NCBI GenBank assembly: GCA_036265815.1
Contig: DATAOI010000027.1
Span: forward strand, 62,001-126,000
Reading direction: 5' to 3'
Source: Gemmatimonadales bacterium
GTDB lineage: Bacteria > Gemmatimonadota > Gemmatimonadetes > Gemmatimonadales > GWC2-71-9
DNA length: 64,000 bases
The number at the start of each line of letters is the position of its first letter. Position 1 is the stretch's first letter. Positions 1 to 64,000 of this stretch are shown here, one piece after another. A program made the translations under genes and the position numbers. The notes under the pieces are model-generated. The model was given only the letters and a program-made list of their open reading frames with translations, made no database searches and was not told where the DNA came from.

Positions 1-2227
1 GATCCAGCGCGACGCGGGTGCGCAGGAACTGCTCCCAACTGTCGACGGAGTCGAGCTGGGCCCGGACCCGCTGGCGCAGGGCGCTGGGAGCGATCGACGA
101 GAGGGCGCCACCCGATCTGCGCCAGAGCTCGTTCAGCTCGTCGACTGCTCGGCGGAGACGCTGCTGGTCCGGATGGGTCGTCTCGCCCGTCAGGAGCGCC
201 TCAGTGAGCGCGTCTCTCGCCACGGCACGAAGCGCCTCGGGAACCTCACCGGTGACCGGCTCCACCTCGGTGTCCAGCTGAAAGCCGAAATACGTTCGCC
301 GCCGCTCCAACGAGAGTCCCTGGTGTTTGCGCGGCCCCCTCAGGACCACCTTTGGCGGGCCGAGCGAGGCGTACTGCCTGACCAGATCGTAGGAGAGGGT
401 AGTGCCCTCGATCCCCGCGCGCGGAATGCCGAACCGGTCGGCAAAGAATCGCAGATTACCGGCGACAGCGCCCCAGCTTCCCGCCACCGAGGTCTTGGAG
501 ACGCGAGCCTCCTGGCCGTCGGCGGTGTGCTCGTCGATCACCAGATCGAACGGCATGATCCGGGCGAGCAGATCGGCCCACAGCTTTCTGAGCTCCTTGG
601 AGGCGTACGGCAACTGCTTGGGCAGCGGCTGCTCCAGGGAGCGGTAGACCGACGCGACACCAAGCGCCGTGTCCTCGATCGCCTTCACCAGCACGCCACG
701 GCGCTCGGCCCACTCGGCCAGCCCGTCCTCGAACAGGTGCCGGGGCAGGCCATACACCAGGCCCACGTATCCGTGCTGGTTGACGGCTTCCGCGTACAGA
801 TTGTACGCCGTGAGATGGTCGCTGCCGCTCACGACGACGCCGTGCAGGTCGCGTTCTTCCCGGGTCATCCGGTGCAGCGAGTCGATGTTGGAGCACACGG
901 CCACGATCGGCACTAGCGCTTCATCCGCATGCACCAGGAGCTCGCCCCAGGCGCGCTCCACCGGCAGCGCCTCCACTTCCCGACCGTACGGGGTGAGGCG
1001 GCCTTCCTCGACCAGGCCTCTGCTCGTGAGCATGCCGAGCGCGCGGCGGTAACTGGTGCGGTCCAGCGGGACCGGGAGGTCGAGGTCCGCCGCATCCACG
1101 CCCAAGGCGGCGCAGGTGATCGCCACCCGCTCGGCGTCTCCCGCCAGCTGGAACTCGGGTGGCGTCGGCCGGAGCTGCTCGAAGACGAGGTCCCGGTCAC
1201 TGAGGATGACGACCTCGCCGTTCGGCACCCGGCCGTGCACCCGGCCGGCCATCTGGAGGATCTCGTTGGATCCCAGATAGAGCCGGTGCAGCACATTGCG
1301 ACCCCGCTCCACCACGTTGCCGTAGCGCGCGTCGTAGATGACGACCGTGTCGAGCCCCCGGACGTTCAATGCCGACTGCCCCGCGGCGGTCATCGCCAGC
1401 AGGAACGGCCGTTCCACCTCTCCTTCCAGAAACGGGCGGATCACTCGAATCGGCTCGCCCCCGTGATAGAACGCTGTGGTGAGGCGCTTCCATTGCTCGC
1501 CCAGTCCCTGGGCCAGCCGCTCCACCTCCGCCCGGGTCGGGACGAACACGGCCACGCCCCGCCGCTCCTTGATCACGTGCCTGATGTAGCGCTCGTTGAG
1601 GAACTCGTCCGGCGTCTGCGGCAGTACCTGCACGTTGGCCCGGCGCGCCGGGTCGAATGCCTCGGTCACCAGCACCTCGGCGCTCTCCAGATACCGGGCG
1701 TAGAACGCGGGGTCGACGGTGGCACTGAGCCAGATGAAGCGGCATCCGGCACGCTTGCCCAGCGCGAGGCACAGCTCCAGTTCGGCCGAGGTCTGGTGGA
1801 TCTCGTCGGCGATGATGGTATCGCGCCCGGTGATGAGATCGTCCTGGAACCAGCGACGCGCGATGCCGGTGGTAACGATGACCACGTTCCAGGTGGGCGT
1901 CTCCGGTGTGGCCTCGCGCTCCCGGTTGACCACGCCGACCTTGAGCGGCTCGCCCAGGATCGCTTCGGCGATGGGCCGGATGCCCAGCGTCTTGCCGGTG
2001 CCGGTGCCCGCGACGATCCCGAACCCCTGGCTCGACCCGGCGAGCTCGCGCATCTCCTGGCCGTGCTCGCGCTCCATGAGGGTGTCGAGGCGCAGACCGA
2101 GGGCCAGCTCGATGGTCTCGCAGGCGGCCCGGGTGGGCGCTATGACGATGACCCGCCCGGTCGGATGGGGGGCGTGTCGAAAGGCGTCGGGATCAGGCGG
2201 GAGATGATGGTCGCGGGCGGGATGCAT
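1..2227 (-). CDS. DEAH-box ATP-dependent helicase, HrpA-like (3' end outside window)
   Basis: About 742 codons are visible; the C-terminus runs off the left edge. From the ATG at 2227 the protein has a P-loop (GTGTGKT, residues 74-80), a DEIH Walker B (141-144), a SAT motif (168-170) and a motif VI with QMAGRVHGR, so it is a superfamily-2 DEAH NTPase. The layout resembles HrpA/HrpB RNA helicases, but the segment after the helicase core is too divergent for me to name a subfamily. It lies 25 bp downstream of the TolB/outer-membrane gene on the same strand and may be cotranscribed. Substrate unknown. Confidence 0.8.
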   Translation of the reverse strand, partial: MHPARDHHLPPDPDAFRHAPHPTGRVIVIAPTRAACETIELALGLRLDTLMEREHGQEMRELAGSSQGFGIVAGTGTGKTLGIRPIAEAILGEPLKVGVVNREREATPETPTWNVVIVTTGIARRWFQDDLITGRDTIIADEIHQTSAELELCLALGKRAGCRFIWLSATVDPAFYARYLESAEVLVTEAFDPARRANVQVLPQTPDEFLNERYIRHVIKERRGVAVFVPTRAEVERLAQGLGEQWKRLTTAFYHGGEPIRVIRPFLEGEVERPFLLAMTAAGQSALNVRGLDTVVIYDARYGNVVERGRNVLHRLYLGSNEILQMAGRVHGRVPNGEVVILSDRDLVFEQLRPTPPEFQLAGDAERVAITCAALGVDAADLDLPVPLDRTSYRRALGMLTSRGLVEEGRLTPYGREVEALPVERAWGELLVHADEALVPIVAVCSNIDSLHRMTREERDLHGVVVSGSDHLTAYNLYAEAVNQHGYVGLVYGLPRHLFEDGLAEWAERRGVLVKAIEDTALGVASVYRSLEQPLPKQLPYASKELRKLWADLLARIMPFDLVIDEHTADGQEARVSKTSVAGSWGAVAGNLRFFADRFGIPRAGIEGTTLSYDLVRQYASLGPPKVVLRGPRKHQGLSLERRRTYFGFQLDTEVEPVTGEVPEALRAVARDALTEALLTGETTHPDQQRLRRAVDELNELWRRSGGALSSIAPSALRQRVRAQLDSVDSWEQFLRTRVALD

Positions 2228-2252
2228 GGCGGAAGATAGCTACCACCGTGCA

Positions 2253-5200
2253 TCAAAATCCCGGTTGGAAGTTGAACTCCCAGACCCAATGCTTATCGGG
2301 CCGCTGGAACGGGTGGACCAGGTCGGCTTCGATCACGGCGAAGCCGAAGAGATTGAAGCGAAGCCCAGCCCCGGCACTGAAGACGGCCTTTCGATCGCCG
2401 CCGGTCAGACTCGGCTCGTTGTTGGTATCCCAGGCCAGGCCGCCGTCACCGAAGAGCGTGAAATCGAGTGGAAGCGCGCCGTAGTAGCCCGAACCGACAC
2501 CCAGCACACCCAGCAGCGGGAACCGGAGCTCGAGATTGCCCACCACCATTCTGCTGCCGAGCAGCTGGTCGAACGCCGGGCAGGCGTTGGGCTGGTCGGC
2601 CGGAGGATGACACTCGGAGGCGTCGAAGGAGCCCAGTTGGTAGCCGTGGACCAGACCGCTGTACCCGAGGAAGAGCGGCTGGAGCCGGGGGTCCTCCCCG
2701 CCCGAGCCGTACCGTCCGTAGTGCAGAATCCTCCCGGCGATCGTAAATGGACGCGCGGGCATGAAGTAGTGGCGATAGTCCGCCAGCACGCCGAGATAAT
2801 CGATCGATCCGACCGTCGGGCTCAGCTCCAGCCGGTAACGCTGCCCGAGGATGGGGCCGGTGGCCCCGAAGAACGAGTTGTCGTAGACCAGCGCCAGGCT
2901 GGCCATGCCCAGATTGAGCGCGCTGCCGGCCGGCAGATCTTCCTTCTGGTCCAGAATCTTGTCCCCGTTGAGCCCGAAGCCGATGGTGCGGAGCTCCTGG
3001 TCGAACGAGATGTTGCTGTAGCCGGCCGAGAAATCCAGGCGCTGCACCTCGTTGAAGGGATAGGACACGAGCCCCTGGATGTCCCGGTTGGTCTGTCGAA
3101 GGCGGAGCTCCTGCTCCACGAACACCGGCTCCCCGTTCAGGGTGGTGGTCCCGCTGGCGAACGCTCCAGTGGTATAGGGGACCTGGTCGACAACCGCCGC
3201 CCAGTTGATCCGGTGGCTCATGTTCTGGTACGCCACCAGCGCGGTCACGTCCTTGAGTCCGCCATTCACCTGGAGCGCGGTGGCGAGGTTGTGGTTTCCC
3301 AGCATGTCACTGAAGTACAGCGCCGCCCCGCCGCCGATGTAAGTGCCGAACTCGCTGGTGCCGACGCCCAGGCTGGGCTGGCCGACGTAGGTGAGCGCGA
3401 GCGCCGGATGGTACGGCTGGGTGGCAAACTCCTCGGCGCTCGCGGGGAGGCCAGTGGTCGGGTCGCTCAGGACCCGTTGCACCAGCGACTTCGATCGGTC
3501 CTGCGGCGGGAGCACCTGCGCGTTCCGCTGCGGCGGCCGTGTCATGGCGGCGCCCGCGAGTACCGCCGCGCTGTCGATCGCGTACACCTCGTAGCCATTG
3601 GTCCGAAACACGCTGTAGACCAGCCGACCAGTGCGTTGCGCCACGGACATGGCGGGGCTGGTCTCGGTGATCCCGCTCGCCCCCGTAAACAGATCGGTGA
3701 TCCGGCGGAGCTCTCCGTCGGCCAGACGAACCCGGTAGATGTTGCTCACGCCGTCGGGATCGGAGATGAAGTAGAGGCTGCCCCCGTCCGGCGACCAGTG
3801 CGGGTCCAGGTGCTTCGCGCCTTCGAAGCCGGGGACCGCGGTGATGTGTCCGGTCGAGGGGTCGATCAGGGCGAGCCCATACGGTCCGATGGCCAGGTCG
3901 TCCAGCTTGGTGGTGAATCGGTCGGTCGCGAACGCGATGGTCTTTCCGTCCGGCGACCAGGCCGGCTGCAGCTCCGCGAACTGATCGGTGGTGAGGCGAG
4001 TCAGCTTGTTGTCCTGCAGATCATAGATGAACAGGTCCGTGAGACCGCCGGAGAGCCCCGAGAAGACGACCGCCCGCCCGTCGGGAGAGAGGCTGGGGTT
4101 GAGGATCTCCCCCAACTGGGGCAGGCGCACCTCACGCTCGATCCTGCCCCGCGCCACATCATAGAGATCCAGCACCGGCCGGCCGGCGGAGAGCCCCGCA
4201 AACACGAAACGACTCCCGTCGGCAGACCAGCTTCCCGCCGACTGGATGAACTGCAGGCTCTGCAGGTGGGGATCGAGCGCGGTCCGGGTGATCTGCCGCT
4301 CCACCTTGCCGGTCTCGGCATTGGCCAGGTAGAGATCGATGGAGAAGAGTCCTCGGTCGGAGAAGAACATCATCTGCTTGCCGTCCGGGCTGACCGACGG
4401 CGACACATTGTACTGTCCCGCCTCTTCGCGGACCCCGATCAGGCGGGGGCCGTACGTCCCCGGCGCCTGGGTCGTGGCCTCCAGCGGATCGTAGGCGGCG
4501 TGGGTCGCTTCGTGCCAGCGAGCCACGAGCTGATCGGGCGTGAGGTTGAGGACGCCTCGGATCGCCTGATCGATGTTGCGCATCCGTCCGGCCTGCTGGA
4601 GCAGATCGCCGATCCGCTCGTCTCCCCATTCCCCGCCGACATACGCCAGCAGCGCCTGTCCGTAGCGATAGGGGAAGTAGCGCGGATCGTCGAGCTGGCG
4701 ATACGAGGGCAGGCTGTCCTTCACACTGTCCTGAACCCCGCCCCGCATCCACATCGCCGTCAGCGGCGCGGAAGGCCCGAGCGAGAGATACTCGGCCATC
4801 CCCTCGATGAACCAGAGGGGGAGCTCGGTGGCGGCGGGCTGCCGGCCGCGCGCGTTGGGATTGCCCGAGCCGGTGATGTCGTATTGGAACGCGTGGACCA
4901 GCTCGTGGCCGATCACATGATTCAGGTCGTCGAGGGTGCCCCCGGTGGGAAGCACGATCCTCCGGCGAAGCCCCTCGGTGACCCCGCCGGTACCCTCACC
5001 CAGTCCCTCCACCACGTTGGTCTGCTGGAACTGCGACTGGGTGGCGTAGAGTATCAGCGGCTGGCGGCCCCGGAGCGGATGATGGAAAACGGTGCTCAGG
5101 CGGGTGTACCAGCGCTCGGCCATGCGTCCCGCGACCGAGGCGGCGTCTCGCTCCGAGGGATAGAAGTAGATGTCGAAGTGCGCGGTCCGCAGCACCTTGA

Positions 5201-5330
5201 AGTCGAAGCTTTCGTACTGGACCTTGTTGCGGCCGAAGTACTGGGCTTGCGCGGAGGGCGTGGCTGACGAGGCAAGAACGCCGGCGAGAAGCCAGGTCAC
5301 AGCCCTGCAGCCGGCGCGAGATAGGTTCAT
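2253..5330 (-). CDS. Secreted gluzincin-like protease, TolB propeller and outer-membrane barrel
   Basis: 1025 aa from the ATG at 5330, chosen because it directly precedes a signal peptide ending near AQAQ (residue 30). An HELVH zinc motif (142-146) is followed by WFIEGMAEY, which supplies the third (Glu) ligand of a peptidase-MA-type gluzincin. The middle, roughly residues 300-620, has repeated SPDGK/WSPDG blades of a TolB/DPP-like beta-propeller. The last ~350 residues alternate hydrophobic and polar strands and end in F (EFNFQPGF), as in a bacterial surface-antigen/BamA-type outer-membrane barrel. Such three-part proteins occur in Gemmatimonadota. The zinc motif looks intact, but activity and substrate cannot be read from sequence. 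Confidence 0.82.
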   Translation of the reverse strand: MNLSRAGCRAVTWLLAGVLASSATPSAQAQYFGRNKVQYESFDFKVLRTAHFDIYFYPSERDAASVAGRMAERWYTRLSTVFHHPLRGRQPLILYATQSQFQQTNVVEGLGEGTGGVTEGLRRRIVLPTGGTLDDLNHVIGHELVHAFQYDITGSGNPNARGRQPAATELPLWFIEGMAEYLSLGPSAPLTAMWMRGGVQDSVKDSLPSYRQLDDPRYFPYRYGQALLAYVGGEWGDERIGDLLQQAGRMRNIDQAIRGVLNLTPDQLVARWHEATHAAYDPLEATTQAPGTYGPRLIGVREEAGQYNVSPSVSPDGKQMMFFSDRGLFSIDLYLANAETGKVERQITRTALDPHLQSLQFIQSAGSWSADGSRFVFAGLSAGRPVLDLYDVARGRIEREVRLPQLGEILNPSLSPDGRAVVFSGLSGGLTDLFIYDLQDNKLTRLTTDQFAELQPAWSPDGKTIAFATDRFTTKLDDLAIGPYGLALIDPSTGHITAVPGFEGAKHLDPHWSPDGGSLYFISDPDGVSNIYRVRLADGELRRITDLFTGASGITETSPAMSVAQRTGRLVYSVFRTNGYEVYAIDSAAVLAGAAMTRPPQRNAQVLPPQDRSKSLVQRVLSDPTTGLPASAEEFATQPYHPALALTYVGQPSLGVGTSEFGTYIGGGAALYFSDMLGNHNLATALQVNGGLKDVTALVAYQNMSHRINWAAVVDQVPYTTGAFASGTTTLNGEPVFVEQELRLRQTNRDIQGLVSYPFNEVQRLDFSAGYSNISFDQELRTIGFGLNGDKILDQKEDLPAGSALNLGMASLALVYDNSFFGATGPILGQRYRLELSPTVGSIDYLGVLADYRHYFMPARPFTIAGRILHYGRYGSGGEDPRLQPLFLGYSGLVHGYQLGSFDASECHPPADQPNACPAFDQLLGSRMVVGNLELRFPLLGVLGVGSGYYGALPLDFTLFGDGGLAWDTNNEPSLTGGDRKAVFSAGAGLRFNLFGFAVIEADLVHPFQRPDKHWVWEFNFQPGF

Positions 5331-5400
5331 AGCTCCAGCATATCCGTGAATGCCTCGGAGCAACTCCTGCTCTCGGGGCAAGTCCTCCTGCAGTCATCTA

Positions 5401-5478
5401 TGTGCCGGGCCTCGCCGCCGCTGTGATCCGGCACACAGAGGCCGATAGCACAAATATCCCCGCGGGGTGCGGGGATAT
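5401..5478. repeat. Two inverted repeats between minus-strand genes
   Basis: The first pair is TGTGCCGG (5401-5408) with CCGGCACA (5428-5435). The second is ATATCCCC (5454-5461) with GGGGATAT (5471-5478), a perfect 8-bp stem over a 9-nt loop. Both lie between the end of the small secreted protein gene and the start of the TolB/barrel gene. They could terminate the upstream gene or serve as operator sites; neither has a clear T tract. Confidence 0.45.
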
Positions 5479-5537
5479 CTGCTGCTGGAACGGGCCTGGA
5501 TCTGGGAGATCGGGCGCCGGATCGGCGCATGGACAGG

Positions 5538-5999
5538 TCAGTCGTCCCAGTCGTGACGGTCGTGCTGGCGGTCATGGTCCCGGTCGTAACGGTCGCCATC
5601 ATACCGGTCGTCCATCCTGGACTCGCGGTAGTAGCGGCCGCCGCGCTCGTACACCACCACCGGCCGCAGTCCGGGGCGATCGAGACTCCGATCGAAGTAG
5701 CGTCCATCGATGTAGTAGAGCGTCACCGGGCGATAGCCGAACCGGCTCCAGTGTCCATATCGGTGATGCCGGACGCGCTCGACTACGATGACTCGCGGCG
5801 CGACGACCACGCGGCGGACCGGCACGCGCCGGTAGACGACCGGCTGGCGGCCATAGGTCGAATAGCCATTGCCGATGAACACGCGACTTGCGACCGGACC
5901 AGTTCGGAGAACGATGTCTGCCTGGACCTGCTGGGCGTTGGCCGGCCCCGCGAGAAGGAGGGCGGTGAGCAGCGAGCCGGCGGCGATGCTGGTTCTCAT
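5538..5999 (-). CDS. Small secreted Arg/Tyr/Asp-rich protein, function unknown
   Basis: 153 aa from ATG 5999, the start that directly precedes a signal peptide (MRTSIAAG...LLLAGPANAQQ). The mature part is rich in Arg, Val and Tyr (VVYRRVPVRRVVV) and ends in a charged Asp/Arg/His tail with DRYDRDHDR-type repeats. I recognise no domain. The tail could bind metal or polyanions, which is speculation. Confidence 0.6.
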   Translation of the reverse strand: MRTSIAAGSLLTALLLAGPANAQQVQADIVLRTGPVASRVFIGNGYSTYGRQPVVYRRVPVRRVVVAPRVIVVERVRHHRYGHWSRFGYRPVTLYYIDGRYFDRSLDRPGLRPVVVYERGGRYYRESRMDDRYDGDRYDRDHDRQHDRHDWDD

Positions 6000-6144
6000 A
6001 AAGGCCTCGGTTGGGAGCGGGTTGCCTGCCGCCGCCCGAAATGCGAGCCTCATGCCAGCGCGTAAGTCGTTGGGAGAATTGGTTCGGCACCAGATCGCCG
6101 AGCCCAACGCGTCCTGCTTAGGGACGCCTGCCATCCGGTTCAGG

Positions 6145-6402
6145 TCACCGGCCCAGCGCTGGCGCTGCGGCCTCGGCGCGCTCCGCCGCCTGGGCATCCT
6201 CCCACTCGCAGACGACGTGAAACGCGGTCTCCCGGTCGAGCGCGAAGGCGCGCATGAGATAGGGAATGGCGCCGTACATGTTGCTGCGGCCGGATGCCCT
6301 GAGGCGCTTAAGAAAAGGAAAGAAGCGGGCGGCAGGACTTCGCCGCTCCCGGGGCGTCGGATGGGGGAGGGCCGCTTTGCGTCGCGTTAACTGCCTGTTC
6401 AT
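6145..6402 (-). CDS. Small conserved-looking hypothetical protein
   Basis: 85 aa from ATG 6402. The N-terminus is basic (NRQLTRRKAALPHP) and the C-terminal half looks folded (SNMYGAIPYLMRAFALDRETAFHVVCEWEDAQAAE), which favours a real gene over a chance frame. It reads away from fae, sharing a 301-bp divergent region. Function unknown. Confidence 0.5.
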   Translation of the reverse strand: MNRQLTRRKAALPHPTPRERRSPAARFFPFLKRLRASGRSNMYGAIPYLMRAFALDRETAFHVVCEWEDAQAAERAEAAAPALGR

Positions 6403-6703
6403 AATGAGCTTAGATCTCGGCTGAGCACTCCCGAATATAACCCGAACAAAATTTGCCGGCAAGCCGTTCGGCCCGCCAACGGAGCGGCAACCTGCTCCTT
6501 GACACCGAAATCGGCGGGGTCCATACTATTGGCCTCTACGCAGGACCTGCGTTGCCCAGAAGAGCTACCCGCGTACGTTGCGGGACCGCGTGGCTTCGCT
6601 CTCTTCCACGTCGCTCCGGTGCCGGCTCACTCTTCGTCACATCGAGCAGCGTATGCTTCGCGAAATCCTCTCGTTCCTCACCAAATCGCACATGGAGGCA
6701 GGT
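6403..6703. other. Divergent intergenic region upstream of fae
   Basis: 301 bp between the small minus-strand gene and fae. It is more AT-rich near 6410-6460 and contains a promoter-like element for fae at 6499-6527 (listed separately). I see no tRNA, repeat or convincing small gene. Confidence 0.6.
6499..6527 (+). promoter_or_regulatory. Sigma-70-like promoter for fae
   Basis: A perfect -35 box, TTGACA (6499-6504), is followed after 17 bp by CATACT (6522-6527), which matches TATAAT at 4 of 6 positions. The predicted start near 6534 leaves a ~170-nt 5' untranslated region before the fae ATG. Confidence 0.5.
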
Positions 6704-7216
6704 ATGGCCGCGGATTTCTTTATCGGTGAATCGCTCGTTGGTGACGGCAACGAGATCGCCCACATCGATCTCATCATCGGGTCGAAGGCCGGGCCGGCTG
6801 GCGCCGCCTTCGTGAACGCGCTCTCCACCAACACGGACGGCTTCAATCACCTGCTCGCCGTAGTGACCCCGAACCTCCCGGCCAAACCCGATACGCTGCT
6901 CTTCAACAAGGTGACCATCAAGGGCGCCAAGCAGGCGGTGCAGATGTTCGGTCCGGCGCAGGCCGCGGTCGCGCGCGCGGTGATGGACTCGGTCAACGAA
7001 GGAGTCATCTCGAAGCAGCAGGCCAGCGATTACTGCGTCCTGGTGGGCGTGTTCATCCACTGGCAGGCGGAAGACGACAAGAAGATCTACTCCTTCAACT
7101 ACACCGCCACCAAGGAGTCGATCGCCCGGGCACTGCAGAACAAGCCGTCGGTGGACGAGGTCCTGCAGAAGTACAAGGCTGCCCGTCATCCGTTCGCCAG
7201 CGGCGCTGAGGGCTGA
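6704..7216 (+). CDS. fae: Formaldehyde-activating enzyme
   Basis: Catalyses condensation of formaldehyde with H4MPT to methylene-H4MPT in the cytoplasm. 170 aa, the usual length for stand-alone Fae. The start at 6704 has GGAGG (6694-6698) just upstream and begins [26 protein letters not shown]; the His of the AHID segment (H20) is in the position of the proposed catalytic base. The conserved core ([50 protein letters not shown]) is present. It has its own promoter-like site and a strong terminator downstream, so it is probably transcribed apart from the mtdB run, as suits an abundant formaldehyde-trapping enzyme. Confidence 0.96.
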
Positions 7217-7245
7217 TCGTACAGTCCCGCTGTATCGTGGATCAG

Positions 7246-7283
7246 CGAGGGGCGGCCCGCGTTGGGGGCGCCCCTCGTCTTTT
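7246..7283 (+). terminator. Intrinsic terminator after fae
   Basis: A perfect 9-bp stem, CGAGGGGCG (7246-7254) with CGCCCCTCG (7269-7277), is followed by TCTTTTCC. It lies 29 nt past the fae stop and separates fae from mtdB. Confidence 0.75.
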
Positions 7284-7323
7284 CCTGGACCCTTGACGCC
7301 CCTCACGGGAGAAACTTCGGCCG

Positions 7324-8196
7324 ATGCGCAAGCTCCTGCTGCAGCTCGACAGCTCCCGCTTGCCGAGCGTCTTCGACCAGGTGGTGGCCTACGACGCGGG
7401 TGCGGACGCCGTCATGAGCTACGGAGGCGTCACCGAAGGTGACGTCCGCGACCTCATTCATGGCTGCATCTTCACCCGAGGTCCCAAGGACCTGCACAAC
7501 ACGGCGGTCTGGATCGGCGGCAGCAACATGTCTGCCGGCGAACAGCTGCTGGCCATCGCCCAGGACTCGCTGTTCGGCGACTTCAAGGTGTCGATCATGC
7601 TCGACTCCAATGGATCCAACACCACGGCGGTGGCGGCAGTGGTGAAGATCGAGGAGACGGTGGGCGAGGTGCGGGGCAAGCGCGTCGTCATCATCGCGGG
7701 CACCGGTCCGGTAGGACAGCGCGCTGCCGGACTCCTCGCCAAGGGAGGCGCCGAGGTGGTGATCACGTCGCGCAAGCCGGAACAGGGCGAACGGGCCCGC
7801 CGCTCCATCGGCGAGCGGTTCGATGTTCCGGTGGAGGCGGTCACCATGGCCGACGCCTCGCATGCGGCCGAGGTGCTGGACGGCGCCCATATCCTGCTCA
7901 ACTCGGGCCCCGCGGGCGTCACCATGGTCCCCAAAGCAGCCTGGGCCCGCCGGTCGGGGCTCGAGGTGGCAGTCGACCTCAACGCGGTGCCGCCACTCGG
8001 CATCGAAGGCGTGGAGGTGAACGACGAGGGAATCGAACGGGAGGGCATCACCGTGTTCGGCGCCTTCGGGGTGGGAAACTTCAAGACCAAGCTGCACAAG
8101 GCCTGTATCGTCCGGCTGTTCGAGCGCAACGACCTGGTTCTGGATGCCGAGGCGATTGCGGATGTCGCTCGGGGGCTGAGCATGCAGAAGCGCTGA
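7324..8196 (+). CDS. mtdB: NAD(P)-dependent methylene-H4MPT dehydrogenase
   Basis: 290 aa. Oxidises methylene-H4MPT to methenyl-H4MPT. The N-terminal domain has DQVVAYDAGADAVMSYGGV and DSNGSNTTAVAAV, typical of MtdA/MtdB; the Rossmann part has the nucleotide loop GTGPVGQRAA near residue 127, followed by ITSRKPEQGERA. MtdB rather than MtdA is preferred because the locus is a complete H4MPT cluster and the length fits; the NAD versus NADP choice cannot be settled by eye. A GGGAGA Shine-Dalgarno precedes the start, and the DUF1464 gene begins 3 bp after the stop. Confidence 0.92.
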   Translation: MRKLLLQLDSSRLPSVFDQVVAYDAGADAVMSYGGVTEGDVRDLIHGCIFTRGPKDLHNTAVWIGGSNMSAGEQLLAIAQDSLFGDFKVSIMLDSNGSNTTAVAAVVKIEETVGEVRGKRVVIIAGTGPVGQRAAGLLAKGGAEVVITSRKPEQGERARRSIGERFDVPVEAVTMADASHAAEVLDGAHILLNSGPAGVTMVPKAAWARRSGLEVAVDLNAVPPLGIEGVEVNDEGIEREGITVFGAFGVGNFKTKLHKACIVRLFERNDLVLDAEAIADVARGLSMQKR

Positions 8197-8199
8197 CCG

Positions 8200-9246
8200 A
8201 TGCCGCGCGTCGTCGGGGTCGATCCGGGAACGGTGAGCCTCGACCTGTGCGGCCTGGAGGACGGTCGGCTGATCCTGGATGCGACCTGGCCCACCGCGGA
8301 GGCGCTGGCCGAGCCCCGGCGATTGCTCGAGCGTCTGGTGGCGGCGGGTCCGCTGGACCTGGTCCTGGGGCCATCGGGCTACGGTCTCCCGCTTCGCCGC
8401 GCTGCCGAAGCTACCGAGGAGGAGCTGCGGCTGGCGTTCCTGGCGGCGCCGGAGGATCCCGGTGGGATCGGCGGGCTGCGCAACCTGGTACGCATTCTCG
8501 GTAGCTCGGGGCTGCCGGTCGTTTTGGGGCCCGGTGTCATTCACCTCGACACCGTTCCCCGTCACCGCAAGCTCAACCGGGTGGACCTCGGGACGGCCGA
8601 CAAGCTTTGCGCCGCGGCGCTCGCCATTCAGGACCAGGCGGTCCGCCGGGACCGACAGGTAGACCAGGTCTCCCTCATCCTCCTGGAAATGGGAGGTGCC
8701 TTCACGGCCGGAGTTTCGGTCCAAGCAGGCAGAGTCGTGGATGGCTTGGGCGGAACGGCCGGACCGATCGGATGGCAGGCGCCAGGTGCATGGGATGGGG
8801 AGGTGGCATTCCTGGCCGGCGAGGTGACCAAAGCCGCGCTCTTCCGTGGCGGCGTGACCTCGGTGCTGGAGCGCGGCCCCGCCGATCAGGAGCAGGCCCT
8901 TCAGGCGTACGTGGAAGGCGCGATCAAGGCGGTGCATCAACTTCGGGTGTCGACGCCGGAGGCCGACGAGATTCTGATCTCCGGGCGCATGGCCGCGGAC
9001 CCCGCCATCCGCGCCCGGCTCGAAGAAGGCGTCGCGGGAATCGGGCCGGTCCGGCTGCTGCACGGATTCGCCCAAGTGGCCAAGCAGGGGGCCCAGGGCG
9101 CCGCGCTCATTGCGGACGGGCTGGCCGGTGGCGCGCACCAGGCGCTGGTGGAGCGACTGAGGATTCGGGAGGCGATGGGAACCGTGCTGGATCACCTCTA
9201 CGTCATCGATCCGGACCACGCGCGCCGGCGGCTCGGTCTCGCCTAA
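8200..9246 (+). CDS. DUF1464 family protein (ASKHA-kinase-like), H4MPT-linked
   Basis: 348 aa. It starts with an ASKHA phosphate-loop-like strand (VVGVDPGTVSLDLCGL) and contains LILLEMGGAFTAGVSVQAGRVVDGLGGTAGPIGW and EILISGRMAADPAIRARL, the pattern of the DUF1464 'predicted butyrate kinase' family. Homologues occur in methanogens and H4MPT-using methylotrophs, so a role in cofactor synthesis or C1 transfer is likely, but no reaction is established that I know of. Only 3 bp separate it from mtdB and 1 bp from the next gene. Confidence 0.8.
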   Translation: MPRVVGVDPGTVSLDLCGLEDGRLILDATWPTAEALAEPRRLLERLVAAGPLDLVLGPSGYGLPLRRAAEATEEELRLAFLAAPEDPGGIGGLRNLVRILGSSGLPVVLGPGVIHLDTVPRHRKLNRVDLGTADKLCAAALAIQDQAVRRDRQVDQVSLILLEMGGAFTAGVSVQAGRVVDGLGGTAGPIGWQAPGAWDGEVAFLAGEVTKAALFRGGVTSVLERGPADQEQALQAYVEGAIKAVHQLRVSTPEADEILISGRMAADPAIRARLEEGVAGIGPVRLLHGFAQVAKQGAQGAALIADGLAGGAHQALVERLRIREAMGTVLDHLYVIDPDHARRRLGLA

Positions 9247-9247
9247 G

Positions 9248-10405
9248 ATGCCGGAGCGGCGGGAGCATCTGCTGATCGTCGGTGTATCGACGCGCGCGCT
9301 GGCCGCTTCCGCCGCGCGAGCGGGTTACCGGGTGACGGCGGTGGACGCCTTCGGGGACCTGGATCTGCGTGCGGTGGCCGAGGTGCTCGCCGCCGGCACG
9401 GGAGCGGGCCGCTTCAGCCCGATCGAGGCCGTGGAATCGGGGCGGAGCGTCACGGCCTCACTTGCGACCTACACTTCCAGCTTGGAGAACTACCCCGACG
9501 CCGTCGCCTCGCTGGCCATAGGCCGGCGCCTGCTGGGAAACCCGCCCGCCGTGCTCCGCCAAGTCCGCAACCCGATCAGCCTGTCGCGGAGCCTTCGAGC
9601 TGGAGGGTTTGCGGTCCCCGAGACCCGGGCCAGCCCTCCGGCCGATCGACGGCTCGGCCGCCGATGGCTGGTGAAGCCGCGCCGGTCGGGTGGGGGACAC
9701 GGGACCGTCCCATGGCGCGCCGGAGCGGGAGTGCCAAGGCGATCGTATCTCCAGGAGCGGATCCCCGGACCCGCCGGGTCCATCGTGTTCCTGGCCGATG
9801 GTGGCCGCGCCTTACCGCTTGGCCTCTCGCGCCAGCTGGTGGGCGAGCCGGCGTTCGGGGCGCAGGGCTTTCGCTACTGTGGCAGTCTTCTGGCCGGCAC
9901 ACGCCAGCCGGTGTTCGAGCGGCAGAATGACCTGCTCGGTGCAGCAGGGGCGTTGGCGCAAGCGGTAACGGAGCAGTTCGGGCTGGTGGGGCTCAACGGC
10001 GTCGACTTCATCGCCAGGGACGGCGTGCCGTACCCCATCGAGGTGAATCCCCGGTATTCCGCCTCGATGGAGCTGGTGGAGCGTGCCAACGGCCTCTCCC
10101 TCTTCGAGCTGCATCGCGCCGCCTGCGAGGGGACGCTGCCTGCCGGGCTGCCCGCGCTGCGGGCAGTGGCCGCCAAGGCGATCGTCTTCGCCCGACGTGA
10201 CGTGATCGTGGGCGACACTCTGCGCTGGACGGCCGGCGGCGATGTAGCGGACGTGCCCCAGCCCGGCGAGCGCATACGGGCAGGCCATCCGATCTGCACC
10301 ATCTTTGCCGGCGGGGCGGACTCAGATGCCTGCGTTCAGCGCCTCAAGGCCGGCGCCGAGCGCATCTATCGAACGATCGAGAGCCGCGCGCGAGGTGCCG
10401 CGTGA
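9248..10405 (+). CDS. ATP-grasp protein, OrfY-like (H4MPT cluster)
   Basis: 385 aa, cytoplasmic. The ATP-grasp core shows WLVKPRRSGGGHGTVPW (ATP-binding strand and glycine-rich loop, ~residues 137-155), YLQERIPG and GLVGLNGVDFIARDGVPYPIEVNPRYSASMEL (Mg-ATP Asp, Glu and Asn ligands). This matches the predicted carboligases encoded in methylotroph H4MPT clusters (OrfY type). The likely chemistry is ATP-dependent C-N or C-O ligation; the substrate, perhaps a methanofuran or H4MPT side chain, is unknown. It overlaps fhcB by 4 bp. Confidence 0.75.
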   Translation: MPERREHLLIVGVSTRALAASAARAGYRVTAVDAFGDLDLRAVAEVLAAGTGAGRFSPIEAVESGRSVTASLATYTSSLENYPDAVASLAIGRRLLGNPPAVLRQVRNPISLSRSLRAGGFAVPETRASPPADRRLGRRWLVKPRRSGGGHGTVPWRAGAGVPRRSYLQERIPGPAGSIVFLADGGRALPLGLSRQLVGEPAFGAQGFRYCGSLLAGTRQPVFERQNDLLGAAGALAQAVTEQFGLVGLNGVDFIARDGVPYPIEVNPRYSASMELVERANGLSLFELHRAACEGTLPAGLPALRAVAAKAIVFARRDVIVGDTLRWTAGGDVADVPQPGERIRAGHPICTIFAGGADSDACVQRLKAGAERIYRTIESRARGAA

Positions 10406-11679
10406 CGGCGTCACGTGCGAAGGTCGAACCGGTGACCTGCCTCGGCTGTGGCTGTGTCTGCGATGATGTGAACGTCCAGGTCAGCGATGGGCGTATCGTC
10501 GCGGTCACGCCCGAGTGCCCGGTGGCTCGCACGTGGTTCGGCGACGGCTCGGTTCCGGAGAGGGTGCTGCGCGACGGCGCCGCCGCCGAGCTCAGCGATG
10601 CGCTCACGGAGGCCGCCGCTCTGCTCACCCACTCGGCCGGACGCGTCCTGGTCTATCTCGCTCCCGAGCTGAGCACGCAGGCCCAGCGGACCGCGCTGGC
10701 CCTCGCGGATTTGCTCAGGGCCAGGGTGGACAGTGCCACTTCGGAACCGGCGGCCGCGGGCCTGCTTGCCGCACAGCGACGGGGCCGCGCCACCGCGACG
10801 TTGGGAGAGATCCGTAACCGGGCCGACGTGCTCCTCTTCTGGGGGGTCGACCCCACGACTCGATATCCCCGGTATCTCTCGCGCTACGCGCTCGATCCCG
10901 AAGGCAGCCACGTGCCCGGCGGGCGGCGTGGGCGCAAAGTGATCTCGGTCCATGTCGGCGAGGCGCGCGGTCCCGCCGGGGCGGAGCTGGAGGTGACGCT
11001 CGATCCCGCGGACGAGATCGGCGCGCTCTCAGTCATGCGGGCAACCGTGCTCGGCAACGCTCTGGACCCGCTGCCTCCGGCCTTGCAAGGGGCCGCCCGG
11101 GCGGCCGGCGAGCTGCTCTCGGCGCGCTACGCCGTACTGGTGCACGAAGCGGAGCCCAGCCGCCTCACGCCCGACCCCTTTCGAGCGGAGGGGCTCATCG
11201 CGCTGGTCCAGGCGCTCAACGGACCCACCCGTGCCGCGCTCAGCAGCCTTCGCGCCGGGGGGAACCGCTCGGGGGCCGAGTCGGTCCTGACCTGGCAAAC
11301 AGGGTACCCGCTCGCCGTCGACTTCGCGGCCGGATTTCCCCGGTACACGCCGTCGACACGGGGTCTGGCGAGTGCCGGCGCCGGCGTTACCGCGGTGCTC
11401 ATCGCCGGAAACACCGCCGGGCTCGGGGCGGACGCATCGGCCACGCTCGGACGAGTGCCGACCGTGGTGATCGGGCCGCGTGCCAGCGAGGCCCCGTTCA
11501 CCGCCCGGGTGGCCATCGACACGGGTGTGGCCGGCATCCACGAGGCGGGAATCGCCTATCGGATGGACGAGATGCCGCTTCCGTTGCGGCCGCCGCTATC
11601 CGGCCGCCGATCCGCGGCGGGAACGCTGGAGGCGCTGCTTACCGTCGTGCACCAGCGACTCCGTGAGCGGTCCACATGA
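10402..11679 (+). CDS. fhcB: Formyltransferase/hydrolase complex subunit B
   Basis: 425 aa GTG-start gene, homologous to formylmethanofuran dehydrogenase subunit B (FwdB/FmdB). The N-terminus has the conserved CLGCGCVCDDV; further motifs include WGVDPTTRYPRYLSRYALDPEG. In characterised methylotroph Fhc complexes this subunit has lost the Mo/W-pterin active site and is structural, and its 425-residue length fits that. GTGA and ATGA overlaps with both neighbours indicate tight coupling in fhcB-A-D-C. Confidence 0.92.
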   Translation: MTASRAKVEPVTCLGCGCVCDDVNVQVSDGRIVAVTPECPVARTWFGDGSVPERVLRDGAAAELSDALTEAAALLTHSAGRVLVYLAPELSTQAQRTALALADLLRARVDSATSEPAAAGLLAAQRRGRATATLGEIRNRADVLLFWGVDPTTRYPRYLSRYALDPEGSHVPGGRRGRKVISVHVGEARGPAGAELEVTLDPADEIGALSVMRATVLGNALDPLPPALQGAARAAGELLSARYAVLVHEAEPSRLTPDPFRAEGLIALVQALNGPTRAALSSLRAGGNRSGAESVLTWQTGYPLAVDFAAGFPRYTPSTRGLASAGAGVTAVLIAGNTAGLGADASATLGRVPTVVIGPRASEAPFTARVAIDTGVAGIHEAGIAYRMDEMPLPLRPPLSGRRSAAGTLEALLTVVHQRLRERST

Positions 11680-13328
11680 GCAGCCGCGACGCGCTCCGTA
11701 TCACCGGTGGATCGGTACACGACCCGGCGAACGGCGTCGATGGCGAGGTGCGCGACGTCTGCATCGAAGATGGACGCATCGTGGAGCGCCTCCCGCAGGG
11801 TGCCCCGACCCTGGATGCGAACGGCATGGTGGTGATGCCTGGCGGGGTGGACATCCATTCCCATTTTGCCAGCTCCAGCTGCAATCACGCGCGCCGGCTG
11901 ATCCCCGACGAGCACGCCGCCAATCCGGCGCTCGCCCCCGAGCTGCTGGATGGCGAGACGCCCGCGCGCTCAGGGACCGGTGGGACGGTGCCGAGCACAT
12001 TTACCACCGGCTACCGCTACGCCGGCCTGGGCTACACGACGGCGTTCGACGCCGCGGTTGCCCCGCTCACGGCGCGGCACAGCCATGCGGAGCTGGACGA
12101 CACGCCTTGTGTGGACGGCGGGATCTTCGTCCTGATGGGCAACGACGAGTATCTGCTCCGTCAGATCGAGGCGGGAGAGCGGGACCGGGCCCGAGACTAC
12201 GCGGCCTGGCTGCTCCAGTCCACCGGCGGCTACGCGGTCAAGATCGTGAACCCGGGCGGGGTGGAGGCCTGGAAGGGCGGCCAGCGGAACGTCACGGGGC
12301 TGGACGACGCGATCGGCGGGCGCAAGGTGACGCCGCGTTCGATTCTGGAGACGCTCGCCGATGCGGCTAACGCCCTCCGGCTCCCGCACCCCGTGCACAT
12401 CCATGCCAACAACCTGGGCGTGGCGGGGAACGCCGCGACCACGCTCGCGAGCATGGAGGCCCTGGCCGGCCGACGGGCGCACTTCACCCATCTCCAGTTC
12501 CACTGTTACGGCGGCGGCAACGGCCAGCCGTGGAGCTCGGCGGCCTCCAAGGTGATCGAGTACGTCAACGCCCACCCGGAGGTGAGCACCGACGTGGGCC
12601 AGGTGATGTTCGGGCCCGCCATGACGATCACGGCGGACGCGCCGGTGGAATACCTGCTTCACAAGAGCAGCGGGCGGCGGTGGACCAACATCGACATCGA
12701 GCTGGAGACCGGATGCGGCATCGTGCCGCTCACCTACAAGGACAAGGCGGCCGTCTCCGCGCTGCAGTGGGCGATCGGGCTCGAGTTGTTCCTGTTGAGC
12801 CAGGACCCCTGGCGGGTGGTGCTGTCTACCGATCACCCGAACGGCGGCTCCTTTCTCTCGTACCCCGCTCTCATCCAGCTGCTGATGGACCGCTCGGTCC
12901 GGGACGAGCGGCTCAAGCTGGCGAATCCGAGACTGCTCGCGGGAAGTGCCCTGGCCGACGGACTGGCGCGGGAATACAGCCTGAACGAGATCGCCATCAT
13001 CACTCGTGCGGGACCCGCGCGGCTGCTGGGGCTGACTCGGAAGGGCCACCTCGGACCCGGCGCGGACGCGGACGTGACGATCTACAGCCGGGAAACTGAT
13101 CTGGCCAAGATGTTCGCGACACCGCGCTATGTGCTTAAGCAGGGCGCTTTGATCGTGGAGGAGGGACAGCTCCGCCGTGCCCTTCGGGGCCGCCGGCTGC
13201 GGGTGGCCCCGGGCTACGACCCGGCCGTGCTACCCGGCCTCAAGCGCCACTTCGACGCCTTCTCTTCGGTCTGTTTCGCCAACTACCCGGTGCAGAACCT
13301 GCCCGGCGATCCGGTGCCGGTCGGATGA
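11676..13328 (+). CDS. fhcA: Formyltransferase/hydrolase complex subunit A (amidohydrolase)
   Basis: 550 aa. Hydrolyses formyl-methanofuran to formate plus methanofuran. Metal-dependent amidohydrolase features: GGVDIHSHF (HxH at residues 61/63), the lysine in GGYAVKIVNPGG expected to be carboxylated, NAHPEVSTDVGQVMFGP, and VVLSTDHPNGGSF carrying the catalytic Asp. Homologous to FwdA. Overlaps fhcB by 4 bp and is followed 10 bp later by fhcD. Confidence 0.95.
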   Translation: MSSRDALRITGGSVHDPANGVDGEVRDVCIEDGRIVERLPQGAPTLDANGMVVMPGGVDIHSHFASSSCNHARRLIPDEHAANPALAPELLDGETPARSGTGGTVPSTFTTGYRYAGLGYTTAFDAAVAPLTARHSHAELDDTPCVDGGIFVLMGNDEYLLRQIEAGERDRARDYAAWLLQSTGGYAVKIVNPGGVEAWKGGQRNVTGLDDAIGGRKVTPRSILETLADAANALRLPHPVHIHANNLGVAGNAATTLASMEALAGRRAHFTHLQFHCYGGGNGQPWSSAASKVIEYVNAHPEVSTDVGQVMFGPAMTITADAPVEYLLHKSSGRRWTNIDIELETGCGIVPLTYKDKAAVSALQWAIGLELFLLSQDPWRVVLSTDHPNGGSFLSYPALIQLLMDRSVRDERLKLANPRLLAGSALADGLAREYSLNEIAIITRAGPARLLGLTRKGHLGPGADADVTIYSRETDLAKMFATPRYVLKQGALIVEEGQLRRALRGRRLRVAPGYDPAVLPGLKRHFDAFSSVCFANYPVQNLPGDPVPVG

Positions 13329-13338
13329 GGGCGACCTC

Positions 13339-14244
13339 ATGAACCTCCGCGGCGTCTTCATCGAGGACACCTTCGCGGAAGCGTTCACCATGCGGGTGGC
13401 GCGAATCATCATCACCGCCCGGAACGAACGCTGGGCCCGCGAGGCCGCGCTCAAGCTCACCGGCTTCGCCACGTCGGTGATCGGCTGCAAGTGCGAGGCG
13501 GGGATCGAGCGGCTGCTGGGCAGCGGAGACACGCCGGACGGGCGGCCCGGCGTCAGCATCCTCTTCATGACCATGGGCAAGGATGACATGGGCAAGCGCC
13601 TGATCGAGCGCATCGGGCAGACGGTGCTCACCTGTCCCACCACCGCCTGTTACGACGGCCTCCCCGGCGTGCCCGACCGTGTCGGCGTCGGCTCGGCGCT
13701 CCGCTTCTTCGGTGATGGCTTTCAGGCGAGCAAGGTCATCGCCGGCGAGCGATTCTGGCGGATCCCGGTAATGGAGGGCGAGTTCCTGGTTCAAGAGAAG
13801 TTCGGCATGCAGAAGGGGGTCGGCGGGGGAAACTTCCTGATCCTGGCGCGGGGCGCCGACGCGGCCCTGGCTGCGGCGGAAGCCGCGGCCGATGTCATGT
13901 CCTCCCGGACCGGGGTGATCCTGCCTTTTCCCGGCGGCGTCGTCCGCAGCGGGAGCAAGGTGGGATCCCGGCGAATCAAGAGCATGATCGCTTCGACCAA
14001 CGACGCATTCTGCCCCACCTTGCGCGCGGTGACCGCGTCCGCCCTGCCCGACGGGGTCAACTCGGTGCTCGAGATCGTCATCAACGGCACCGACGCCGAT
14101 GCCATCGCCGGAGCCATGCGGGTGGGGATCGACGCCGCATGCCAAGAGGGCGTCGTCTCCATCACGGCCGGGAACTACGGCGGGAAGCTGGGCCCGCACC
14201 ACTTCCACCTGCGGAAGATCATGGCCGCCGAGGCGCCGGCGTGA
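13339..14244 (+). CDS. fhcD: Formylmethanofuran:H4MPT formyltransferase (Fhc subunit D)
   Basis: 301 aa, the normal Ftr length. Transfers the formyl group from formyl-H4MPT to methanofuran. The ATG at 13339 gives the family N-terminus MNLRGVFIEDTFAEAF; conserved blocks include TSVIGCKCEAGIE, ILFMTMGKDDMGKRL, QTVLTCPTTACYDGLP and VVRSGSKVGSRRIKSMIASTND. Its stop overlaps the GTG start of fhcC. Confidence 0.96.
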   Translation: MNLRGVFIEDTFAEAFTMRVARIIITARNERWAREAALKLTGFATSVIGCKCEAGIERLLGSGDTPDGRPGVSILFMTMGKDDMGKRLIERIGQTVLTCPTTACYDGLPGVPDRVGVGSALRFFGDGFQASKVIAGERFWRIPVMEGEFLVQEKFGMQKGVGGGNFLILARGADAALAAAEAAADVMSSRTGVILPFPGGVVRSGSKVGSRRIKSMIASTNDAFCPTLRAVTASALPDGVNSVLEIVINGTDADAIAGAMRVGIDAACQEGVVSITAGNYGGKLGPHHFHLRKIMAAEAPA

Positions 14245-14930
14245 GCGACGGGCTGCGTGCCCGGCTTCGTGCCCCGCTCCCGGCACGTGCCGACCTGGGA
14301 GATGTCCTGTCCACCCCTTGGGCAACGCTCGGGGCGGCCGAACTGGCCCGGCGTCCGGTTGCCGTAGAGGGTCATGGAGCGCTCACGGTGGGAGACCTGT
14401 TCGACCTCGGGGGCGAGCCCCAGGGCCGGATCCGGTTCGAGGGCGACCTGGCCGAGGCCGACCGGCTCGGCGCGCGACTGTCGGAGGGCGAGGTGATCGT
14501 CGAAGGCAATCTCGGACGCGAGGCCGGTCTGGGCATGACCGGGGGCGAGCTCATCGTGCGAGGGTCCGCCGGCCCGCAGGCGGGCGCGCGGATGCGCCGG
14601 GGGCTCGTCGTGATCGCGGGGAGCGCTGGGAGTCACGCGGGGGCGGGCATGATCGCGGGCACCGTCATCGTCTTCGGCGGCATCGGCGCGGCGGCTGGCC
14701 TCTGGTCCAAGCGGGGTTCGCTGGTGGCGCTCGGCTCCGTGACCGTGCCGCCCACGTACCGGTACGCCTGCACCTACCAGCCGGTGCACCTTCGGGTCAC
14801 CTTCACCCACCTGCAGTCCCGCCATGGCCTTCCTGTGGAGGACCGACACCTCATGGGCTTCTACCGGCGGTACAGCGGCGATCTGGCCGACCTGGGCAAG
14901 GGAGAAATTCTCGCATGGACTCCGGAATGA
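14241..14930 (+). CDS. fhcC: Formyltransferase/hydrolase complex subunit C
   Basis: 229 aa from GTG 14241, which overlaps the fhcD stop (GTGA). Homologue of FwdC/GltS-C-type beta-helix proteins: stacked repeats GNLGREAGLGMTGGELIVRG, SAGPQAGARMRRG, AGSAGSHAGAGMIAGTVIVFG. A structural subunit of the Fhc complex. Its 3' end overlaps the most upstream mch start candidates, inside a 24-bp tandem repeat. Confidence 0.93.
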   Translation: MSDGLRARLRAPLPARADLGDVLSTPWATLGAAELARRPVAVEGHGALTVGDLFDLGGEPQGRIRFEGDLAEADRLGARLSEGEVIVEGNLGREAGLGMTGGELIVRGSAGPQAGARMRRGLVVIAGSAGSHAGAGMIAGTVIVFGGIGAAAGLWSKRGSLVALGSVTVPPTYRYACTYQPVHLRVTFTHLQSRHGLPVEDRHLMGFYRRYSGDLADLGKGEILAWTPE

Positions 14931-14962
14931 CCACACTCATGGACAGCGGAATGACCACACTG
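14915..14962 (+). repeat. 24-bp tandem in-frame duplication at the mch start
   Basis: Positions 14915-14938 and 14939-14962 match at 21 of 24 bases and both encode MDSGMTTL. The Ser codon differs (TCC versus AGC). The repeat overlaps the last 16 bp of fhcC and multiplies potential mch start codons: in-frame ATGs lie at 14915, 14927, 14939, 14951 and 14966. Confidence 0.9.
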
Positions 14963-15910
14963 CGGATGAACGACCTGGCCGCGGAGATCGCCGACGGGAT
15001 GGAGGAGCACGCCTCGACGCTCCGGGTGAAGGCCACCACGCTCCCGGGGGGCGCCCGGGTGATCGACGCCGGCGTAGAGGCCGACGGCGGCTACGACGCC
15101 GGGCTGGCGCTGGCGGAGATCTGCATGGGGGGCCTGGGTAACGTGGCGTACACTCCGCTGCAGATCGGCGGCCAGGCCTGGGCGGGGGTCACTGTCTGGA
15201 CCGACCATCCCGCCGTCTCCTGCATGGCCTCGCAGTACGCCGGCTGGGCTATCTCGGTGGAGAAGTTCTTCGCCATGGGATCCGGGCCGCTCCGGGCGCA
15301 CGCCCGGGTGGAGCGCGAGCTGTTCGAGAAGCTGGCCTACGCGGAGGAGGCCACCCGCGGCGTGCTGGTGCTGGAGGGCCGAACGCTCCCCACCGATGCG
15401 GTGGCCGCCTGGGTGGCGCAGAAGGCGCACCTTCAGCCATCCCAGCTCACCTTCGTCATCGCGCCCACGGCGAGTATCGCCGGCGGGGTGCAGATCTCGG
15501 CTCGAATCCTGGAGACAGGCCTGCACAAGATGGAGACGCTCGGCTTCGACGTGACTCGGATGGTGAGCGCCATGGGCACGGCGCCGATTCCACCGGTGGC
15601 AAAGAACGACCTTCGCGCCATCGGTCGCACCAACGACTGCATCCTCTACGGGGGTCAGGCGCGGTACCTCGTTCGCGCGGGCGACGCCGAGCTGGCGGAG
15701 CTCGCGCCCAAGGTGCCGGCCTCCTCGTCCCGGGACTACGGCACCGCGTTCTACGACATCTTTCAGCGCTACCAAGGCGATTTCTACAAGATCGACCCCC
15801 TGCTGTTCAGCCCGGCGGAGGTCTGGCTCACCAGCGCCGAAACCGGGCGGACATTCCACGCCGGACAGCTCAACGCCGAGGTGCTCACGGCCTCGTGCTA
15901 CCCCAGCTGA
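14915..15910 (+). CDS. mch: Methenyl-H4MPT cyclohydrolase
   Basis: Hydrolyses methenyl-H4MPT to N5-formyl-H4MPT. 331 aa from ATG 14915, which has GGGAGA (14900-14905) about 9 nt upstream; starts at 14927 (ATGA overlap with the fhcC stop), 14939, 14951 or 14966 are also possible. Family blocks: GGLGNVAYTPLQIGGQAWAGVTVWTDHPAVSCMASQYAGW, FVIAPTASIAGGVQISARILET and GRTNDCILYGGQ. The first ~17 residues are a low-complexity repeat outside the normal Mch fold. Confidence 0.94.
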   Translation: MDSGMTTLMDSGMTTLRMNDLAAEIADGMEEHASTLRVKATTLPGGARVIDAGVEADGGYDAGLALAEICMGGLGNVAYTPLQIGGQAWAGVTVWTDHPAVSCMASQYAGWAISVEKFFAMGSGPLRAHARVERELFEKLAYAEEATRGVLVLEGRTLPTDAVAAWVAQKAHLQPSQLTFVIAPTASIAGGVQISARILETGLHKMETLGFDVTRMVSAMGTAPIPPVAKNDLRAIGRTNDCILYGGQARYLVRAGDAELAELAPKVPASSSRDYGTAFYDIFQRYQGDFYKIDPLLFSPAEVWLTSAETGRTFHAGQLNAEVLTASCYPS

Positions 15911-15943
15911 TCCGGACAATCCACGCTGACCCAGGAGCTTCCG

Positions 15944-16726
15944 ATGCGACGGTTTCCCAGTTGGTGGCTGGTTCCCGCGATGGCCCTCACGGCGTGCAGC
16001 AAGCCCGCCGACAAAGCGGCGGAGACTCCCGCGGCCGACACCACCGCGGCGGCCGCGCCCGCCCCGGCGCCGACCGGGCCCCAGGCAATCGTGACGGTGC
16101 TGTACCAGACCCCCAAGGACACCGCGGCGTTCGAGAAGTACTATCGGGAGACCCACCTGCCGCTGGTGAGCGCGGGCCAGCAGGAGATCGGCTTCACCAG
16201 GGCGGAGCTGACCAGGTTCATCAGCGCGCTGGACGGGAAGAAGCCGGCGTTCTATCGCCAGGCCGAGCTCTACTTCAATTCGCTGGAGGACCTCAAGAAG
16301 GGCACGGCCACCCCGGCCTTCAAGAAAGTGGGCGACGATTTCAAGAACTTCGACACCCACGGTCTGGTCGGCATGGTGGCGGTGGAAACGGGCGACAAGG
16401 GGACGGCCGCCTGCCCCGCCCTGGTCACCGTCATCTACAACACGCCCAAGGACACCGCGGCGTTCGAGAAGTACTATGCGGCCACCCACCTGCCGCTGGT
16501 GGGCGCGGTACAGAAGGAGATCGGCTTCGTGCGGGCCGACCTCACCAGGTTCGTCTCGAACCTCGACGGCTCCGCTCCGGCCAAGTACCGGCAGGCGGAG
16601 CTCTGCTTCAACTCGATGGACGAGCTCAAGAAGGGCACCGCTACGCCTGGCTTCAAGAAAGTGGGCGATGACTTCAAGAACTTCGTGACCAACGGCCTCA
16701 CCGGCCTCATCGGCGAGCAACAGTAG
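15944..16726 (+). CDS. Lipoprotein with two tandem EthD-like domains
   Basis: 260 aa. A lipoprotein signal (AMALTACSK, lipid Cys ~18) and an Ala/Pro-rich linker (~20-45) precede two ~105-residue EthD-like (dimeric alpha/beta-barrel) domains, each with VTVLYQTPKDTAAFEKYY..THLPLV. The domains are a direct duplication with a constant 333-nt (111-codon) offset and no indels; 33 consecutive bases are identical (16112-16144 and 16445-16477). The gene lies between mch and an H4MPT-type ligase gene, so it travels with C1 genes, although an envelope lipoprotein is not expected in a cytoplasmic pathway. Function unknown; EthD domains often bind small hydrophobic or quinone-like ligands. Confidence 0.8.
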   Translation: MRRFPSWWLVPAMALTACSKPADKAAETPAADTTAAAAPAPAPTGPQAIVTVLYQTPKDTAAFEKYYRETHLPLVSAGQQEIGFTRAELTRFISALDGKKPAFYRQAELYFNSLEDLKKGTATPAFKKVGDDFKNFDTHGLVGMVAVETGDKGTAACPALVTVIYNTPKDTAAFEKYYAATHLPLVGAVQKEIGFVRADLTRFVSNLDGSAPAKYRQAELCFNSMDELKKGTATPGFKKVGDDFKNFVTNGLTGLIGEQQ

Positions 16727-16727
16727 C

Positions 16728-17597
16728 CTGCATCTCGTCGTCCTCGCCGCCCGTGAAGGGTGGCACACCCGTGAACTGACCCGCGCGCTCCAGGCGCGCG
16801 GGCACACCGGGGCCATCGTGCCCTACGAGGGCCTGGTCGCGACCATCGGGCGCCAGGCCGGTCTCCGAAGCGGTACGGCCGAGCTCGACCACGCCGACGC
16901 GGTACTCGCCCGCATCATCCCTTCCGGATCGCTGGAACAGATCATCTACCGGGTGGACGCGCTGCATCGGTTGGAGGACCGCGGCGTCCGGCTCATGAAC
17001 TCCCCGCGAGCGATCGAGCGGACGGTCGACAAATTCTGGACCTCGGCACTGCTCGAACAATGCGGCATCCCCACGCCGGAGACGATCGTCTGTGAGAGCG
17101 TGGACGAAGCGTTCGCCGCCTTCCGCGCCATGGGCGACGTCATCCTGAAGCCGCTGTTCGGCTCGATGGGACTCGGCATGGTACGGGTGAGCGACGAAGA
17201 CATGGCCTTTCGGGTCTTCAAGACCGTCGAACAGATCCGCGGCGTGTTCTACCTGCAGCGGGCCATCGAGCACGAGGGCCGTGACATCCGTGCGTTTGTG
17301 CTGGGCGGGCGAGTGCTCGGAGCGATCGAGCGGCGGTCGGAAGGGTGGCGAACCAACCTGGCCCGCGGCGGCAGCGCCCGCGCGCTCGAGCTGCCCGGGG
17401 ACTGGGCCAGCCTCGCCGTCCGGGCCGCCGCCGCGGTGGGCGCGGAGTACGCCGGGGTCGACCTTCTGCCGGCGCGAGATGGCACGCTCCACGTGCTGGA
17501 GGTCAACGGCATTCCCGGCTGGGAAGGGCTGCAGGAGGCCACGGGGCTGGACGTCGCGGGAGCCATCGTCGATCAGCTCACCGGATGCAGGGCCTGA
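16728..17597 (+). CDS. RimK-like ATP-grasp ligase, candidate H4MPT glutamate ligase
   Basis: 289 aa if read from CTG 16728. No ATG, GTG or TTG lies in frame between the stop at 16686 and GTG 16818, yet the frame upstream of 16818 encodes a convincing N-terminus (HLVVLAAREGWHTRELTRALQARGHTGAIVPYEG). The CTG is 1 nt after the preceding stop. The core has NSPRAIERTVDKFWTSALLEQCGIPTPET, VILKPLFGSMGLGM and YAGVDLLPARDGTLHVLEVNGIPGW, typical of RimK/MptN ligases. Adding Glu to a tetrahydromethanopterin-type cofactor is the obvious hypothesis from context; ribosomal or other alpha-ligase roles are alternatives. Confidence 0.78.
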   Translation: MHLVVLAAREGWHTRELTRALQARGHTGAIVPYEGLVATIGRQAGLRSGTAELDHADAVLARIIPSGSLEQIIYRVDALHRLEDRGVRLMNSPRAIERTVDKFWTSALLEQCGIPTPETIVCESVDEAFAAFRAMGDVILKPLFGSMGLGMVRVSDEDMAFRVFKTVEQIRGVFYLQRAIEHEGRDIRAFVLGGRVLGAIERRSEGWRTNLARGGSARALELPGDWASLAVRAAAAVGAEYAGVDLLPARDGTLHVLEVNGIPGWEGLQEATGLDVAGAIVDQLTGCRA

Positions 17598-18442
17598 GCA
17601 GTCCGGCGGACGTGGCGGCGGCGGCCCAGCTCGCCTGCCTGCTCGAGGCCAGCGCTCCGAAACCGGGCAACGTCGCGCCTGAGCGGCATTTTCGCGATAC
17701 GCGGTATGAGGACTTTCTGGCGAGTGCCGTGGCCATCGGCCCGGCGCTGAGCACGGCCGGGAGCCGGCCCCTCGGCGAGGTCATCCAGGCGGCCGCCGAG
17801 GCCACCGCTCGCTGGGCGCGGGCGAATACCAATCTGGGGATCATCCTGCTGCTGGCGCCGTTGGCCCGCGCGGCGGTCCGTCCTGGTGGCACCCTGCGTG
17901 ACCGGGTGCGTGGGGTGCTGTCGGAGACCACCGTAGACGATGCCGCCGCGGTCTACGCCGCCATCCGACTGGCCCGGCCGGGCGGGCTCGGGCGTGCCGA
18001 CGTGGAGGATGTAGCCGCAGCACCGACTGTGACGCTGCGCCAGGCGATGGCCCTGGCAGCGGAGCGAGATGCGGTCGCCCGGGAATACGTCACCGACTTC
18101 GCCACCACCTTCGAGGTCGGCGCTCCGGCACTTCGCGCCGCCCGCGCGGACGGGCTGGCCTGGAGCGATGCGACGGTCGAGGCATTCCTGGCTCTGCTTG
18201 GGACCGGACCGGACACGCACATCGCCCGGAAGCTAGGCGCCGACGCAGCCGCGGCCGTTTCCCGGCGCGCCCGCCAGGTCACGGCCACGGGCGGAGTGAG
18301 ACAGGCCGCCGGCCGGGAGGCACTCGCCAGACTGGACGCCGAGCTTCGAGATCCGACCAACAGCCGGAATCCCGGCACTACGGCGGATCTCACCTGTGCC
18401 GCGCTCTTCGTCGTTATACTTGAAGGCGGTTGGGACCGCTGA
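17585..18442 (+). CDS. Triphosphoribosyl-dephospho-CoA synthase-like (CitG/MdcB family)
   Basis: 285 aa from ATG 17585, overlapping the ATP-grasp gene by 13 bp. Features: ASAPKPGNVAPERHFRDTRYEDFLASA near the N-terminus, NTNLGIILLLAPLA and a C-terminal DPTNSRNPGTTADLTCAALFV. CitG homologues are a recognised part of H4MPT/methanofuran gene sets, where citrate lyase or malonate decarboxylase partners are absent, as here. The true reaction in this context is unassigned; it may transfer a phosphoribosyl-type group in cofactor assembly. Confidence 0.85.
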   Translation: MQGLSSPADVAAAAQLACLLEASAPKPGNVAPERHFRDTRYEDFLASAVAIGPALSTAGSRPLGEVIQAAAEATARWARANTNLGIILLLAPLARAAVRPGGTLRDRVRGVLSETTVDDAAAVYAAIRLARPGGLGRADVEDVAAAPTVTLRQAMALAAERDAVAREYVTDFATTFEVGAPALRAARADGLAWSDATVEAFLALLGTGPDTHIARKLGADAAAAVSRRARQVTATGGVRQAAGREALARLDAELRDPTNSRNPGTTADLTCAALFVVILEGGWDR

Positions 18443-18452
18443 GGAGAACGTC

Positions 18453-18956
18453 GTGCAGAGCACTTTCCGCGTACAAGTCAGCAAGGACTACCTGGTCTTC
18501 GCCTCGGCGCACTTCATCACGTTCCGGGGCCACCAGTGCGAGTCGCTGCATGGACACAACTACCGGGTCGGCGTGGCGGTCGAAGGCAGCGTGGATACCG
18601 AGTGCAACCTGGTCCTGGATTTCAGCGTCCTCAAGCAGATCACCCGGCAGCTGGTCGACGAGATCGACCACAAGGTGCTGCTGCCGACCGAGAACCCCAA
18701 GTTGGCCTTTCGGGACGAGGGGGGCCGGCTCGCGGTGGACTACTTCGGGGAGCCAACGTATGTCTTCCCCAAGAGCGACTGTGCCCTGCTCCCCATCAAG
18801 AACAGCACGGCGGAAATGCTGGCACAGTACCTCGGGTCGCGGGTGCGTGAGGAGCTGACCCGGAGCGGGTACGGCCATCTGACGCTGCTGGAGTTCGAGG
18901 TTGAGGAGAACTACGGGCAGTCGGCGACCTACCGCGAGAATCTCGCGTCGGACTGA
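18453..18956 (+). CDS. 6-pyruvoyl-tetrahydropterin synthase/QueD family protein
   Basis: 167 aa from GTG 18453, with GAGGAG at 18441-18446. Zinc-binding and catalytic residues are visible in SAHFITFRGHQCESLHGHNYRV (three His and the family Cys). It would act on a dihydroneopterin-type phosphate. Given its place at the end of the H4MPT run, pterin synthesis for H4MPT is more likely than queuosine, but sequence alone does not exclude QueD. Its last 28 bp overlap tail-to-tail with the HisA-like gene. Confidence 0.85.
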   Translation: MQSTFRVQVSKDYLVFASAHFITFRGHQCESLHGHNYRVGVAVEGSVDTECNLVLDFSVLKQITRQLVDEIDHKVLLPTENPKLAFRDEGGRLAVDYFGEPTYVFPKSDCALLPIKNSTAEMLAQYLGSRVREELTRSGYGHLTLLEFEVEENYGQSATYRENLASD

Positions 18957-19795
18957 CGAGACTCACCTATCCGGTTCACCGCCTCAGGCGTTTCGCGGCG
19001 GGAAGCGCCAGACTCCCTGTCGCTGGCCTCCCGCATCTCCGCGGCGAACATACCGAAGGTGTCGGCAGTAACGGTTCCGTCGTGGAGCGCGCTGGCCACC
19101 AGGGCGCCATCACACCCCGCATCGCGCATCCGCTCGAGATCGCGGGGGTTCCCTACGCCACCGCCGGCGAGCAGCCGAACGTGAGGGAAGCGGCGCCGTA
19201 GCTTCTCGAGTAGCTCCAGATCCAAACCCCGTCCCGTCCCGACTCGCCCGAGATCCAGCACCAGCAGGCAGGTGGCCCCGGCCTCTATCGCCTGGGCGGC
19301 GAGGCTCAGAGCATCAGTCATCGGACCGTCCCTGGGTTCGAAGCGTGAGTGAACGAGGGGTCCGCCCATGCGCAGATCGAGGCTGAAGACGACCCGGGAA
19401 GTCCCGACAGCATCGATGACCTCAACGAGGCCAGCAAAGTCGCGGAGCGTCTCGAGGCCCACGACGACGACGCTGGCGCCATAGGAGAGGAGCTCCAGGG
19501 CGCGGTCCGGTGAATCAGTTCCCGCGTCCACCAGCAGTGGACCGGCCGCCCCCTCCGGCTCGGCCATGTGGCGAATGGCGGCGCTCTGAACCGCGCCACC
19601 GGCAATGGCATCCAGATCGGCGAGATAACAGCTTCCCGCGCCGAGTTGCTCGCGAAAGGCGCGGATGAGAGCGATGGGATCGCCGGCGCCGTCGGGGAGC
19701 AGGACGGACCGGACCGGCTGATAGGTCGCGCGGTCCCCCGCCCTGGCATGGACCGCGACGCCGCCGGACAAGTCGATCACGGGAATGATCTCCAT
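18929..19795 (-). CDS. HisA-like TIM-barrel protein of the C1 cluster
   Basis: 288 aa. HisA-related (beta/alpha)8 barrel: IIPVIDLSGGVAVHARAGDRATYQPVRS at the N-terminus, the half-barrel Asp in VFSLDLRMGGPLV, and LLAGGGVGNPRDLERMRDAGCDGALVASALHDG. It belongs with the 'proFAR-isomerase-related' proteins found in methanogens and H4MPT methylotrophs rather than true HisA; no other his gene is nearby. Its ATG lies only 28 bp from the divergently read mfnF. The last ~35 residues are polar and probably disordered. Confidence 0.8.
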   Translation of the reverse strand: MEIIPVIDLSGGVAVHARAGDRATYQPVRSVLLPDGAGDPIALIRAFREQLGAGSCYLADLDAIAGGAVQSAAIRHMAEPEGAAGPLLVDAGTDSPDRALELLSYGASVVVVGLETLRDFAGLVEVIDAVGTSRVVFSLDLRMGGPLVHSRFEPRDGPMTDALSLAAQAIEAGATCLLVLDLGRVGTGRGLDLELLEKLRRRFPHVRLLAGGGVGNPRDLERMRDAGCDGALVASALHDGTVTADTFGMFAAEMREASDRESGASRRETPEAVNRIGESRQSDARFSR

Positions 19796-19823
19796 TCAGC
19801 ATAGTACCGGAGCCGGGAGTCGG

Positions 19824-20876
19824 ATGGCCAGACGCGACGCCACGACCGTCATCGGGTGGGATATCGGCGGGGTGAACACCAAGGCCGCGCGGGTAGACCC
19901 CCGCGCCGGAGAGAGCCCGGAGTTCCGGGCCGTCTCCGCACCCTACGAGCTATGGCACGAACCTGACGCCCTGGTGCCCACACTCCTGCGGCTGGCGCGC
20001 GACCTGGAGTGCCCCGAGGGGAGTCCCCACGCCGTCACCATGACCGCTGAGCTCTCGCAGCTGTTCCGGACCAAGCGCGACGGAGTCGAGTTCATCCTGG
20101 ATTCGCTGGCGACCGCGCTGCCGGGCCAGCCGCTGCAGGTCTACACTGTCGGCGGACGCTTCATCGGTGCCGGGGAGGCGCGGAATCGACCGCTCGAGGT
20201 CGCCGCCTCGAACTGGGCCGCCACGGCCAGGCTGGTGGGTCGGCTGGTTCCGGATGCGATCCTGATCGACATCGGCACCACGTCCACCGACCTCATCCCC
20301 ATCGTGGGAGGCCGGGTCGAGGCCGTGGGACGGACCGATCCGGCGAGGCTCTCGAGTGGCGAGCTGGTCTACACCGGCGCGCTCCGTACGCCGACCGAGG
20401 CGCTGGCGCGAGACGTACCGCTGTGGGGTGGCCGCGCCGCAGTCTCGGCGGAGGGGTTCGCGCTGATCGGAGACGTACATCTCTGGCTGGGGCGCCTCGC
20501 TCCGGACGACTACACCGTTCCGAGCCCGGACGGCCGGCCGGCCACCCGGGAGTTCGCGGGGGAGCGGCTGGCCCGAGTCGTCTGCGGCGACCGGGAGATG
20601 CTGGACGAGGCTGCGATCGATGAGATCGCCCGAGCGCTGGCGGAAGCGCAGGTGGAGCTGGTGGCAGCGGCGCTGGAGCGTGTCCGGCAGCGCTGGCCGC
20701 GGGTGAGCACCGCGGTCGTGACCGGCCTCGGCGACTTCATCGCGGCAGAGGCCGCCTCGAGAGCCGGTCTCCGTGTCATGCCGTTGTCCGACCGGCTCGG
20801 CCCCGCGGCACGCACCGCGCCCGCTCTGGCCGTGGCATGGCTGCTGTCCGACGAGCTGGCAAGCCTGCCCAGATGA
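19824..20876 (+). CDS. mfnF: Hydantoinase/oxoprolinase-like protein, MfnF-type methanofuran synthesis
   Basis: 350 aa from ATG 19824 (GGGAG upstream). ASKHA-like N-terminus TTVIGWDIGGVNTKAARVD, then VTMTAELSQLFRTKRDGVEFILDSL, ILIDIGTTSTDLIPIVGGRVEAVGRTD and TAVVTGLGDFIAAEAASRAG. This is the H4MPT-linked C1 protein family that includes MfnF, which couples the furan pyrophosphate to the glutamyl-tyramine (or tyrosine) part of methanofuran. The adjacent mfnE, overlapping by 4 bp, encodes the preceding step and supports the call. Confidence 0.82.
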   Translation: MARRDATTVIGWDIGGVNTKAARVDPRAGESPEFRAVSAPYELWHEPDALVPTLLRLARDLECPEGSPHAVTMTAELSQLFRTKRDGVEFILDSLATALPGQPLQVYTVGGRFIGAGEARNRPLEVAASNWAATARLVGRLVPDAILIDIGTTSTDLIPIVGGRVEAVGRTDPARLSSGELVYTGALRTPTEALARDVPLWGGRAAVSAEGFALIGDVHLWLGRLAPDDYTVPSPDGRPATREFAGERLARVVCGDREMLDEAAIDEIARALAEAQVELVAAALERVRQRWPRVSTAVVTGLGDFIAAEAASRAGLRVMPLSDRLGPAARTAPALAVAWLLSDELASLPR

Positions 20877-21442
20877 GGGCGCTGACGGTGATCAAGGTCG
20901 GAGGCGGACTCAGCGCCGTTCCCGGCGCGCTCGACCTGGTGTGCCGCACCGTGTCGCAGCTGGCAGAGGGCAACCGCATTGTGGTGGTGCCGGGCGGCGG
21001 GCCGTTCGCCGACCAGGTGCGCGCGTTCGACACCTCCTACGGCCTGTCCGCCGATGCCGCTCATTGGATGTCGATCCTGGCGATGGATCAGTACGCGCAC
21101 GTACTGACCGAGCGGATCGCAGGGGCGGCCATGCTGGAGGACCCGGGAGCCATCGAGGAGGCCATCGGAAGGGCCGGCGTCGCCGTGCTCGCCCCCTCGC
21201 GGTGGATGCGAGCCGCCGACGTCCTGCCGCACGCATGGGAGGCCACCAGCGACAGCGTGGCGGCGTTCGTCGCGGGGGCGCTCGATGCCTCGCGACTGGT
21301 CCTGGTAAAACCCGGAGCGGTGGAGGGTGCCAAGGTGGTGGATCCGTGCTTCCGATCCGTGCTGCCTGCCGGTCTTCCCTGCACGCTTCTGCCCTGGAAT
21401 CGAATCGGCGAGCTGGCCCAACTCCTCGCTGCGACCCGCTGA
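20873..21442 (+). CDS. mfnE: Amino-acid-kinase-family protein, MfnE-type furan phosphate kinase
   Basis: 189 aa from ATG 20873, in ATGA overlap with the mfnF stop. Amino acid kinase fold: TVIKVGGGLSAVPGALDLV, RIVVVPGGGPFADQVRAFD, HWMSILAMDQYAHVL and WEATSDSVAAFVAGALDASRLVLVKPGAVEGAKVVD. Short like MfnE, which phosphorylates the aminomethyl-furan phosphate to its pyrophosphate for MfnF. Convergent with the c-di-GMP gene, 4 bp between stops. Confidence 0.83.
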   Translation: MRALTVIKVGGGLSAVPGALDLVCRTVSQLAEGNRIVVVPGGGPFADQVRAFDTSYGLSADAAHWMSILAMDQYAHVLTERIAGAAMLEDPGAIEEAIGRAGVAVLAPSRWMRAADVLPHAWEATSDSVAAFVAGALDASRLVLVKPGAVEGAKVVDPCFRSVLPAGLPCTLLPWNRIGELAQLLAATR

Positions 21443-21446
21443 TGGG

Positions 21447-24400
21447 TCAGCCGGCCTTGGACTCGGGAACCCGGGTGCGTCGCGGGATGGTACGCGTGGT
21501 GGGACGGTTCCCGGCGAGGAACTCAGTCAACTGGTCGAACGTCACCGGGCGGCCGAAGAGATACCCCTGCATTGCGTCACACCCCTGCCGACGCAGTAGC
21601 AGACTCTGCGCGTCGGTCTCGACTCCCTCCGCCACGACCTTGAGCCCGAGCGCGTGCCCCATCGCGATCATTGCGATGGTGATGGCGGCATCGTCCGGAT
21701 GGCTGGTGATCTCGCGGATGAAGCAGCGGTCGATCTTGAGGGTATCCAGGGGAAAGCGCTTCAGGTAGCTGAAGGACGAGTACCCGGTGCCGAAGTCGTC
21801 GACCGACAGGTGCAGACCCATCGCCCGGAGCGCGTGCAGCGTGTCGGTGCCCTCCTTCTGATGATTCACCAGGACGCTCTCGGTCAGCTCCAGCCCGAGA
21901 TAGCGCGAATCCAGCGCGGATTCCTGGAGGACCCGCCCGACGGCCTCGATGAGACTGCGTTTGATCTGACGACTCGAGAGATTCACGTTCACCCGGATCG
22001 GCGGCAACCCCCGGGCCTGCCACGCGCGGTTGTCGAGACAGGCGCGCCGCAGCACCCACTCGCCCAGCGGCACGATCATCCCGTTCTCCTCCGCCAGCGC
22101 GATGAACTCCGAAGGCAACAGCAGGCCGAGGTCCGGATGGCGCCAGCGCACCAGCGCCTCGGTACCGACCGTGGCCCCGGTCCGGGCGTCGACGATCGGC
22201 TGATAGTGCAGCTCGAACTCTTCCCGGTCGAGTGCGCGGCGGAGCGAGTTCTCCAGCGTCAGGCGCTGCAGCGCGCTGGCGTTCATCGACCGGGAGTACG
22301 TCTGATAGCTGCCTCCACCCTGCTCCTTGGCCTGGTACATCGCGGCGTCGGCGTGCATGAGCAGGGTCTCGAGGTCCTCGGCGTCCTGGGGATAGAACGC
22401 GATGCCGATGCTCGCGTTGACGAAGATCTCCCGGTCGCCCACCCGGACCGGATGCGCCAGACTGGAGAGGATCCGCCGGGCGAGCTTGGCGGCATCCTCG
22501 GGATCGCTGAGACCAGGCATGAGAACGGTGAACTCATCGCCACCCAGCCGGGCGACGTCCGGGGTAAGCGTGTGGCTGGCGGGCCCCACCTCGTCCTCCC
22601 GCTCGCGGCAGGAGCCTCGGAGCCGGAGCGCCACCTGCTGGAGCAGCTGGTCACCGGCTTCGTGGCCAAGACTGTCGTTGACCCGGCTGAAGTGATCCAG
22701 GTCGATGAAAAACGCCGCCACCTGGCGGCCACTCCGGTGCGCGTCCTCCAGGGCGCGGGACAGACGCTCCTTGTAGGACAATCGGTTGGGCAGCCCGGTC
22801 AGGCTGTCGTAATACGCCAGCGACCGCACCTGCTCCAGCATCTGGGCATTGACCAGTGCGATCGCCACCTGGTCCGCCAACCGGCGGACTTGGACCCGGT
22901 CGTCCTCGCCCCGGCCGCTCGAGACGGAGTCGCCCAGTGCGATGATCCCCATGAGTTGATGCTGAAAGCGGAGCGGCAGGACGACCACCGCGTTGGGCTC
23001 CAGTGCCAGGAGCGGCTCGAGATAGGAGGGTGCGCCGACCTCACTCGGGTCCAGCAGCTGGAGCTCGGGGCCGTCGAGCAGGTCCTGTACGTCGGCGGAG
23101 CGGAGATGGACCCGGGCGTATCGGCGGGTGTCGTCCCGGTAATCGTGAACCACGCTGGTCAGGGAGCTCGATCCGTTGGAAGCGATCAGCGTCACGCTCG
23201 CCAGGCTGCAGGGAAAGACGTCGCGTACCCGGACGAGCAGCGTATCCACGATCTCCGCCGTATTGGTGGCCGAGAGCACCGCGCGGTCGATTTCGGCCGC
23301 GGTCGACAGCGCCTGGAACTGGCGGCCCAATTGGCTGGCCATGGCGTTGAAGGAGGTGGCGAGCTCCTCGAACTCGTCCCGGCTGGAGACGCTGACCCGG
23401 CTGGCGAAGTCCCGCTGGGCGATGCGCCGGGTGCCCTGCTGCAGCTCGGCAAGCGGCATGAGGCTCCGCCGGATCTGACTCAGACTGAGCAGCAGTACCG
23501 TGAGGCTGGAGACCAGCACCACGCCGAGAAACATCTTGGTGAACTCCACCATCGGCCCCAGCACTTCGTCTCGCGTCTGGCTCAGCACCAGCGTCCAGAC
23601 CGGCGCGGCAAACGCTTCGTCGAGCAGGATCGGCGAGGCCGCCGATACGAACGGAGGTTGATCGGTTCTGGTCGCGGCCGCCTCGCTCACCCCGGGCTCG
23701 ACCTGGGACATCAGCTCGTCGCTGGAGACCTGGGATGCCGTGGACGACGCGAAGAGCAGGTGGCCCGACTCATCGGTCACGGAGATCAGGGTCGCCGGTG
23801 ACGGCATGTTCTGATCGAGGGTACCCCAGAGGAACTGGGGACTGATCTCGCCGACCAGCAGCCCGCGCAGGTTGCCTCGACGCTGAACCCGGCGGATCAG
23901 ATAGATCCGCGTGGGCAGGCCATCCCGCTGCTCGCCGAGGATCAGCGGGAGCCCGAGCGAGAGGTCGCTCTGGTTCGCAGGAGTGAGCGCCGGAACGTGG
24001 TCCAGCCGTCCGAAGACCGACACCCGGCCGGCGGTGTCTTCCGGCACGAACTCCAGCGCAACGAACCGCCGGCGGGCCAGCAGGTCCACGCCGGCGCTGA
24101 GTGTCCGGCTGGCCTCCCGATCCCAGCGATCCGGCGATGGCCGCTTGCTGGTCCCGGCGCGATCGATGACCACTCCTCCCAGCGCCAGCCGTCCCTCCTT
24201 ACCAAAGCCTTGCGGACGGTTGCCCCGTGTGGCGCGACTGGGCTGGACGGGCGCCTCAGGCGGCCCGCCACGCTGGCTGGCCCCGGCTGGCTGAAGGGCG
24301 CGCGGGGGAATGCTCTTCAGGGTGGCGTCCAGCAGCAGGAGGCGCTCGAAGATGGCAAGCCCCAGGGCCTTGTTGCTCTGGCGGAGGCGGCTTTCGCTCT

Positions 24401-24626
24401 GGGTGCGGAGCTGCTGGGTGACGTGGCGATAGGACACTCCGGCCACCACCGCGATCGGCACGACGGCACAGCCGACGAACAACAGGAGCAGTCGGCGGCC
24501 GAACCTGCTCTGCAGGGGCGTCGAGCGGAGCGTCACGCGGATGTCCTGGCGACGGGAGAGCGGAAGGGCGGCCAACTCGAGACCGGGTAATGGGATGCCG
24601 ACCCCGAACAACCGTCGAGCGAGCAA
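21447..24626 (-). CDS. Membrane-bound GGDEF/EAL c-di-GMP enzyme with HAMP and GAF domains
   Basis: 1059 aa. A TM segment (LLLLFVGCAVVPIAVVAGVSY, ~residues 46-66), a ~280-residue periplasmic sensor, a second TM (FTKMFLGVVLVSSLTVLLLSL), HAMP (~400-450), a GAF-like region (~460-620), GGDEF and EAL. The catalytic motifs look intact: RLGGDEFTVLMPG, then EALVRW, NVNLSSRQ, LELTES, VDDFGTGYSS, KIDRCFI and VAEGVET. It can in principle make and degrade c-di-GMP; net direction is unknown. It sits between mfnE and mfnB, 108 bp downstream of mfnB on the same strand. Confidence 0.93.
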   Translation of the reverse strand: MLARRLFGVGIPLPGLELAALPLSRRQDIRVTLRSTPLQSRFGRRLLLLFVGCAVVPIAVVAGVSYRHVTQQLRTQSESRLRQSNKALGLAIFERLLLLDATLKSIPPRALQPAGASQRGGPPEAPVQPSRATRGNRPQGFGKEGRLALGGVVIDRAGTSKRPSPDRWDREASRTLSAGVDLLARRRFVALEFVPEDTAGRVSVFGRLDHVPALTPANQSDLSLGLPLILGEQRDGLPTRIYLIRRVQRRGNLRGLLVGEISPQFLWGTLDQNMPSPATLISVTDESGHLLFASSTASQVSSDELMSQVEPGVSEAAATRTDQPPFVSAASPILLDEAFAAPVWTLVLSQTRDEVLGPMVEFTKMFLGVVLVSSLTVLLLSLSQIRRSLMPLAELQQGTRRIAQRDFASRVSVSSRDEFEELATSFNAMASQLGRQFQALSTAAEIDRAVLSATNTAEIVDTLLVRVRDVFPCSLASVTLIASNGSSSLTSVVHDYRDDTRRYARVHLRSADVQDLLDGPELQLLDPSEVGAPSYLEPLLALEPNAVVVLPLRFQHQLMGIIALGDSVSSGRGEDDRVQVRRLADQVAIALVNAQMLEQVRSLAYYDSLTGLPNRLSYKERLSRALEDAHRSGRQVAAFFIDLDHFSRVNDSLGHEAGDQLLQQVALRLRGSCREREDEVGPASHTLTPDVARLGGDEFTVLMPGLSDPEDAAKLARRILSSLAHPVRVGDREIFVNASIGIAFYPQDAEDLETLLMHADAAMYQAKEQGGGSYQTYSRSMNASALQRLTLENSLRRALDREEFELHYQPIVDARTGATVGTEALVRWRHPDLGLLLPSEFIALAEENGMIVPLGEWVLRRACLDNRAWQARGLPPIRVNVNLSSRQIKRSLIEAVGRVLQESALDSRYLGLELTESVLVNHQKEGTDTLHALRAMGLHLSVDDFGTGYSSFSYLKRFPLDTLKIDRCFIREITSHPDDAAITIAMIAMGHALGLKVVAEGVETDAQSLLLRRQGCDAMQGYLFGRPVTFDQLTEFLAGNRPTTRTIPRRTRVPESKAG

Positions 24627-24734
24627 TACTCATGCCCTCTGCCGGCCACCATGAAGCGCTTACCTGACGGAGAGTTATACCGTCTCGAGCGGCGGTCGGG
24701 GCTGCATCGCTCTGGCGTTTCGCCCGCGACGCCC

Positions 24735-25463
24735 TCACCTCACCGGATGAGGCTGCAGCGCGTCAAGCGTCCGGCGAAGCGTGCGAACTTTCTCCAGGTC
24801 GATCGTACCCTCGCGCCCGCCGGTGCAGGCGGCCCCGCGTACTCCGACGACATCAGGATCGATCTCGCGGATCGACCCGAGGCTCTCGGCCCGGAGGGAC
24901 CCCGCGACGGCGGGCATCAGTCCAGCCGTGCGCGCCGCCTCGACCCAGGCCTTCACTTGACCCGGTGTCATGAAGGCAAAGAGATCACCGCCATCCTTGC
25001 TCCAGGTGTCGAGCAGGACACCGTGGGCCTGGATCCGGGCGGCGAGCCTCACTACCTCCCGGGGGACCAGACCAGCCGTCGCGCCACGGTCCGCGTAGGC
25101 AACCAGCACCACCTTGAACGGCGAAAGGGCCGTCCTCGCCGCGAGGATCGCGGCGCGTAAGGAGGTCTCAGCTTCGATCGCGGGCGGCCGGGCGTGCCCC
25201 AGTTTCACGAAGACTCCCGACGGCCTGGATCTCAAGTCCAGTCCGCCGATCTCGCCCGCCGCGTCGACTCCGTTCTCGACATCGCCCAGTGCCATGCTGA
25301 ACGGCACGGCGGGCGGGACCCTGCGCTCGATCTCCCGCAGAACCGATCGATCGACTGGACCGAGCGAGCCGCGGGACGGCTCCTTGGCATCGATGATATC
25401 GGCCCCGCCGGCGAGGGCGGCCCCCACTTCCGCTGCCGATCGCACGCTCACCAGCAACTGCAT
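24735..25463 (-). CDS. mfnB: (5-formylfuran-3-yl)methyl phosphate synthase
   Basis: 242 aa. Makes the furan headgroup of methanofuran from two glyceraldehyde 3-phosphates. Family features: LLVSVRSAAEVGAALAGGADIIDAKEPSRGSLGPVD with the Schiff-base Lys in DAKEP, SMALGDVENG, VFVKLGHARPP, VVLVAYADRGA, LDTWSKDGGDLFAFM and VAGSLRAESL. Divergent from the SDR gene across 85 bp. Confidence 0.92.
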   Translation of the reverse strand: MQLLVSVRSAAEVGAALAGGADIIDAKEPSRGSLGPVDRSVLREIERRVPPAVPFSMALGDVENGVDAAGEIGGLDLRSRPSGVFVKLGHARPPAIEAETSLRAAILAARTALSPFKVVLVAYADRGATAGLVPREVVRLAARIQAHGVLLDTWSKDGGDLFAFMTPGQVKAWVEAARTAGLMPAVAGSLRAESLGSIREIDPDVVGVRGAACTGGREGTIDLEKVRTLRRTLDALQPHPVR

Positions 25464-25548
25464 CCGTGCTCCCTTGTGAGATGCTAAGGCTCTGATATGT
25501 TAGGATTTAAGAAGTTACTGCGGGCCCACCTGCCAGGGGAGGCGGGCG

Positions 25549-26301
25549 ATGCTGGACCGGAAGATCGTGCTCGTGACCGGCGCGTCGAGTGGAATCGGCC
25601 GAGCCATCGCCCTGGGGTGCGCGCGGGCCGGCGCCGACGTGGCCATAACCTACCGGAGCAACGCGGCCGGCGGCGAGGAGACGGCGGCGGAGATCCGCAG
25701 CCTTGGCCGCCGGGCCGAGGTATTCCGGGTCGACGTCAGTGTCGAGACGGAGGTCACCGCGCTCGCTGGCGAGCTGCGCCGGCGCTTCCCCCGGGTGGAC
25801 GCGTGGATCAACAACGCCGGTGCCGACATTCTCACCGGTCAGGGTGGCCGGCGCTCCCGGCTGGAGAAGCTGGACCTGCTGCTGGCGGTCGACCTGCGCG
25901 GTACAGTGCTCGCCTCCTGGGCCGCGGTCGATCTGATGCGGGCTCAGGGCGGCGGCGGCACCATAATCAACATGTCCTGGGATCACGTCTGCCTCGGCAT
26001 GGCCGGAGAGAACCCTATCCTCTATTCTGCCGCCAAAGGCGGCATCATGAGCTTCAGCAAGTCGCTCGCCCGCGAGATCGCTCCGGAGATCCGGGTGAAC
26101 ATCCTGGCGCCAGGCTTCATCGAGACCGCGTTCGGGCAGGATGCCGACGAGGGCTTCCGAGCCGAGGTGGTGGCCAGGACTCCACTGGCACGGTGGGGCG
26201 TGCCGGATGACCTTGCCGGAGCCGCCGTCTTCCTCGCCTCGGACGCGTCCGCCTTCATGACCGGCCAGATGATCATGGTGAACGGCGGCGTGGTCATGTA
26301 G
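25549..26301 (+). CDS. SDR-family oxidoreductase, pterin-cluster member
   Basis: 250 aa classical SDR: VTGASSGIGRA (NAD(P) loop, ~9-19), NNAG, and YSAAKGG (YxxxK) with a Ser in NMSWDH; ends with the usual MTGQMIMVNGGVVM. FabG-like by sequence, but it heads a run of pterin genes (pterin dehydratase, DHPS-like, pabBA, mptG) 27 bp before the dehydratase. A role as a pterin reductase, possibly dihydromethanopterin to H4MPT, is an inference; no DmrA-like gene is visible here. Confidence 0.85.
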   Translation: MLDRKIVLVTGASSGIGRAIALGCARAGADVAITYRSNAAGGEETAAEIRSLGRRAEVFRVDVSVETEVTALAGELRRRFPRVDAWINNAGADILTGQGGRRSRLEKLDLLLAVDLRGTVLASWAAVDLMRAQGGGGTIINMSWDHVCLGMAGENPILYSAAKGGIMSFSKSLAREIAPEIRVNILAPGFIETAFGQDADEGFRAEVVARTPLARWGVPDDLAGAAVFLASDASAFMTGQMIMVNGGVVM

Positions 26302-26328
26302 AACCGGAAACACACTAAGGAGACCGAG

Positions 26329-26691
26329 ATGCCAGCCACCAAGGAACGAACCTACAACGATTCCGAGATCGCCGAGCGGCTCAAGGCGCTGCCCGGCTGG
26401 TACTACGAGGATGGATGGATCCGCCGGGTGTACAAGACCGATGGCTGGCCAACCACGCTGATGCTGGTCAACGCCGTCGGGTACCTGGCCGAGGCGGCGT
26501 ATCACCATCCGGACCTCACGGTGACCTGGGGTCGTCTCACCGTGAAGCTGCAGAACCATGCGGCCGGCGGGATCACCGACAAGGACTTCGAGCTCGCCCG
26601 GAAGATCGAGGAGCACGTGCTCTGGCGGCCACAGGGTGGTGCGCTGGAGGGTACGCCCAACAAGTGGGTCCGGCCGGGGGATCCACGGTAA
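26329..26691 (+). CDS. Pterin-4a-carbinolamine dehydratase-like protein
   Basis: 120 aa. PCD/DCoH fold: LKALPGWYYEDGWIRRVYK, then AEAAYHHPDLTVTW (the His-His-Pro signature) and LQNHAAGGITDKDFELARKIE. AAGGAG-type Shine-Dalgarno upstream. No phenylalanine hydroxylase is near, so it more likely serves pterin handling in H4MPT synthesis. Overlaps the next gene by 28 bp. Confidence 0.9.
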   Translation: MPATKERTYNDSEIAERLKALPGWYYEDGWIRRVYKTDGWPTTLMLVNAVGYLAEAAYHHPDLTVTWGRLTVKLQNHAAGGITDKDFELARKIEEHVLWRPQGGALEGTPNKWVRPGDPR

Positions 26692-28103
26692 GCCCGGCCA
26701 AGGTCCTCTTCGTCACCGGCAGGCTCGCCGAGCCGGCGCTCCGGCGCGTCCTCGAGGAGATGCACCCGCCGTTCGAAGCCGCGGTGGCGGTGCTCAAGAT
26801 TACGGTGGCGGCGTTGATGACCACGCCGTGGATCGCCCGCTTTCTGGAGGTGCCTGCCGGCACCGAGCTGGTCCTCATTCCGGGGCTCTGTGAGGGGGAA
26901 ACCTCGATCCTGAGCGACCGGTTCGGCGTCCGGGTCGAGAAGGGTCCCAAGGATCTGCGGGAGATTCCACGGTACTTCGGGCAGGCCGGGGCGGCGCTCG
27001 ATTACGGTGCCTATACCATCGAGATCCTGGCCGAGATCAACAACGCGCCGCGGCTCTCCCGCGATGCGGTTCGGGCGGCCGCCGAGTACTTCCATACCAG
27101 CGGCGCCGACCTGATCGACGTCGGCTGTACGCCCGGAGTCCCCTTTCCCTGGCTGGGCGACATCGTCCGCGAGCTCCGCGCGGCGGGAATCAGGGTCAGT
27201 GTGGACAGCTTCGACCCGACCGAGATCCGGACCGCGGTCGAGGCCGGGGCCGAGCTGGTGCTGAGCGTGAACGGGTCCAACCTCGAGGTGGCGCGCGAGC
27301 TGGGCGGAGCGCGGGTGGTGGTCATCCCCGACTCCGGTGAAGGGCTGGAGACCCTCGATCGCAGCATCCAGGCGCTGGAGCGCTGGGGTGTGCCTTACCT
27401 CATCGATCCGGTGATCGAGCCGATCGGGTTCGGCTTCATGGCCTCGCTGGAGCGGTACGCGGAGGTTCACCGGCGCTATCCGGCGGCGGGCCAGTTGATG
27501 GGAGTGGGCAACATCACCGAGCTCACCAGCGCCGACACGACCGGGGTGCACGCGTTGCTGCTGGCCATCTGCGAGGAGATCGGGGTCAGCGCGGTCCTCA
27601 CCACCGAGGTAATTCCCTGGGCGCGGGGGGCCGTTCGCGAGATCGACGTCGCGCGCCGGCTCATGCATCACGCGGTGCAGCATCGCACCCTGCCCAAGGG
27701 AATCGACGACCGGCTGCTTACGGTGAAGGACCCGGTGATCCTGGAGTATGGAGAGGAGGAACTCCGGCAGCTCCATGCGGCGGTGAGGGACGCCAACTTC
27801 CGCATCTTCACCGACCGCTCGACGATCACCGTGTTCAACAGCCAGATCTTCGTGCGCGGCACCGACATTCAGGAGATCTTCGGACAGCTCGGAGTGGACG
27901 AGGCGAGTCACGCCTTCTATCTGGGCCGGGAACTGATGAAGGCCAAGCTCGCCATTACGCTGGGGAAGACCTACCGGCAGGAGGGGGCTCTCGCCTGGGG
28001 GTATCTCACGCCGCCGGACGATGTTCGCTCGGAGCACGTGAAGCTCACCCAGCACCGCCGCCGGGTGGATGAAGCGGCGCCGCGGCGCGCGGAAGGCTCA
28101 TGA
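26664..28103 (+). CDS. Dihydropteroate-synthase-like protein (DUF6513-DHPS), H4MPT synthesis
   Basis: 479 aa from GTG 26664, inside the dehydratase gene; this is the only standard start before the conserved KVLFVTGRLAEPALRRVLEEM. The N-terminal ~150 residues are DUF6513-like; then a DHPS-type barrel: GADLIDVGCTPGVPFPW, RVSVDSFDPTEIRTAVEAGAELVLSVNGSN and YLIDPVIEPIGFGF. A C-terminal segment (~380-479) lies outside folate DHPS. Likely joins the pterin to the beta-RFAP-derived arylamine in H4MPT synthesis. Confidence 0.86.
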   Translation: MGPAGGSTVSPAKVLFVTGRLAEPALRRVLEEMHPPFEAAVAVLKITVAALMTTPWIARFLEVPAGTELVLIPGLCEGETSILSDRFGVRVEKGPKDLREIPRYFGQAGAALDYGAYTIEILAEINNAPRLSRDAVRAAAEYFHTSGADLIDVGCTPGVPFPWLGDIVRELRAAGIRVSVDSFDPTEIRTAVEAGAELVLSVNGSNLEVARELGGARVVVIPDSGEGLETLDRSIQALERWGVPYLIDPVIEPIGFGFMASLERYAEVHRRYPAAGQLMGVGNITELTSADTTGVHALLLAICEEIGVSAVLTTEVIPWARGAVREIDVARRLMHHAVQHRTLPKGIDDRLLTVKDPVILEYGEEELRQLHAAVRDANFRIFTDRSTITVFNSQIFVRGTDIQEIFGQLGVDEASHAFYLGRELMKAKLAITLGKTYRQEGALAWGYLTPPDDVRSEHVKLTQHRRRVDEAAPRRAEGS

Positions 28104-29614
28104 ACGTCGGCCCGCTGGTGGAGAACCTGGGACCCGCGGGTGACCCGGCGGAGATCGCGGCGCGATTCCTGGACCTGCCATACCTGCTCTTCCTCGACAG
28201 CGCCACGGCCAGAGCTACTGCCGGGACCGCCGCCGGCGAGGTGCATCAGCTCGGCCGTTACTCCTTTCTCACCGCGGATCCCTGGCGGGTCGTCCGGGGA
28301 AAGGGCGCCGTCACCTCGATGGGGGACGGCCGCGGCGAGTGGAGCAGCGCGCCCGGCGACCCGCTCCTGGCGGTGGAGGAACTCCTGGAGGCCTTCGCCG
28401 CGGAGCCGGTCTCGGGTCTCCCGCCTTTCCAGGGAGGAGCCGCGGGGTACGTCGGGTACGACTACGGCGGAGTGCTCGAGCGACTTCCGGGCGCCCGCTT
28501 CGACGACCTCGCCATATCCGACGTGGTGCTGGGCTTGTATGACTGGGTCATAGCGTGGGATCACCGGCTGGATACGGCGTGGGTGATTTCGACCGGGATT
28601 CCCGAGACCGGCCCCAGACGGGAGCGGCGGGCCCGCGAGCGCCTCTCGATGGTACAGGCTCGCCTGGCCGTCCCCGCTACTCCTGCAGCCAGCCCGGAAA
28701 GGCCCTCCGCCCCCGGTCCAGACTGCCCACCCGCCCCAGCCTATCCGGTGGTGGGTGTCGACGAGGCCGAGAACATCGGCCTTCGCTCTACCTTCACTCA
28801 CCGGGGTTATCTCGACGCCGTCACCCGGGTGCGGGAATACATCATCGCGGGCGACATCTTCCAGGCCAATCTATCCCAGCGATTCGAAGCGCCGCTCACC
28901 GAGCCGGCGTTCGACCTCTACTGCCGACTCCGCGGGCGTAACCCGGCCGCCTTTGCGGCGTACCTCGACTTCGGCGACCTCCAGGTGGTGAGCGCCTCCC
29001 CCGAGCGGTTCCTCCGGCTGGACGAAAACCGCCGCCAGGTCGAGACCCGGCCGATCAAGGGTACCCGTCCACGCGGCCTCGGTCCGATGCACGACGCCGC
29101 GCTGGGCCGCGCGCTCTCGGAGAGCGACAAGGACCGGGCGGAGAACGTGATGATCGTGGATCTGCTGCGGAACGATCTGTCGCGAGTCTGCCGGCCGGGC
29201 ACCGTCCGGGTTCCCGAGCTCTTCGCCCTGGAGCACCACCCGACCGTCCACCACCTGGTGTCTACCGTGGTGGGCGAGCTGGAGCCGGGCACCGGCGCCG
29301 TCGACCTGCTGCGGGCGGCCTTCCCGGGGGGCTCCATCACCGGTGCACCCAAGGTTCGCGCCATGGAGATCATCGCCGAGCTGGAGCCGACTCGGCGCGG
29401 GGTGTACTGCGGCTCGATCGGCTACCTCAGTACCACCGGAGCGATGGATACCAGCATCGTCATCCGTACCTATCTGGCTCTCCGGGGGCGGGTATACTTC
29501 CAGGCCGGCGGCGGCATCGTAGCGGATTCCGAACCCGAGCTGGAGTACCGGGAAACGCTGGACAAGGCCCAGGCGCTGATCGGAGCGCTGGCCCAGGGAT
29601 TCCGAGCGCGATGA
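28100..29614 (+). CDS. pabB: Aminodeoxychorismate synthase component I
   Basis: 504 aa, chorismate-binding family. Signatures: REYIIAGDIFQANLSQRF, ETRPIKGTRPRG (the PIKGT segment of PabB-type enzymes), DLLRNDLSRVCRPG and GGSITGAPKVRAMEIIAELEP. With PabA it makes 4-amino-4-deoxychorismate for pABA, the substrate of beta-RFAP synthase two genes downstream. Anthranilate synthase (TrpE) is the alternative; PIKGT and the neighbours favour PabB. ATGA overlaps on both sides. Confidence 0.9.
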   Translation: MNVGPLVENLGPAGDPAEIAARFLDLPYLLFLDSATARATAGTAAGEVHQLGRYSFLTADPWRVVRGKGAVTSMGDGRGEWSSAPGDPLLAVEELLEAFAAEPVSGLPPFQGGAAGYVGYDYGGVLERLPGARFDDLAISDVVLGLYDWVIAWDHRLDTAWVISTGIPETGPRRERRARERLSMVQARLAVPATPAASPERPSAPGPDCPPAPAYPVVGVDEAENIGLRSTFTHRGYLDAVTRVREYIIAGDIFQANLSQRFEAPLTEPAFDLYCRLRGRNPAAFAAYLDFGDLQVVSASPERFLRLDENRRQVETRPIKGTRPRGLGPMHDAALGRALSESDKDRAENVMIVDLLRNDLSRVCRPGTVRVPELFALEHHPTVHHLVSTVVGELEPGTGAVDLLRAAFPGGSITGAPKVRAMEIIAELEPTRRGVYCGSIGYLSTTGAMDTSIVIRTYLALRGRVYFQAGGGIVADSEPELEYRETLDKAQALIGALAQGFRAR

Positions 29615-30285
29615 TCCTGCTGATCGACAATTACGACTCCTTCGTCTACAACCTGGCGCGGTACGTCCGCGAGCTGGGGGAGGTCCCGGTGGTGCGCCGG
29701 CACGACGCGGTCACGCCGGACGAGATCCGGGGTCTGGCTCCCTCCCACATCATCATCTCTCCGGGACCGTGCTCTCCCGCCGAAGCGGGGATCTCGACCG
29801 AGGTCGTCCGCCGGCTGGGCCCCACCGTTCCCATTCTCGGCGTGTGCCTGGGGCACCAGTGCATCGGGGCGGCATATGGCGGTGAGATCGTCCGCTCCGG
29901 CCGGCCGATGCACGGCAAGACTTCCCCTATTCACCACCGCGGGAAGGGACTCTTCACCGGGATCCCGTCCCCATTCCGGGCCACCCGGTACCACTCCCTG
30001 GTCATCGCGCCAGCCTCCGTGCCGCCCGAGCTGGAGATCACCGCCACGGCGGAAGATGGGGAGATCATGGCGGTTCAGCACGCCAGGTTCCCGGTCTTCG
30101 GCGTTCAGTTTCATCCCGAGTCAGTGCTGACCGAGCACGGCTACCGGTTGCTCGATCACTTCCTCCACGGGGTTCCGGCGGCTCCACGATCGGTCCCGGT
30201 GGCCGCCGATGGCGCCCTGGTGCCGGCCTACCCGCAGGTGGATACCCTCGCCTCCCACCCGCCACCGGTGGATCTGGTGCGGTGA
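29611..30285 (+). CDS. pabA: Aminodeoxychorismate synthase component II (glutaminase)
   Basis: 224 aa class-I glutamine amidotransferase: LLIDNYDSFVYNLARYV, ISPGPCSPAEAG, the nucleophile in GVCLGHQCIGAAYGG, and VFGVQFHPESVLTEHG (His-Glu). Supplies ammonia to PabB. The last ~30 residues are an extra polar tail. Confidence 0.92.
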   Translation: MILLIDNYDSFVYNLARYVRELGEVPVVRRHDAVTPDEIRGLAPSHIIISPGPCSPAEAGISTEVVRRLGPTVPILGVCLGHQCIGAAYGGEIVRSGRPMHGKTSPIHHRGKGLFTGIPSPFRATRYHSLVIAPASVPPELEITATAEDGEIMAVQHARFPVFGVQFHPESVLTEHGYRLLDHFLHGVPAAPRSVPVAADGALVPAYPQVDTLASHPPPVDLVR

Positions 30286-30827
30286 TCATCGAGACTATCG
30301 TCACATCGATGGCCGCGGACGGGTCGATCAACTTCGCTCCGATGGGGGTCGAATGGGGCGAGAAGATCATCGTCCTCAAGCCGTTCCTGGAGACCACCAC
30401 CTTTCGAAACCTCCACGACTCGCGCGCGGCGGTGATCAACCTGACCGACGATGTCATGCTGTTCGCCCAGGGCGCCATCTCGAGCCCCCAGTTCCCCTGG
30501 GTCCCCGCCACAGTGGTGCGCGGCGCGGTACTGGAGGCTGCGTGCTCCTGGCGGGAGATCGAGGTGGCCGCGATCGACGACACCCCGCCTCGCTCCCGCA
30601 TCGAGGGCCGGGTGGTACACCGCGGCCACTCCCGGGAGTTCATCGGATTCAACCGGGCACGCCACGCGGTGCTGGAGGCGGCCATCCTGGCCACCCGGAC
30701 CCACCTGATCCCGATGGAGCAGATCCACGAGGAATACGCTCGCCTGCAGGTGGTCGTCGACAAGACCGCGGGACCGCGGGAGCGGGAGGCGATGGGGTTT
30801 CTGACCGACTATGTCCAGTCGAAATAG
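30282..30827 (+). CDS. DUF447 family protein
   Basis: 181 aa. FMN-binding-split-barrel-like small protein: TSMAADGSINFAPMGVEWGEKIIVLKPF, NLHDSRAAVINLTDDVMLFAQGAI and GFNRARHAVLEAAILATRTHLI. DUF447 proteins are conserved in methanogens and H4MPT methylotrophs; a flavin-dependent reductase role in cofactor synthesis is possible but unproven. Overlaps pabA by 4 bp and mptG by 17 bp. Confidence 0.85.
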   Translation: MIIETIVTSMAADGSINFAPMGVEWGEKIIVLKPFLETTTFRNLHDSRAAVINLTDDVMLFAQGAISSPQFPWVPATVVRGAVLEAACSWREIEVAAIDDTPPRSRIEGRVVHRGHSREFIGFNRARHAVLEAAILATRTHLIPMEQIHEEYARLQVVVDKTAGPREREAMGFLTDYVQSK

Positions 30828-31788
30828 CGTGCTGGTGGAAGCGGGCGCGCGCCTCCACTTTGGCGTGCTGGACCTTCGCGGCAGCCTGGGCCGGCGCTTC
30901 GGCGGGCTCGGCGCCGGAGTGCCGACTCCCTCGGTGCTGCTGGAGGCCGCGCCGGCCGCTGAGCTTCGGGTGGAAGGGCCCGACCGGGAGCGGGTGGAGC
31001 AGTTCGCCCGCCGATTTCTGGAGTATCACCGGCTGGCCACCGGCGCCCGGGTGCTGGTTCACCGCACCATCCCGGCGCACAGCGGATTGGGGTCGGGAAC
31101 GCAGCTGGGGCTGGCCGTGGCCCGAGCCCTGGCGGAGCTCGCGGGGCTGGAGGCTGGTCCGTTGGAACTGGCCCGGGCGGTGTCCCGGGGGCGGCGCTCG
31201 GCGATCGGCATCTGGACATTCGCGCTGGGGGGCTTCATCGTGGAGGGCGGACGGCGGGCCGGCTCGAGCGAGATCGCGCCGTTGCTCGCCCGGTTCGCGG
31301 TTCCGGAGCGGTGGCGCTGCGTCATCGCGGTGCCCCGGGGCGCTCCCGGGTTGAGCGGAGAGGCGGAAGCTGCGGCGTTCGATCGGCTGCCACCACCGCC
31401 GGACAGTCACGTCGAGCGGGTGGCGCATCTGGTCCTGATGCAGCTCCTTCCCGCGTTGGTCGAGGCGGACCTGCCCAGCTTCGGCTCTGCCCTGACGGAG
31501 GTACAGCGGATCACCGGGGCGTGGTTCGCGCCGCAGCAGGGTGGCATCTTCGCTCCCGGCCCGACGGCCACGCTGGTGGAACGCATGGCCGAGTGGGGCG
31601 CAGCGGGGGTGGGTCAGAGCTCCTGGGGGCCGGCGGTCTACGGTCTGGTGGAGGGCGAAGAGGCGGCGACGTCGCTGGCCCGGAGAGCCCGCGGACTGGT
31701 CGGGACGGCCGGGCAGGTTTTCGAGGGCGGATTCGCGGGGACCGGTGCCCGGGTCTGGCGGGCGGAGGCGGCCGGATTCCCTGATTGA
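30811..31788 (+). CDS. mptG: Beta-ribofuranosylaminobenzene 5'-phosphate (beta-RFAP) synthase
   Basis: 325 aa, GHMP-kinase-like. Joins pABA and PRPP with loss of CO2, the first committed H4MPT step. Visible: VEAGARLHFGVLDLRGSLGRRFGGLG, PAHSGLGSGTQLGLAVARAL (GHMP loop, ~90-108), GRRSAIGIWTFALGGFIVEGG and VGQSSWGPAVYGLV. Last gene of the SDR-to-mptG operon; its stop codon (31786-31788) lies inside the -35 box proposed for xoxF. Confidence 0.93.
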   Translation: MSSRNSVLVEAGARLHFGVLDLRGSLGRRFGGLGAGVPTPSVLLEAAPAAELRVEGPDRERVEQFARRFLEYHRLATGARVLVHRTIPAHSGLGSGTQLGLAVARALAELAGLEAGPLELARAVSRGRRSAIGIWTFALGGFIVEGGRRAGSSEIAPLLARFAVPERWRCVIAVPRGAPGLSGEAEAAAFDRLPPPPDSHVERVAHLVLMQLLPALVEADLPSFGSALTEVQRITGAWFAPQQGGIFAPGPTATLVERMAEWGAAGVGQSSWGPAVYGLVEGEEAATSLARRARGLVGTAGQVFEGGFAGTGARVWRAEAAGFPD

Positions 31789-31813
31789 CAGTTCATTTTG
31801 CACGATGTATAGT
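31785..31813 (+). promoter_or_regulatory. Near-consensus sigma-70 promoter upstream of xoxF
   Basis: TTGACA (31785-31790), a 17-bp spacer, then TATAGT (31808-31813): 11 of 12 consensus bases at the preferred spacing. The -35 box contains the mptG stop codon. Predicted transcript start near 31820, about 520 nt before the xoxF ATG. Confidence 0.65.
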
Positions 31814-32342
31814 TGCCCCTCTAAGCCTCCCGTATTCGGCGACTTGGCCGGTTTCCGAAGGCGCTCTGGCGGCAACGGAACCGGAACACAGATGGCGGCA
31901 GCATCGCTGATTGGCCGCCCCCCAACTGCAGTCCTTACTGACACACAACGCGGTTCAGCGACGACGCTGAGGGGTGAGATGGGATTGTCCCCGTTCGCAT
32001 CCACCGTAGGCTCCACTTCCAATCCCTCTTCGGACAGCGCGATTCCGCGCGGTGCCCGCGGCGTAGGGCCGATGTGGCACCAGACCACGTGCTGGCGTCG
32101 GTACCGGCACGATGCTTCTCCGCGGCATCCCTCGCGTCTCCAGCTTCCCCGCGTCAGCCACACCCAAATCTCCGTCTCGTGCAGCAGCAGGCTCCGGCGC
32201 TCCCACGCGGCTGGAGGCTTCGGATCGACCGGCGAGCGGGGTCCCCCGGCCGCCGCGCGATCGCTTGGACTTCCGGCATTCGCAGCACGCGACACCCGAA
32301 TGCAGTAGAGCAGTAGAACCACCCTTCATCCTGAGGTCAGTT
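31789..32342 (+). other. Long xoxF upstream leader with hairpins
   Basis: 554 bp with no convincing gene. Beyond the promoter it contains GGCGGC (31894-31899) pairing with GCCGCC (31914-31919), and TCAGCG (31955-31960) with CGCTGA (31965-31970) closing a 4-nt loop. A Shine-Dalgarno, GAGG (32333-32336), precedes the ATG at 32343. The xoxF frame stays open back to 32112, but that reading is Arg/Ser/Pro-rich and has no signal peptide. I recognise no known riboswitch motif. Confidence 0.55.
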
Positions 32343-34226
32343 ATGAACCGTTTTACGCAGAAGGTGCTGTCGGGCGGGATGGCGGCGGGGCTGAGCCTAG
32401 CCGTCGCCGTGTCCGCCAACGCCCAAGCGGCGCGAACGGGGGCATGGACCCTGAACGCACCCGAGGGCGAATGGCAGATGACCGGTCGTGATTACAGCTT
32501 GCAGCGTTTCAGTCCGCTCAAGCAGATCACGACGTCGAACGTGGGCGAGCTGCGGCCGATCTGGTCCTTCTCGACCGGCACGCTGCGCGGCCACGAAGGC
32601 AATCCGCTCGTCGTCGGCAACGTGATGTACGTCAACACGTCCTTCCCCAACATCGTGTTCGCGCTCGACCTGTCCAAGGCCGGGGCGCCGCAGATCTGGA
32701 AGTACGTGCCGAACCAGTCACCCGACGCGATTCCAATCGCCTGTTGCGATCTGGTGAACCGTGGGTTGGCCTACAGCCCGAGCGGCAAGATCTACATCGA
32801 GGCGCTGCAGGGTGAGCTGATCGCGCTCGACGCGAAGTCCGGCAAGGAGCTGTGGAAGGCCAAGCACCCCGACCACTCCAACGCCGGCGTCGAGGCCAAC
32901 GGGTACAAGCAGGGCGCCACGATGACCAACGCCCCGATCTACATCAAGACCAAGTCGGGCAAGGAAATCGTCATCGCGGGGATCTCGGGTGGTGAGTTCG
33001 GCGTCCGCGGCCGGGTGTCGGCCTTCGATGCCAACAGCGGCGCCCACCAGTGGACCGCGTACAGCACGGGCCCGGACAACGAAGTCCTGCTCGACGGCGA
33101 CGCGAACGCGAACTATCCGTCGCACAAGGGCAAGGATCTCGGCGTCTCGACCTGGCAGGGCGATGAGTGGAAGCGGGGCGGCGGGACCACGTGGGGCTGG
33201 TACTCCTACGACCCCGAGCTCGACAACTTCTACTACAGCGTCGGCAACCCGGGCACGTGGAATCCCGACCAGCGGCCGGGCGACAACAAGTGGTCGATGA
33301 CCATCTTCGCACGCAACCCGGATAACGGGCACGCGAAGTGGGCCTATCAGATGACCCCCCACGATGAGTGGGATTACGACGGCGTGAACGAGAACGTCCT
33401 GTTCGAGAGCGGCGGCAAGAAGCTGCTGGCGCACTTTGACCGGAACGGCATCGGCTACACCGTCGATCGTACCAACGGCAAGGTCCTCGTGGCCAACGCC
33501 TTTGGGCCGATCAACTGGGCCAAGAACGGCGGCACCGGCACCCCGGTCGAGGGCGTGGTCGAGACCGGCGTTCCCGTCAAAGATCCGAAGTATGGCACCT
33601 CCTCGAAGAAGAACGGCGAGGGCATCTGCCCGGCCGCCATCGGCTTCAAGGATCAGCAGCCCTCGGCGTACTCGCCGATCACCGGGATGTTCTACGTCCC
33701 GACGAATCACATCTGCATGGACTACGAGGGTGTGGAAGTGAAGTACACCGCCGGTCAGCCGTACGTCGGCGCGATCGTGCGGATGTTCCCGGGCCCCGGC
33801 GGCCATCGCGGCCGGTTCATCTCCTGGGATCCGATGAAGGGCAAGGTCAACTGGGAGATCAAGGAGAACCTCGCGGCCTACGGCGGGGCACTCGCCACGG
33901 CTGGCGGGCTCGTCTTCTACGGCACCATGGAAGGCTGGCTCAAGGCTGTCGATGCCAAGTCGGGTAAGGTCCTCTGGCAGTTCAAGACCCCGTCGGGCAT
34001 CATCGGCAACCCGATGACCTACACCGCTCCTGACGGGCAGCAGAACGTCGCCGTGTACTCTGGTATCGGCGGCTGGGCCGGCATCGGCGTCGCCGCCGGT
34101 ATCGGTGCCGAAGATCCGACCGCCGGTCTCGGCGCGCTCGGCGCCTTCGGTGACGCGGGCAACTTCTCGACCCAGGGCGGCGTGCTGACCGTCTTCGGCC
34201 TGAAGAACCCGTCGATGCCCAAGTAG
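32343..34226 (+). CDS. xoxF: Lanthanide-dependent methanol dehydrogenase, XoxF type
   Basis: 627 aa, periplasmic PQQ enzyme oxidising methanol to formaldehyde. Signal peptide ends at SANAQA (~28). The vicinal Cys pair that contacts PQQ is in IACCDLVN (Cys134-135); the metal-site Glu is in SGGEFG (218) and Asn in GNPGTWN (302). The motif PHDEWDYDGVN gives catalytic Asp344 plus Asp346; the second Asp marks XoxF, since calcium-type MxaF has Ala there. Typical Trp-docking propeller blades throughout; C-terminal Gly/Ala-rich segment. Electrons pass to XoxG. I do not assign a XoxF clade. Confidence 0.96.
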   Translation: MNRFTQKVLSGGMAAGLSLAVAVSANAQAARTGAWTLNAPEGEWQMTGRDYSLQRFSPLKQITTSNVGELRPIWSFSTGTLRGHEGNPLVVGNVMYVNTSFPNIVFALDLSKAGAPQIWKYVPNQSPDAIPIACCDLVNRGLAYSPSGKIYIEALQGELIALDAKSGKELWKAKHPDHSNAGVEANGYKQGATMTNAPIYIKTKSGKEIVIAGISGGEFGVRGRVSAFDANSGAHQWTAYSTGPDNEVLLDGDANANYPSHKGKDLGVSTWQGDEWKRGGGTTWGWYSYDPELDNFYYSVGNPGTWNPDQRPGDNKWSMTIFARNPDNGHAKWAYQMTPHDEWDYDGVNENVLFESGGKKLLAHFDRNGIGYTVDRTNGKVLVANAFGPINWAKNGGTGTPVEGVVETGVPVKDPKYGTSSKKNGEGICPAAIGFKDQQPSAYSPITGMFYVPTNHICMDYEGVEVKYTAGQPYVGAIVRMFPGPGGHRGRFISWDPMKGKVNWEIKENLAAYGGALATAGGLVFYGTMEGWLKAVDAKSGKVLWQFKTPSGIIGNPMTYTAPDGQQNVAVYSGIGGWAGIGVAAGIGAEDPTAGLGALGAFGDAGNFSTQGGVLTVFGLKNPSMPK

Positions 34227-34242
34227 GAACCGGTTCTACAGT

Positions 34243-34266
34243 GGCCGGAGGGGCAACCCTCCGGTC
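34243..34266 (+). terminator. GNRA-capped hairpin just after xoxF
   Basis: A 10-bp stem (34243-34252 with 34257-34266, one G-T pair) capped by GCAA, 16 nt after the xoxF stop. It has no T tract, so it may protect the xoxF mRNA 3' end or attenuate transcription rather than terminate alone. Confidence 0.55.
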
Positions 34267-34290
34267 GCTGCGGCCCGGAGGATAGGACAC

Positions 34291-34332
34291 AGGGCGGGAT
34301 CGCGGCACAGGCTGCGGTCCCGCCCTCGTTTT
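34291..34332 (+). terminator. Intrinsic terminator between xoxF and xoxJ
   Basis: AGGGCGGGA (34291-34299) pairs with TCCCGCCCT (34318-34326), followed by CGTTTTCG. Together with the hairpin upstream it would lower read-through from xoxF into xoxJ/xoxG. Confidence 0.65.
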
Positions 34333-34486
34333 CGTCCCGAGGGGATACCCTCCCGTCTGGAGGGGGGTAGATTAAAGCATGAGCGCGGCGTCGGGGGCTA
34401 CTGGCTTCGCCGCCGTTGTTGTTCATGGGTGAGAACGGTCGGAGAACCCTCCCGGCCGGACCGCCCCCATCGATGGCAGGTAAGCG

Positions 34487-35395
34487 ATGCAGCCATACAT
34501 GAGAAGCCTTTCGAGCGGCGCACTGGGTGTCGCGGCGCTCCTGCTGGCCGTGCCGGCGAGCGCGCAGCGCCCGTCGCCGCTTCAGCCCGGCCTGCTCCGG
34601 GTCTGTGCCGATCCCGACAACATGCCCTCCTCCAACGACAAGGGCGAGGGCTTCGAGAACAAGCTCGCCAGCATGATCGCCCAGGAATGGAAGTCAGAGC
34701 TGCGATACGTCTGGTACCCCACCCGGCGGGGATATTTCCGGATTCTCAACGGGATGTACTGTGACGTGGCGATGGAGGCCCCGGCCGGCATGGATGTGGC
34801 GGGTTCGACCAAGCCCTACTTCCGTTCGGCCTACGTCTTCGTGGCCCGGCAGGGGAGCGGCCTGGAGGACGTCAAATCGCTGGCCGACCCCCGTCTCAAG
34901 AAGCTCAAGATCGGGGTCAACATCTACACCTCGGACGCCGAGAACTCCCCGCCGGCCATGGCGCTGGCCCGCTACGGGGTGGTCGGTAACCTCACCGGCT
35001 TCAGCACCTTCTTCGATGACCAGAATCGGCCGGAGGACATCGTCAAGGCGGTGGCCGGCAAGGCCGTGGATATCGCTATCGCCTGGGGCCCGCTCGCCGG
35101 GTACTACGCCAAGTCCTCACCGGTGCCCCTGGTGCTGAATCCGCTGCCCGAACGCGACTCGCTGAGCGACACCCCGTTCCGGTACAGTATCGGACTCGCC
35201 GTCCGCCGGCGCGACAAGGAATTGCGTGACAGTCTCCAAACGTTGCTCGATCGGAAGGCGCCCGAGATTCAGGCCCTGCTCAAGCAATACAACGTCCCGC
35301 TCTTCCCCATTCCGGAAGAAAAGGAAGGCGAGAAGGTCACCGGTTCCACCCCCGCGGCACCGGCCGATTCCACCCGGGTGGCTGGTCGGCGCTGA
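34487..35395 (+). CDS. xoxJ: XoxJ-like periplasmic binding protein
   Basis: 302 aa, solute-binding-protein family 3 fold. Signal peptide ends at PASAQR; then PGLLRVCADPDNMPSSNDKGEGFENKLASMIA, YFRSAYVFVARQGSG and AVDIAIAWGPLAGYYAKSS. XoxJ/MxaJ proteins are needed for methanol dehydrogenase activity or maturation; here it is between xoxF and xoxG as expected. A second ATG at 34499 is possible. C-terminal ~30 residues are a low-complexity tail. Confidence 0.9.
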   Translation: MQPYMRSLSSGALGVAALLLAVPASAQRPSPLQPGLLRVCADPDNMPSSNDKGEGFENKLASMIAQEWKSELRYVWYPTRRGYFRILNGMYCDVAMEAPAGMDVAGSTKPYFRSAYVFVARQGSGLEDVKSLADPRLKKLKIGVNIYTSDAENSPPAMALARYGVVGNLTGFSTFFDDQNRPEDIVKAVAGKAVDIAIAWGPLAGYYAKSSPVPLVLNPLPERDSLSDTPFRYSIGLAVRRRDKELRDSLQTLLDRKAPEIQALLKQYNVPLFPIPEEKEGEKVTGSTPAAPADSTRVAGRR

Positions 35396-35565
35396 ACGAT
35401 CCCGGCACGCCGGTTGCGTTTCGGTCCCATCCGTTGCGCTCGGGCATATTTGGTAGTAAGAGAGATATCCGACAGCTCCTCGCTCCCCTTCACCCGCCGG
35501 CCGCGGCTGCCCAGCGACCGGCGATGCGTTGCGACCCTGGTTCGCACGAAAGGATCCGGCCGCGC

Positions 35566-36006
35566 ATGCGTACGTCCATCTCCACAGTGCTCCACCAACT
35601 GCTCCTGGGTTCGGCCGTCATGCTGGGCATCTTTGCCCTTCCCCGCCGGGCCGCCGCCCAGGAACTGCGCGACCAGTGGCACCAGGCCCCACGAGACACC
35701 GTTTCCCAGGACATCTACGACGGCTGGAAACAGTTCAATCTCAATTGCGCCCGGTGTCACGGAGAGGACGCGCTGGGCACCTCCTTCGCGCCGCACCTGA
35801 TCGTATCGCTCAAGCCCGATGGCCCGATTCCCACCAAAGAGCTATTCATCCAGACGGTCTGCGCCGGCCGGCCGGCGAAAGGGATGCCCTCGTGGTGCGC
35901 CCTGGGCATGGAGCTGCCGACGATCGAGAAGATCTATGGCTACGTCAAGGCGCGAAGCGACGCCAAGATGGCCCCGGGACGCCCGGCCGTGAAGCGCGAG
36001 GGGTAG
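35566..36006 (+). CDS. xoxG: Cytochrome c electron acceptor of XoxF
   Basis: 146 aa from ATG 35566. Signal peptide (LLLGSAVMLGIFALPRRAAAQ), then a single haem site CARCH (61-65) and a likely axial Met in AGRPAKGMPSWC. Location after xoxF and xoxJ supports the XoxG assignment. Confidence 0.88.
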   Translation: MRTSISTVLHQLLLGSAVMLGIFALPRRAAAQELRDQWHQAPRDTVSQDIYDGWKQFNLNCARCHGEDALGTSFAPHLIVSLKPDGPIPTKELFIQTVCAGRPAKGMPSWCALGMELPTIEKIYGYVKARSDAKMAPGRPAVKREG

Positions 36007-36014
36007 GCAACGCC

Positions 36015-36860
36015 GTGACCGGCCGAGCAGGCTTCCGGAGATTGGCCACGGCTGCCCTCCTTGGGTTCGCCCTGCCGGGCACGACCGAAGCGGCCACCCG
36101 GCGCGAGCCAGCCGACAGCCCCGCGGTGCGGCTCACCCTGGAGCAGGTCAAGGCCAGACTGTCCGGTGCCGCCCAGGGCACGGCCCCCGACCTCGCCAAT
36201 ACCGACCTCAGCGGCCTCGATCTCACCGGCATCGATTTCAAGCGCGCCAGCCTCACAGGTGCCCGGCTGGTGAACAGCAAGCTGATTCGCGCCAACCTTT
36301 TCAGCTGCGATTTGACCGATGCGGTCCTCACCGGGGCCGACCTCTCCCATGCCAACCTGGACGGCACTGTACTCCGGCGAGCCGGCTTTCAGCGGGCCAA
36401 CCTGGAAGGTGCCAGCCTGTTCGCCACCATCATCGAGGCCGCCGATCTGAGCGGTGCCAATCTCTCAGGCAGCAGAATCATCGGCTATCTCCGGGGCGCC
36501 AAGCTCGCGGGAGCCAAGCTGGTGAAGGCCAATGCCGGGGCCGATCCGGGTAACCAGTCGATGGGTGTCATGCGGGCGACGTTCGTCAGCGCCGATCTGT
36601 CCGGCGCGGACCTCTCGGGCGCCAATCTCTTCAAGGCTGATTTCTCCCACGCGAACCTGGCCAATGCCCGGCTGCCGAACGCGGATCTCCGCAACGCCGA
36701 GCTGGTCCAGAGCGACCTCACCCGGGCCGATCTTACCGGCGCCAAACTGGCCAAGGCCGATCTCTATGGGGCGGATTTCACCGGCGCCATCGGCATGGAC
36801 AAGGTCCAAGGCCTGGACCAAGCCCGCAACCGCGACAAGGCGATCTTCGATGCGAAATGA
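36015..36860 (+). CDS. Secreted pentapeptide-repeat protein of the xox cluster
   Basis: 281 aa from GTG 36015, 8 bp after xoxG. A signal-like N-terminus (RRLATAALLGFALPGTTEA) precedes ~200 residues of A(D/N)LxX repeats (LSGLDLTGIDFKRASLTGARL ...), which should form a right-handed quadrilateral beta-helix. The repeat run has one break near residue 165-185 (GADPGNQSMGVMRATF). Tight spacing with xoxG and an 11-bp overlap with the next gene indicate co-transcription with the methanol oxidation genes. Function unknown; a periplasmic scaffold is possible. Confidence 0.85.
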   Translation: MTGRAGFRRLATAALLGFALPGTTEAATRREPADSPAVRLTLEQVKARLSGAAQGTAPDLANTDLSGLDLTGIDFKRASLTGARLVNSKLIRANLFSCDLTDAVLTGADLSHANLDGTVLRRAGFQRANLEGASLFATIIEAADLSGANLSGSRIIGYLRGAKLAGAKLVKANAGADPGNQSMGVMRATFVSADLSGADLSGANLFKADFSHANLANARLPNADLRNAELVQSDLTRADLTGAKLAKADLYGADFTGAIGMDKVQGLDQARNRDKAIFDAK

Positions 36861-37938
36861 TACCCGGCCCCTTCTCCTTTCCCTGCTTCTCGTCTCTGCC
36901 TGTGGACGCGGGCAGACCAGCGACACCCGAGCCGCCACCGGCGACTCGGCAGCGGCAAAGCCACCCGCGGAAGCCACCGGCGACCTCCTCGCCTACGTCA
37001 CCAACGAGGATTCCCAGGAGCTCAGCGTCATCGATACCCGCAGCGACAGCGTCGTCGCCAGCATCGCCGTGGGGACCCGGCCCCGTGGAGTCCGGGTGAG
37101 CCCGGACGGCAGGACGGTCTTCGTCGCGCTCAGCGGCTCGCCCAAGTGCCCGCCTACCATGCCCGACGCAGAATGCGAGAAGCTCAAGGCCGACAAGTCG
37201 AAGGACGGCATCGCAGTGGTGGACGCGGCCAGCCGGAAGGTCAGCCGGGTCCTGCCGGGAGGCTCGGACCCCGAGAATTTCGACATCAGCCAGGACGGGC
37301 GCACCCTCTTCATCTCCAACGAGGATGCGGGCACTGCCTCGATCGTCGATATCGCCAGCGGTCAGATCCGCTCGACGGTGAAGGTGGGACGGGAGCCTGA
37401 AGGAGTCCGGGTCCATCCGGATGGGGGCACCGTCTGGGTGACCGGGGAGACCGACCATGACGTGACCATCGTCGACACCCGGACCGGCAAGGTGGTGGGC
37501 CACATCGAGGTGGGCAAGCGACCGAGGTCGCTCGCGTTCACCCCCGACGGGACGAGGGCCTTCGTGACCTCCGAGGTGGACGGAACCGTCTGGGTGCTGG
37601 ACGTCTCCTCCCGGAAGCCGATCAAGGTGCTCACGATGCCCAAGGGGTCCAAGCCCATGGGATCGGTGGCCTCGCCAGACGGAAAGCGGATCTACGTCTC
37701 CAACGGACGGGGAGGAACCGTCTCCGTCATCGACGTGGCCGCGGATTCGATGACCACCTCGCTGCCGGTCGGCCAGCGGCCCTGGGGCATCGCGCTCACG
37801 CCGGATGGCCGGAAGCTCTATACCGCCAACGGCCCCTCCAACGACGTGAGCGTGGTCGATACCGAGCGGATGACCGTGCTCAAGAAGATTCCGGTGGGCA
37901 AGGTTCCCTGGGGCGTGGCCCTCGGCCGGACCTCATGA
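36850..37938 (+). CDS. YVTN beta-propeller lipoprotein
   Basis: 362 aa. Lipoprotein signal (LLLSLLLVSACGRG, Cys ~18) and a seven-bladed YVTN propeller: AYVTNEDSQELSVIDTRSDSVVASIAVGTRPRGVRVSPDG, FISNEDAGTASIVDIASGQI, WVTGETDHDVTIVDTRTG and so on. YVTN propellers accompany PQQ-dependent alcohol oxidation in many bacteria; an accessory role at the xox cluster is inferred. Blade 2 carries an extra loop with two Cys (SPKCPPTMPDAECEKLK). Confidence 0.88.
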   Translation: MRNDTRPLLLSLLLVSACGRGQTSDTRAATGDSAAAKPPAEATGDLLAYVTNEDSQELSVIDTRSDSVVASIAVGTRPRGVRVSPDGRTVFVALSGSPKCPPTMPDAECEKLKADKSKDGIAVVDAASRKVSRVLPGGSDPENFDISQDGRTLFISNEDAGTASIVDIASGQIRSTVKVGREPEGVRVHPDGGTVWVTGETDHDVTIVDTRTGKVVGHIEVGKRPRSLAFTPDGTRAFVTSEVDGTVWVLDVSSRKPIKVLTMPKGSKPMGSVASPDGKRIYVSNGRGGTVSVIDVAADSMTTSLPVGQRPWGIALTPDGRKLYTANGPSNDVSVVDTERMTVLKKIPVGKVPWGVALGRTS

Positions 37939-37948
37939 GCCCGGCCTG

Positions 37949-38434
37949 GTGAGGTGGCTGCCGCTGTCTCTGATTGCCGGAGCCGCGTTCGGCGCTGGAC
38001 GGCCCGCGCCGAACGCCTTCCTGATCGCACCGGAGGCCCGCACCGCCCTCCATCGGTTGTACGACGAGAGTGCCGCGGCCAAGGCCGAGCGGGTGGCCTG
38101 CTTGGCGAGTGAGATCGACGGCGACACCCTGCGGATCACCGCGGTCAGCTCCCTGGATGGCGCGCTGGCCGACTCGCTGGCCGTGTCGGCGGAGGCGTCG
38201 CTGGCCGGCTGCGGACCACCGGCCTGGCAAGGCACCGTGCACACGCACGTCGCCATGCGTGCAGATCAGCAGCCATACTCGAGCTTCTCTGGGGCCGATC
38301 GGGGAGTGATGCTGATGTGGGGCCAACGCTGGCGGGCCGCCGGGACCTTCTGTCTGCTCTATACCAGCGAGAAGGTGCACTGTGAGATCGACGGACCCGA
38401 CGGTGGGCTCATCTTTCCCAGTACCTCGTATTGA
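37949..38434 (+). CDS. Secreted JAMM/Mov34-like protein, copy 1
   Basis: 161 aa from GTG 37949, 10 bp after the propeller gene. Signal-like N-terminus (RWLPLSLIAGAAFGAG). The arrangement Glu47 in ERVACLAS, then GTVHTH (His98, His100) and SGAD (Ser114, Asp117) matches the JAMM zinc-protease pattern E...HxH...SxxD, with a HxH-to-Ser gap longer than usual. Four Cys shared with the next gene suggest disulfides in the periplasm. Activity and substrate unknown. Confidence 0.65.
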   Translation: MRWLPLSLIAGAAFGAGRPAPNAFLIAPEARTALHRLYDESAAAKAERVACLASEIDGDTLRITAVSSLDGALADSLAVSAEASLAGCGPPAWQGTVHTHVAMRADQQPYSSFSGADRGVMLMWGQRWRAAGTFCLLYTSEKVHCEIDGPDGGLIFPSTSY

Positions 38435-38441
38435 CACCAGC

Positions 38442-38948
38442 ATGCGTGGCGCCCTGGCACTTGTATCCTTCCTGAGCTGCCTGGCCCCGATCGCCCTTCC
38501 CCAGACCAACCCTGCCCCGCCACCGGCGTTCCGCTTCAGTCCGGAATCCGGACGCGCCCTCGGCGCCCTCTGGCGAGCCAGCCTCGCCTCGCGGGAGGAG
38601 CGAGTCGCCTGCCTGGCCTCCACTATCCGCCACGATACCGTGTTCGTCAGCCGGATCGTTCCGCTGGCCGCGGAGGAGGCCGACTCGATGGGCATCGGTT
38701 CCTCGGAATCGGTCGAGCGCTGCGGCCCGCCGGAGTGGTCCGGGACGGTTCACACCCACATCGCCCTCTTCAGCGACAGCCTGCCATCCACGCTCTTCTC
38801 GGCTCAGGACCGGGGGGTGATGCGGCGATGGTACCAGCGCTGGCACGCGAACGGAGTCTTCTGCCTGGTCTACAGTGCCCGGGACGCCCACTGCGAGGCC
38901 GATGGGGTGGTGGGCGGCATGCGATCGCGGCCGACGATCGAGCGTTGA
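38442..38948 (+). CDS. Secreted JAMM/Mov34-like protein, copy 2
   Basis: 168 aa from ATG 38442, 7 bp after copy 1 and clearly paralogous. Signal peptide (ALVSFLSCLAPIALPQ), then ERVACLASTI, GTVHTHIALFSDSLPSTLFSAQD and FCLVYSARDAHCEADG. The predicted zinc ligands and the same 13-residue spacing between the second His and Ser are kept, as are four Cys. Sequence divergence between the copies is substantial, so the duplication is old. Confidence 0.65.
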   Translation: MRGALALVSFLSCLAPIALPQTNPAPPPAFRFSPESGRALGALWRASLASREERVACLASTIRHDTVFVSRIVPLAAEEADSMGIGSSESVERCGPPEWSGTVHTHIALFSDSLPSTLFSAQDRGVMRRWYQRWHANGVFCLVYSARDAHCEADGVVGGMRSRPTIER

Positions 38949-38955
38949 AGTGTGC

Positions 38956-39498
38956 TCAGGACAGCGGTCGCCGGCTGAAGATCGACCTGGGATGACTCGC
39001 GGCGATCCAGCCGTCGAGCCCCCAGGTGCGCCCGGCGCGGGAGAAGAAGAACGCCACCATCAACGCCGTCAGGAGCATATGGAATCCCTGCTGTCCCGAC
39101 GACATCCACTGGGTGGCCAGGCCGTAGTTGACGACCAGCAGCAGGCCCACCAGCGAGGCGATGCCGGTACAGAGCCCGAGCGTCAAGCCGATGCCGGCCA
39201 CCGTCTCTCCCCACGCCGTGAGATGGGCGAAAAGGTCGCTGTGGGTCAGGACCGTCCCTTCCAGAAAATGCTTGTAGAAAAGGATCGGATTTTCCGAGGC
39301 CTGCTTGCTGACGATCTTCGGCATCACCCCGATCCACCGGTCCTGCACCGCCGGAACCGGTAGAAAGCCGCCCGCGAGCACGATGGTCATCTTGGTGACC
39401 ATCGCCTTGGCGAAGTAGAGTCCGACGGCAATGCGGAGGACCGCGAGCCACCGCGCGGCATTGGAGCTGTCGACGGGAGGACGGGTACCGTAGGCCAT
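38956..39498 (-). CDS. DoxX/thiosulfate:quinone oxidoreductase small-subunit-like membrane protein
   Basis: 180 aa with about four TM segments (VLRIAVGLYFAKAMVTKMTIVLA; TVAGIGLTLGLCTGIASLVGLLLVVNYGL; FHMLLTALMVAFFFSRAGRTWGLDGWIA). DoxX-type topology and the terminal RAGRTWGLD motif place it in the DoxX/DoxD superfamily. No DoxA partner is adjacent. Confidence 0.75.
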   Translation of the reverse strand: MAYGTRPPVDSSNAARWLAVLRIAVGLYFAKAMVTKMTIVLAGGFLPVPAVQDRWIGVMPKIVSKQASENPILFYKHFLEGTVLTHSDLFAHLTAWGETVAGIGLTLGLCTGIASLVGLLLVVNYGLATQWMSSGQQGFHMLLTALMVAFFFSRAGRTWGLDGWIAASHPRSIFSRRPLS

Positions 39499-39527
39499 CG
39501 GCGCATGCTCCTCGATTGGTGGACCCC

Positions 39528-41573
39528 TTAAACCTCCACCCCCAGCTCCGAAAACACAAACGCCCAGGTGTCGGTCACCTCGTCCAGCACCTTGGACAAA
39601 GGCTTGCCCGCCCCGTGACCGGCCCGGGACTCCAGTCGCAGGAGCACGGGGTGTCGCGAGGCAGTGGCCGCCTGCAGCCGGGCCGCCATCTTGCGGGCGT
39701 GCATCGGGTCCACCCGGCTGTCGCTTTCGGCGGTGGCGAGCAGCACGGCGGGGTAGTTGGTCCCGTCCTGGACGTGGTGGTATGGCGAGTAGGCCCGCAG
39801 CCAGGCGTACTGCTCCGGATCATCCGCGGAGCCGTATTCCGGAATCCACAGCCGGGCGATCAGGAACCGATGGTACCGGAGCATGTCGAGCAGCGGGACC
39901 TGCACCACGATCGCCCGGAACAGCTCGGGACGCTGGGTGAGCACCGCGCCCATCAGCAGTCCGCCGTTGGACCCGCCCGCGGCGGCCAGCCGGGCCGGAC
40001 TGGTGTAGCGCTCCGCGATCAGCCACTCCGCCGCCGCGATGAAGTCGTCGAAGCTGTTCTGCTTCTTGCCGAGCATGCCCCCCTGATGCCACGCCTCACC
40101 ATACTCGCCTCCGCCGCGGATGTTGGGAATGGCCACGATCCCGCCGCGCTCGAGCCAGAGGAGCAGCGAGCGGGAGAACGCCGGTGTCATGCTGATGTTG
40201 AATCCGCCGTAGCCGCTCAGGTACACCGGGTTGTTCCCGTCTCGCACCACGCCCGTCCGGTGCACCAGGAACATGGTCACCTGGGTGCCGTCCCTGGAGG
40301 TGACGCTCACCTGGCGGACCTCGAACCGCTCGGGATCGACCTCGGCCTCCACTCGCCGCCAGAGCGTCTGTGCCCCGGTGTCGAGGTCGATGCGGTAGAT
40401 GCTCGGCGGTATGGTGTAGGACGAGTAGCCGTAAAAGATCTCCCGGCCGTCCCACTCCGCGCCGATGCCGAAGAGGCTGCCGAGCGCAGGGAGCGCCACC
40501 TCGCTCACGATGCGACCCTCGAGATCGGCCAGGCGGAGTCGCGAGGAGGCCCGCTCCAGATAGCTCAACGCCAGCCGGTCACCTGCCACTCGCATCCCGT
40601 CGAGCACGGCGTCCGCGCGCGGGGCCACCAGCTCGCGCCAGTGCGCCCGCTCGGCGCGCCCAGGGTCCACGACATAGAGCCGGTAGGTCGGGGCGTCGAG
40701 ATTGGTGCGCAGGAACAGCCGCCCGTGGGCCACCTGGCCTTCGAAAGAGGCCGGAAGATCCTCGACCACCGGTCGCAGGGGTCCGCCGCTGACCCGATCG
40801 CGGAGGTAGAGGTCCGTCTGATCGAACGTCCGCGCCACCCCGATCACCAGCCAGCGGCCGTCCGGCGAGAGGCTGACTCCCGGCCAGTACTCCTTTTGCG
40901 CGGGACGGAACTCGAGAGGGTCGGCGGCGAAATCGGATCCGAGTCGATGAAAGAACACCGAGCGGTGATAGGGCTCCTCACCCTCCGGCACCTCGCCCGG
41001 CGCGGGGTAGCGGGTATAGTAGAACCCGCTGCTGTCCGGCAGCCACGCGAGGTCCGCGGCCCGGGTGCGCGGGATCCGCTCGGGGAGGGTCTCGCCGGTG
41101 TCCACATCGAGCAGATGGAGGACGCTCTGCTCGCTGCCGTTCTGGGAGAGTCCGTACGCCAGCAGGCGCCCGTCGTCGCTGGGATAGTACCAGTCGAGGG
41201 CCGTGGTGCCGGCCGCATCATGCGCGTTGGGGTCGACCGCCACCCGATCGGCGCCGTTCACCCCGTCACGCACGTAGAGCACCGGCTGGTTCTGGCGGCC
41301 ATCGCGCCGCTGATAGAAGTAGCGCCCGCGGGCCGGGGTAGGAACGCTGATCGCCCCGATGGCGAGCAAGGCATCCAGCCGTTCGCGGATCCGCACCCGG
41401 CCGGGGAAGCCGGCGAGGTAGCGCTCGGTGAGCGCGTTCTGCCGCTCGGTCCAGGCCACCACCTCGGGCGCCTCGCTGTCCTCCAGCCAGCGGTAGGGGT
41501 CCGCGAGCGCTTCACCGTGCAGCACGTCCGTCTGGTCCTGCCTGCGCGTCTCGGGGTAGCGGAGCTCAGTCAC
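39528..41573 (-). CDS. Prolyl oligopeptidase family serine peptidase (S9A)
   Basis: 681 aa, normal for POP, with no signal peptide. N-terminal segment YPETRRQDQTDVLHGEALADPYRWLED, a beta-propeller, then the alpha/beta-hydrolase domain: AAGGSNGGLLMG (nucleophile Ser), ESDSRVDPMHA (Asp) and SRAGHGAGKPLSK (His). Cleaves Pro-containing short peptides. Its start overlaps the pfkA end by 8 bp, so it is third in the selW-pfkA-POP operon. Confidence 0.94.
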   Translation of the reverse strand: MTELRYPETRRQDQTDVLHGEALADPYRWLEDSEAPEVVAWTERQNALTERYLAGFPGRVRIRERLDALLAIGAISVPTPARGRYFYQRRDGRQNQPVLYVRDGVNGADRVAVDPNAHDAAGTTALDWYYPSDDGRLLAYGLSQNGSEQSVLHLLDVDTGETLPERIPRTRAADLAWLPDSSGFYYTRYPAPGEVPEGEEPYHRSVFFHRLGSDFAADPLEFRPAQKEYWPGVSLSPDGRWLVIGVARTFDQTDLYLRDRVSGGPLRPVVEDLPASFEGQVAHGRLFLRTNLDAPTYRLYVVDPGRAERAHWRELVAPRADAVLDGMRVAGDRLALSYLERASSRLRLADLEGRIVSEVALPALGSLFGIGAEWDGREIFYGYSSYTIPPSIYRIDLDTGAQTLWRRVEAEVDPERFEVRQVSVTSRDGTQVTMFLVHRTGVVRDGNNPVYLSGYGGFNISMTPAFSRSLLLWLERGGIVAIPNIRGGGEYGEAWHQGGMLGKKQNSFDDFIAAAEWLIAERYTSPARLAAAGGSNGGLLMGAVLTQRPELFRAIVVQVPLLDMLRYHRFLIARLWIPEYGSADDPEQYAWLRAYSPYHHVQDGTNYPAVLLATAESDSRVDPMHARKMAARLQAATASRHPVLLRLESRAGHGAGKPLSKVLDEVTDTWAFVFSELGVEV

Positions 41574-42645
41574 CCAGGCTGATCCCCATCTCCCGCGCGG
41601 TCCGCACCGTGTCGCTGTCCAACGGCACGTTCTTGGCGCGGCCTACCACATTCTCCAGCGCGATCCGGGTGATGTCCGGCCCGTTGAGACCGACCATGAT
41701 GCCGAAGGCCCCATCGGCGATCGCCCGGACCGCGGCGGCGCCGAACCGCAGCGCCAGCAGCCGATCGTACGTGGTGGGGGAGCCACCTCGCTGCAGGTGC
41801 CCCAGCACCAGCGTCCGGGTTTCCTTCCCGGTGTGATGCTCGATGGTGCGGGCAACCTTGCCGGCGATCCCGCCGAGCCGGTCCACCGTCCCCACCCCCC
41901 GCCGCTCGACCAGCTCCACCGTGCCGTCCTTCGGTCGCGCGCCCTCGGCGACCACCACGATGCTGAAGTGCCGGCCCGCTGCCTCGCGGCTGCGGATCTT
42001 TTCGCAGACCTTCTCGATGTCGAAGGGGATCTCGGGAAGCAGGATGACGTCCGCACTGCCCGACAGACCGCTGTAGAGCGCGATCCAGCCCGCATAGCGG
42101 CCCATCAGCTCGACCACCATCACTCGATCGTGGCTCTCCGCGGTGGAGTGCAGCTTGTCGATGGCTTCGGTGGCGGTGCTGACGGCGGTATCGAACCCGA
42201 AGGTGCGCTGGGTCCCGCTCACGTCGTTGTCGATCGTCTTGGGGACACAGACCACCGGGAGCCCCTTGCGCCAGAGGTCGTGCGAGATCTGCAGGCTGCC
42301 ATCCCCGCCGATCGAGACCAGCGCGTCGAAGCCGCTCGCCTGGAAGGCCCCTACTAGATCCTCCGAGCGATCCACCTCGTGCTCCTGCCCGTCGTCGATC
42401 CGGGTGATGTAGCGGAATGGATTGCCTCGGTTGCTGGTGCCGAGAATGGTGCCGCCGAGATGGGTCAGCCCGCGCACCTCGGCGGGGCCAAGCGGGACCA
42501 CGCCGGTGAAAGAAAGCAGGCCCTCGTAGCCTCGCTGAATGCCGTAGCACTGCCATCCCCGGTAGTGCGCCGACAGTACGACCGCCCGAATGACCGCATT
42601 GAGTCCGGGGGCATCGCCGCCGCCGGTGGAGATCGCAATGCGCAT
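41566..42645 (-). CDS. pfkA: 6-phosphofructokinase
   Basis: 359 aa. ISTGGGDAPGLNAVIRAVV at the N-terminus, SIGGDGSLQISHDL (Gly at the ATP-type '104' position) and VPKTIDNDVSGTQRTFGFDTA (Lys where bacterial ATP-PFK has Gly in PGTIDND). The mixed signature is seen in PPi-PFK-related ATP enzymes, so ATP use is likely but not certain. MVVELMGRYAGWIAL and EGARPKDG bind fructose 6-phosphate. The ATG begins 1 nt after the selW stop. Confidence 0.93.
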   Translation of the reverse strand: MRIAISTGGGDAPGLNAVIRAVVLSAHYRGWQCYGIQRGYEGLLSFTGVVPLGPAEVRGLTHLGGTILGTSNRGNPFRYITRIDDGQEHEVDRSEDLVGAFQASGFDALVSIGGDGSLQISHDLWRKGLPVVCVPKTIDNDVSGTQRTFGFDTAVSTATEAIDKLHSTAESHDRVMVVELMGRYAGWIALYSGLSGSADVILLPEIPFDIEKVCEKIRSREAAGRHFSIVVVAEGARPKDGTVELVERRGVGTVDRLGGIAGKVARTIEHHTGKETRTLVLGHLQRGGSPTTYDRLLALRFGAAAVRAIADGAFGIMVGLNGPDITRIALENVVGRAKNVPLDSDTVRTAREMGISLGD

Positions 42646-42646
42646 G

Positions 42647-42874
42647 TCAGCGGGAGCGGCCGATCAGGGCCATGATCTCTCCCGGTTCCGCATGGCGGCG
42701 GAGTGCCTTCTTGGAAAAGATGAGATCGTCGTCCACCGTGACCTCGAACACGCCGCCGGAGGACTGGATCAGGCGGATGTCGGCATCGGGAAAACGCTCT
42801 TTCAGCTCAGCCATCAGACCGACGGCTCGCGGCTGATAGTTTCAGACGACGCAGAACTCGATCGTGACCTGCAT
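42647..42874 (-). CDS. selW: SelW/Rdx-family selenoprotein with in-frame UGA (Sec11)
   Basis: Read from ATG 42874 (GGAGGA Shine-Dalgarno 6 nt upstream), the frame gives MQVTIEFCVV, a TGA at 42842-42844, then 64 codons to a TGA at 42647-42649, coupled to pfkA. The part after the first TGA is unmistakably SelW/Rdx (NYQPRAVGLMAELKERFPDA, then SSGGVFEVTVDDDLIFSKKAL), and the first TGA falls exactly at the redox position of the family's CxxC/CxxU motif (C8-V-V-U11). It is therefore best read as a 75-aa thioredoxin-fold selenoprotein. If UGA is not decoded, only a 10-residue peptide results. The sel genes are not in the window. Confidence 0.85.
42808..42835 (-). promoter_or_regulatory. Candidate bacterial SECIS hairpin in selW
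   Basis: On the mRNA, CAGCC (10-14, counting the U of UGA as 1) pairs with GGCUG (33-37). An inner short stem (GCC with GGU, plus A-U across a bulge) exposes a GUC loop whose first G is 19 nt after the UGA. This fits the general bacterial SECIS layout: a hairpin right after UGA with a G at the start of the apical loop. Hand-folded only. Confidence 0.5.
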
Positions 42875-43009
42875 CTCGGTTCCTCCAAGGGGAGCGCAGC
42901 GGAAGCCGCCGCGAATCGTAGCGGTCCCGTGGGCCGCTGCCAAGGGGACGGGGGGGCCGGTGACGCGGCGCCTTGTCAGGCCTGATTCGATACCGTATCT
43001 ATATGATCC

Positions 43010-44596
43010 ATGCGAACCTACCCACTCCCCGTGGGGAGCGTGACGACCGGGCTCCGAATTCTCCTGTGCCTGGCCTTGCTCTTCCCGTGCGGCACTCCCG
43101 CGGCCGCCCAGCAGCGAAAGTATTTCGTCGAGCTCGGCGCCGCCGGCGGCTACCAGTCCTTTGGCGATCCCACCGATCTGGGAGGGGCCCCGGGTGGTGT
43201 CGGACGACTCGGCCTCTGGCTGCCGCTCAACTTTTCGGCGGAGGTGGAAGGCGGCTTCGCGTCGCCCCACACCAAGGCGGCCGATGTGGGGGTGAGCGTC
43301 AAGAACTTCACCGCGTCCCTGCTCTACAACGTCCTCATCGGGTCATCCAGCTCGGTCTATCTCAAGCTGGGCGGCGGCACCACCAGGTATGGTAGCGACT
43401 GCCCGGGAGTGTCGAGTGGCCCCCTCGAGCCTCCCTGCGGCGGCAGTGGAGCCCTGGCGGCCGGTGTGGGCTTCCGGGCCGCGCTGACGCCGGCGCTCCT
43501 GATCCGCACCGAGGGACTCCTCACCCGTAACAAGAGCGACTCGATCGGCAATCTGCCGCCGATCAGCTTCTCCAACGTGGGCATCAATCTCGGGCTCAGC
43601 TACATGCTGGGGAGCAAGCCGGTGCCCGACAGCGATGGAGACGGGATTCTCAATAATCGGGATCGGTGCCCGGATACACCCGCCGGGGCCCAGGTGGACG
43701 GTCGCGGCTGCCCCAGCGACTCCGATAGCGACGGCGTGCCCGACGGGGTCGACCGCTGCGCCAACACCGTGGCCGGCGCATCGGTGGACGCGAGCGGCTG
43801 CACCCACGATACCGACGGCGACAACATCCCCGACGGCCTCGACCGCTGTCCGGCAACGCCGGCCGGCGTGCTGGTCGATCCTCGCGGCTGTCCCAAGGAC
43901 AGTGACGGAGATGCCATCCCCGACGGGCTGGATCGCTGCTCCGATACTCCCCGCGGGGCTACAGTAGATGCGCTGGGCTGCCCGGGGGACGAGGACGGCG
44001 ACGGCGTCCTCGACGGGCTCGATCAGTGCCCCAGGTCGCCGGCCGGAGCCGCGGTGAATACCGCCGGTTGCGCCCCGAACCAGGCGCCCGCCAAGGCGGC
44101 CCCGCCGAACCCATCCGCCGCACCCGCTCCGGCCCCTTCGCCACCGGCCCGTGCGGCTGCCCCGGCGCAGGGCCAACCTCAGGCCCAGCCGCCACGACAG
44201 GCCCAGCCGAGGGCAGGGCCGAGCCGAGGTGCCGGCGGCGCGATCCTCGCCGGCGTGTTGCCCGGTGTGGGCTTCGATCCGGGCACCGCGCGGTTGCAGC
44301 CGGGCTCGTATCAGGCGCTCGACTCGGTGGCCACCTTGCTTCTGGCCGACAAGTCGGTCCGCATCGAGATCGGGGCCCACACCGACAGCAGGTCGGGGTC
44401 GCCGGCCGAGGCCCTGCGGCTCACCTCGCTCCAGGCCGAGGCGGTGCGGGATTACCTGGTGGTCAAGGGAGTTCCCTATCAACAGATGCTGGCGAGAGGA
44501 TACGGTGCCAGCGTACCACTGACTCCGGACACCACGCCGCGCGGCCTCGCGGCCAACCGCCGAGTGGAGATCAAGCAGGTTCCTCCAGGCCCCTGA
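43010..44596 (+). CDS. OmpA-family protein with thrombospondin type-3 repeats
   Basis: 528 aa. Signal peptide (LLCLALLFPCGTPAAAQQ), an N-terminal outer-membrane barrel domain (~40-205), five Ca-binding DxDxDG repeats (DSDGDGILNNRDRCPDTP and following, ~210-370), a Pro/Ala/Gln linker (~370-425), and a C-terminal OmpA peptidoglycan-binding domain (VLPGVGFDPGTARLQPGSYQALD ... GAHTDSRSG ... RVEIKQV). Tethers the outer membrane to the cell wall. Divergent from selW. Confidence 0.92.
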   Translation: MRTYPLPVGSVTTGLRILLCLALLFPCGTPAAAQQRKYFVELGAAGGYQSFGDPTDLGGAPGGVGRLGLWLPLNFSAEVEGGFASPHTKAADVGVSVKNFTASLLYNVLIGSSSSVYLKLGGGTTRYGSDCPGVSSGPLEPPCGGSGALAAGVGFRAALTPALLIRTEGLLTRNKSDSIGNLPPISFSNVGINLGLSYMLGSKPVPDSDGDGILNNRDRCPDTPAGAQVDGRGCPSDSDSDGVPDGVDRCANTVAGASVDASGCTHDTDGDNIPDGLDRCPATPAGVLVDPRGCPKDSDGDAIPDGLDRCSDTPRGATVDALGCPGDEDGDGVLDGLDQCPRSPAGAAVNTAGCAPNQAPAKAAPPNPSAAPAPAPSPPARAAAPAQGQPQAQPPRQAQPRAGPSRGAGGAILAGVLPGVGFDPGTARLQPGSYQALDSVATLLLADKSVRIEIGAHTDSRSGSPAEALRLTSLQAEAVRDYLVVKGVPYQQMLARGYGASVPLTPDTTPRGLAANRRVEIKQVPPGP

Positions 44597-44611
44597 TTTG
44601 CGTGGCGGATG

Positions 44612-44646
44612 CGGACAGGCGCCCAGGTGGGCGCCTAAGTCCGTTT
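44612..44646 (+). terminator. Intrinsic terminator after the OmpA-family gene
   Basis: CGGACAGGCGCCC (44612-44624) pairs with GGGCGCCT (44629-44636) and, past an AA bulge, GTCCG (44639-44643), loop AGGT, followed by TTT. Confidence 0.7.
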
Positions 44647-44667
44647 CCCCACAACGATTTGGGTCCG

Positions 44668-45879
44668 ATGATCCGTCCAGTCGCGTGCGCCATTCTCGCG
44701 ATCACCCTGCACATTGCATCGCTTTCCGCGCAGCAGCCTGGCTGGGGCGACGAGCTCCCGCCGGCGCCGCCCGCACCCGACTCCCTGTTTGCCGTTCCGA
44801 CGGTCGAGATTCCGAGCTACTGGCCCGCGCCACCACTCACCCGCCCGCCCACGGCCATCCACGCCGTCTACGTGAATGCGTGGGCGTTCGGCGGGAAGCG
44901 TTTCTACGATCTGGTGCGCCTGGCGGACCGGACCGAGGTCAACGCCTTCGTGGTGGACGTCAAGGACGACACCGGGTACCTCACCTACCGCTCCGAGGTT
45001 CCCACCGCGATCGAGATCGGGGCCAATACCCAGCGGCGCGCCCGGGACATCCAGGAGCGCCTCCGGGTCATGCAGGAGCACGGGATCTATCCCATCGCCC
45101 GGATCGTGGTGGCCAAAGACCCGCTCCTCGCGGCCAAGAAGCCGGAGTGGTCGGTCAAGCACGTCAACGGAGGGCTCTGGCGCGACCGGCTCGACTTTGC
45201 CTGGGTCGATGCCTTCAACGACTCGGTCTGGGTCTACGCATCCCAGCTGGCGGCGGAAGCGGTCCGGCTTGGCTTTGCCGAGGTCCAGTACGATTACGTC
45301 CGCTTCCCGGATGAGCCGGAGAGCCGGCTGGCGCAGGCCCTCTTTCCCGGCCGGCATCCGGGCGAGACCAAGCGGGAGGGCGTGACTCGAAATCTCCGGC
45401 TGCTGCGCGACCGCACCCGCTCGCTCGGCGTGCCCTTCACCATCGACGTGTTCGGCCTCACCACCAGCGCGCCGACCGACATGGGAATCGGTCAGATGTG
45501 GGAAGACCTGGTCACCACGGCCGACGTGGTGCTTCCGATGGTCTACCCCAGCCACTACTTCGGGGGCTACTACAGCATCAAACATCCGAACAGCGAGCCG
45601 TACCTGGTGATTCGCCGGGCCATGCAGGACGCGCTCAAGCGCTCCCGGCCCCTGGGGAAGACGGCGGAGATCCGTCCGTACCTGCAGGCCTTCACGCTAG
45701 GACAGCCGCACTACACGCCGGCCCACGTGCGGGAACAGATCCGGGCGGCGGAGGAGCTGGGGATCTCCTCGTGGGTGCTGTGGAATCCTCGCAGCGCTTA
45801 TGATGCGGCGATCTTCCGATCGGCCCCGTTGCGCCTCGGCGCAGAGGCCACCATCCCTCCAGCGGAGGGGACGAACTGA
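44668..45879 (+). CDS. Putative glycoside hydrolase (DUF4015-like), secreted
   Basis: 403 aa from ATG 44668. Signal peptide (CAILAITLHIASLSAQQ), then a TIM-barrel-like region: AIHAVYVNAWAFGGKRF, VNAFVVDVKDDTGYLTY, GIYPIARIVVAKDP, EVQYDYVRFPDEP and TTADVVLPMVYPSHYF. This is the DUF4015 'putative glycosyl hydrolase' pattern; the Asp in QYDYVRFP and those in VVDVKDD are candidate catalytic residues. Substrate unknown. Confidence 0.82.
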   Translation: MIRPVACAILAITLHIASLSAQQPGWGDELPPAPPAPDSLFAVPTVEIPSYWPAPPLTRPPTAIHAVYVNAWAFGGKRFYDLVRLADRTEVNAFVVDVKDDTGYLTYRSEVPTAIEIGANTQRRARDIQERLRVMQEHGIYPIARIVVAKDPLLAAKKPEWSVKHVNGGLWRDRLDFAWVDAFNDSVWVYASQLAAEAVRLGFAEVQYDYVRFPDEPESRLAQALFPGRHPGETKREGVTRNLRLLRDRTRSLGVPFTIDVFGLTTSAPTDMGIGQMWEDLVTTADVVLPMVYPSHYFGGYYSIKHPNSEPYLVIRRAMQDALKRSRPLGKTAEIRPYLQAFTLGQPHYTPAHVREQIRAAEELGISSWVLWNPRSAYDAAIFRSAPLRLGAEATIPPAEGTN

Positions 45880-46065
45880 GGTCGGGCCGTCCCTTTCGAC
45901 CGTCGCACACTGCTCGCTAAGCGCAATCCAGCCAACACCTTCGCTCTCCTAATCAGGTCCGGTCCGCCGTTTGCTCTGCCGCCGCCTTGACCCGCCTCTC
46001 GCGGGCCTTATTCTCCAGGAAGAACCTTCGATCGGCGCCGTCGCCCCCTGCTAGAGGAGCCATAG

Positions 46066-46452
46066 ATGGACATTCGGACTCGCCTCGGTCTGCTGCTCGC
46101 GTCTCTGGTGGCGCTGAGCGCCCCTCCCGCTGTCGCGCAGGCTCCGGCCGGCGTGACACCCGCCATGATCACGCAGGGCGACAGCATCTTCCACGGCAAG
46201 GGAAACTGTTACGCCTGCCACGGCGCGAACGCGGAGGGCACGGTCGGGCCCAACCTCACCGATGCCGAGTGGCTCCACAGCGACGGCTCCTACGATGCAA
46301 TCGTGAAGCAGGTCACGACCGGGGTTCCCAAGGAGCAGTCCAAGAGCGGCATCGTGATGCCGCCGCGAGGTGGCTCGACCATCACTGATGACGAGGTGAA
46401 GGCGGTCGCGGCATATGTCTACTCGTTGAGCCACAAAAAGACTGGAACCTGA
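46066..46452 (+). CDS. Periplasmic monohaem cytochrome c
   Basis: 128 aa. Signal peptide ends at AVAQAP; haem motif CYACH (48-52), axial Met likely in GIVMPPRGG; C-terminal DDEVKAVAAYVYSLSHKK helix. Class I cytochrome of the c5/cbb3-subunit kind. Stand-alone gene ended by a strong terminator. Confidence 0.9.
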   Translation: MDIRTRLGLLLASLVALSAPPAVAQAPAGVTPAMITQGDSIFHGKGNCYACHGANAEGTVGPNLTDAEWLHSDGSYDAIVKQVTTGVPKEQSKSGIVMPPRGGSTITDDEVKAVAAYVYSLSHKKTGT

Positions 46453-46480
46453 CCGTCATCGACGGTGCGGTCCGCACGTC

Positions 46481-46510
46481 AAGGGCGCACTCACCTGCGC
46501 CCTTTTCCTT
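46481..46510 (+). terminator. Intrinsic terminator after the cytochrome c gene
   Basis: Perfect 9-bp stem AAGGGCGCA (46481-46489) with TGCGCCCTT (46496-46504), loop CTCACC, followed by TTCCTTT. Confidence 0.85.
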
Positions 46511-46575
46511 TCCGGCCGGCCGTTTCCGGCCGGGCGTCACCGACGTGTCCCGGACGAGCGGGATAGCTTTCCGGC

Positions 46576-48684
46576 ATGACCAGCAACCGTCTGGCTGAAT
46601 CTGCCTCAGCCTATCTCAAGTCCGCCGCCCATCAGCCGATTCAATGGTACCCCTGGGGAGAGGAGGCGTTCTCCACGGCAGCCAATGCGGACCGGCCGGT
46701 GCTGCTCGACATCGGAGCGGTCTGGTGCCACTGGTGTCACGTCATGGATGGCGAGTCGTACGAGGACCCCGCGCTGGCCGAGTTCCTGAACCAGAACTTC
46801 GTCTGTGTCAAGGTCGATCGGGACGAGCGGCCCGATGTGGATGCGCGGTATCAGCGCGCCGTCCAGGCGCTCACTCGGCAGGGCGGCTGGCCATTGACGG
46901 CCTTCCTCACGCCGTCCGGTGAGGTGTTTTACGGAGGCACCTACTTTCCGCCAGACGGGAAGTACGGCCGCCCCGGGTTCCGCGCGGTCCTCCAGAGCGT
47001 GCTCGAGGCGTACCGGAACCGCCGGCACCAGGTGCAGGCGCAGGCAGATGCGATCCGCCGGGCCCTCGATGCCGACCTCGACGAAGGAGCCCCGGGAGAC
47101 CCCTCATCCCAGGTGCTCGACCAGGCCGTCGAGCAGATGGGGAAGGTGTTCGATCCGGTGCACGGTGGATTCGGGCGCGAGCCCAAGTTTCCCCATCCGG
47201 GAGCGGTGACGCTGCTGCTGCATCGCTGGAGCGACCATCCGACCGAGCCGGAGCGCACCATGATCGACCGCACCCTCCGGGGAATGGCGCGAGGCGGGGT
47301 GTACGACCAGCTAGGTGGAGGGTTCCACCGCTACAGCGTGGATGCCGAGTGGATCGTGCCCCACTTCGAGAAGATGGCGTACGACAACTCCGAGCTGCTC
47401 AAGGTCTACCTCGACGCGTATGCGCTCTTCGGGACCGAGGAGTACGCCGAAACCGCGCGAGGCATCGTACGCTGGGTCCGTGAAGTGGCCTCGAGTCCCG
47501 CCGGCGGATACGCTGCCAGCCAGGACGCCGACGTCGGCCTGGAAGACGACGGCGACTACTTCACCTGGACCCGCGACGAGGCGGCCGCCGTGCTCGAGCC
47601 GGACGAGCTGGAAGTTGCGGCAGCCTACTACGACATCGGCACAGCCGGAGAGATGCAGCACGATCCGGCGAAGAACGTCCTCTTCGTAGCCAGCACCGTC
47701 GGCGCGCTCGCCGTTCGGATACGGCGAGGCGAAGCCGAAGTCGGCGGACTGCTCCGGTCGGCCGGGGACAAGCTTCGGGCGGCGCGGGAGCGCCGGCCCG
47801 CGCCGTTCGTCGATCACACCCGTTATACCAGCTGGAACGCGATGATGGCCTCGGCGATGCTGCGGGCCAACGCCGTGCTGGGTGACGAGTGGGCTCGGCG
47901 TCACGCCCTGGCTACCCTCAAGCTCATCCGGCGGGAAGCCGCGGTCGTGATGCCCGAGGACGGAGCGGGCCCCGATGCACTGACCCATACGCCCGGGGGT
48001 GTCAGTGGGTTGCTTGATGATCAGGTACAGACAGCGGCGGCGGCGCTCGATGCCTACGAGATCACCGGCGACGCTCCCTGGCTCAACTGGGCCGAGCGGC
48101 TCATGGACCGGGTCTGGACCGACTATTGGGACCTGGAGGGCGGCGGTTTCTTCGACACGGCGCGAGGCCGAGGAACCGAGCCCGGCCTCTTGCCCGCTCG
48201 AGCGAAGCCGGTCCAGGACACGCCGACGCCTTCGCCCAACGGCGTGGCAGGCATCGTATGCGCCCGGCTATTCGAGATTACCACCGCGCCACGATGGCGC
48301 GAGCGGGGAGAGGCGTTGGTTCGGGCGTTCGCCGGACGCGCCGCGGAGCTGGGACTGCATGCGGCGGCCTACCTCCTGGCGGTCGACTGGCAGCTCCATC
48401 CGGTGACCCATCTGGTGATCGTCGGCGAGCGGGACGACCCCACCGCCGCCCGGATGCACCGCGAGGCACTCGCGGGGTTTCTCCCCCGTCGAATCGTCCA
48501 GTGGATCATCCCGGCGGACGCGACGAGCCGGACGCTTCCGGCGGCGCTCGCGGGAATGGTGAGCTCGGCGAAGTCCCCGCGGGCCTATGGCTGCACGGGC
48601 ATGACCTGCGGCCCACCGGCGGAAGACCTCGACGCCTGGCAAGCCGTGCTCCGGGCGCTCCGTCCGACGGCGGCGCGGGACTGA
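46576..48684 (+). CDS. Thioredoxin-domain protein of the YyaL/SSP411 (DUF255) family
   Basis: 702 aa. N-terminal DUF255 thioredoxin fold: YLKSAAHQPIQWYPWGEEAF, GAVWCHWCHVMDGESYEDP (CxxC), VKVDRDERPDVDARY and GQ(G)GWPLTAFLTPSGEVFYGGTYFPP. The remainder is an alpha/alpha-barrel like cellobiose 2-epimerases (GVYDQLGGGFHRYSVDAEWIVPHFEKMAYDN). Function poorly known in the family; possibly redox or sugar-related. Confidence 0.93.
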   Translation: MTSNRLAESASAYLKSAAHQPIQWYPWGEEAFSTAANADRPVLLDIGAVWCHWCHVMDGESYEDPALAEFLNQNFVCVKVDRDERPDVDARYQRAVQALTRQGGWPLTAFLTPSGEVFYGGTYFPPDGKYGRPGFRAVLQSVLEAYRNRRHQVQAQADAIRRALDADLDEGAPGDPSSQVLDQAVEQMGKVFDPVHGGFGREPKFPHPGAVTLLLHRWSDHPTEPERTMIDRTLRGMARGGVYDQLGGGFHRYSVDAEWIVPHFEKMAYDNSELLKVYLDAYALFGTEEYAETARGIVRWVREVASSPAGGYAASQDADVGLEDDGDYFTWTRDEAAAVLEPDELEVAAAYYDIGTAGEMQHDPAKNVLFVASTVGALAVRIRRGEAEVGGLLRSAGDKLRAARERRPAPFVDHTRYTSWNAMMASAMLRANAVLGDEWARRHALATLKLIRREAAVVMPEDGAGPDALTHTPGGVSGLLDDQVQTAAAALDAYEITGDAPWLNWAERLMDRVWTDYWDLEGGGFFDTARGRGTEPGLLPARAKPVQDTPTPSPNGVAGIVCARLFEITTAPRWRERGEALVRAFAGRAAELGLHAAAYLLAVDWQLHPVTHLVIVGERDDPTAARMHREALAGFLPRRIVQWIIPADATSRTLPAALAGMVSSAKSPRAYGCTGMTCGPPAEDLDAWQAVLRALRPTAARD

Positions 48685-48733
48685 GCTCTCCGGGTATTAG
48701 ATTTCGGCACACCTTCAGGAATACGAGGATTCC

Positions 48734-49183
48734 GTGGCCAAGACCGCAACGATCGAGACCAGCAAGGGCACCATCGTCGCCGATCTCTTCGACGCCGAGA
48801 CACCCGACACCGTGGCCAACTTCGAGAAGCTCGCCAACAGCGAGTTCTACGACGGCACCCGGTTTCACCGGGTGATCCCCAACTTCATGATCCAGGGTGG
48901 TGACCCCTACTCCAAAGATCCCAACAATCCTCGCGTCGGCACCGGCGGTCCGGGCTACAAGATCAAGTGTGAGACGCACCTGAACACCCACAAGCACGTG
49001 GCCGGCACGCTCGCCATGGCCCATGCCGGCAAGGATACCGGTGGCAGCCAGTTCTTCATCTGCCATTCTCCGCAGCCCCACCTGGATCGGGTGCACACCG
49101 TGTTCGGCCAGGTTCGCCAAGGCATGGACGTCGTCAACAGCATCAAGCAGAACGACGTGATCACCTCGATCCGGGTCGTCTGA
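48734..49183 (+). CDS. Cyclophilin-type peptidyl-prolyl cis-trans isomerase
   Basis: 149 aa from GTG 48734. Cyclophilin core: [70 protein letters not shown] and [14 protein letters not shown]; the active Arg, Phe and His are present. No signal peptide, so cytoplasmic. Confidence 0.95.
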
Positions 49184-49184
49184 C

Positions 49185-49583
49185 CTGCACCTCGACTTCG
49201 CCATCGTCGCCGACTATGCCCTCATCGATCAGCAGGGCAAGCTCAGCGTCCTGGGCATCTTTCAGCACGTCTGGCTGACCAACTTCCCGTCGGTCTGCCC
49301 CCGCACTCATCTGGTCCTTCGGGTGCGGGGGCGGCGGACCGAGATCGGAATCCACACCATCCGGATCCGCTTCGTGGACGAGGCCGGGACGGAGCTGCTG
49401 GGGGGCGAGGGCACGGTGCAGTTCGGCGAGCCGCCGGCCGGTGTGGTGGATGTCGAGGCCGGAGCCGTGCTGGTCTTCGACGTGCCCCTGCCACGGCCGG
49501 GACCGTACGCCTTCGAGATCACGCTCGACGACGAGATCGCCAGCCGGGTTCCGCTCACCGCCGGATACGCTCAGCAGTCCTGA
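49185..49583 (+). CDS. DUF6941-like small protein with apparent CTG start
   Basis: 132 aa if read from CTG 49185, 1 nt after the cyclophilin stop. The frame is closed upstream by a TGA at 49158 and has no ATG, GTG or TTG before GTG 49323, but residues before 49323 match the family N-terminus (HLDFAIVADYALIDQQGKLSVLGIFQHV). The rest, including EIGIHTIRIRFVDEAGTEL and PYAFEITLDDEIASRVPL, looks like an all-beta domain. Function unknown. Confidence 0.65.
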   Translation: MHLDFAIVADYALIDQQGKLSVLGIFQHVWLTNFPSVCPRTHLVLRVRGRRTEIGIHTIRIRFVDEAGTELLGGEGTVQFGEPPAGVVDVEAGAVLVFDVPLPRPGPYAFEITLDDEIASRVPLTAGYAQQS

Positions 49584-49600
49584 CGGCCTTCGGAGTCTTC

Positions 49601-50182
49601 ATGTCCCTCGATCGTGAACGCGCCCTCGCCCTCATGTACGAGTACACCGCCTCCGACGCGCTGCGGAAGCACATGTACGCGGTCGAGATCGCCATGCGGG
49701 CAATGGCGGAGCGCGCGGGAGAGGACCCCGAGGCGTGGGGTCTCGTTGGACTGCTCCACGACTACGACTACGAGCGCTTCCCCAACGCGGCGCACTCGGC
49801 CACGGAGGAGCACCCTGCAGAAGGGGTGCGGCGGCTGGCCGCGATGGGGCTCCCGGAGCCGATGCAGCGCGCCATCTTGGGACACGCCAACTACACCGGT
49901 GTCGCCCGCGATACGCCCCTGGCGCGGGCGCTCTTCGCGGTGGACGAGCTGTGCGGCTTCCTGGTCGCCTGCGCGCTGGTGCGCCCGTCCCGCAGCCTGC
50001 AGGACCTGGAGGTCTCCAGTGTCAAGAAGAAGCTCAAGGACAAGGCGTTCGCCCGGGGCGTGAGCCGGGAGGACGTGCTGCAGGGCGCCGCCGAGCTGGG
50101 GGTGCCGCTGGACGAGCACATCGGCTTCGTGCTCGCCGCGCTCCGTCCGCAGGAGCGCTCGCTCGGACTTGGAGGCGCATGA
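49601..50182 (+). CDS. HD-domain hydrolase
   Basis: 193 aa. HD superfamily motifs: YTASDALRKHMYAVEIAMRAMA, LVGLLHDYDYERFP (the HD pair), GHANYTGVARDTPLARALFAVDELCGFLVACA (downstream Asp). Metal-dependent phosphohydrolase of unknown substrate. Overlaps the cardiolipin-synthase-like gene by ATGA. Confidence 0.9.
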   Translation: MSLDRERALALMYEYTASDALRKHMYAVEIAMRAMAERAGEDPEAWGLVGLLHDYDYERFPNAAHSATEEHPAEGVRRLAAMGLPEPMQRAILGHANYTGVARDTPLARALFAVDELCGFLVACALVRPSRSLQDLEVSSVKKKLKDKAFARGVSREDVLQGAAELGVPLDEHIGFVLAALRPQERSLGLGGA

Positions 50183-51579
50183 CCGGAGGCGCGGCCGGGA
50201 GCCCGGAGCAATCGGTCGCGTGCGCAATCAATCGGGCGGCCGGCGGCCGTCCCGTGCCCGGCAACGACGTGCGGCTTCTGATCGATGGCCCCGATGCCTA
50301 CGAGGCCATGCTGGACGTCATCCGCGGGGCCACTCGCTGGGTCCACTTCGAGAACTACATCATCCGGAGCGACGCCGCCGGCTGGCGCTTCGCGGAGCTC
50401 CTCGCCACACGCGCCCGCGAAGGCATCCACGTGCGCGTGCTCTATGACGGGCTGGGATCGATCGGCACCTCCCGCAAGTATTGGCGCTCGCTGCGCCAGG
50501 CCGGCGTCGAGGTCCGGGCGTTCCGGCCCCTGCAGGCCATCGACCTGGTCCCCAACCTCTCGCGCAACCATCGGAAGCTGGTCGTCGCCGATGGCGCCCG
50601 GTCGGTGATCGGCGGCCTCTGCATCGGGTGCGAATGGACCGGGGAGGAGGTCGCTGGAGGGAAACCCTGGCGGGACACGGCGGTCGAGATCGCCGGGCCG
50701 GCCTCCGCGGTGTTGGATCAGGCGTTCGCGGTCACCTGGCAGGTGGCCGGCGGCCGCCTGCCCGACGAGGACGTGGCCGGGCGGGTGGCACCGCAGGGCG
50801 ACGCGGAGGTTCGGGTCATCGGCGGCGAGCCGGGCCGGGAGCGGGCGTACCGGGTGATCGAGCTGCTCGCCGCCGGCAGCATCAATCGGCTGTGGATCAC
50901 CGATGCGTACCTGGTGGCGCCTCCGCGGCTCTTTCAGGCGCTGCGCGACGCCGCCCGTGACGGGGTAGACGTACGGCTGCTGGTTCCGGGCTCCAGCGAC
51001 CTGCCGTTCATCCGGAATCTTTCCCGGATCGGATACCGGGACCTGTTGCGGAACGGGGTCCGGATCTACGAGTGGGACGGCCCGATGCTGCACGCCAAGG
51101 CCATCGTCGCCGATGGCCGATGGAGCCGGATCGGCTCGAGCAACCTGAATCCGTCGAGCCTGCTGGGCAACTGGGAGCTGGATGTGCTCATCGAGCACCC
51201 CGAGCTGGCCGACGCCATGGAGCGCCAGTTCCGACTGGATATCGCCAGAAGCCGGGAGGTCACCCGCCGGCCGGTCCGGGGTCCGAGCCGCATCAGCTCG
51301 GCGCTGCCTACCGTGCTCCGCAGGGAAGACCCGGAGGTGCTGCCGTCCAGCTACCGACGGAGCACGCGTGAGCGACGGCGGCACGCCGCCTTGACCGTGC
51401 GAACGCTCATCGGGAACGCCCGCCGGTCTGTCTTCCTGCCACTGACCGTCCTGTTCGTCTCGCTCGGCGTGTTGTTCTTCGCGTTACCCACGATTACGGC
51501 GTACGTCTTCGGTGTGCTCTGCGGCTGGCTGGCCCTGGGCGCCTCGCGCGAGGCATTCCGCCGGCGGGCGGACCGCTAG
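50179..51579 (+). CDS. Phospholipase D-family protein, cardiolipin synthase-like
   Basis: 466 aa with two HKD motifs: NHRKLVVADG (His131, Lys133, Asp138) and MLHAKAIVADG (~310), each followed by the GS/GSSN segment (IGGLCIG, IGSSNLNPSS). A hydrophobic C-terminal hairpin (VFLPLTVLFVSLGVLFFALPTITAYVFGVLCGWLAL) provides two TM helices, unlike the N-terminal anchors of classical Cls. It may join phosphatidylglycerols or act as a related phospholipase D. Confidence 0.88.
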   Translation: MTGGAAGSPEQSVACAINRAAGGRPVPGNDVRLLIDGPDAYEAMLDVIRGATRWVHFENYIIRSDAAGWRFAELLATRAREGIHVRVLYDGLGSIGTSRKYWRSLRQAGVEVRAFRPLQAIDLVPNLSRNHRKLVVADGARSVIGGLCIGCEWTGEEVAGGKPWRDTAVEIAGPASAVLDQAFAVTWQVAGGRLPDEDVAGRVAPQGDAEVRVIGGEPGRERAYRVIELLAAGSINRLWITDAYLVAPPRLFQALRDAARDGVDVRLLVPGSSDLPFIRNLSRIGYRDLLRNGVRIYEWDGPMLHAKAIVADGRWSRIGSSNLNPSSLLGNWELDVLIEHPELADAMERQFRLDIARSREVTRRPVRGPSRISSALPTVLRREDPEVLPSSYRRSTRERRRHAALTVRTLIGNARRSVFLPLTVLFVSLGVLFFALPTITAYVFGVLCGWLALGASREAFRRRADR

Positions 51580-51618
51580 CCGCCCCTCCCCGGACCGCAA
51601 TCGCGGCCCAAAGGGTCC

Positions 51619-52035
51619 TCACCGGCCTTGCAGGTGCCCCCGCCGGCTCTCGAATCGCCGGGTGATCTTGGCGAACTCCTCCTGCTGCGACGGGGTGAGC
51701 ACCACCTGGATCTCACTGCGGGTCCGGGCCGCGATCGAATCGAAGCGCGGGCGCGTCTGGCTCATGAGCGACCGGATGTCGGCCTCGCGCCGGGTGAGGA
51801 CGCTGTCGATCCGCACGTGCTGTTCCGGTGTCAACTTGAGCTCGCGGTCGAGCCGCTTGAGCATCCAGTCTTTCACGCCCGGCGGCGGCGCCGGGGGACC
51901 ACCCACCGCGAACCCAGGGGGCCCGTGCCGCCAGAGCCACCCGTGATGCAGGAAGAAGCCGGCGACGACTCCGGCGAAAAATACTAGCACGATGACGATG
52001 CCAGCGATCAGCCGGGATTTTCGAGGCTCGCTCAT
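51619..52035 (-). CDS. CpxP/Spy-like periplasmic heavy-metal-sensor-type protein
   Basis: 138 aa from ATG 52035. One N-terminal TM (LIAGIVIVLVFFAGVVAGFFL), then a long helical region with LTPEQHVRIDSVLTRREADIRSLM and LTPSQQEEFAKITRRFE, the LTxxQ repeats of CpxP/Spy. It is third in the sigma, anti-sigma, sensor set, overlapping the anti-sigma-like gene by ATGA. Confidence 0.8.
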   Translation of the reverse strand: MSEPRKSRLIAGIVIVLVFFAGVVAGFFLHHGWLWRHGPPGFAVGGPPAPPPGVKDWMLKRLDRELKLTPEQHVRIDSVLTRREADIRSLMSQTRPRFDSIAARTRSEIQVVLTPSQQEEFAKITRRFESRRGHLQGR

Positions 52036-52439
52036 TGGACTCCCCACGAGGTGAACTCGTCATTGCCGTCGCCCTGCACCAGCGATGTCAGGACGGCATC
52101 GTCCGGATACGCAGCGACCACCTGGGCGAGGGCCACCGACTCGGGTGCGGCATCGGCGAGCGCGAGATCCGATCCAGCCGCTTCGGCCCGCCAAAGCAGC
52201 GCTCCGGCGGCGAGCGCCGCCACCCCGGCGGCGACGGCCGCCCGGCGCCACTGTACCACCACATCCCACCATTCCCGGGGCGCGGCTGCGCCGTGAACGC
52301 CGCGGAGGATTGCAGCATGCATCCGCTCCCAATCCACGTCCGCGCCCGGCGCGGGACGGTCCGCCGCGCGCAGTAACCGCTCGAGTGCGGCATCACGGGG
52401 TGGGTCCTGATCGAATGACCAGCGCGAGGGATCGTTCAT
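52032..52439 (-). CDS. Putative anti-sigma factor, membrane-anchored
   Basis: 135 aa from ATG 52439. A cytoplasmic N-terminal part (~1-75), one TM (RAAVAAGVAALAAGALLW, ~78-95) and a short periplasmic tail. No clear zinc-binding ZAS motif. The call rests mainly on position: overlaps the ECF sigma gene by 4 bp upstream and the CpxP-like gene downstream. Confidence 0.65.
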   Translation of the reverse strand: MNDPSRWSFDQDPPRDAALERLLRAADRPAPGADVDWERMHAAILRGVHGAAAPREWWDVVVQWRRAAVAAGVAALAAGALLWRAEAAGSDLALADAAPESVALAQVVAAYPDDAVLTSLVQGDGNDEFTSWGVQ

Positions 52440-53041
52440 CCTGGCGTCTCCTGCAGGTGGGCGAGCATGCCGCGAAGCGCCTGGCGTGCCTGGTGGAGGT
52501 ACCAGCGGACGGTTCCGGGCGAGATGCCGAGCATGTCGGCGATCTCCGCGCCGGAGAAGCCGTCCAGCTCGAAGAACTGAACCACCATGCGCTGGCGCTC
52601 GGGCAAGCGCGCGAGCGCCGCCGCCACTTCCGCCCGCAGGCCGGATCGCTCGGCCTCCAGCGCCGGGCTGGGAGTGCCGCTGGCCAGGGGCGCGATCTCC
52701 AGCGACTCGGTCCGCCGCCGGGCGCGCGATTTCCGGAGGTTGAGCCCTCGTGTCACCACGATCCGGTAGAGCCACGGTCCGAACCGTCGGGAGGTATCGA
52801 ACGTGTGGATGTTTGCGAGCGCGGCGAGAAAGGCCTCCTGCACGACGTCCTCGGCATCCTCCCTGTGGCCCACGATACGAAACGCGATGGTGAACGCGGA
52901 CCGCATGTAGCGCCGGACCAGCAGATCGAACGGCTCGGTCTCACCCGACTGGACCCGGACCAGTGCAGCAGTCTCTTCCGCGTCGGGCGGGGGTGGAGGG
53001 GACGGCGCGGGAATGGTTGCCGCCTCGCCTGCGCTCACCAC
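52436..53041 (-). CDS. ECF (RpoE-like) sigma factor
   Basis: 201 aa. Region 2: FDLLVRRYMRSAFTIAFRIVGHREDAEDVVQEAFLAAL and FGPWLYRIVVTRGLNLRKSRARR; region 4: LPERQRMVVQFFELDGFSGAEIADMLGISPGTVRWYLHQARQALR. Probably autoregulates the three-gene operon and responds to envelope stress via the membrane protein. Confidence 0.94.
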   Translation of the reverse strand: MVSAGEAATIPAPSPPPPPDAEETAALVRVQSGETEPFDLLVRRYMRSAFTIAFRIVGHREDAEDVVQEAFLAALANIHTFDTSRRFGPWLYRIVVTRGLNLRKSRARRRTESLEIAPLASGTPSPALEAERSGLRAEVAAALARLPERQRMVVQFFELDGFSGAEIADMLGISPGTVRWYLHQARQALRGMLAHLQETPG

Positions 53042-53486
53042 GAGCCGGAGACCCGGAGCCCCTGCCGGGAGGCGGCTGGCGGCCGGGCCAGAGCTAAGAG
53101 TCGGCTCCAGAGCGAGTGTGGAATCGTGCGTACCCTTCCCTCACTGTCATGACTGGGGTTGCCACGGTCGGCCGGCCCCGGTGCCGCCGCCGATGGATTC
53201 GTGTCAGTATACAGGACACCTCCCGATTTCGTTGGCCCCCGCCCCCTGCCCACCCGCGCCTATACAAACATTGCCGGCCCCCTCGCTGTAGCCATGGTCG
53301 AGTGCAGGAGCCCACGGTGTTCGGGGCGGCACCCCAGCGCAGTGGCCAGGCGCCCCCCGTGACTGGTCGGGGTCCCGACACCGTTCTCCGGCCCCCGTCC
53401 GCCGCGACGGTCCCAGCCGGACACGAATCCTGTGGTTCAATGATTTCTGGGCTATCTTCCGGGACCCCAGGAGATTGCACCTTGGC
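53042..53486. other. Divergent region between the ECF sigma gene and tolC-like gene
   Basis: 445 bp holding start regions of two divergent operons. One inverted repeat, GTGTC (53201-53205) with GACAC (53215-53219) over a 9-nt spacer, could be an operator. I could not identify convincing -35/-10 or ECF-type boxes by eye. Reading frames here look like shadows. Confidence 0.45.
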
Positions 53487-54788
53487 ATGAGAGCTTCCTT
53501 CGTCCTCCCGTTGGCCCTCTCCGTCGTGTCCGCCTCCCGGCTGGTATCCCAGCAGCGGGAGGTCACGCTCGCAGAAGCGATCCGTCTGGCCGAACGGGTC
53601 CAGCCGGACATTGTCCAGGCCCAGGCCGACGTGCGAACCGCCGGGGCGGAGCGACGGAACGCCTGGGGCGCCTTTCTCCCTTCTCTGACCGCCAGCTCGT
53701 CGGCGAGCGACTTCTTCTCGGAAGGCGCCTCCCGCATCGACCCGATCACCGGATTGCTCACCAGCGGGAACAGCACCAACCGAAGCATCAACACCTCGTT
53801 GTCGGCCAGCCTGGACCTCTTCACCGGCTTCCGGCGCGGGGCGGAAATGCGCGCGGCCCGGGCCGGCCAGACCCAGGCGGACGTCTCTCTGGTGGATGCC
53901 CGGTTTCAGCAGGCGTTGACCACCACTAACCAGTTCCTGGACGCGCTGGCCGGGGCCCAACTGGTGGGCGTACGCGAGGCGAGCGTGCGGCGAGCGGAGG
54001 AGCAGCTCAAGGTCTCGGTCGCCAAGCTGCATGCCGGATCGGCCACCCGGTCCGACTCGCTCCGTTCGCTGGTGAACCTGGGCACCTCGCGGCTCAACCT
54101 GATCCAGTCCCAGATCGACCTGGCCACCGCCGAGGCCAACCTGGCACGTCTCATCGGGCAGGTCGGCCGAATCCGCGCGGCCGACGACTCTGCGTTCTAC
54201 CGGGTCCTGCCCGCCGTCGACACGCAGGAGATCCGGGTGGAGGCAGACTCGAAGTCGCCCCGGGTGCAGAGCGCGCTGGCCGGCGCGGGGGTGGCGCGGG
54301 CCAATCTCAGCGCCTCCCGGTCGGCCTACTGGCCCAGCCTGACGCTGGCGGCCAACACCGGATGGAACGGGAACCGGGCCAACGACTATACCTTGCTCAA
54401 CCAGCGACAGATCAGTCTGGCGCTGAGCTGGCGGCTGTTCGACCGCTTCGACCGCGAGCTGACCATCGCCCAGCGCGAGGCGAGTCTGGAGGTGGCCGAG
54501 GCCACGGCGGCCGACGAGCGCCGGGCGGTCGAGGCCGAGCTGACCGCCCGCCTGGCCGAGCTGGACGCGGCACGGAGCAAGATCGAGATCACCCAGACCA
54601 GCGTGGCTGCGGCCACCGAAGATCTGCGGGTGCAGCAGGAGCGCTACCGGGTGGGAGCGTCGACCATCGTGGATGTGCTCACCTCGCAGGAAGCCCTCAA
54701 CCAGGCGGAGGTCGACGTGGTGAATGCGCGGTTCGACTACCTTCGCTCCAAGGCGCAGCTGGAAGCGCTGATCGGACGGACCCTGTGA
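53487..54788 (+). CDS. TolC-family outer-membrane efflux protein
   Basis: 433 aa from ATG 53487. Signal peptide ([18 protein letters not shown]), then two OEP repeats with long helices: [40 protein letters not shown] and [57 protein letters not shown]. First gene of a tripartite efflux operon; GTGA overlap with the ABC gene. Confidence 0.92.
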
Positions 54789-55537
54789 CCGGTGCTCTGA
54801 CCGACACCGCCGAGCGGATGGCGATGCTGCCCACCGACGTCCCGCGTGACGCGGTGATCGTGACCCGCAATCTGCAGCGGGACTACGATATCGGCGGCGA
54901 GGTGGTGCGCGCGCTCCGGGGCGTGGACCTCACCATCCGGCAGAACGAGTTCGTGGCCATCATGGGTCCGTCGGGGTCGGGGAAGTCGACCCTGATGAAT
55001 CTCATCGGCTGTCTCGACAGCCCTACCGCCGGCGAGTACTGGCTCAACGGCCACCGGGTCTCCGAGCTGGAGGACGACGAGCTGGCGCGAATCCGGAATC
55101 GGGAGATCGGCTTCGTCTTCCAGACGTTCAACCTGCTGCCCCGGGCGTCCGCGCTGCACAATGTCGAGCTCCCCCTGGTGTACGCCGGACTGGGCAGCCG
55201 GGAACGGCGGGAGCTGGCCTCGGAGGCGCTCACCAGGGTCGGGCTGGCGGACCGGATGCAGCACCGGCCCAACGAGCTCTCGGGCGGGCAGCGGCAACGG
55301 GTCGCCATCGCTCGCGCACTGGTCAACAAGCCCAGCATTCTCCTCGCGGATGAGCCCACCGGGAACCTCGACAGCGGCACCAGTGAGGAGATCATGGGAT
55401 TGTTCGAGGGTCTGTTCCGGGAAGGCCAGACGATCCTGCTGGTGACGCACGAGCTGGACATCGCCGCGCACGCACGTCGGCAGGTGCACCTCAAGGACGG
55501 TCACGTGGAGCGGGACTTCCCGGCGGAGGCCAGATGA
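54785..55537 (+). CDS. MacB/LolD-type ABC transporter ATP-binding protein
   Basis: 250 aa from GTG 54785. Walker [11 protein letters not shown]-loop FQTFNLLP, signature [15 protein letters not shown], Walker [15 protein letters not shown]-loop VTHE. Drives export with the permease two genes downstream; the adaptor gene overlaps by 4 bp. Confidence 0.95.
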
Positions 55538-56985
55538 GATCGAGAGCGATCGCGGCCGCCGTGGTGCTGGCGGCAGCCTCCGCGGGCTGCCGGAAGGCGG
55601 CTCCGCCCTCGCCGTACCTGGCCGTGGCGGTCGAGCCGCGCGACATCGTGGTCTCCGCCCAGGCCGCGGGCACCATTCAGCCGGACACGACCGTCGAGGT
55701 GAAGTCCAAAGCCTCAGGGGAGATTCTCGCGCTCCTGGCCGAGACGGGGCAGATCGTGAAGCGGGGTGCGCCGCTGGTCAGGATCGACCCTCGCAACGCC
55801 CGGAACGCGCTGGCGCAGGCGCAGGCGGACCTCGACGTGGCCAAGGCCAAGCTGGAGAACGCCACCAGCCAGAAGCGCCGGTCGGACGAGCTGTTCAAGT
55901 CGCAGTCGATCACCCAGCAGGAGCAGGAGCAGGCCCAGCTGGATTACGCCAACGCCAAGTCCGAGGTGGTGCGCGCGCAGGTGGCGGTGGACAACGCGAA
56001 AATCCAGCTCGAGGACACCGACGTCCGCGCGGCCATCACCGGGACGATCATCGAGAAGGATGTGGAGCGCGGGCAGGTGATCGCCTCCGCCGTCACCAAT
56101 GTCAGCGGCGGCACCACCCTGCTCAAGATGGCGGACCTCAACCTGGTCCAGGTCCGGACCCTGGTGGACGAGACCGACATCGGAAAGATCCAGGTGGGCC
56201 AGGCCGCCACCGTGACGGTGGATGCTTATCCCAACCGCCCGTTCGACGGCACCGTGCTCAAGATCGAGCCACAGGCTCAGACGGAGCAGAACGTCACCGT
56301 GTTTCCGGTCCTGATCCGGATCAACAATCGGGAGGGGCTGCTCCGGCCCGGCATGAATACGGAGGTCGAGATCCACGTCGGTCGCAGGGACAGCGTGCTG
56401 GCCGTGCCCAACGCCGCGCTTCGCACCCAGCGCGACGTCGGATCGGCGGCGCAGGTCCTGGGACTCTCGCCCCAGACGGTGCAACAGGAGTTGGCAGCCA
56501 CCGCCCCTGGCTCCGGAAACGGGGCCGGTGCCCGGACCACCGATGGCGGGCCGCGGCGCGACTCCCTGCTGGCGCGCGGCGACTCAACCGGCGCCCGGCC
56601 GGCGCTGGCCGCTCGTTCCGATTCCGGCCGGGAACGGATGGGCGCGGCATGGCGCCAGGATCGGGCTGGCGGACGACAGCGGCAGGGCAGCTACGGCACT
56701 GGCACCGGCGGGCGCTACGTCGTGTTCGTGAGGCGCAACGGACAGCCGAAGCCGGTCTGGATCCGCACCGGCCTCACCGATCTCGACTACAGCGAGGTGA
56801 CCCAGGGCCTCAGCCGCGGTGACTCGGTGTACGTGCTGCCGAGCGCCAGCCTGGTCCAGTCGCAGCAGGATATGAAGCAACGCTTCAACCAGGTCACCGG
56901 TGGTGGCGGTGTGCCGGGCATGCGGCAGCAGACCTCCGCACCGGCAGGCGGCGGCTCCCAGACAACCGCTCCAGCGCCGCGGTAA
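55534..56985 (+). CDS. MacA-type periplasmic adaptor (membrane fusion) lipoprotein
   Basis: 483 aa. Lipobox AAASAGC (Cys ~20), HlyD/MacA core: [33 protein letters not shown] (lipoyl half), a coiled-coil hairpin (~85-150) and [33 protein letters not shown]. An unusual ~130-residue Ala/Arg/Gly-rich low-complexity insertion (~320-410) separates the barrel from the C-terminal domain. Confidence 0.92.
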
Positions 56986-56987
56986 GC

Positions 56988-58202
56988 ATGCTCTTCGGCG
57001 AGACCCTCGCGGTCGCGTTTCAGTCGATCCGGGCCAATGCGCTCCGATCGATCCTCACCATGCTCGGCATGATCATCGGTGTCGGCGCGGTGATCACTAT
57101 GGTCGCCCTGGGGACCGGGGCACAGAAGGCGGTGGAAGAGCGGATCGCCGCGCTCGGGGCCAACGTACTCACCGTCTTCGCCGGTCAGGGCCGGAGCGGC
57201 GCGATCATGATGACCGACCGCACCATCCTGAGCACCGACGACTACCAGGCCCTGCTGCAAGACGCCACCCTGCTGGCGGCGGTGGAACCGGAGATGCAGC
57301 AGGCCCTTCAGGTGGTCTACGGCAACCAGAACCGCAATCTCCAGGTCACCGGGACGACTCCGAACTACATCCAGGTCCGCAACTACACCGTCCCCTACGG
57401 ACGGATGTTCACCGCCGGAGACGATGCCAGCCGGCAACGCTACGCGGTGCTGGGCTCCTCGGTGCCGGAGATGCTCGGCGGCAATCCGACGGCGATGATC
57501 CACCAGACTATCCTGATCCGGGGCATTCCCTTCGAGATCATCGGGGTGCTGAGCTCCAAGGGTGCGGCCGGCGGCTTCACCAATCCCGACGAGCAGATCC
57601 TGATTCCACTGCAGACCGCCCAGTACCGGGTCTTCGGCACCAAACGGCTCCGCTCCATAGGAGTCCAGGTGAAGGACGGCGTCCCTATCGAGCAGGGCAT
57701 GGTCGACCTGGAGCGGGTGCTGCGGCGGGAACATCACATCCGTCCCGGTGGCGAGAACGACTTCACCATCCGCAACCAGCAGGACGTGCTGCAGACTCAG
57801 CAGCAGGCAACCCAGGTGTTCACCACCCTCCTGGCGAGCATCGCGGCGGTGAGCCTGATCGTCGGTGGGATCGGGATCATGAACATCATGCTGGTCTCGG
57901 TGACCGAGCGCACCCGGGAGATCGGGGTGCGCAAGGCGCTCGGCGCCACCCGGAACAACATCCTGCTCCAGTTTCTCATCGAGGCGCTCACCCTCTGCGT
58001 GCTCGGCGGCCTCATCGGGGTGCTGCTGGGCGCGGGAACCACCGTGGTGCTCGCCCGGGTGATGAAGTGGAACACACTGATCTCAGGCAGCGCGGTGGTC
58101 ATCGCCTTCGGATTCAGCGCCCTGGTGGGTCTCTTCTTCGGGATCTGGCCCGCCCGGCGCGCCGCCAAGCTGGACCCCATCACGGCACTCCGCTACGAAT
58201 AG
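56988..58202 (+). CDS. MacB-type FtsX-family ABC permease
   Basis: 404 aa. N-terminal TM with SILTMLGMIIGVGAVITMVALGTGAQKAVEE, a MacB periplasmic core, then three C-terminal TMs starting ILVGGIGIMNIML-like (SLIVGGIGIMNIMLVSVTERTREIGVRKALGA). Completes TolC-ATPase-adaptor-permease; substrate (macrolide, peptide or lipid) unknown. Confidence 0.95.
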   Translation: MLFGETLAVAFQSIRANALRSILTMLGMIIGVGAVITMVALGTGAQKAVEERIAALGANVLTVFAGQGRSGAIMMTDRTILSTDDYQALLQDATLLAAVEPEMQQALQVVYGNQNRNLQVTGTTPNYIQVRNYTVPYGRMFTAGDDASRQRYAVLGSSVPEMLGGNPTAMIHQTILIRGIPFEIIGVLSSKGAAGGFTNPDEQILIPLQTAQYRVFGTKRLRSIGVQVKDGVPIEQGMVDLERVLRREHHIRPGGENDFTIRNQQDVLQTQQQATQVFTTLLASIAAVSLIVGGIGIMNIMLVSVTERTREIGVRKALGATRNNILLQFLIEALTLCVLGGLIGVLLGAGTTVVLARVMKWNTLISGSAVVIAFGFSALVGLFFGIWPARRAAKLDPITALRYE

Positions 58203-58230
58203 CCCGGCAACCGGCGGGTCGACCGACGAC

Positions 58231-59514
58231 ATCGTCGTCCTGGGGGCCGGGATCGCGGGACTCGCGGCTGCGGAGCGGCTTGCCGCCGCCGGCTGCAAGG
58301 TCCTCATCCTCGAAGGACGCGACCGGGTAGGCGGACGGGTTCACACGGTTCACTCTCCGGCCCTGCAGCATCCCATCGAGCTGGGCGCGGAGTTCGTCCA
58401 CGGCCGGCCGCCCGAGCTACGGGCCCTGATCGGCACCGCCGGTCTCGCCCTGGATCGCGTGCCGGAGTGGCACGAGCAAGAGCAGGGTGGGATGGAACGC
58501 CCCCTGCCCGATATCCGGGAGCAGGTCCAGGGGCTGCTTGGCCCGGAACCGGAAGAGGAGCCCGACCGGCCGGTTGCCGAGCTGCTGCGTCAACGCGCCG
58601 TCGAGCTGTCGGACGACGTGAAGACGGCCGTGGAGTACATCGAGAGCTTTCACGCCGCCGCACTCGACAAGATCGGCAGCCACGCACTCGCCGAGGCGGA
58701 GGCTGCGGAAGCGGAGGACGGAGAACAAAGCTTCCGGGTCCGAGAGGGCTACAGCCGCCTGGCCGACTGGCTCCGGGCACGGCTCCCCACCCAGTTGGTC
58801 GAGCTCCGGCTGGAGACCACGATAACCGAGATCGCCTGGCGTCCCGGACGGGTCCGGGTGTCCGCCCGGGATTGGGCCGGCAGACCGTCCGAGATCACCG
58901 GGTCGAAGGCGATCATCACGCTCCCCCTCGGCGTGCTCAAGGCGACCCAGGGAACCCGCGGCGCCGTTCGGATCGACCCGGAGCCCCCGGGCTGGCAGGG
59001 CGCCTTCGGAGCGCTCCACATGGGAGCCGCGCAGCGGATCGTGCTGCATTTCGATGAGATCTGGTGGGCCAGGCCGGACGACTCCCTGCCGGGCTTCGTC
59101 CACGGTGGCGAAGAGGCGTTCCCGGTCTGGTGGACCTCGCTGCCGAAGGAGCTGCCAATCCTGACCGGGTGGACCGGCGGACCCCGCGCCGCGGTCCTGG
59201 CCGGCCTCACGCCGGGGGAGCTCCTGAGCAGGGCGGTGAAGTCGGCGGCTGCGATTTTCGGGCAGCGGCCGAAACTGGTGCGGGATCGGCTGGTGCAGTC
59301 GTATGCCCACGACTGGGTGAGCGATCCCCTCGCGCTGGGAGCCTACAGCTATGGCGGCGTCGGTGCGCGTCCGGCGCGCCGGCTGCTGGCCACGCCTATC
59401 TCCGACACCCTCTTCCTCGCGGGCGAGGCCACCGCCGAGAAAGGGCGGAACGCCACGGTACATGGCGCACTCGCCAGCGGTCGGCGCGCGGCGGCGCAAG
59501 TACTGGGACATTGA
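58231..59514 (+). CDS. FAD-dependent amine oxidase family protein (start uncertain)
   Basis: Dinucleotide motif VVLGAGIAGLAAAERLAAAG, then EGRDRVGGRVHTVHS and a C-terminal FAD-binding GALASG segment preceded by LFLAGEATAEKGRNATVHGA. No ATG, GTG, TTG or CTG lies in frame between the stop at 58078 and the motif itself; the first standard start is GTG 58459, which would delete the FAD motif. I place the start at ATC 58231 as a guess. Monoamine or polyamine oxidase-like; substrate unknown. 89 bp before the cytochrome b gene. Confidence 0.75.
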   Translation: MVVLGAGIAGLAAAERLAAAGCKVLILEGRDRVGGRVHTVHSPALQHPIELGAEFVHGRPPELRALIGTAGLALDRVPEWHEQEQGGMERPLPDIREQVQGLLGPEPEEEPDRPVAELLRQRAVELSDDVKTAVEYIESFHAAALDKIGSHALAEAEAAEAEDGEQSFRVREGYSRLADWLRARLPTQLVELRLETTITEIAWRPGRVRVSARDWAGRPSEITGSKAIITLPLGVLKATQGTRGAVRIDPEPPGWQGAFGALHMGAAQRIVLHFDEIWWARPDDSLPGFVHGGEEAFPVWWTSLPKELPILTGWTGGPRAAVLAGLTPGELLSRAVKSAAAIFGQRPKLVRDRLVQSYAHDWVSDPLALGAYSYGGVGARPARRLLATPISDTLFLAGEATAEKGRNATVHGALASGRRAAAQVLGH

Positions 59515-59603
59515 GGGCGTCGGAACCATCTTCCGTTCCGCGGCGTTTCAACCTACCGTCCAGTCCCCCGCACTTTCGCACTTTACTTTCCCGGAGCCGG
59601 TCG

Positions 59604-60281
59604 ATGGATCCCGCGTCAATTCTCGTGAAGCGGCACCACGGCATCGTCCGATTGGCCCACTGGCTCAATGCCGTCGTTCTGTTCGGCATGATCGCCAGCG
59701 GGCTGCAGATCTACATGGCGTATCGCCATTTCGGTCTGCGCGGCGTACCCCTGCCAGTGCCGAATCCCCTGGACGGCTCGTCGATCCCCGCGTGGGCCCG
59801 GCTGGGTGGCTGGCTCGCCGGCGGCCTCAATTGGCACTTCGCCCTCGCCTGGCCGTTCGTGCTGACGGGCCTCCTCTATCTCGGCTTCCTGCTGGTGACC
59901 GGGGAGTGGCGTGCCCTGGCGTTCCGTCCCCGTGACGTCGGGCCCGCGATCCAGATGCAGCTCTACTATTTGAGGCTGCGTCAGGAGCATCCGGCCCAGG
60001 GCAAGCACAACGCGCTGCAGAAGGCGGCGTACAGCTTCATCATCGTGCTGGGCGTCATCTCGGCCTTGAGCGGCTTCGCGATCTACAAGCCGGTCCAGCT
60101 CGCCTGGCTGACCGGGCTGTTCGGCGGCTACGAACTGGCGCGCTACTGGCACTTCGTGGCGGTCTGGCTGTTCATCGGATTCACGCTCCTGCACGTGGCG
60201 CTGGTCTTCCTGGTGGACCCCGCGTCGCTGCGGGCGATGATCACCGGCTGGTACCGGGGGAGGTTTCCCAGTCATGACTGA
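59604..60281 (+). CDS. Cytochrome b561-type (PF01292-like) membrane protein
   Basis: 225 aa, four TM helices with candidate haem His residues in RHHGIVRLAHWLNAVVLF, LNWHFALAWPFVL and ARYWHFVAVWLFIGFTLLHVALVFL. Overlaps the following molybdopterin protein by 8 bp, so it probably passes electrons between quinones and that enzyme. Confidence 0.88.
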   Translation: MDPASILVKRHHGIVRLAHWLNAVVLFGMIASGLQIYMAYRHFGLRGVPLPVPNPLDGSSIPAWARLGGWLAGGLNWHFALAWPFVLTGLLYLGFLLVTGEWRALAFRPRDVGPAIQMQLYYLRLRQEHPAQGKHNALQKAAYSFIIVLGVISALSGFAIYKPVQLAWLTGLFGGYELARYWHFVAVWLFIGFTLLHVALVFLVDPASLRAMITGWYRGRFPSHD

Positions 60282-61011
60282 CGATAGACGGGGGTTGAGC
60301 CGCCGCGACTTCATGCGGCTGGGAGTGGTGGCCGGGCCGGTCTCGCTGCTTGCGGCCTGCGGGTGGGACGGCGGGCCGCTCGAGCCACGGCTCCGCGCGT
60401 TCGGACGGCTGAACGATTGGGTCAGTGAGAAGATCTTTCTCTCTCGCACCAGGCTGGCCAGACAATATCCCGTGGCGGCGCGGACGTCACCCGCGGACTT
60501 TCCGGCCTACTCGATCACCCACAATCGAACCGGCGCGTTCCCCGCGCTGCCGGATCCCGACAGGTGGGCGCTGGAAGTGGGCGGCCTGGTGAAGCAGCCG
60601 GTGCAGCTCTCCGCTGCCATGCTCCAGCAGCTTCCGCGCGTCACCTACACCGTGAAGCACCATTGCGTGGAGGGCTGGACGGCCATTGGCACCTGGACGG
60701 GCGTGCCGGTCTCGGCGGTGGTGAGCATGGTGCAGCCGACGCCGGCGGCTCGCTATCTCCGGTTCGACTCGTTCGACAGCAAGTACTACAACGGCTGGGA
60801 CCTTGCCAGCGCGATGCACCCGCAAACGATTCTGGCCTACGCGTACAACGACCGGCCGCTGGAGATGCGCCACGGCGCTCCGCTCCGGTTGTACTCTCCG
60901 ATCAAGCTGGGATACAAGCTCACCAAGTATCTGACGGGCATGACCTTCACCAGCGAACGGGCGGGCGGGTACTGGGAGGATCAGGGGTATCCGTGGTTCG
61001 GTGGGATCTGA
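60274..61011 (+). CDS. Sulfite-oxidase-fold molybdopterin oxidoreductase (MsrP/YedY-like)
   Basis: 245 aa. Tat signal SRRDFMRLGVVAGPVSLLAACG; the Mo-ligand Cys is in KHHCVEGWTAIGTWTG; further SUOX-fold motifs RFDSFDSKYYNGWDLASAMHPQTILAYAYND and GAPLRLYSPIKLGYKLTKYLTGM. The membrane partner is a b561 and not a clear MsrQ, so methionine-sulfoxide reduction is only one option. Confidence 0.88.
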   Translation: MTDDRRGLSRRDFMRLGVVAGPVSLLAACGWDGGPLEPRLRAFGRLNDWVSEKIFLSRTRLARQYPVAARTSPADFPAYSITHNRTGAFPALPDPDRWALEVGGLVKQPVQLSAAMLQQLPRVTYTVKHHCVEGWTAIGTWTGVPVSAVVSMVQPTPAARYLRFDSFDSKYYNGWDLASAMHPQTILAYAYNDRPLEMRHGAPLRLYSPIKLGYKLTKYLTGMTFTSERAGGYWEDQGYPWFGGI

Positions 61012-61021
61012 CCTCCAAGGC

Positions 61022-61234
61022 TCATTCAGCCGATTCGGGCTCCAGCGCCACCTCCGCTGATCCGTCCGCCAGGTAATTGACGAAAACGCGCCAGGGGCGG
61101 CAACACACCTGGCAGTCCTCGATGTACTGCTGGGTGGATCCACTTCCCGGGTCCAGGGCGATCTGATTCAGCTCGCCGCAGTAGGGACAGCGGACTGTCG
61201 CCTCGGTGTCCACCACGTCGTCAGGCTCGCCCAT
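61022..61234 (-). CDS. CPXCG-motif small cysteine-rich protein
   Basis: 70 aa from ATG 61234: VRCPYCGELNQIALDPG, then IEDCQVCCRPWRVFV, a zinc-ribbon-like pair of Cys clusters. A known but unassigned small family. Convergent with the molybdopterin gene, 10 bp between stops. Confidence 0.82.
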   Translation of the reverse strand: MGEPDDVVDTEATVRCPYCGELNQIALDPGSGSTQQYIEDCQVCCRPWRVFVNYLADGSAEVALEPESAE

Positions 61235-61352
61235 TGCTCCCCCTCGCTTCTGTGTCGACAGCCCCGAATCTCGGGATATATTCTTCAGCATTCCAGCCCA
61301 TCGACGCTCCACCCCGCCTTCGTCGCGCTCCGGTCTGGCCGGCCGGATCGTG

Positions 61353-62549
61353 ATGACCACCGGCGTGCTCGCCGCACGGCTGGCCGCGGCGCCTACGCTG
61401 AGCGATCCGTTGGGGGCTTCCCTGCCCGCCGGCCTGCATCTCGCCACGCCCTGGCTGTATGCGCTGTTGGCTCCGCTGTTCAGCCTGTGGGATGGCGTGT
61501 CGATGTTGAGCATGGTCCGGCTGCGTGGGTTTCTGATCGGACTCCTGGTCGGGTACCTGCTCTGGCGAGGAGGTCGGGCGCTCTGGTGGCAGTTCGCCTG
61601 GAGCGACGCGCCCCTGCCCCGCTCCAGGCTCCGGGGTGAATTGCGCCTGCTGGGGGGCGCTCTTCTGGGGCTGCTGCTGTTCATCCTGGTGGGACTGCTG
61701 TGGCACCGGCCGATGCTCGCGCTCGCAGGAATCGATCCGGGCGACGCGGCCGTCGACTTCCACAGCCACACCAACGTGTCCCACGACGTCCGCCATACCC
61801 TCATGCGAGGGTACGACAGCGAGGCCAACCTCCGCTGGCACCGGCGCGCCGGCTTCGATGCCGTTTTCATTACCGATCACAACACCACCCAGGGTCTCCG
61901 ACCGCATGCGGGACCGCCGGTCCGCTGCCCGGGCATCGAGGTGAGCGCCTGGAATGCCCACATCGTCCTGCTGGGTGACTCCTTCCCGGTGGACCAGCGG
62001 CGGTACAGCGCCTCGATGGACGGGCTGCTGACCCTGCTCCGGAGCAGCGACTCGGTCTACGGCGCGCTCTCACTGGCGTCGCTGCCGGAATACCAGCAGC
62101 ACCTGTGGAGCGCGCTCGATCGGCTGGTGGGGGCGGGACTGGACGGGTTCGAGATCGTGAACGCCGCGCCCAAGGCCAACGAGATCACCCAGGCACAACG
62201 GGACTCGGTGATCGCGCTCGCCCGGCGAACCAACCGGTTCGTCGTGGGCGTGAGCGACAACCATGGCTGGGGTGCCACCAGCATGGTGTGGAACCTGGTG
62301 CACGCCCCGGGATGGCGGGCGTCGCCGGCTGGCCTCTGTCCCAGCATCCTGGGTGAGCTCCGGCGCGGGTTCCCGGCGGTGCGTATCATCGAACGCCATC
62401 GCCTCCGGGCGGACAGCGGCTGGCCCCTGTGGCTCACCCCCGCAGGCGTGCTCTGGGAGACCTGGCGCGGCATGAGCTGGCCGCTCACGGTGAGCTGGCT
62501 GATCTGGATCTGGATCGGCTGGGTGATCCGGCGGTGGCGGCGGGCGTAG
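61353..62549 (+). CDS. Membrane-anchored PHP-domain phosphoesterase-like protein
   Basis: 398 aa from ATG 61353. Several hydrophobic segments (LATPWLYALLAPLFSLWDG; GFLIGLLVGYLLW; LLGALLGLLLFILVGLLW) precede a PHP-type region: VDFHSHTNVSHD, FDAVFITDHNTTQG, GIEVSAWNAHIVLLGD and VVGVSDNHGWG, giving metal His/Asp ligands. A last TM (WPLTVSWLIWIWIGWVI) ends the protein. Substrate unknown. Confidence 0.8.
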   Translation: MTTGVLAARLAAAPTLSDPLGASLPAGLHLATPWLYALLAPLFSLWDGVSMLSMVRLRGFLIGLLVGYLLWRGGRALWWQFAWSDAPLPRSRLRGELRLLGGALLGLLLFILVGLLWHRPMLALAGIDPGDAAVDFHSHTNVSHDVRHTLMRGYDSEANLRWHRRAGFDAVFITDHNTTQGLRPHAGPPVRCPGIEVSAWNAHIVLLGDSFPVDQRRYSASMDGLLTLLRSSDSVYGALSLASLPEYQQHLWSALDRLVGAGLDGFEIVNAAPKANEITQAQRDSVIALARRTNRFVVGVSDNHGWGATSMVWNLVHAPGWRASPAGLCPSILGELRRGFPAVRIIERHRLRADSGWPLWLTPAGVLWETWRGMSWPLTVSWLIWIWIGWVIRRWRRA

Positions 62550-62631
62550 GCGATGCGGCGCTGGCACACCAGCAGGGGCGCTCGTCCCGAGGAGCGGAGT
62601 CCGGCGCTCGGCATGAGGGCCATGAAACCCC

Positions 62632-63651
62632 ATGACTATGTCCATGCACTCTGATCCCACACCCCGCAGCCGATTTCTGGGAACCGGAATGGCGGTCCCC
62701 GACCGAGTCGTTTCCAACGACGAGCTCTCTCAGTCGATGGAAACCAGCGACGAATGGATCCGGACCCGGACCGGCATCCAGGAGCGCCGCTGGGTGAGAG
62801 AAGGCGAGACCGGCGCGGAGCTCGGGCTCAGAGCCACGCTCAACGCGCTCGAGACGGCGGGCGTTGCCGCTGGAGAGCTCGATGCCATCATCTATGCGAC
62901 CGCCTCGCCCGACCACTTTGCACCGGGCAACGGCGTCTTCCTGCAGCGGCTGCTGGGAGTGGGGGCGATCCCCTCGATCGACATCCGGAATCAGTGCAGC
63001 GGCTTCGTGTACGCGCTCTCGGTGGCGGATGCCTTCATCCGCTGCGGCCAGTTCCGCCGGGTGCTCGTGGTCGGCTCGGAGATCCAGTCGACCGGCCTCG
63101 ACGTGAGCACCCGGGGCCGGAACACCGCCGTGATCTTCGCCGACGGCGCCGGCGCGGCCGTGCTCGGCCCGAGTCAGGACCAGCGGGGCATCCTCGGCTT
63201 CGACCTGCACGGCGACGGGGCCCACGCGGAGAAGCTCTGGGTCGACGCGCCGGGATCGATGTATCACCCGCGAGTCTCCCACGAGCAAATCGAGGCCGGA
63301 CGCCACTTTCTCGAGATGGATGGGAAGGAGGTGTTCCGTCATGCGGTGATCCGGATGCCGGAGTCGGTCCGGGCCGCGCTGGCGGCTACCGGCCACAGCA
63401 TCGCCGATCTCAAGGTGCTGGTGGCGCACCAGGCCAACCTCCGCATCGCTGAGATGATCCAGAAGTCCCTCGGACTGCGCGACGACCAGGTCTACAACAA
63501 CATCACGCACTTCGGGAACACCACGGCGGCGACGATTCCGATCGCGCTGGACGAGTGCGTGCGCTCGGGGCGCATCGTGGCGGGAGATCTGGTGGCGCTC
63601 ACCGCGTTCGGATCGGGATTCCTGTGGGGCAGCGCGGTGGTCAGGTGGTGA
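62632..63651 (+). CDS. fabH: 3-oxoacyl-ACP synthase III (KAS III, FabH-like)
   Basis: 339 aa. Catalytic triad visible: Cys in IRNQCSGFVYAL, His in LVAHQANLRIAEMI, Asn in HFGNTTAATIPIALDE. TSDEWIRTRTGIQERRW is typical. Starts fatty acid synthesis, or serves a specialised ketide pathway; no fab genes adjoin. Confidence 0.92.
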   Translation: MTMSMHSDPTPRSRFLGTGMAVPDRVVSNDELSQSMETSDEWIRTRTGIQERRWVREGETGAELGLRATLNALETAGVAAGELDAIIYATASPDHFAPGNGVFLQRLLGVGAIPSIDIRNQCSGFVYALSVADAFIRCGQFRRVLVVGSEIQSTGLDVSTRGRNTAVIFADGAGAAVLGPSQDQRGILGFDLHGDGAHAEKLWVDAPGSMYHPRVSHEQIEAGRHFLEMDGKEVFRHAVIRMPESVRAALAATGHSIADLKVLVAHQANLRIAEMIQKSLGLRDDQVYNNITHFGNTTAATIPIALDECVRSGRIVAGDLVALTAFGSGFLWGSAVVRW

Positions 63652-63662
63652 ACAGCGGACGG

Positions 63663-63980
63663 TTATTCCGCCTCGCCCTCGATCGCGAGGGCGCGATGGC
63701 ATTGCACGCAATGCACCTGCTTGGGAAGCCTGAACGGCCCCATCACCGAGAAGCTCTGCTGCGTTCCGCAGAACGGGCAGCGCCCCTCGACCCTGCGGAA
63801 AATCTTCACCTGACCAAGCCGGCGGGCCGAGAGCATGAGCCCGAGCAGGAGCGCGCCCGGGACCAGAAAGAGATGGACGATTGGGACCGGCAGGGCCACC
63901 AAAGCCACTAGCAGGAAGACCCCGAGCAGGACCGCGGCCCGCTTGAGGCGCTCCGCCGGCGTCAGGACCACCAGCTCCAC
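63663..63980 (-). CDS. Small membrane protein with C-terminal zinc ribbon
   Basis: 105 aa from GTG 63980; the open frame continues past the window edge, so the true start may lie outside. A TM pair (AAVLLGVFLLVALVALPVPIVHLFLVPGALLLGLML) is followed by CPFCGTQQSFSV and VHCVQCHRALAIE, a four-Cys zinc ribbon. Convergent with fabH, 11 bp between stops. Function unknown. Confidence 0.65.
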   Translation of the reverse strand: MELVVLTPAERLKRAAVLLGVFLLVALVALPVPIVHLFLVPGALLLGLMLSARRLGQVKIFRRVEGRCPFCGTQQSFSVMGPFRLPKQVHCVQCHRALAIEGEAE

Positions 63981-64000
63981 CTTGGCCGCTGTCGGGGATG

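Follow-up and report, generated by a model that had tools for sequence, protein, structure and literature searches.

The short reverse-strand reading frame at 42647..42874 of the window, the 64,000-nucleotide stretch of Gemmatimonadales DNA analysed here, raises the question of whether its in-frame TGA is a stop, a defect or a codon for selenocysteine (Sec). As read from the sequence, the frame starts with an ATG at 42874-42872, continues for ten codons, meets the TGA at 42842..42844 (-) and then runs for 64 more codons up to a second TGA (42649-42647), in such a way that reading through gives 75 codons plus a stop at codon 76, and a 75-aa product, MQVTIEFCVV-U-NYQPRAVGLMAELKERFPDADIRLIQSSGGVFEVTVDDDLIFSKKALRRHAEPGEIMALIGRSR. 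The first TGA is the putative Sec codon 11, an assignment based on its conservation and on the sel machinery of the genome. A Shine-Dalgarno sequence, GGAGGA (42881..42886, (-)), lies 6 nt before the ATG, and pfkA (6-phosphofructokinase; 41566..42645, (-)) begins with its own ATG at 42645, a single nucleotide (42646) after the selW-like stop. The frame is also open 5' of the ATG, up to 43270, and comparison with homologues showed the same start codon in relatives. Direct reading confirmed the layout proposed in the first-pass annotation, namely a frame from ATG 42874 whose sole interruption is a TGA at the second redox position, a strong Shine-Dalgarno and a real stop 1 nt before pfkA. Standard gene calling would drop this gene or truncate it at codon 10.

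The whole read-through product was searched against protein family profiles and scored above the curated cut-offs of Pfam Rdx PF10262 (75.3 bits vs 22.6, E 4.5e-21), TIGR02174 (62.7 bits vs 34.2) and NF041051, or SelTWH_Campy (97.6 bits vs 88, E 3.7e-28). The 64 residues after the TGA match by themselves both NF041051 (4.4e-22) and TIGR02174 (1.3e-11), so the family sequence truly runs past the TGA and is no accidental extension. The suspected SelW/Rdx identity, with matching sequence on both sides of the TGA, is thus upheld by the whole-length and the post-TGA matches. The CxxU redox motif of the family is present near the N-terminus as C8-V-V-U11, and a protein with this motif is presumably a thiol/selenol oxidoreductase. 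Its relatives of solved structure, as judged by sequence, are Atu0228 (2fa8), SAV_2001 (3dex), C17orf37 (2ljk) and, weakly, selenoprotein W (2npb), and the likeness to 2fa8 and 3dex suggests a thioredoxin-like fold.

The genome to which the window belongs (4.59 Mb, 99% complete, 119 contigs) was searched for the selenocysteine machinery, and the four genes expected from the proposed decoding were all found. The profile searches detected selA (522 bits vs a cut-off of 268), selB (337 bits vs 242, in a 612-aa ORF) and selD (377 bits vs 125), and tRNA-Sec (selC) scored 67.6 bits vs a gathering score of 47, being also called by ARAGORN as tRNA-SeC with anticodon tca (UCA). SelD, checked as a further selenoprotein in this genome, carries Cys and not Sec (GAGCACK). 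A second, weaker match to the SelD profile in the same genome (G000:C92:93279-93821; 63.6 bits, below the cut-off) is probably a related AIR-synthase-type protein. One genome of the same genus has two tRNA-Sec matches of 69.9 bits each (G001:C24:20672-20765 and G001:C311:3068-3161), which could be either a copy created by the assembly or a genuine duplication.

The link between gene and machinery was followed in 121 genomes, comprising the window's own and its relatives from genus to order. A selW-like match was found in 92 of them, and selB or selC was detected in 90 of these 92 (Fisher p 1.5e-9 over the 121 genomes, a value that ignores shared ancestry); the two exceptions are MAGs that are 69% and 76% complete. 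Among the 29 genomes with no SelW, 15 showed neither selB nor selC, and the 14 that have one or the other may encode other selenoproteins, for example FdhA. These data bear on an alternative in which the UGA is read as another amino acid, such as Trp or Cys, by a near-cognate or suppressor tRNA, or has been reassigned in this organism; the gene's own DNA, which shows only an in-frame UGA, agrees with it. Reassignment is rejected because TGA also terminates the same ORF, 1 nt before pfkA, and the whole alternative is made very improbable by the dedicated tRNA-Sec (UCA) with SelA and SelB, by the location of the UGA at a redox position, and by a gene presence that tracks selB/selC.

The codon itself was compared among relatives, a comparison that the first-pass annotation had also pointed to, and it was TGA in every case examined. 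All 92 matches in the 121 genomes have TGA and none TGC; at the phylum level about half of the sampled Gemmatimonadota genomes carry the gene (190/395), with TGA in every one among the matches listed, the weakest lying outside that list. The best 80 GTDB matches likewise gave 80 TGA and no TGC, and they come from Gemmatimonadota, Desulfobulbaceae, Planctomycetota, Actinomycetota, Chloroflexota, Acidobacteriota, Bacillus relatives and others, the loci nearest to the window gene being those of Gemmatimonadales MAGs. The frame downstream of the TGA is intact in the relatives examined, and the changes with respect to six near relatives fall, in this downstream part, mostly at third codon positions. 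As outcomes against a selenoprotein, the first-pass annotation had named a genome with no selB/selC, or relatives with other codons followed by a degraded frame, and none of this was found. The Cys forms detected (L142, L152, L157 and L159) represent a more distant CxxC subfamily, of which the one member tested fell below the NF041051 cut-off; this rarity of close Cys forms agrees with the few Cys homologues of SelW-like proteins reported in Sec-using organisms (Zhang et al. 2006, PMC1794560). A locus scored with two TGA codons (L123, from genome G072) was discarded, as the second is a true stop inside the match and not another Sec codon.

The mRNA can form a SECIS-like hairpin, AGCCGUC-GGUCU-GAUGGCU (42809..42827, (-)), that starts 14 nt after the UGA, carries the loop GGUCU at 42816-42820 (-), and is supported by folding and covariation. 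The predicted fold energy of the 51 nt from the UGA is -18.2 kcal/mol, and the window hairpin taken alone is only modestly better than codon-shuffled versions (p about 0.05). A codon-constrained null was built by redrawing synonymous codons from the usage of the family, and the 104 distinct homologous stretches exceeded it both in stem pairs (mean 5.72 of 7 vs 4.55, sd 0.08) and in mean energy (-10.2 vs -6.6 kcal/mol, sd 0.25), so the hairpin is no by-product of the protein sequence. In 49 divergent sequences 79.6% of the stem cells pair; changes on both sides of a pair were found in 53 cells vs 19.4 +/- 3.9 after shuffling, and the covariation score was 0.441, compared with 0.184 for shuffled alignments and no more than 0.144 for slid controls; none of 500 shuffles reached the observed value in either measure. 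The two outer column pairs (18-36 and 19-35) are weak, failing to pair in nearly half of the relatives; the signal comes from the inner five, and general conservation is claimed for these alone. Of the 104 stretches, 74 have GGUCU, AGUUU or AGUCU as the loop and 100 have G as the second loop base. Bacterial SECIS elements have been described as marked by a small apical loop in which a guanosine is conserved (PMC1088965, PMC4607533). By contrast, in two of the Verrucomicrobia Cys genes (L142 and L157), read by hand, only 2-3 of the 7 pairs form.

A pseudogene or a sequencing error, by which the TGC of a CxxC Rdx gene became TGA, could be imagined from a fragmented assembly (119 contigs) and from the single base that separates both codons. 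It is rejected on the finding of TGA in every relative examined and of TGC in none, and an intact downstream frame under protein-level constraint, a covarying hairpin 3' of the TGA and the sel genes of the genome leave it hardly any probability.

Further selenoproteins were looked for in the same genome in a targeted family, the molybdopterin oxidoreductases. On contig C87, an FdhA-like frame (L162, G000:C87:116500-123500) reads NIDSCNRT-TGA-HAPSVVGLATVFG and has 564 further open codons beyond the TGA, which lies at about C87:120135 on the (-) strand within the motif SCNRT-U-HAPSVVGL. This site is the standard Sec position of formate dehydrogenase, as in E. coli FdhF. Reading by eye, a hairpin CGUCGUC-GGUCU-GGCGACG is possible in the FdhA-like mRNA 11 nt past its UGA, so that the SelW-like stem of the same genome begins 3 nt later with respect to its UGA (14 nt) and both candidate hairpins share the loop GGUCU; the RNAfold minimum-energy fold of the 54-nt FdhA-like stretch differs from this by-eye hairpin. 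The N-terminus of the FdhA-like frame is short: a TAG precedes the Sec codon by about 96 codons, and the interval between them showed no 4Fe-4S motif. A NuoE/NuoF-like fused frame comes after this gene.

With a probability of about 0.96, we read the locus as an intact SelW-like selenoprotein gene of the Rdx family, whose codon-11 UGA would be decoded as Sec in a SelB- and hairpin-dependent manner. The selenocysteine decoding implied by the first-pass annotation finds support in the machinery, the universal TGA, the covarying hairpin and the FdhA-like gene, from which we infer incorporation, and the Gemmatimonadota lineage of the window is thereby indicated to decode UGA as selenocysteine. In the proposed mechanism, the ribosome would meet the UGA at codon 11 of the selW-like mRNA, and SelB, presumably bound to the GGUCU-loop hairpin that starts 14 nt past it, would deliver there the Sec-tRNA(Sec) that SelA would make from the selC tRNA with selenophosphate from SelD. 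Selenocysteine would then be inserted and translation would continue to the UGA at codon 76, yielding the 75-aa protein.

The neighbourhood of the gene was also compared. In 38 loci pfkA lies directly downstream on the same strand, nearly all of them Gemmatimonadota-titled or from relatives of the window genome, and an OmpA-type gene is found divergently upstream in about 20. Among the loci of other named phyla in this comparison, none showed pfkA beside the SelW-like gene, so the function of SelW is not generally tied to pfkA. In the window, the gap of 1 nt suggests that the selW-like gene is probably co-transcribed with pfkA, and this gap, together with the synteny across Gemmatimonadota, means that the point at which translation ends could affect pfkA initiation. 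That the UGA is mainly a regulated stop, ending a short leader whose selenium-dependent read-through couples selenium status to pfkA translation, draws on the same 1-nt gap and synteny, but a pure leader role has a negligible chance because the family occurs with no adjacent pfkA in other phyla and the protein itself is conserved. A milder version, in which UGA decoding would tune pfkA translation besides inserting Sec, is much less likely than the UxxU form of SelW described below.

Bacterial SelW-like selenoproteins with CxxU have been known since 2005. They were described from the Sargasso Sea set (PMC1088965), and members have been found in Geobacter, Desulfotalea, Symbiobacterium, the Sargasso Sea and GOS (PMC1088965, PMC1794560, PMC2398784). 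In GOS they are the most abundant selenoprotein family, with 427 Sec and 56 Cys forms, and thus the commonest selenoproteins of marine bacteria (PMC2398784), and an NCBI HMM, NF041051, already covers the "SelT/SelW/SelH family (seleno)protein". The window gene shares with the described members the CxxU motif, a bacterial-type hairpin 3' of the UGA whose loop has a conserved G, and the scarcity of Cys homologues in Sec-using organisms, and it differs from them in its host, a member of Gemmatimonadota, and in adjoining pfkA. A specific description of Gemmatimonadota selenoproteins was not found in the literature searched, although tables of large surveys may include the phylum. Similarity to SelW of Campylobacter (the CJnc60 ORF in C. 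jejuni; PMC4607533, PMC11955535) is seen in length (80-81 aa vs 75 aa) and in passing the equivalog NF041051; those genes were likewise missed by annotation, as selW genes of epsilonproteobacteria often are (PMC4607533). In C. jejuni, full-length translation through the UGA was proven by Ribo-seq, termination-site mapping and proteomics/mass spectrometry (PMC11955535), whereas read-through of the window gene is predicted from sequence. The CxxC proteins Atu0228 (2fa8) and SAV_2001 (3dex), with solved structures, belong to the same Rdx family but to a different subfamily, with Cys in place of the Sec of the window gene. Mammalian selenoprotein W (2npb) is an Rdx protein with CxxU like the window gene, although the similarity is weak (E 0.035), and its eukaryotic SECIS lies in the 3' UTR (PMC1088965), unlike that of the window gene.

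Four SelW-like loci of Verrucomicrobia have TGA at both redox positions (UxxU, as Y-U-GM-U-N): L048 (3001-3219, from the same genome as L132), L058 and L076 (both from 3001) and L133 (G430:C90:173-382). Their N-termini include MNVSILY-U-GM-U-NYKPQ and MNIEIVY-U-GM-U-NYLPS, and the ratios of synonymous to nonsynonymous codon changes among L048, L058 and L076 are 15:5, 24:13 and 29:11; the UxxU protein sequence is conserved. Of the four genomes, three have a selB match above the cut-off, and of the three searched for tRNA-Sec (tca) two carry it; in the genome of L076, of unstated completeness, neither a selB over the cut-off nor tRNA-Sec was found. On balance, these sequences favour the existence of SelW-like proteins with two selenocysteines, a predicted diselenide SelW. 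The GOS study gives UxxU for a Prx-like family and lists SelW-like proteins only as CxxU (PMC2398784), and no report of a UxxU SelW was found in a literature search of partial coverage. Both UGAs are 9 nt apart with a hairpin after the second, and only one clear hairpin was found in three of the four loci, so one SECIS may have to serve both UGAs, or the first may be decoded by other rules. These relatives would make it possible to test how a single hairpin might act on a pair of UGAs.
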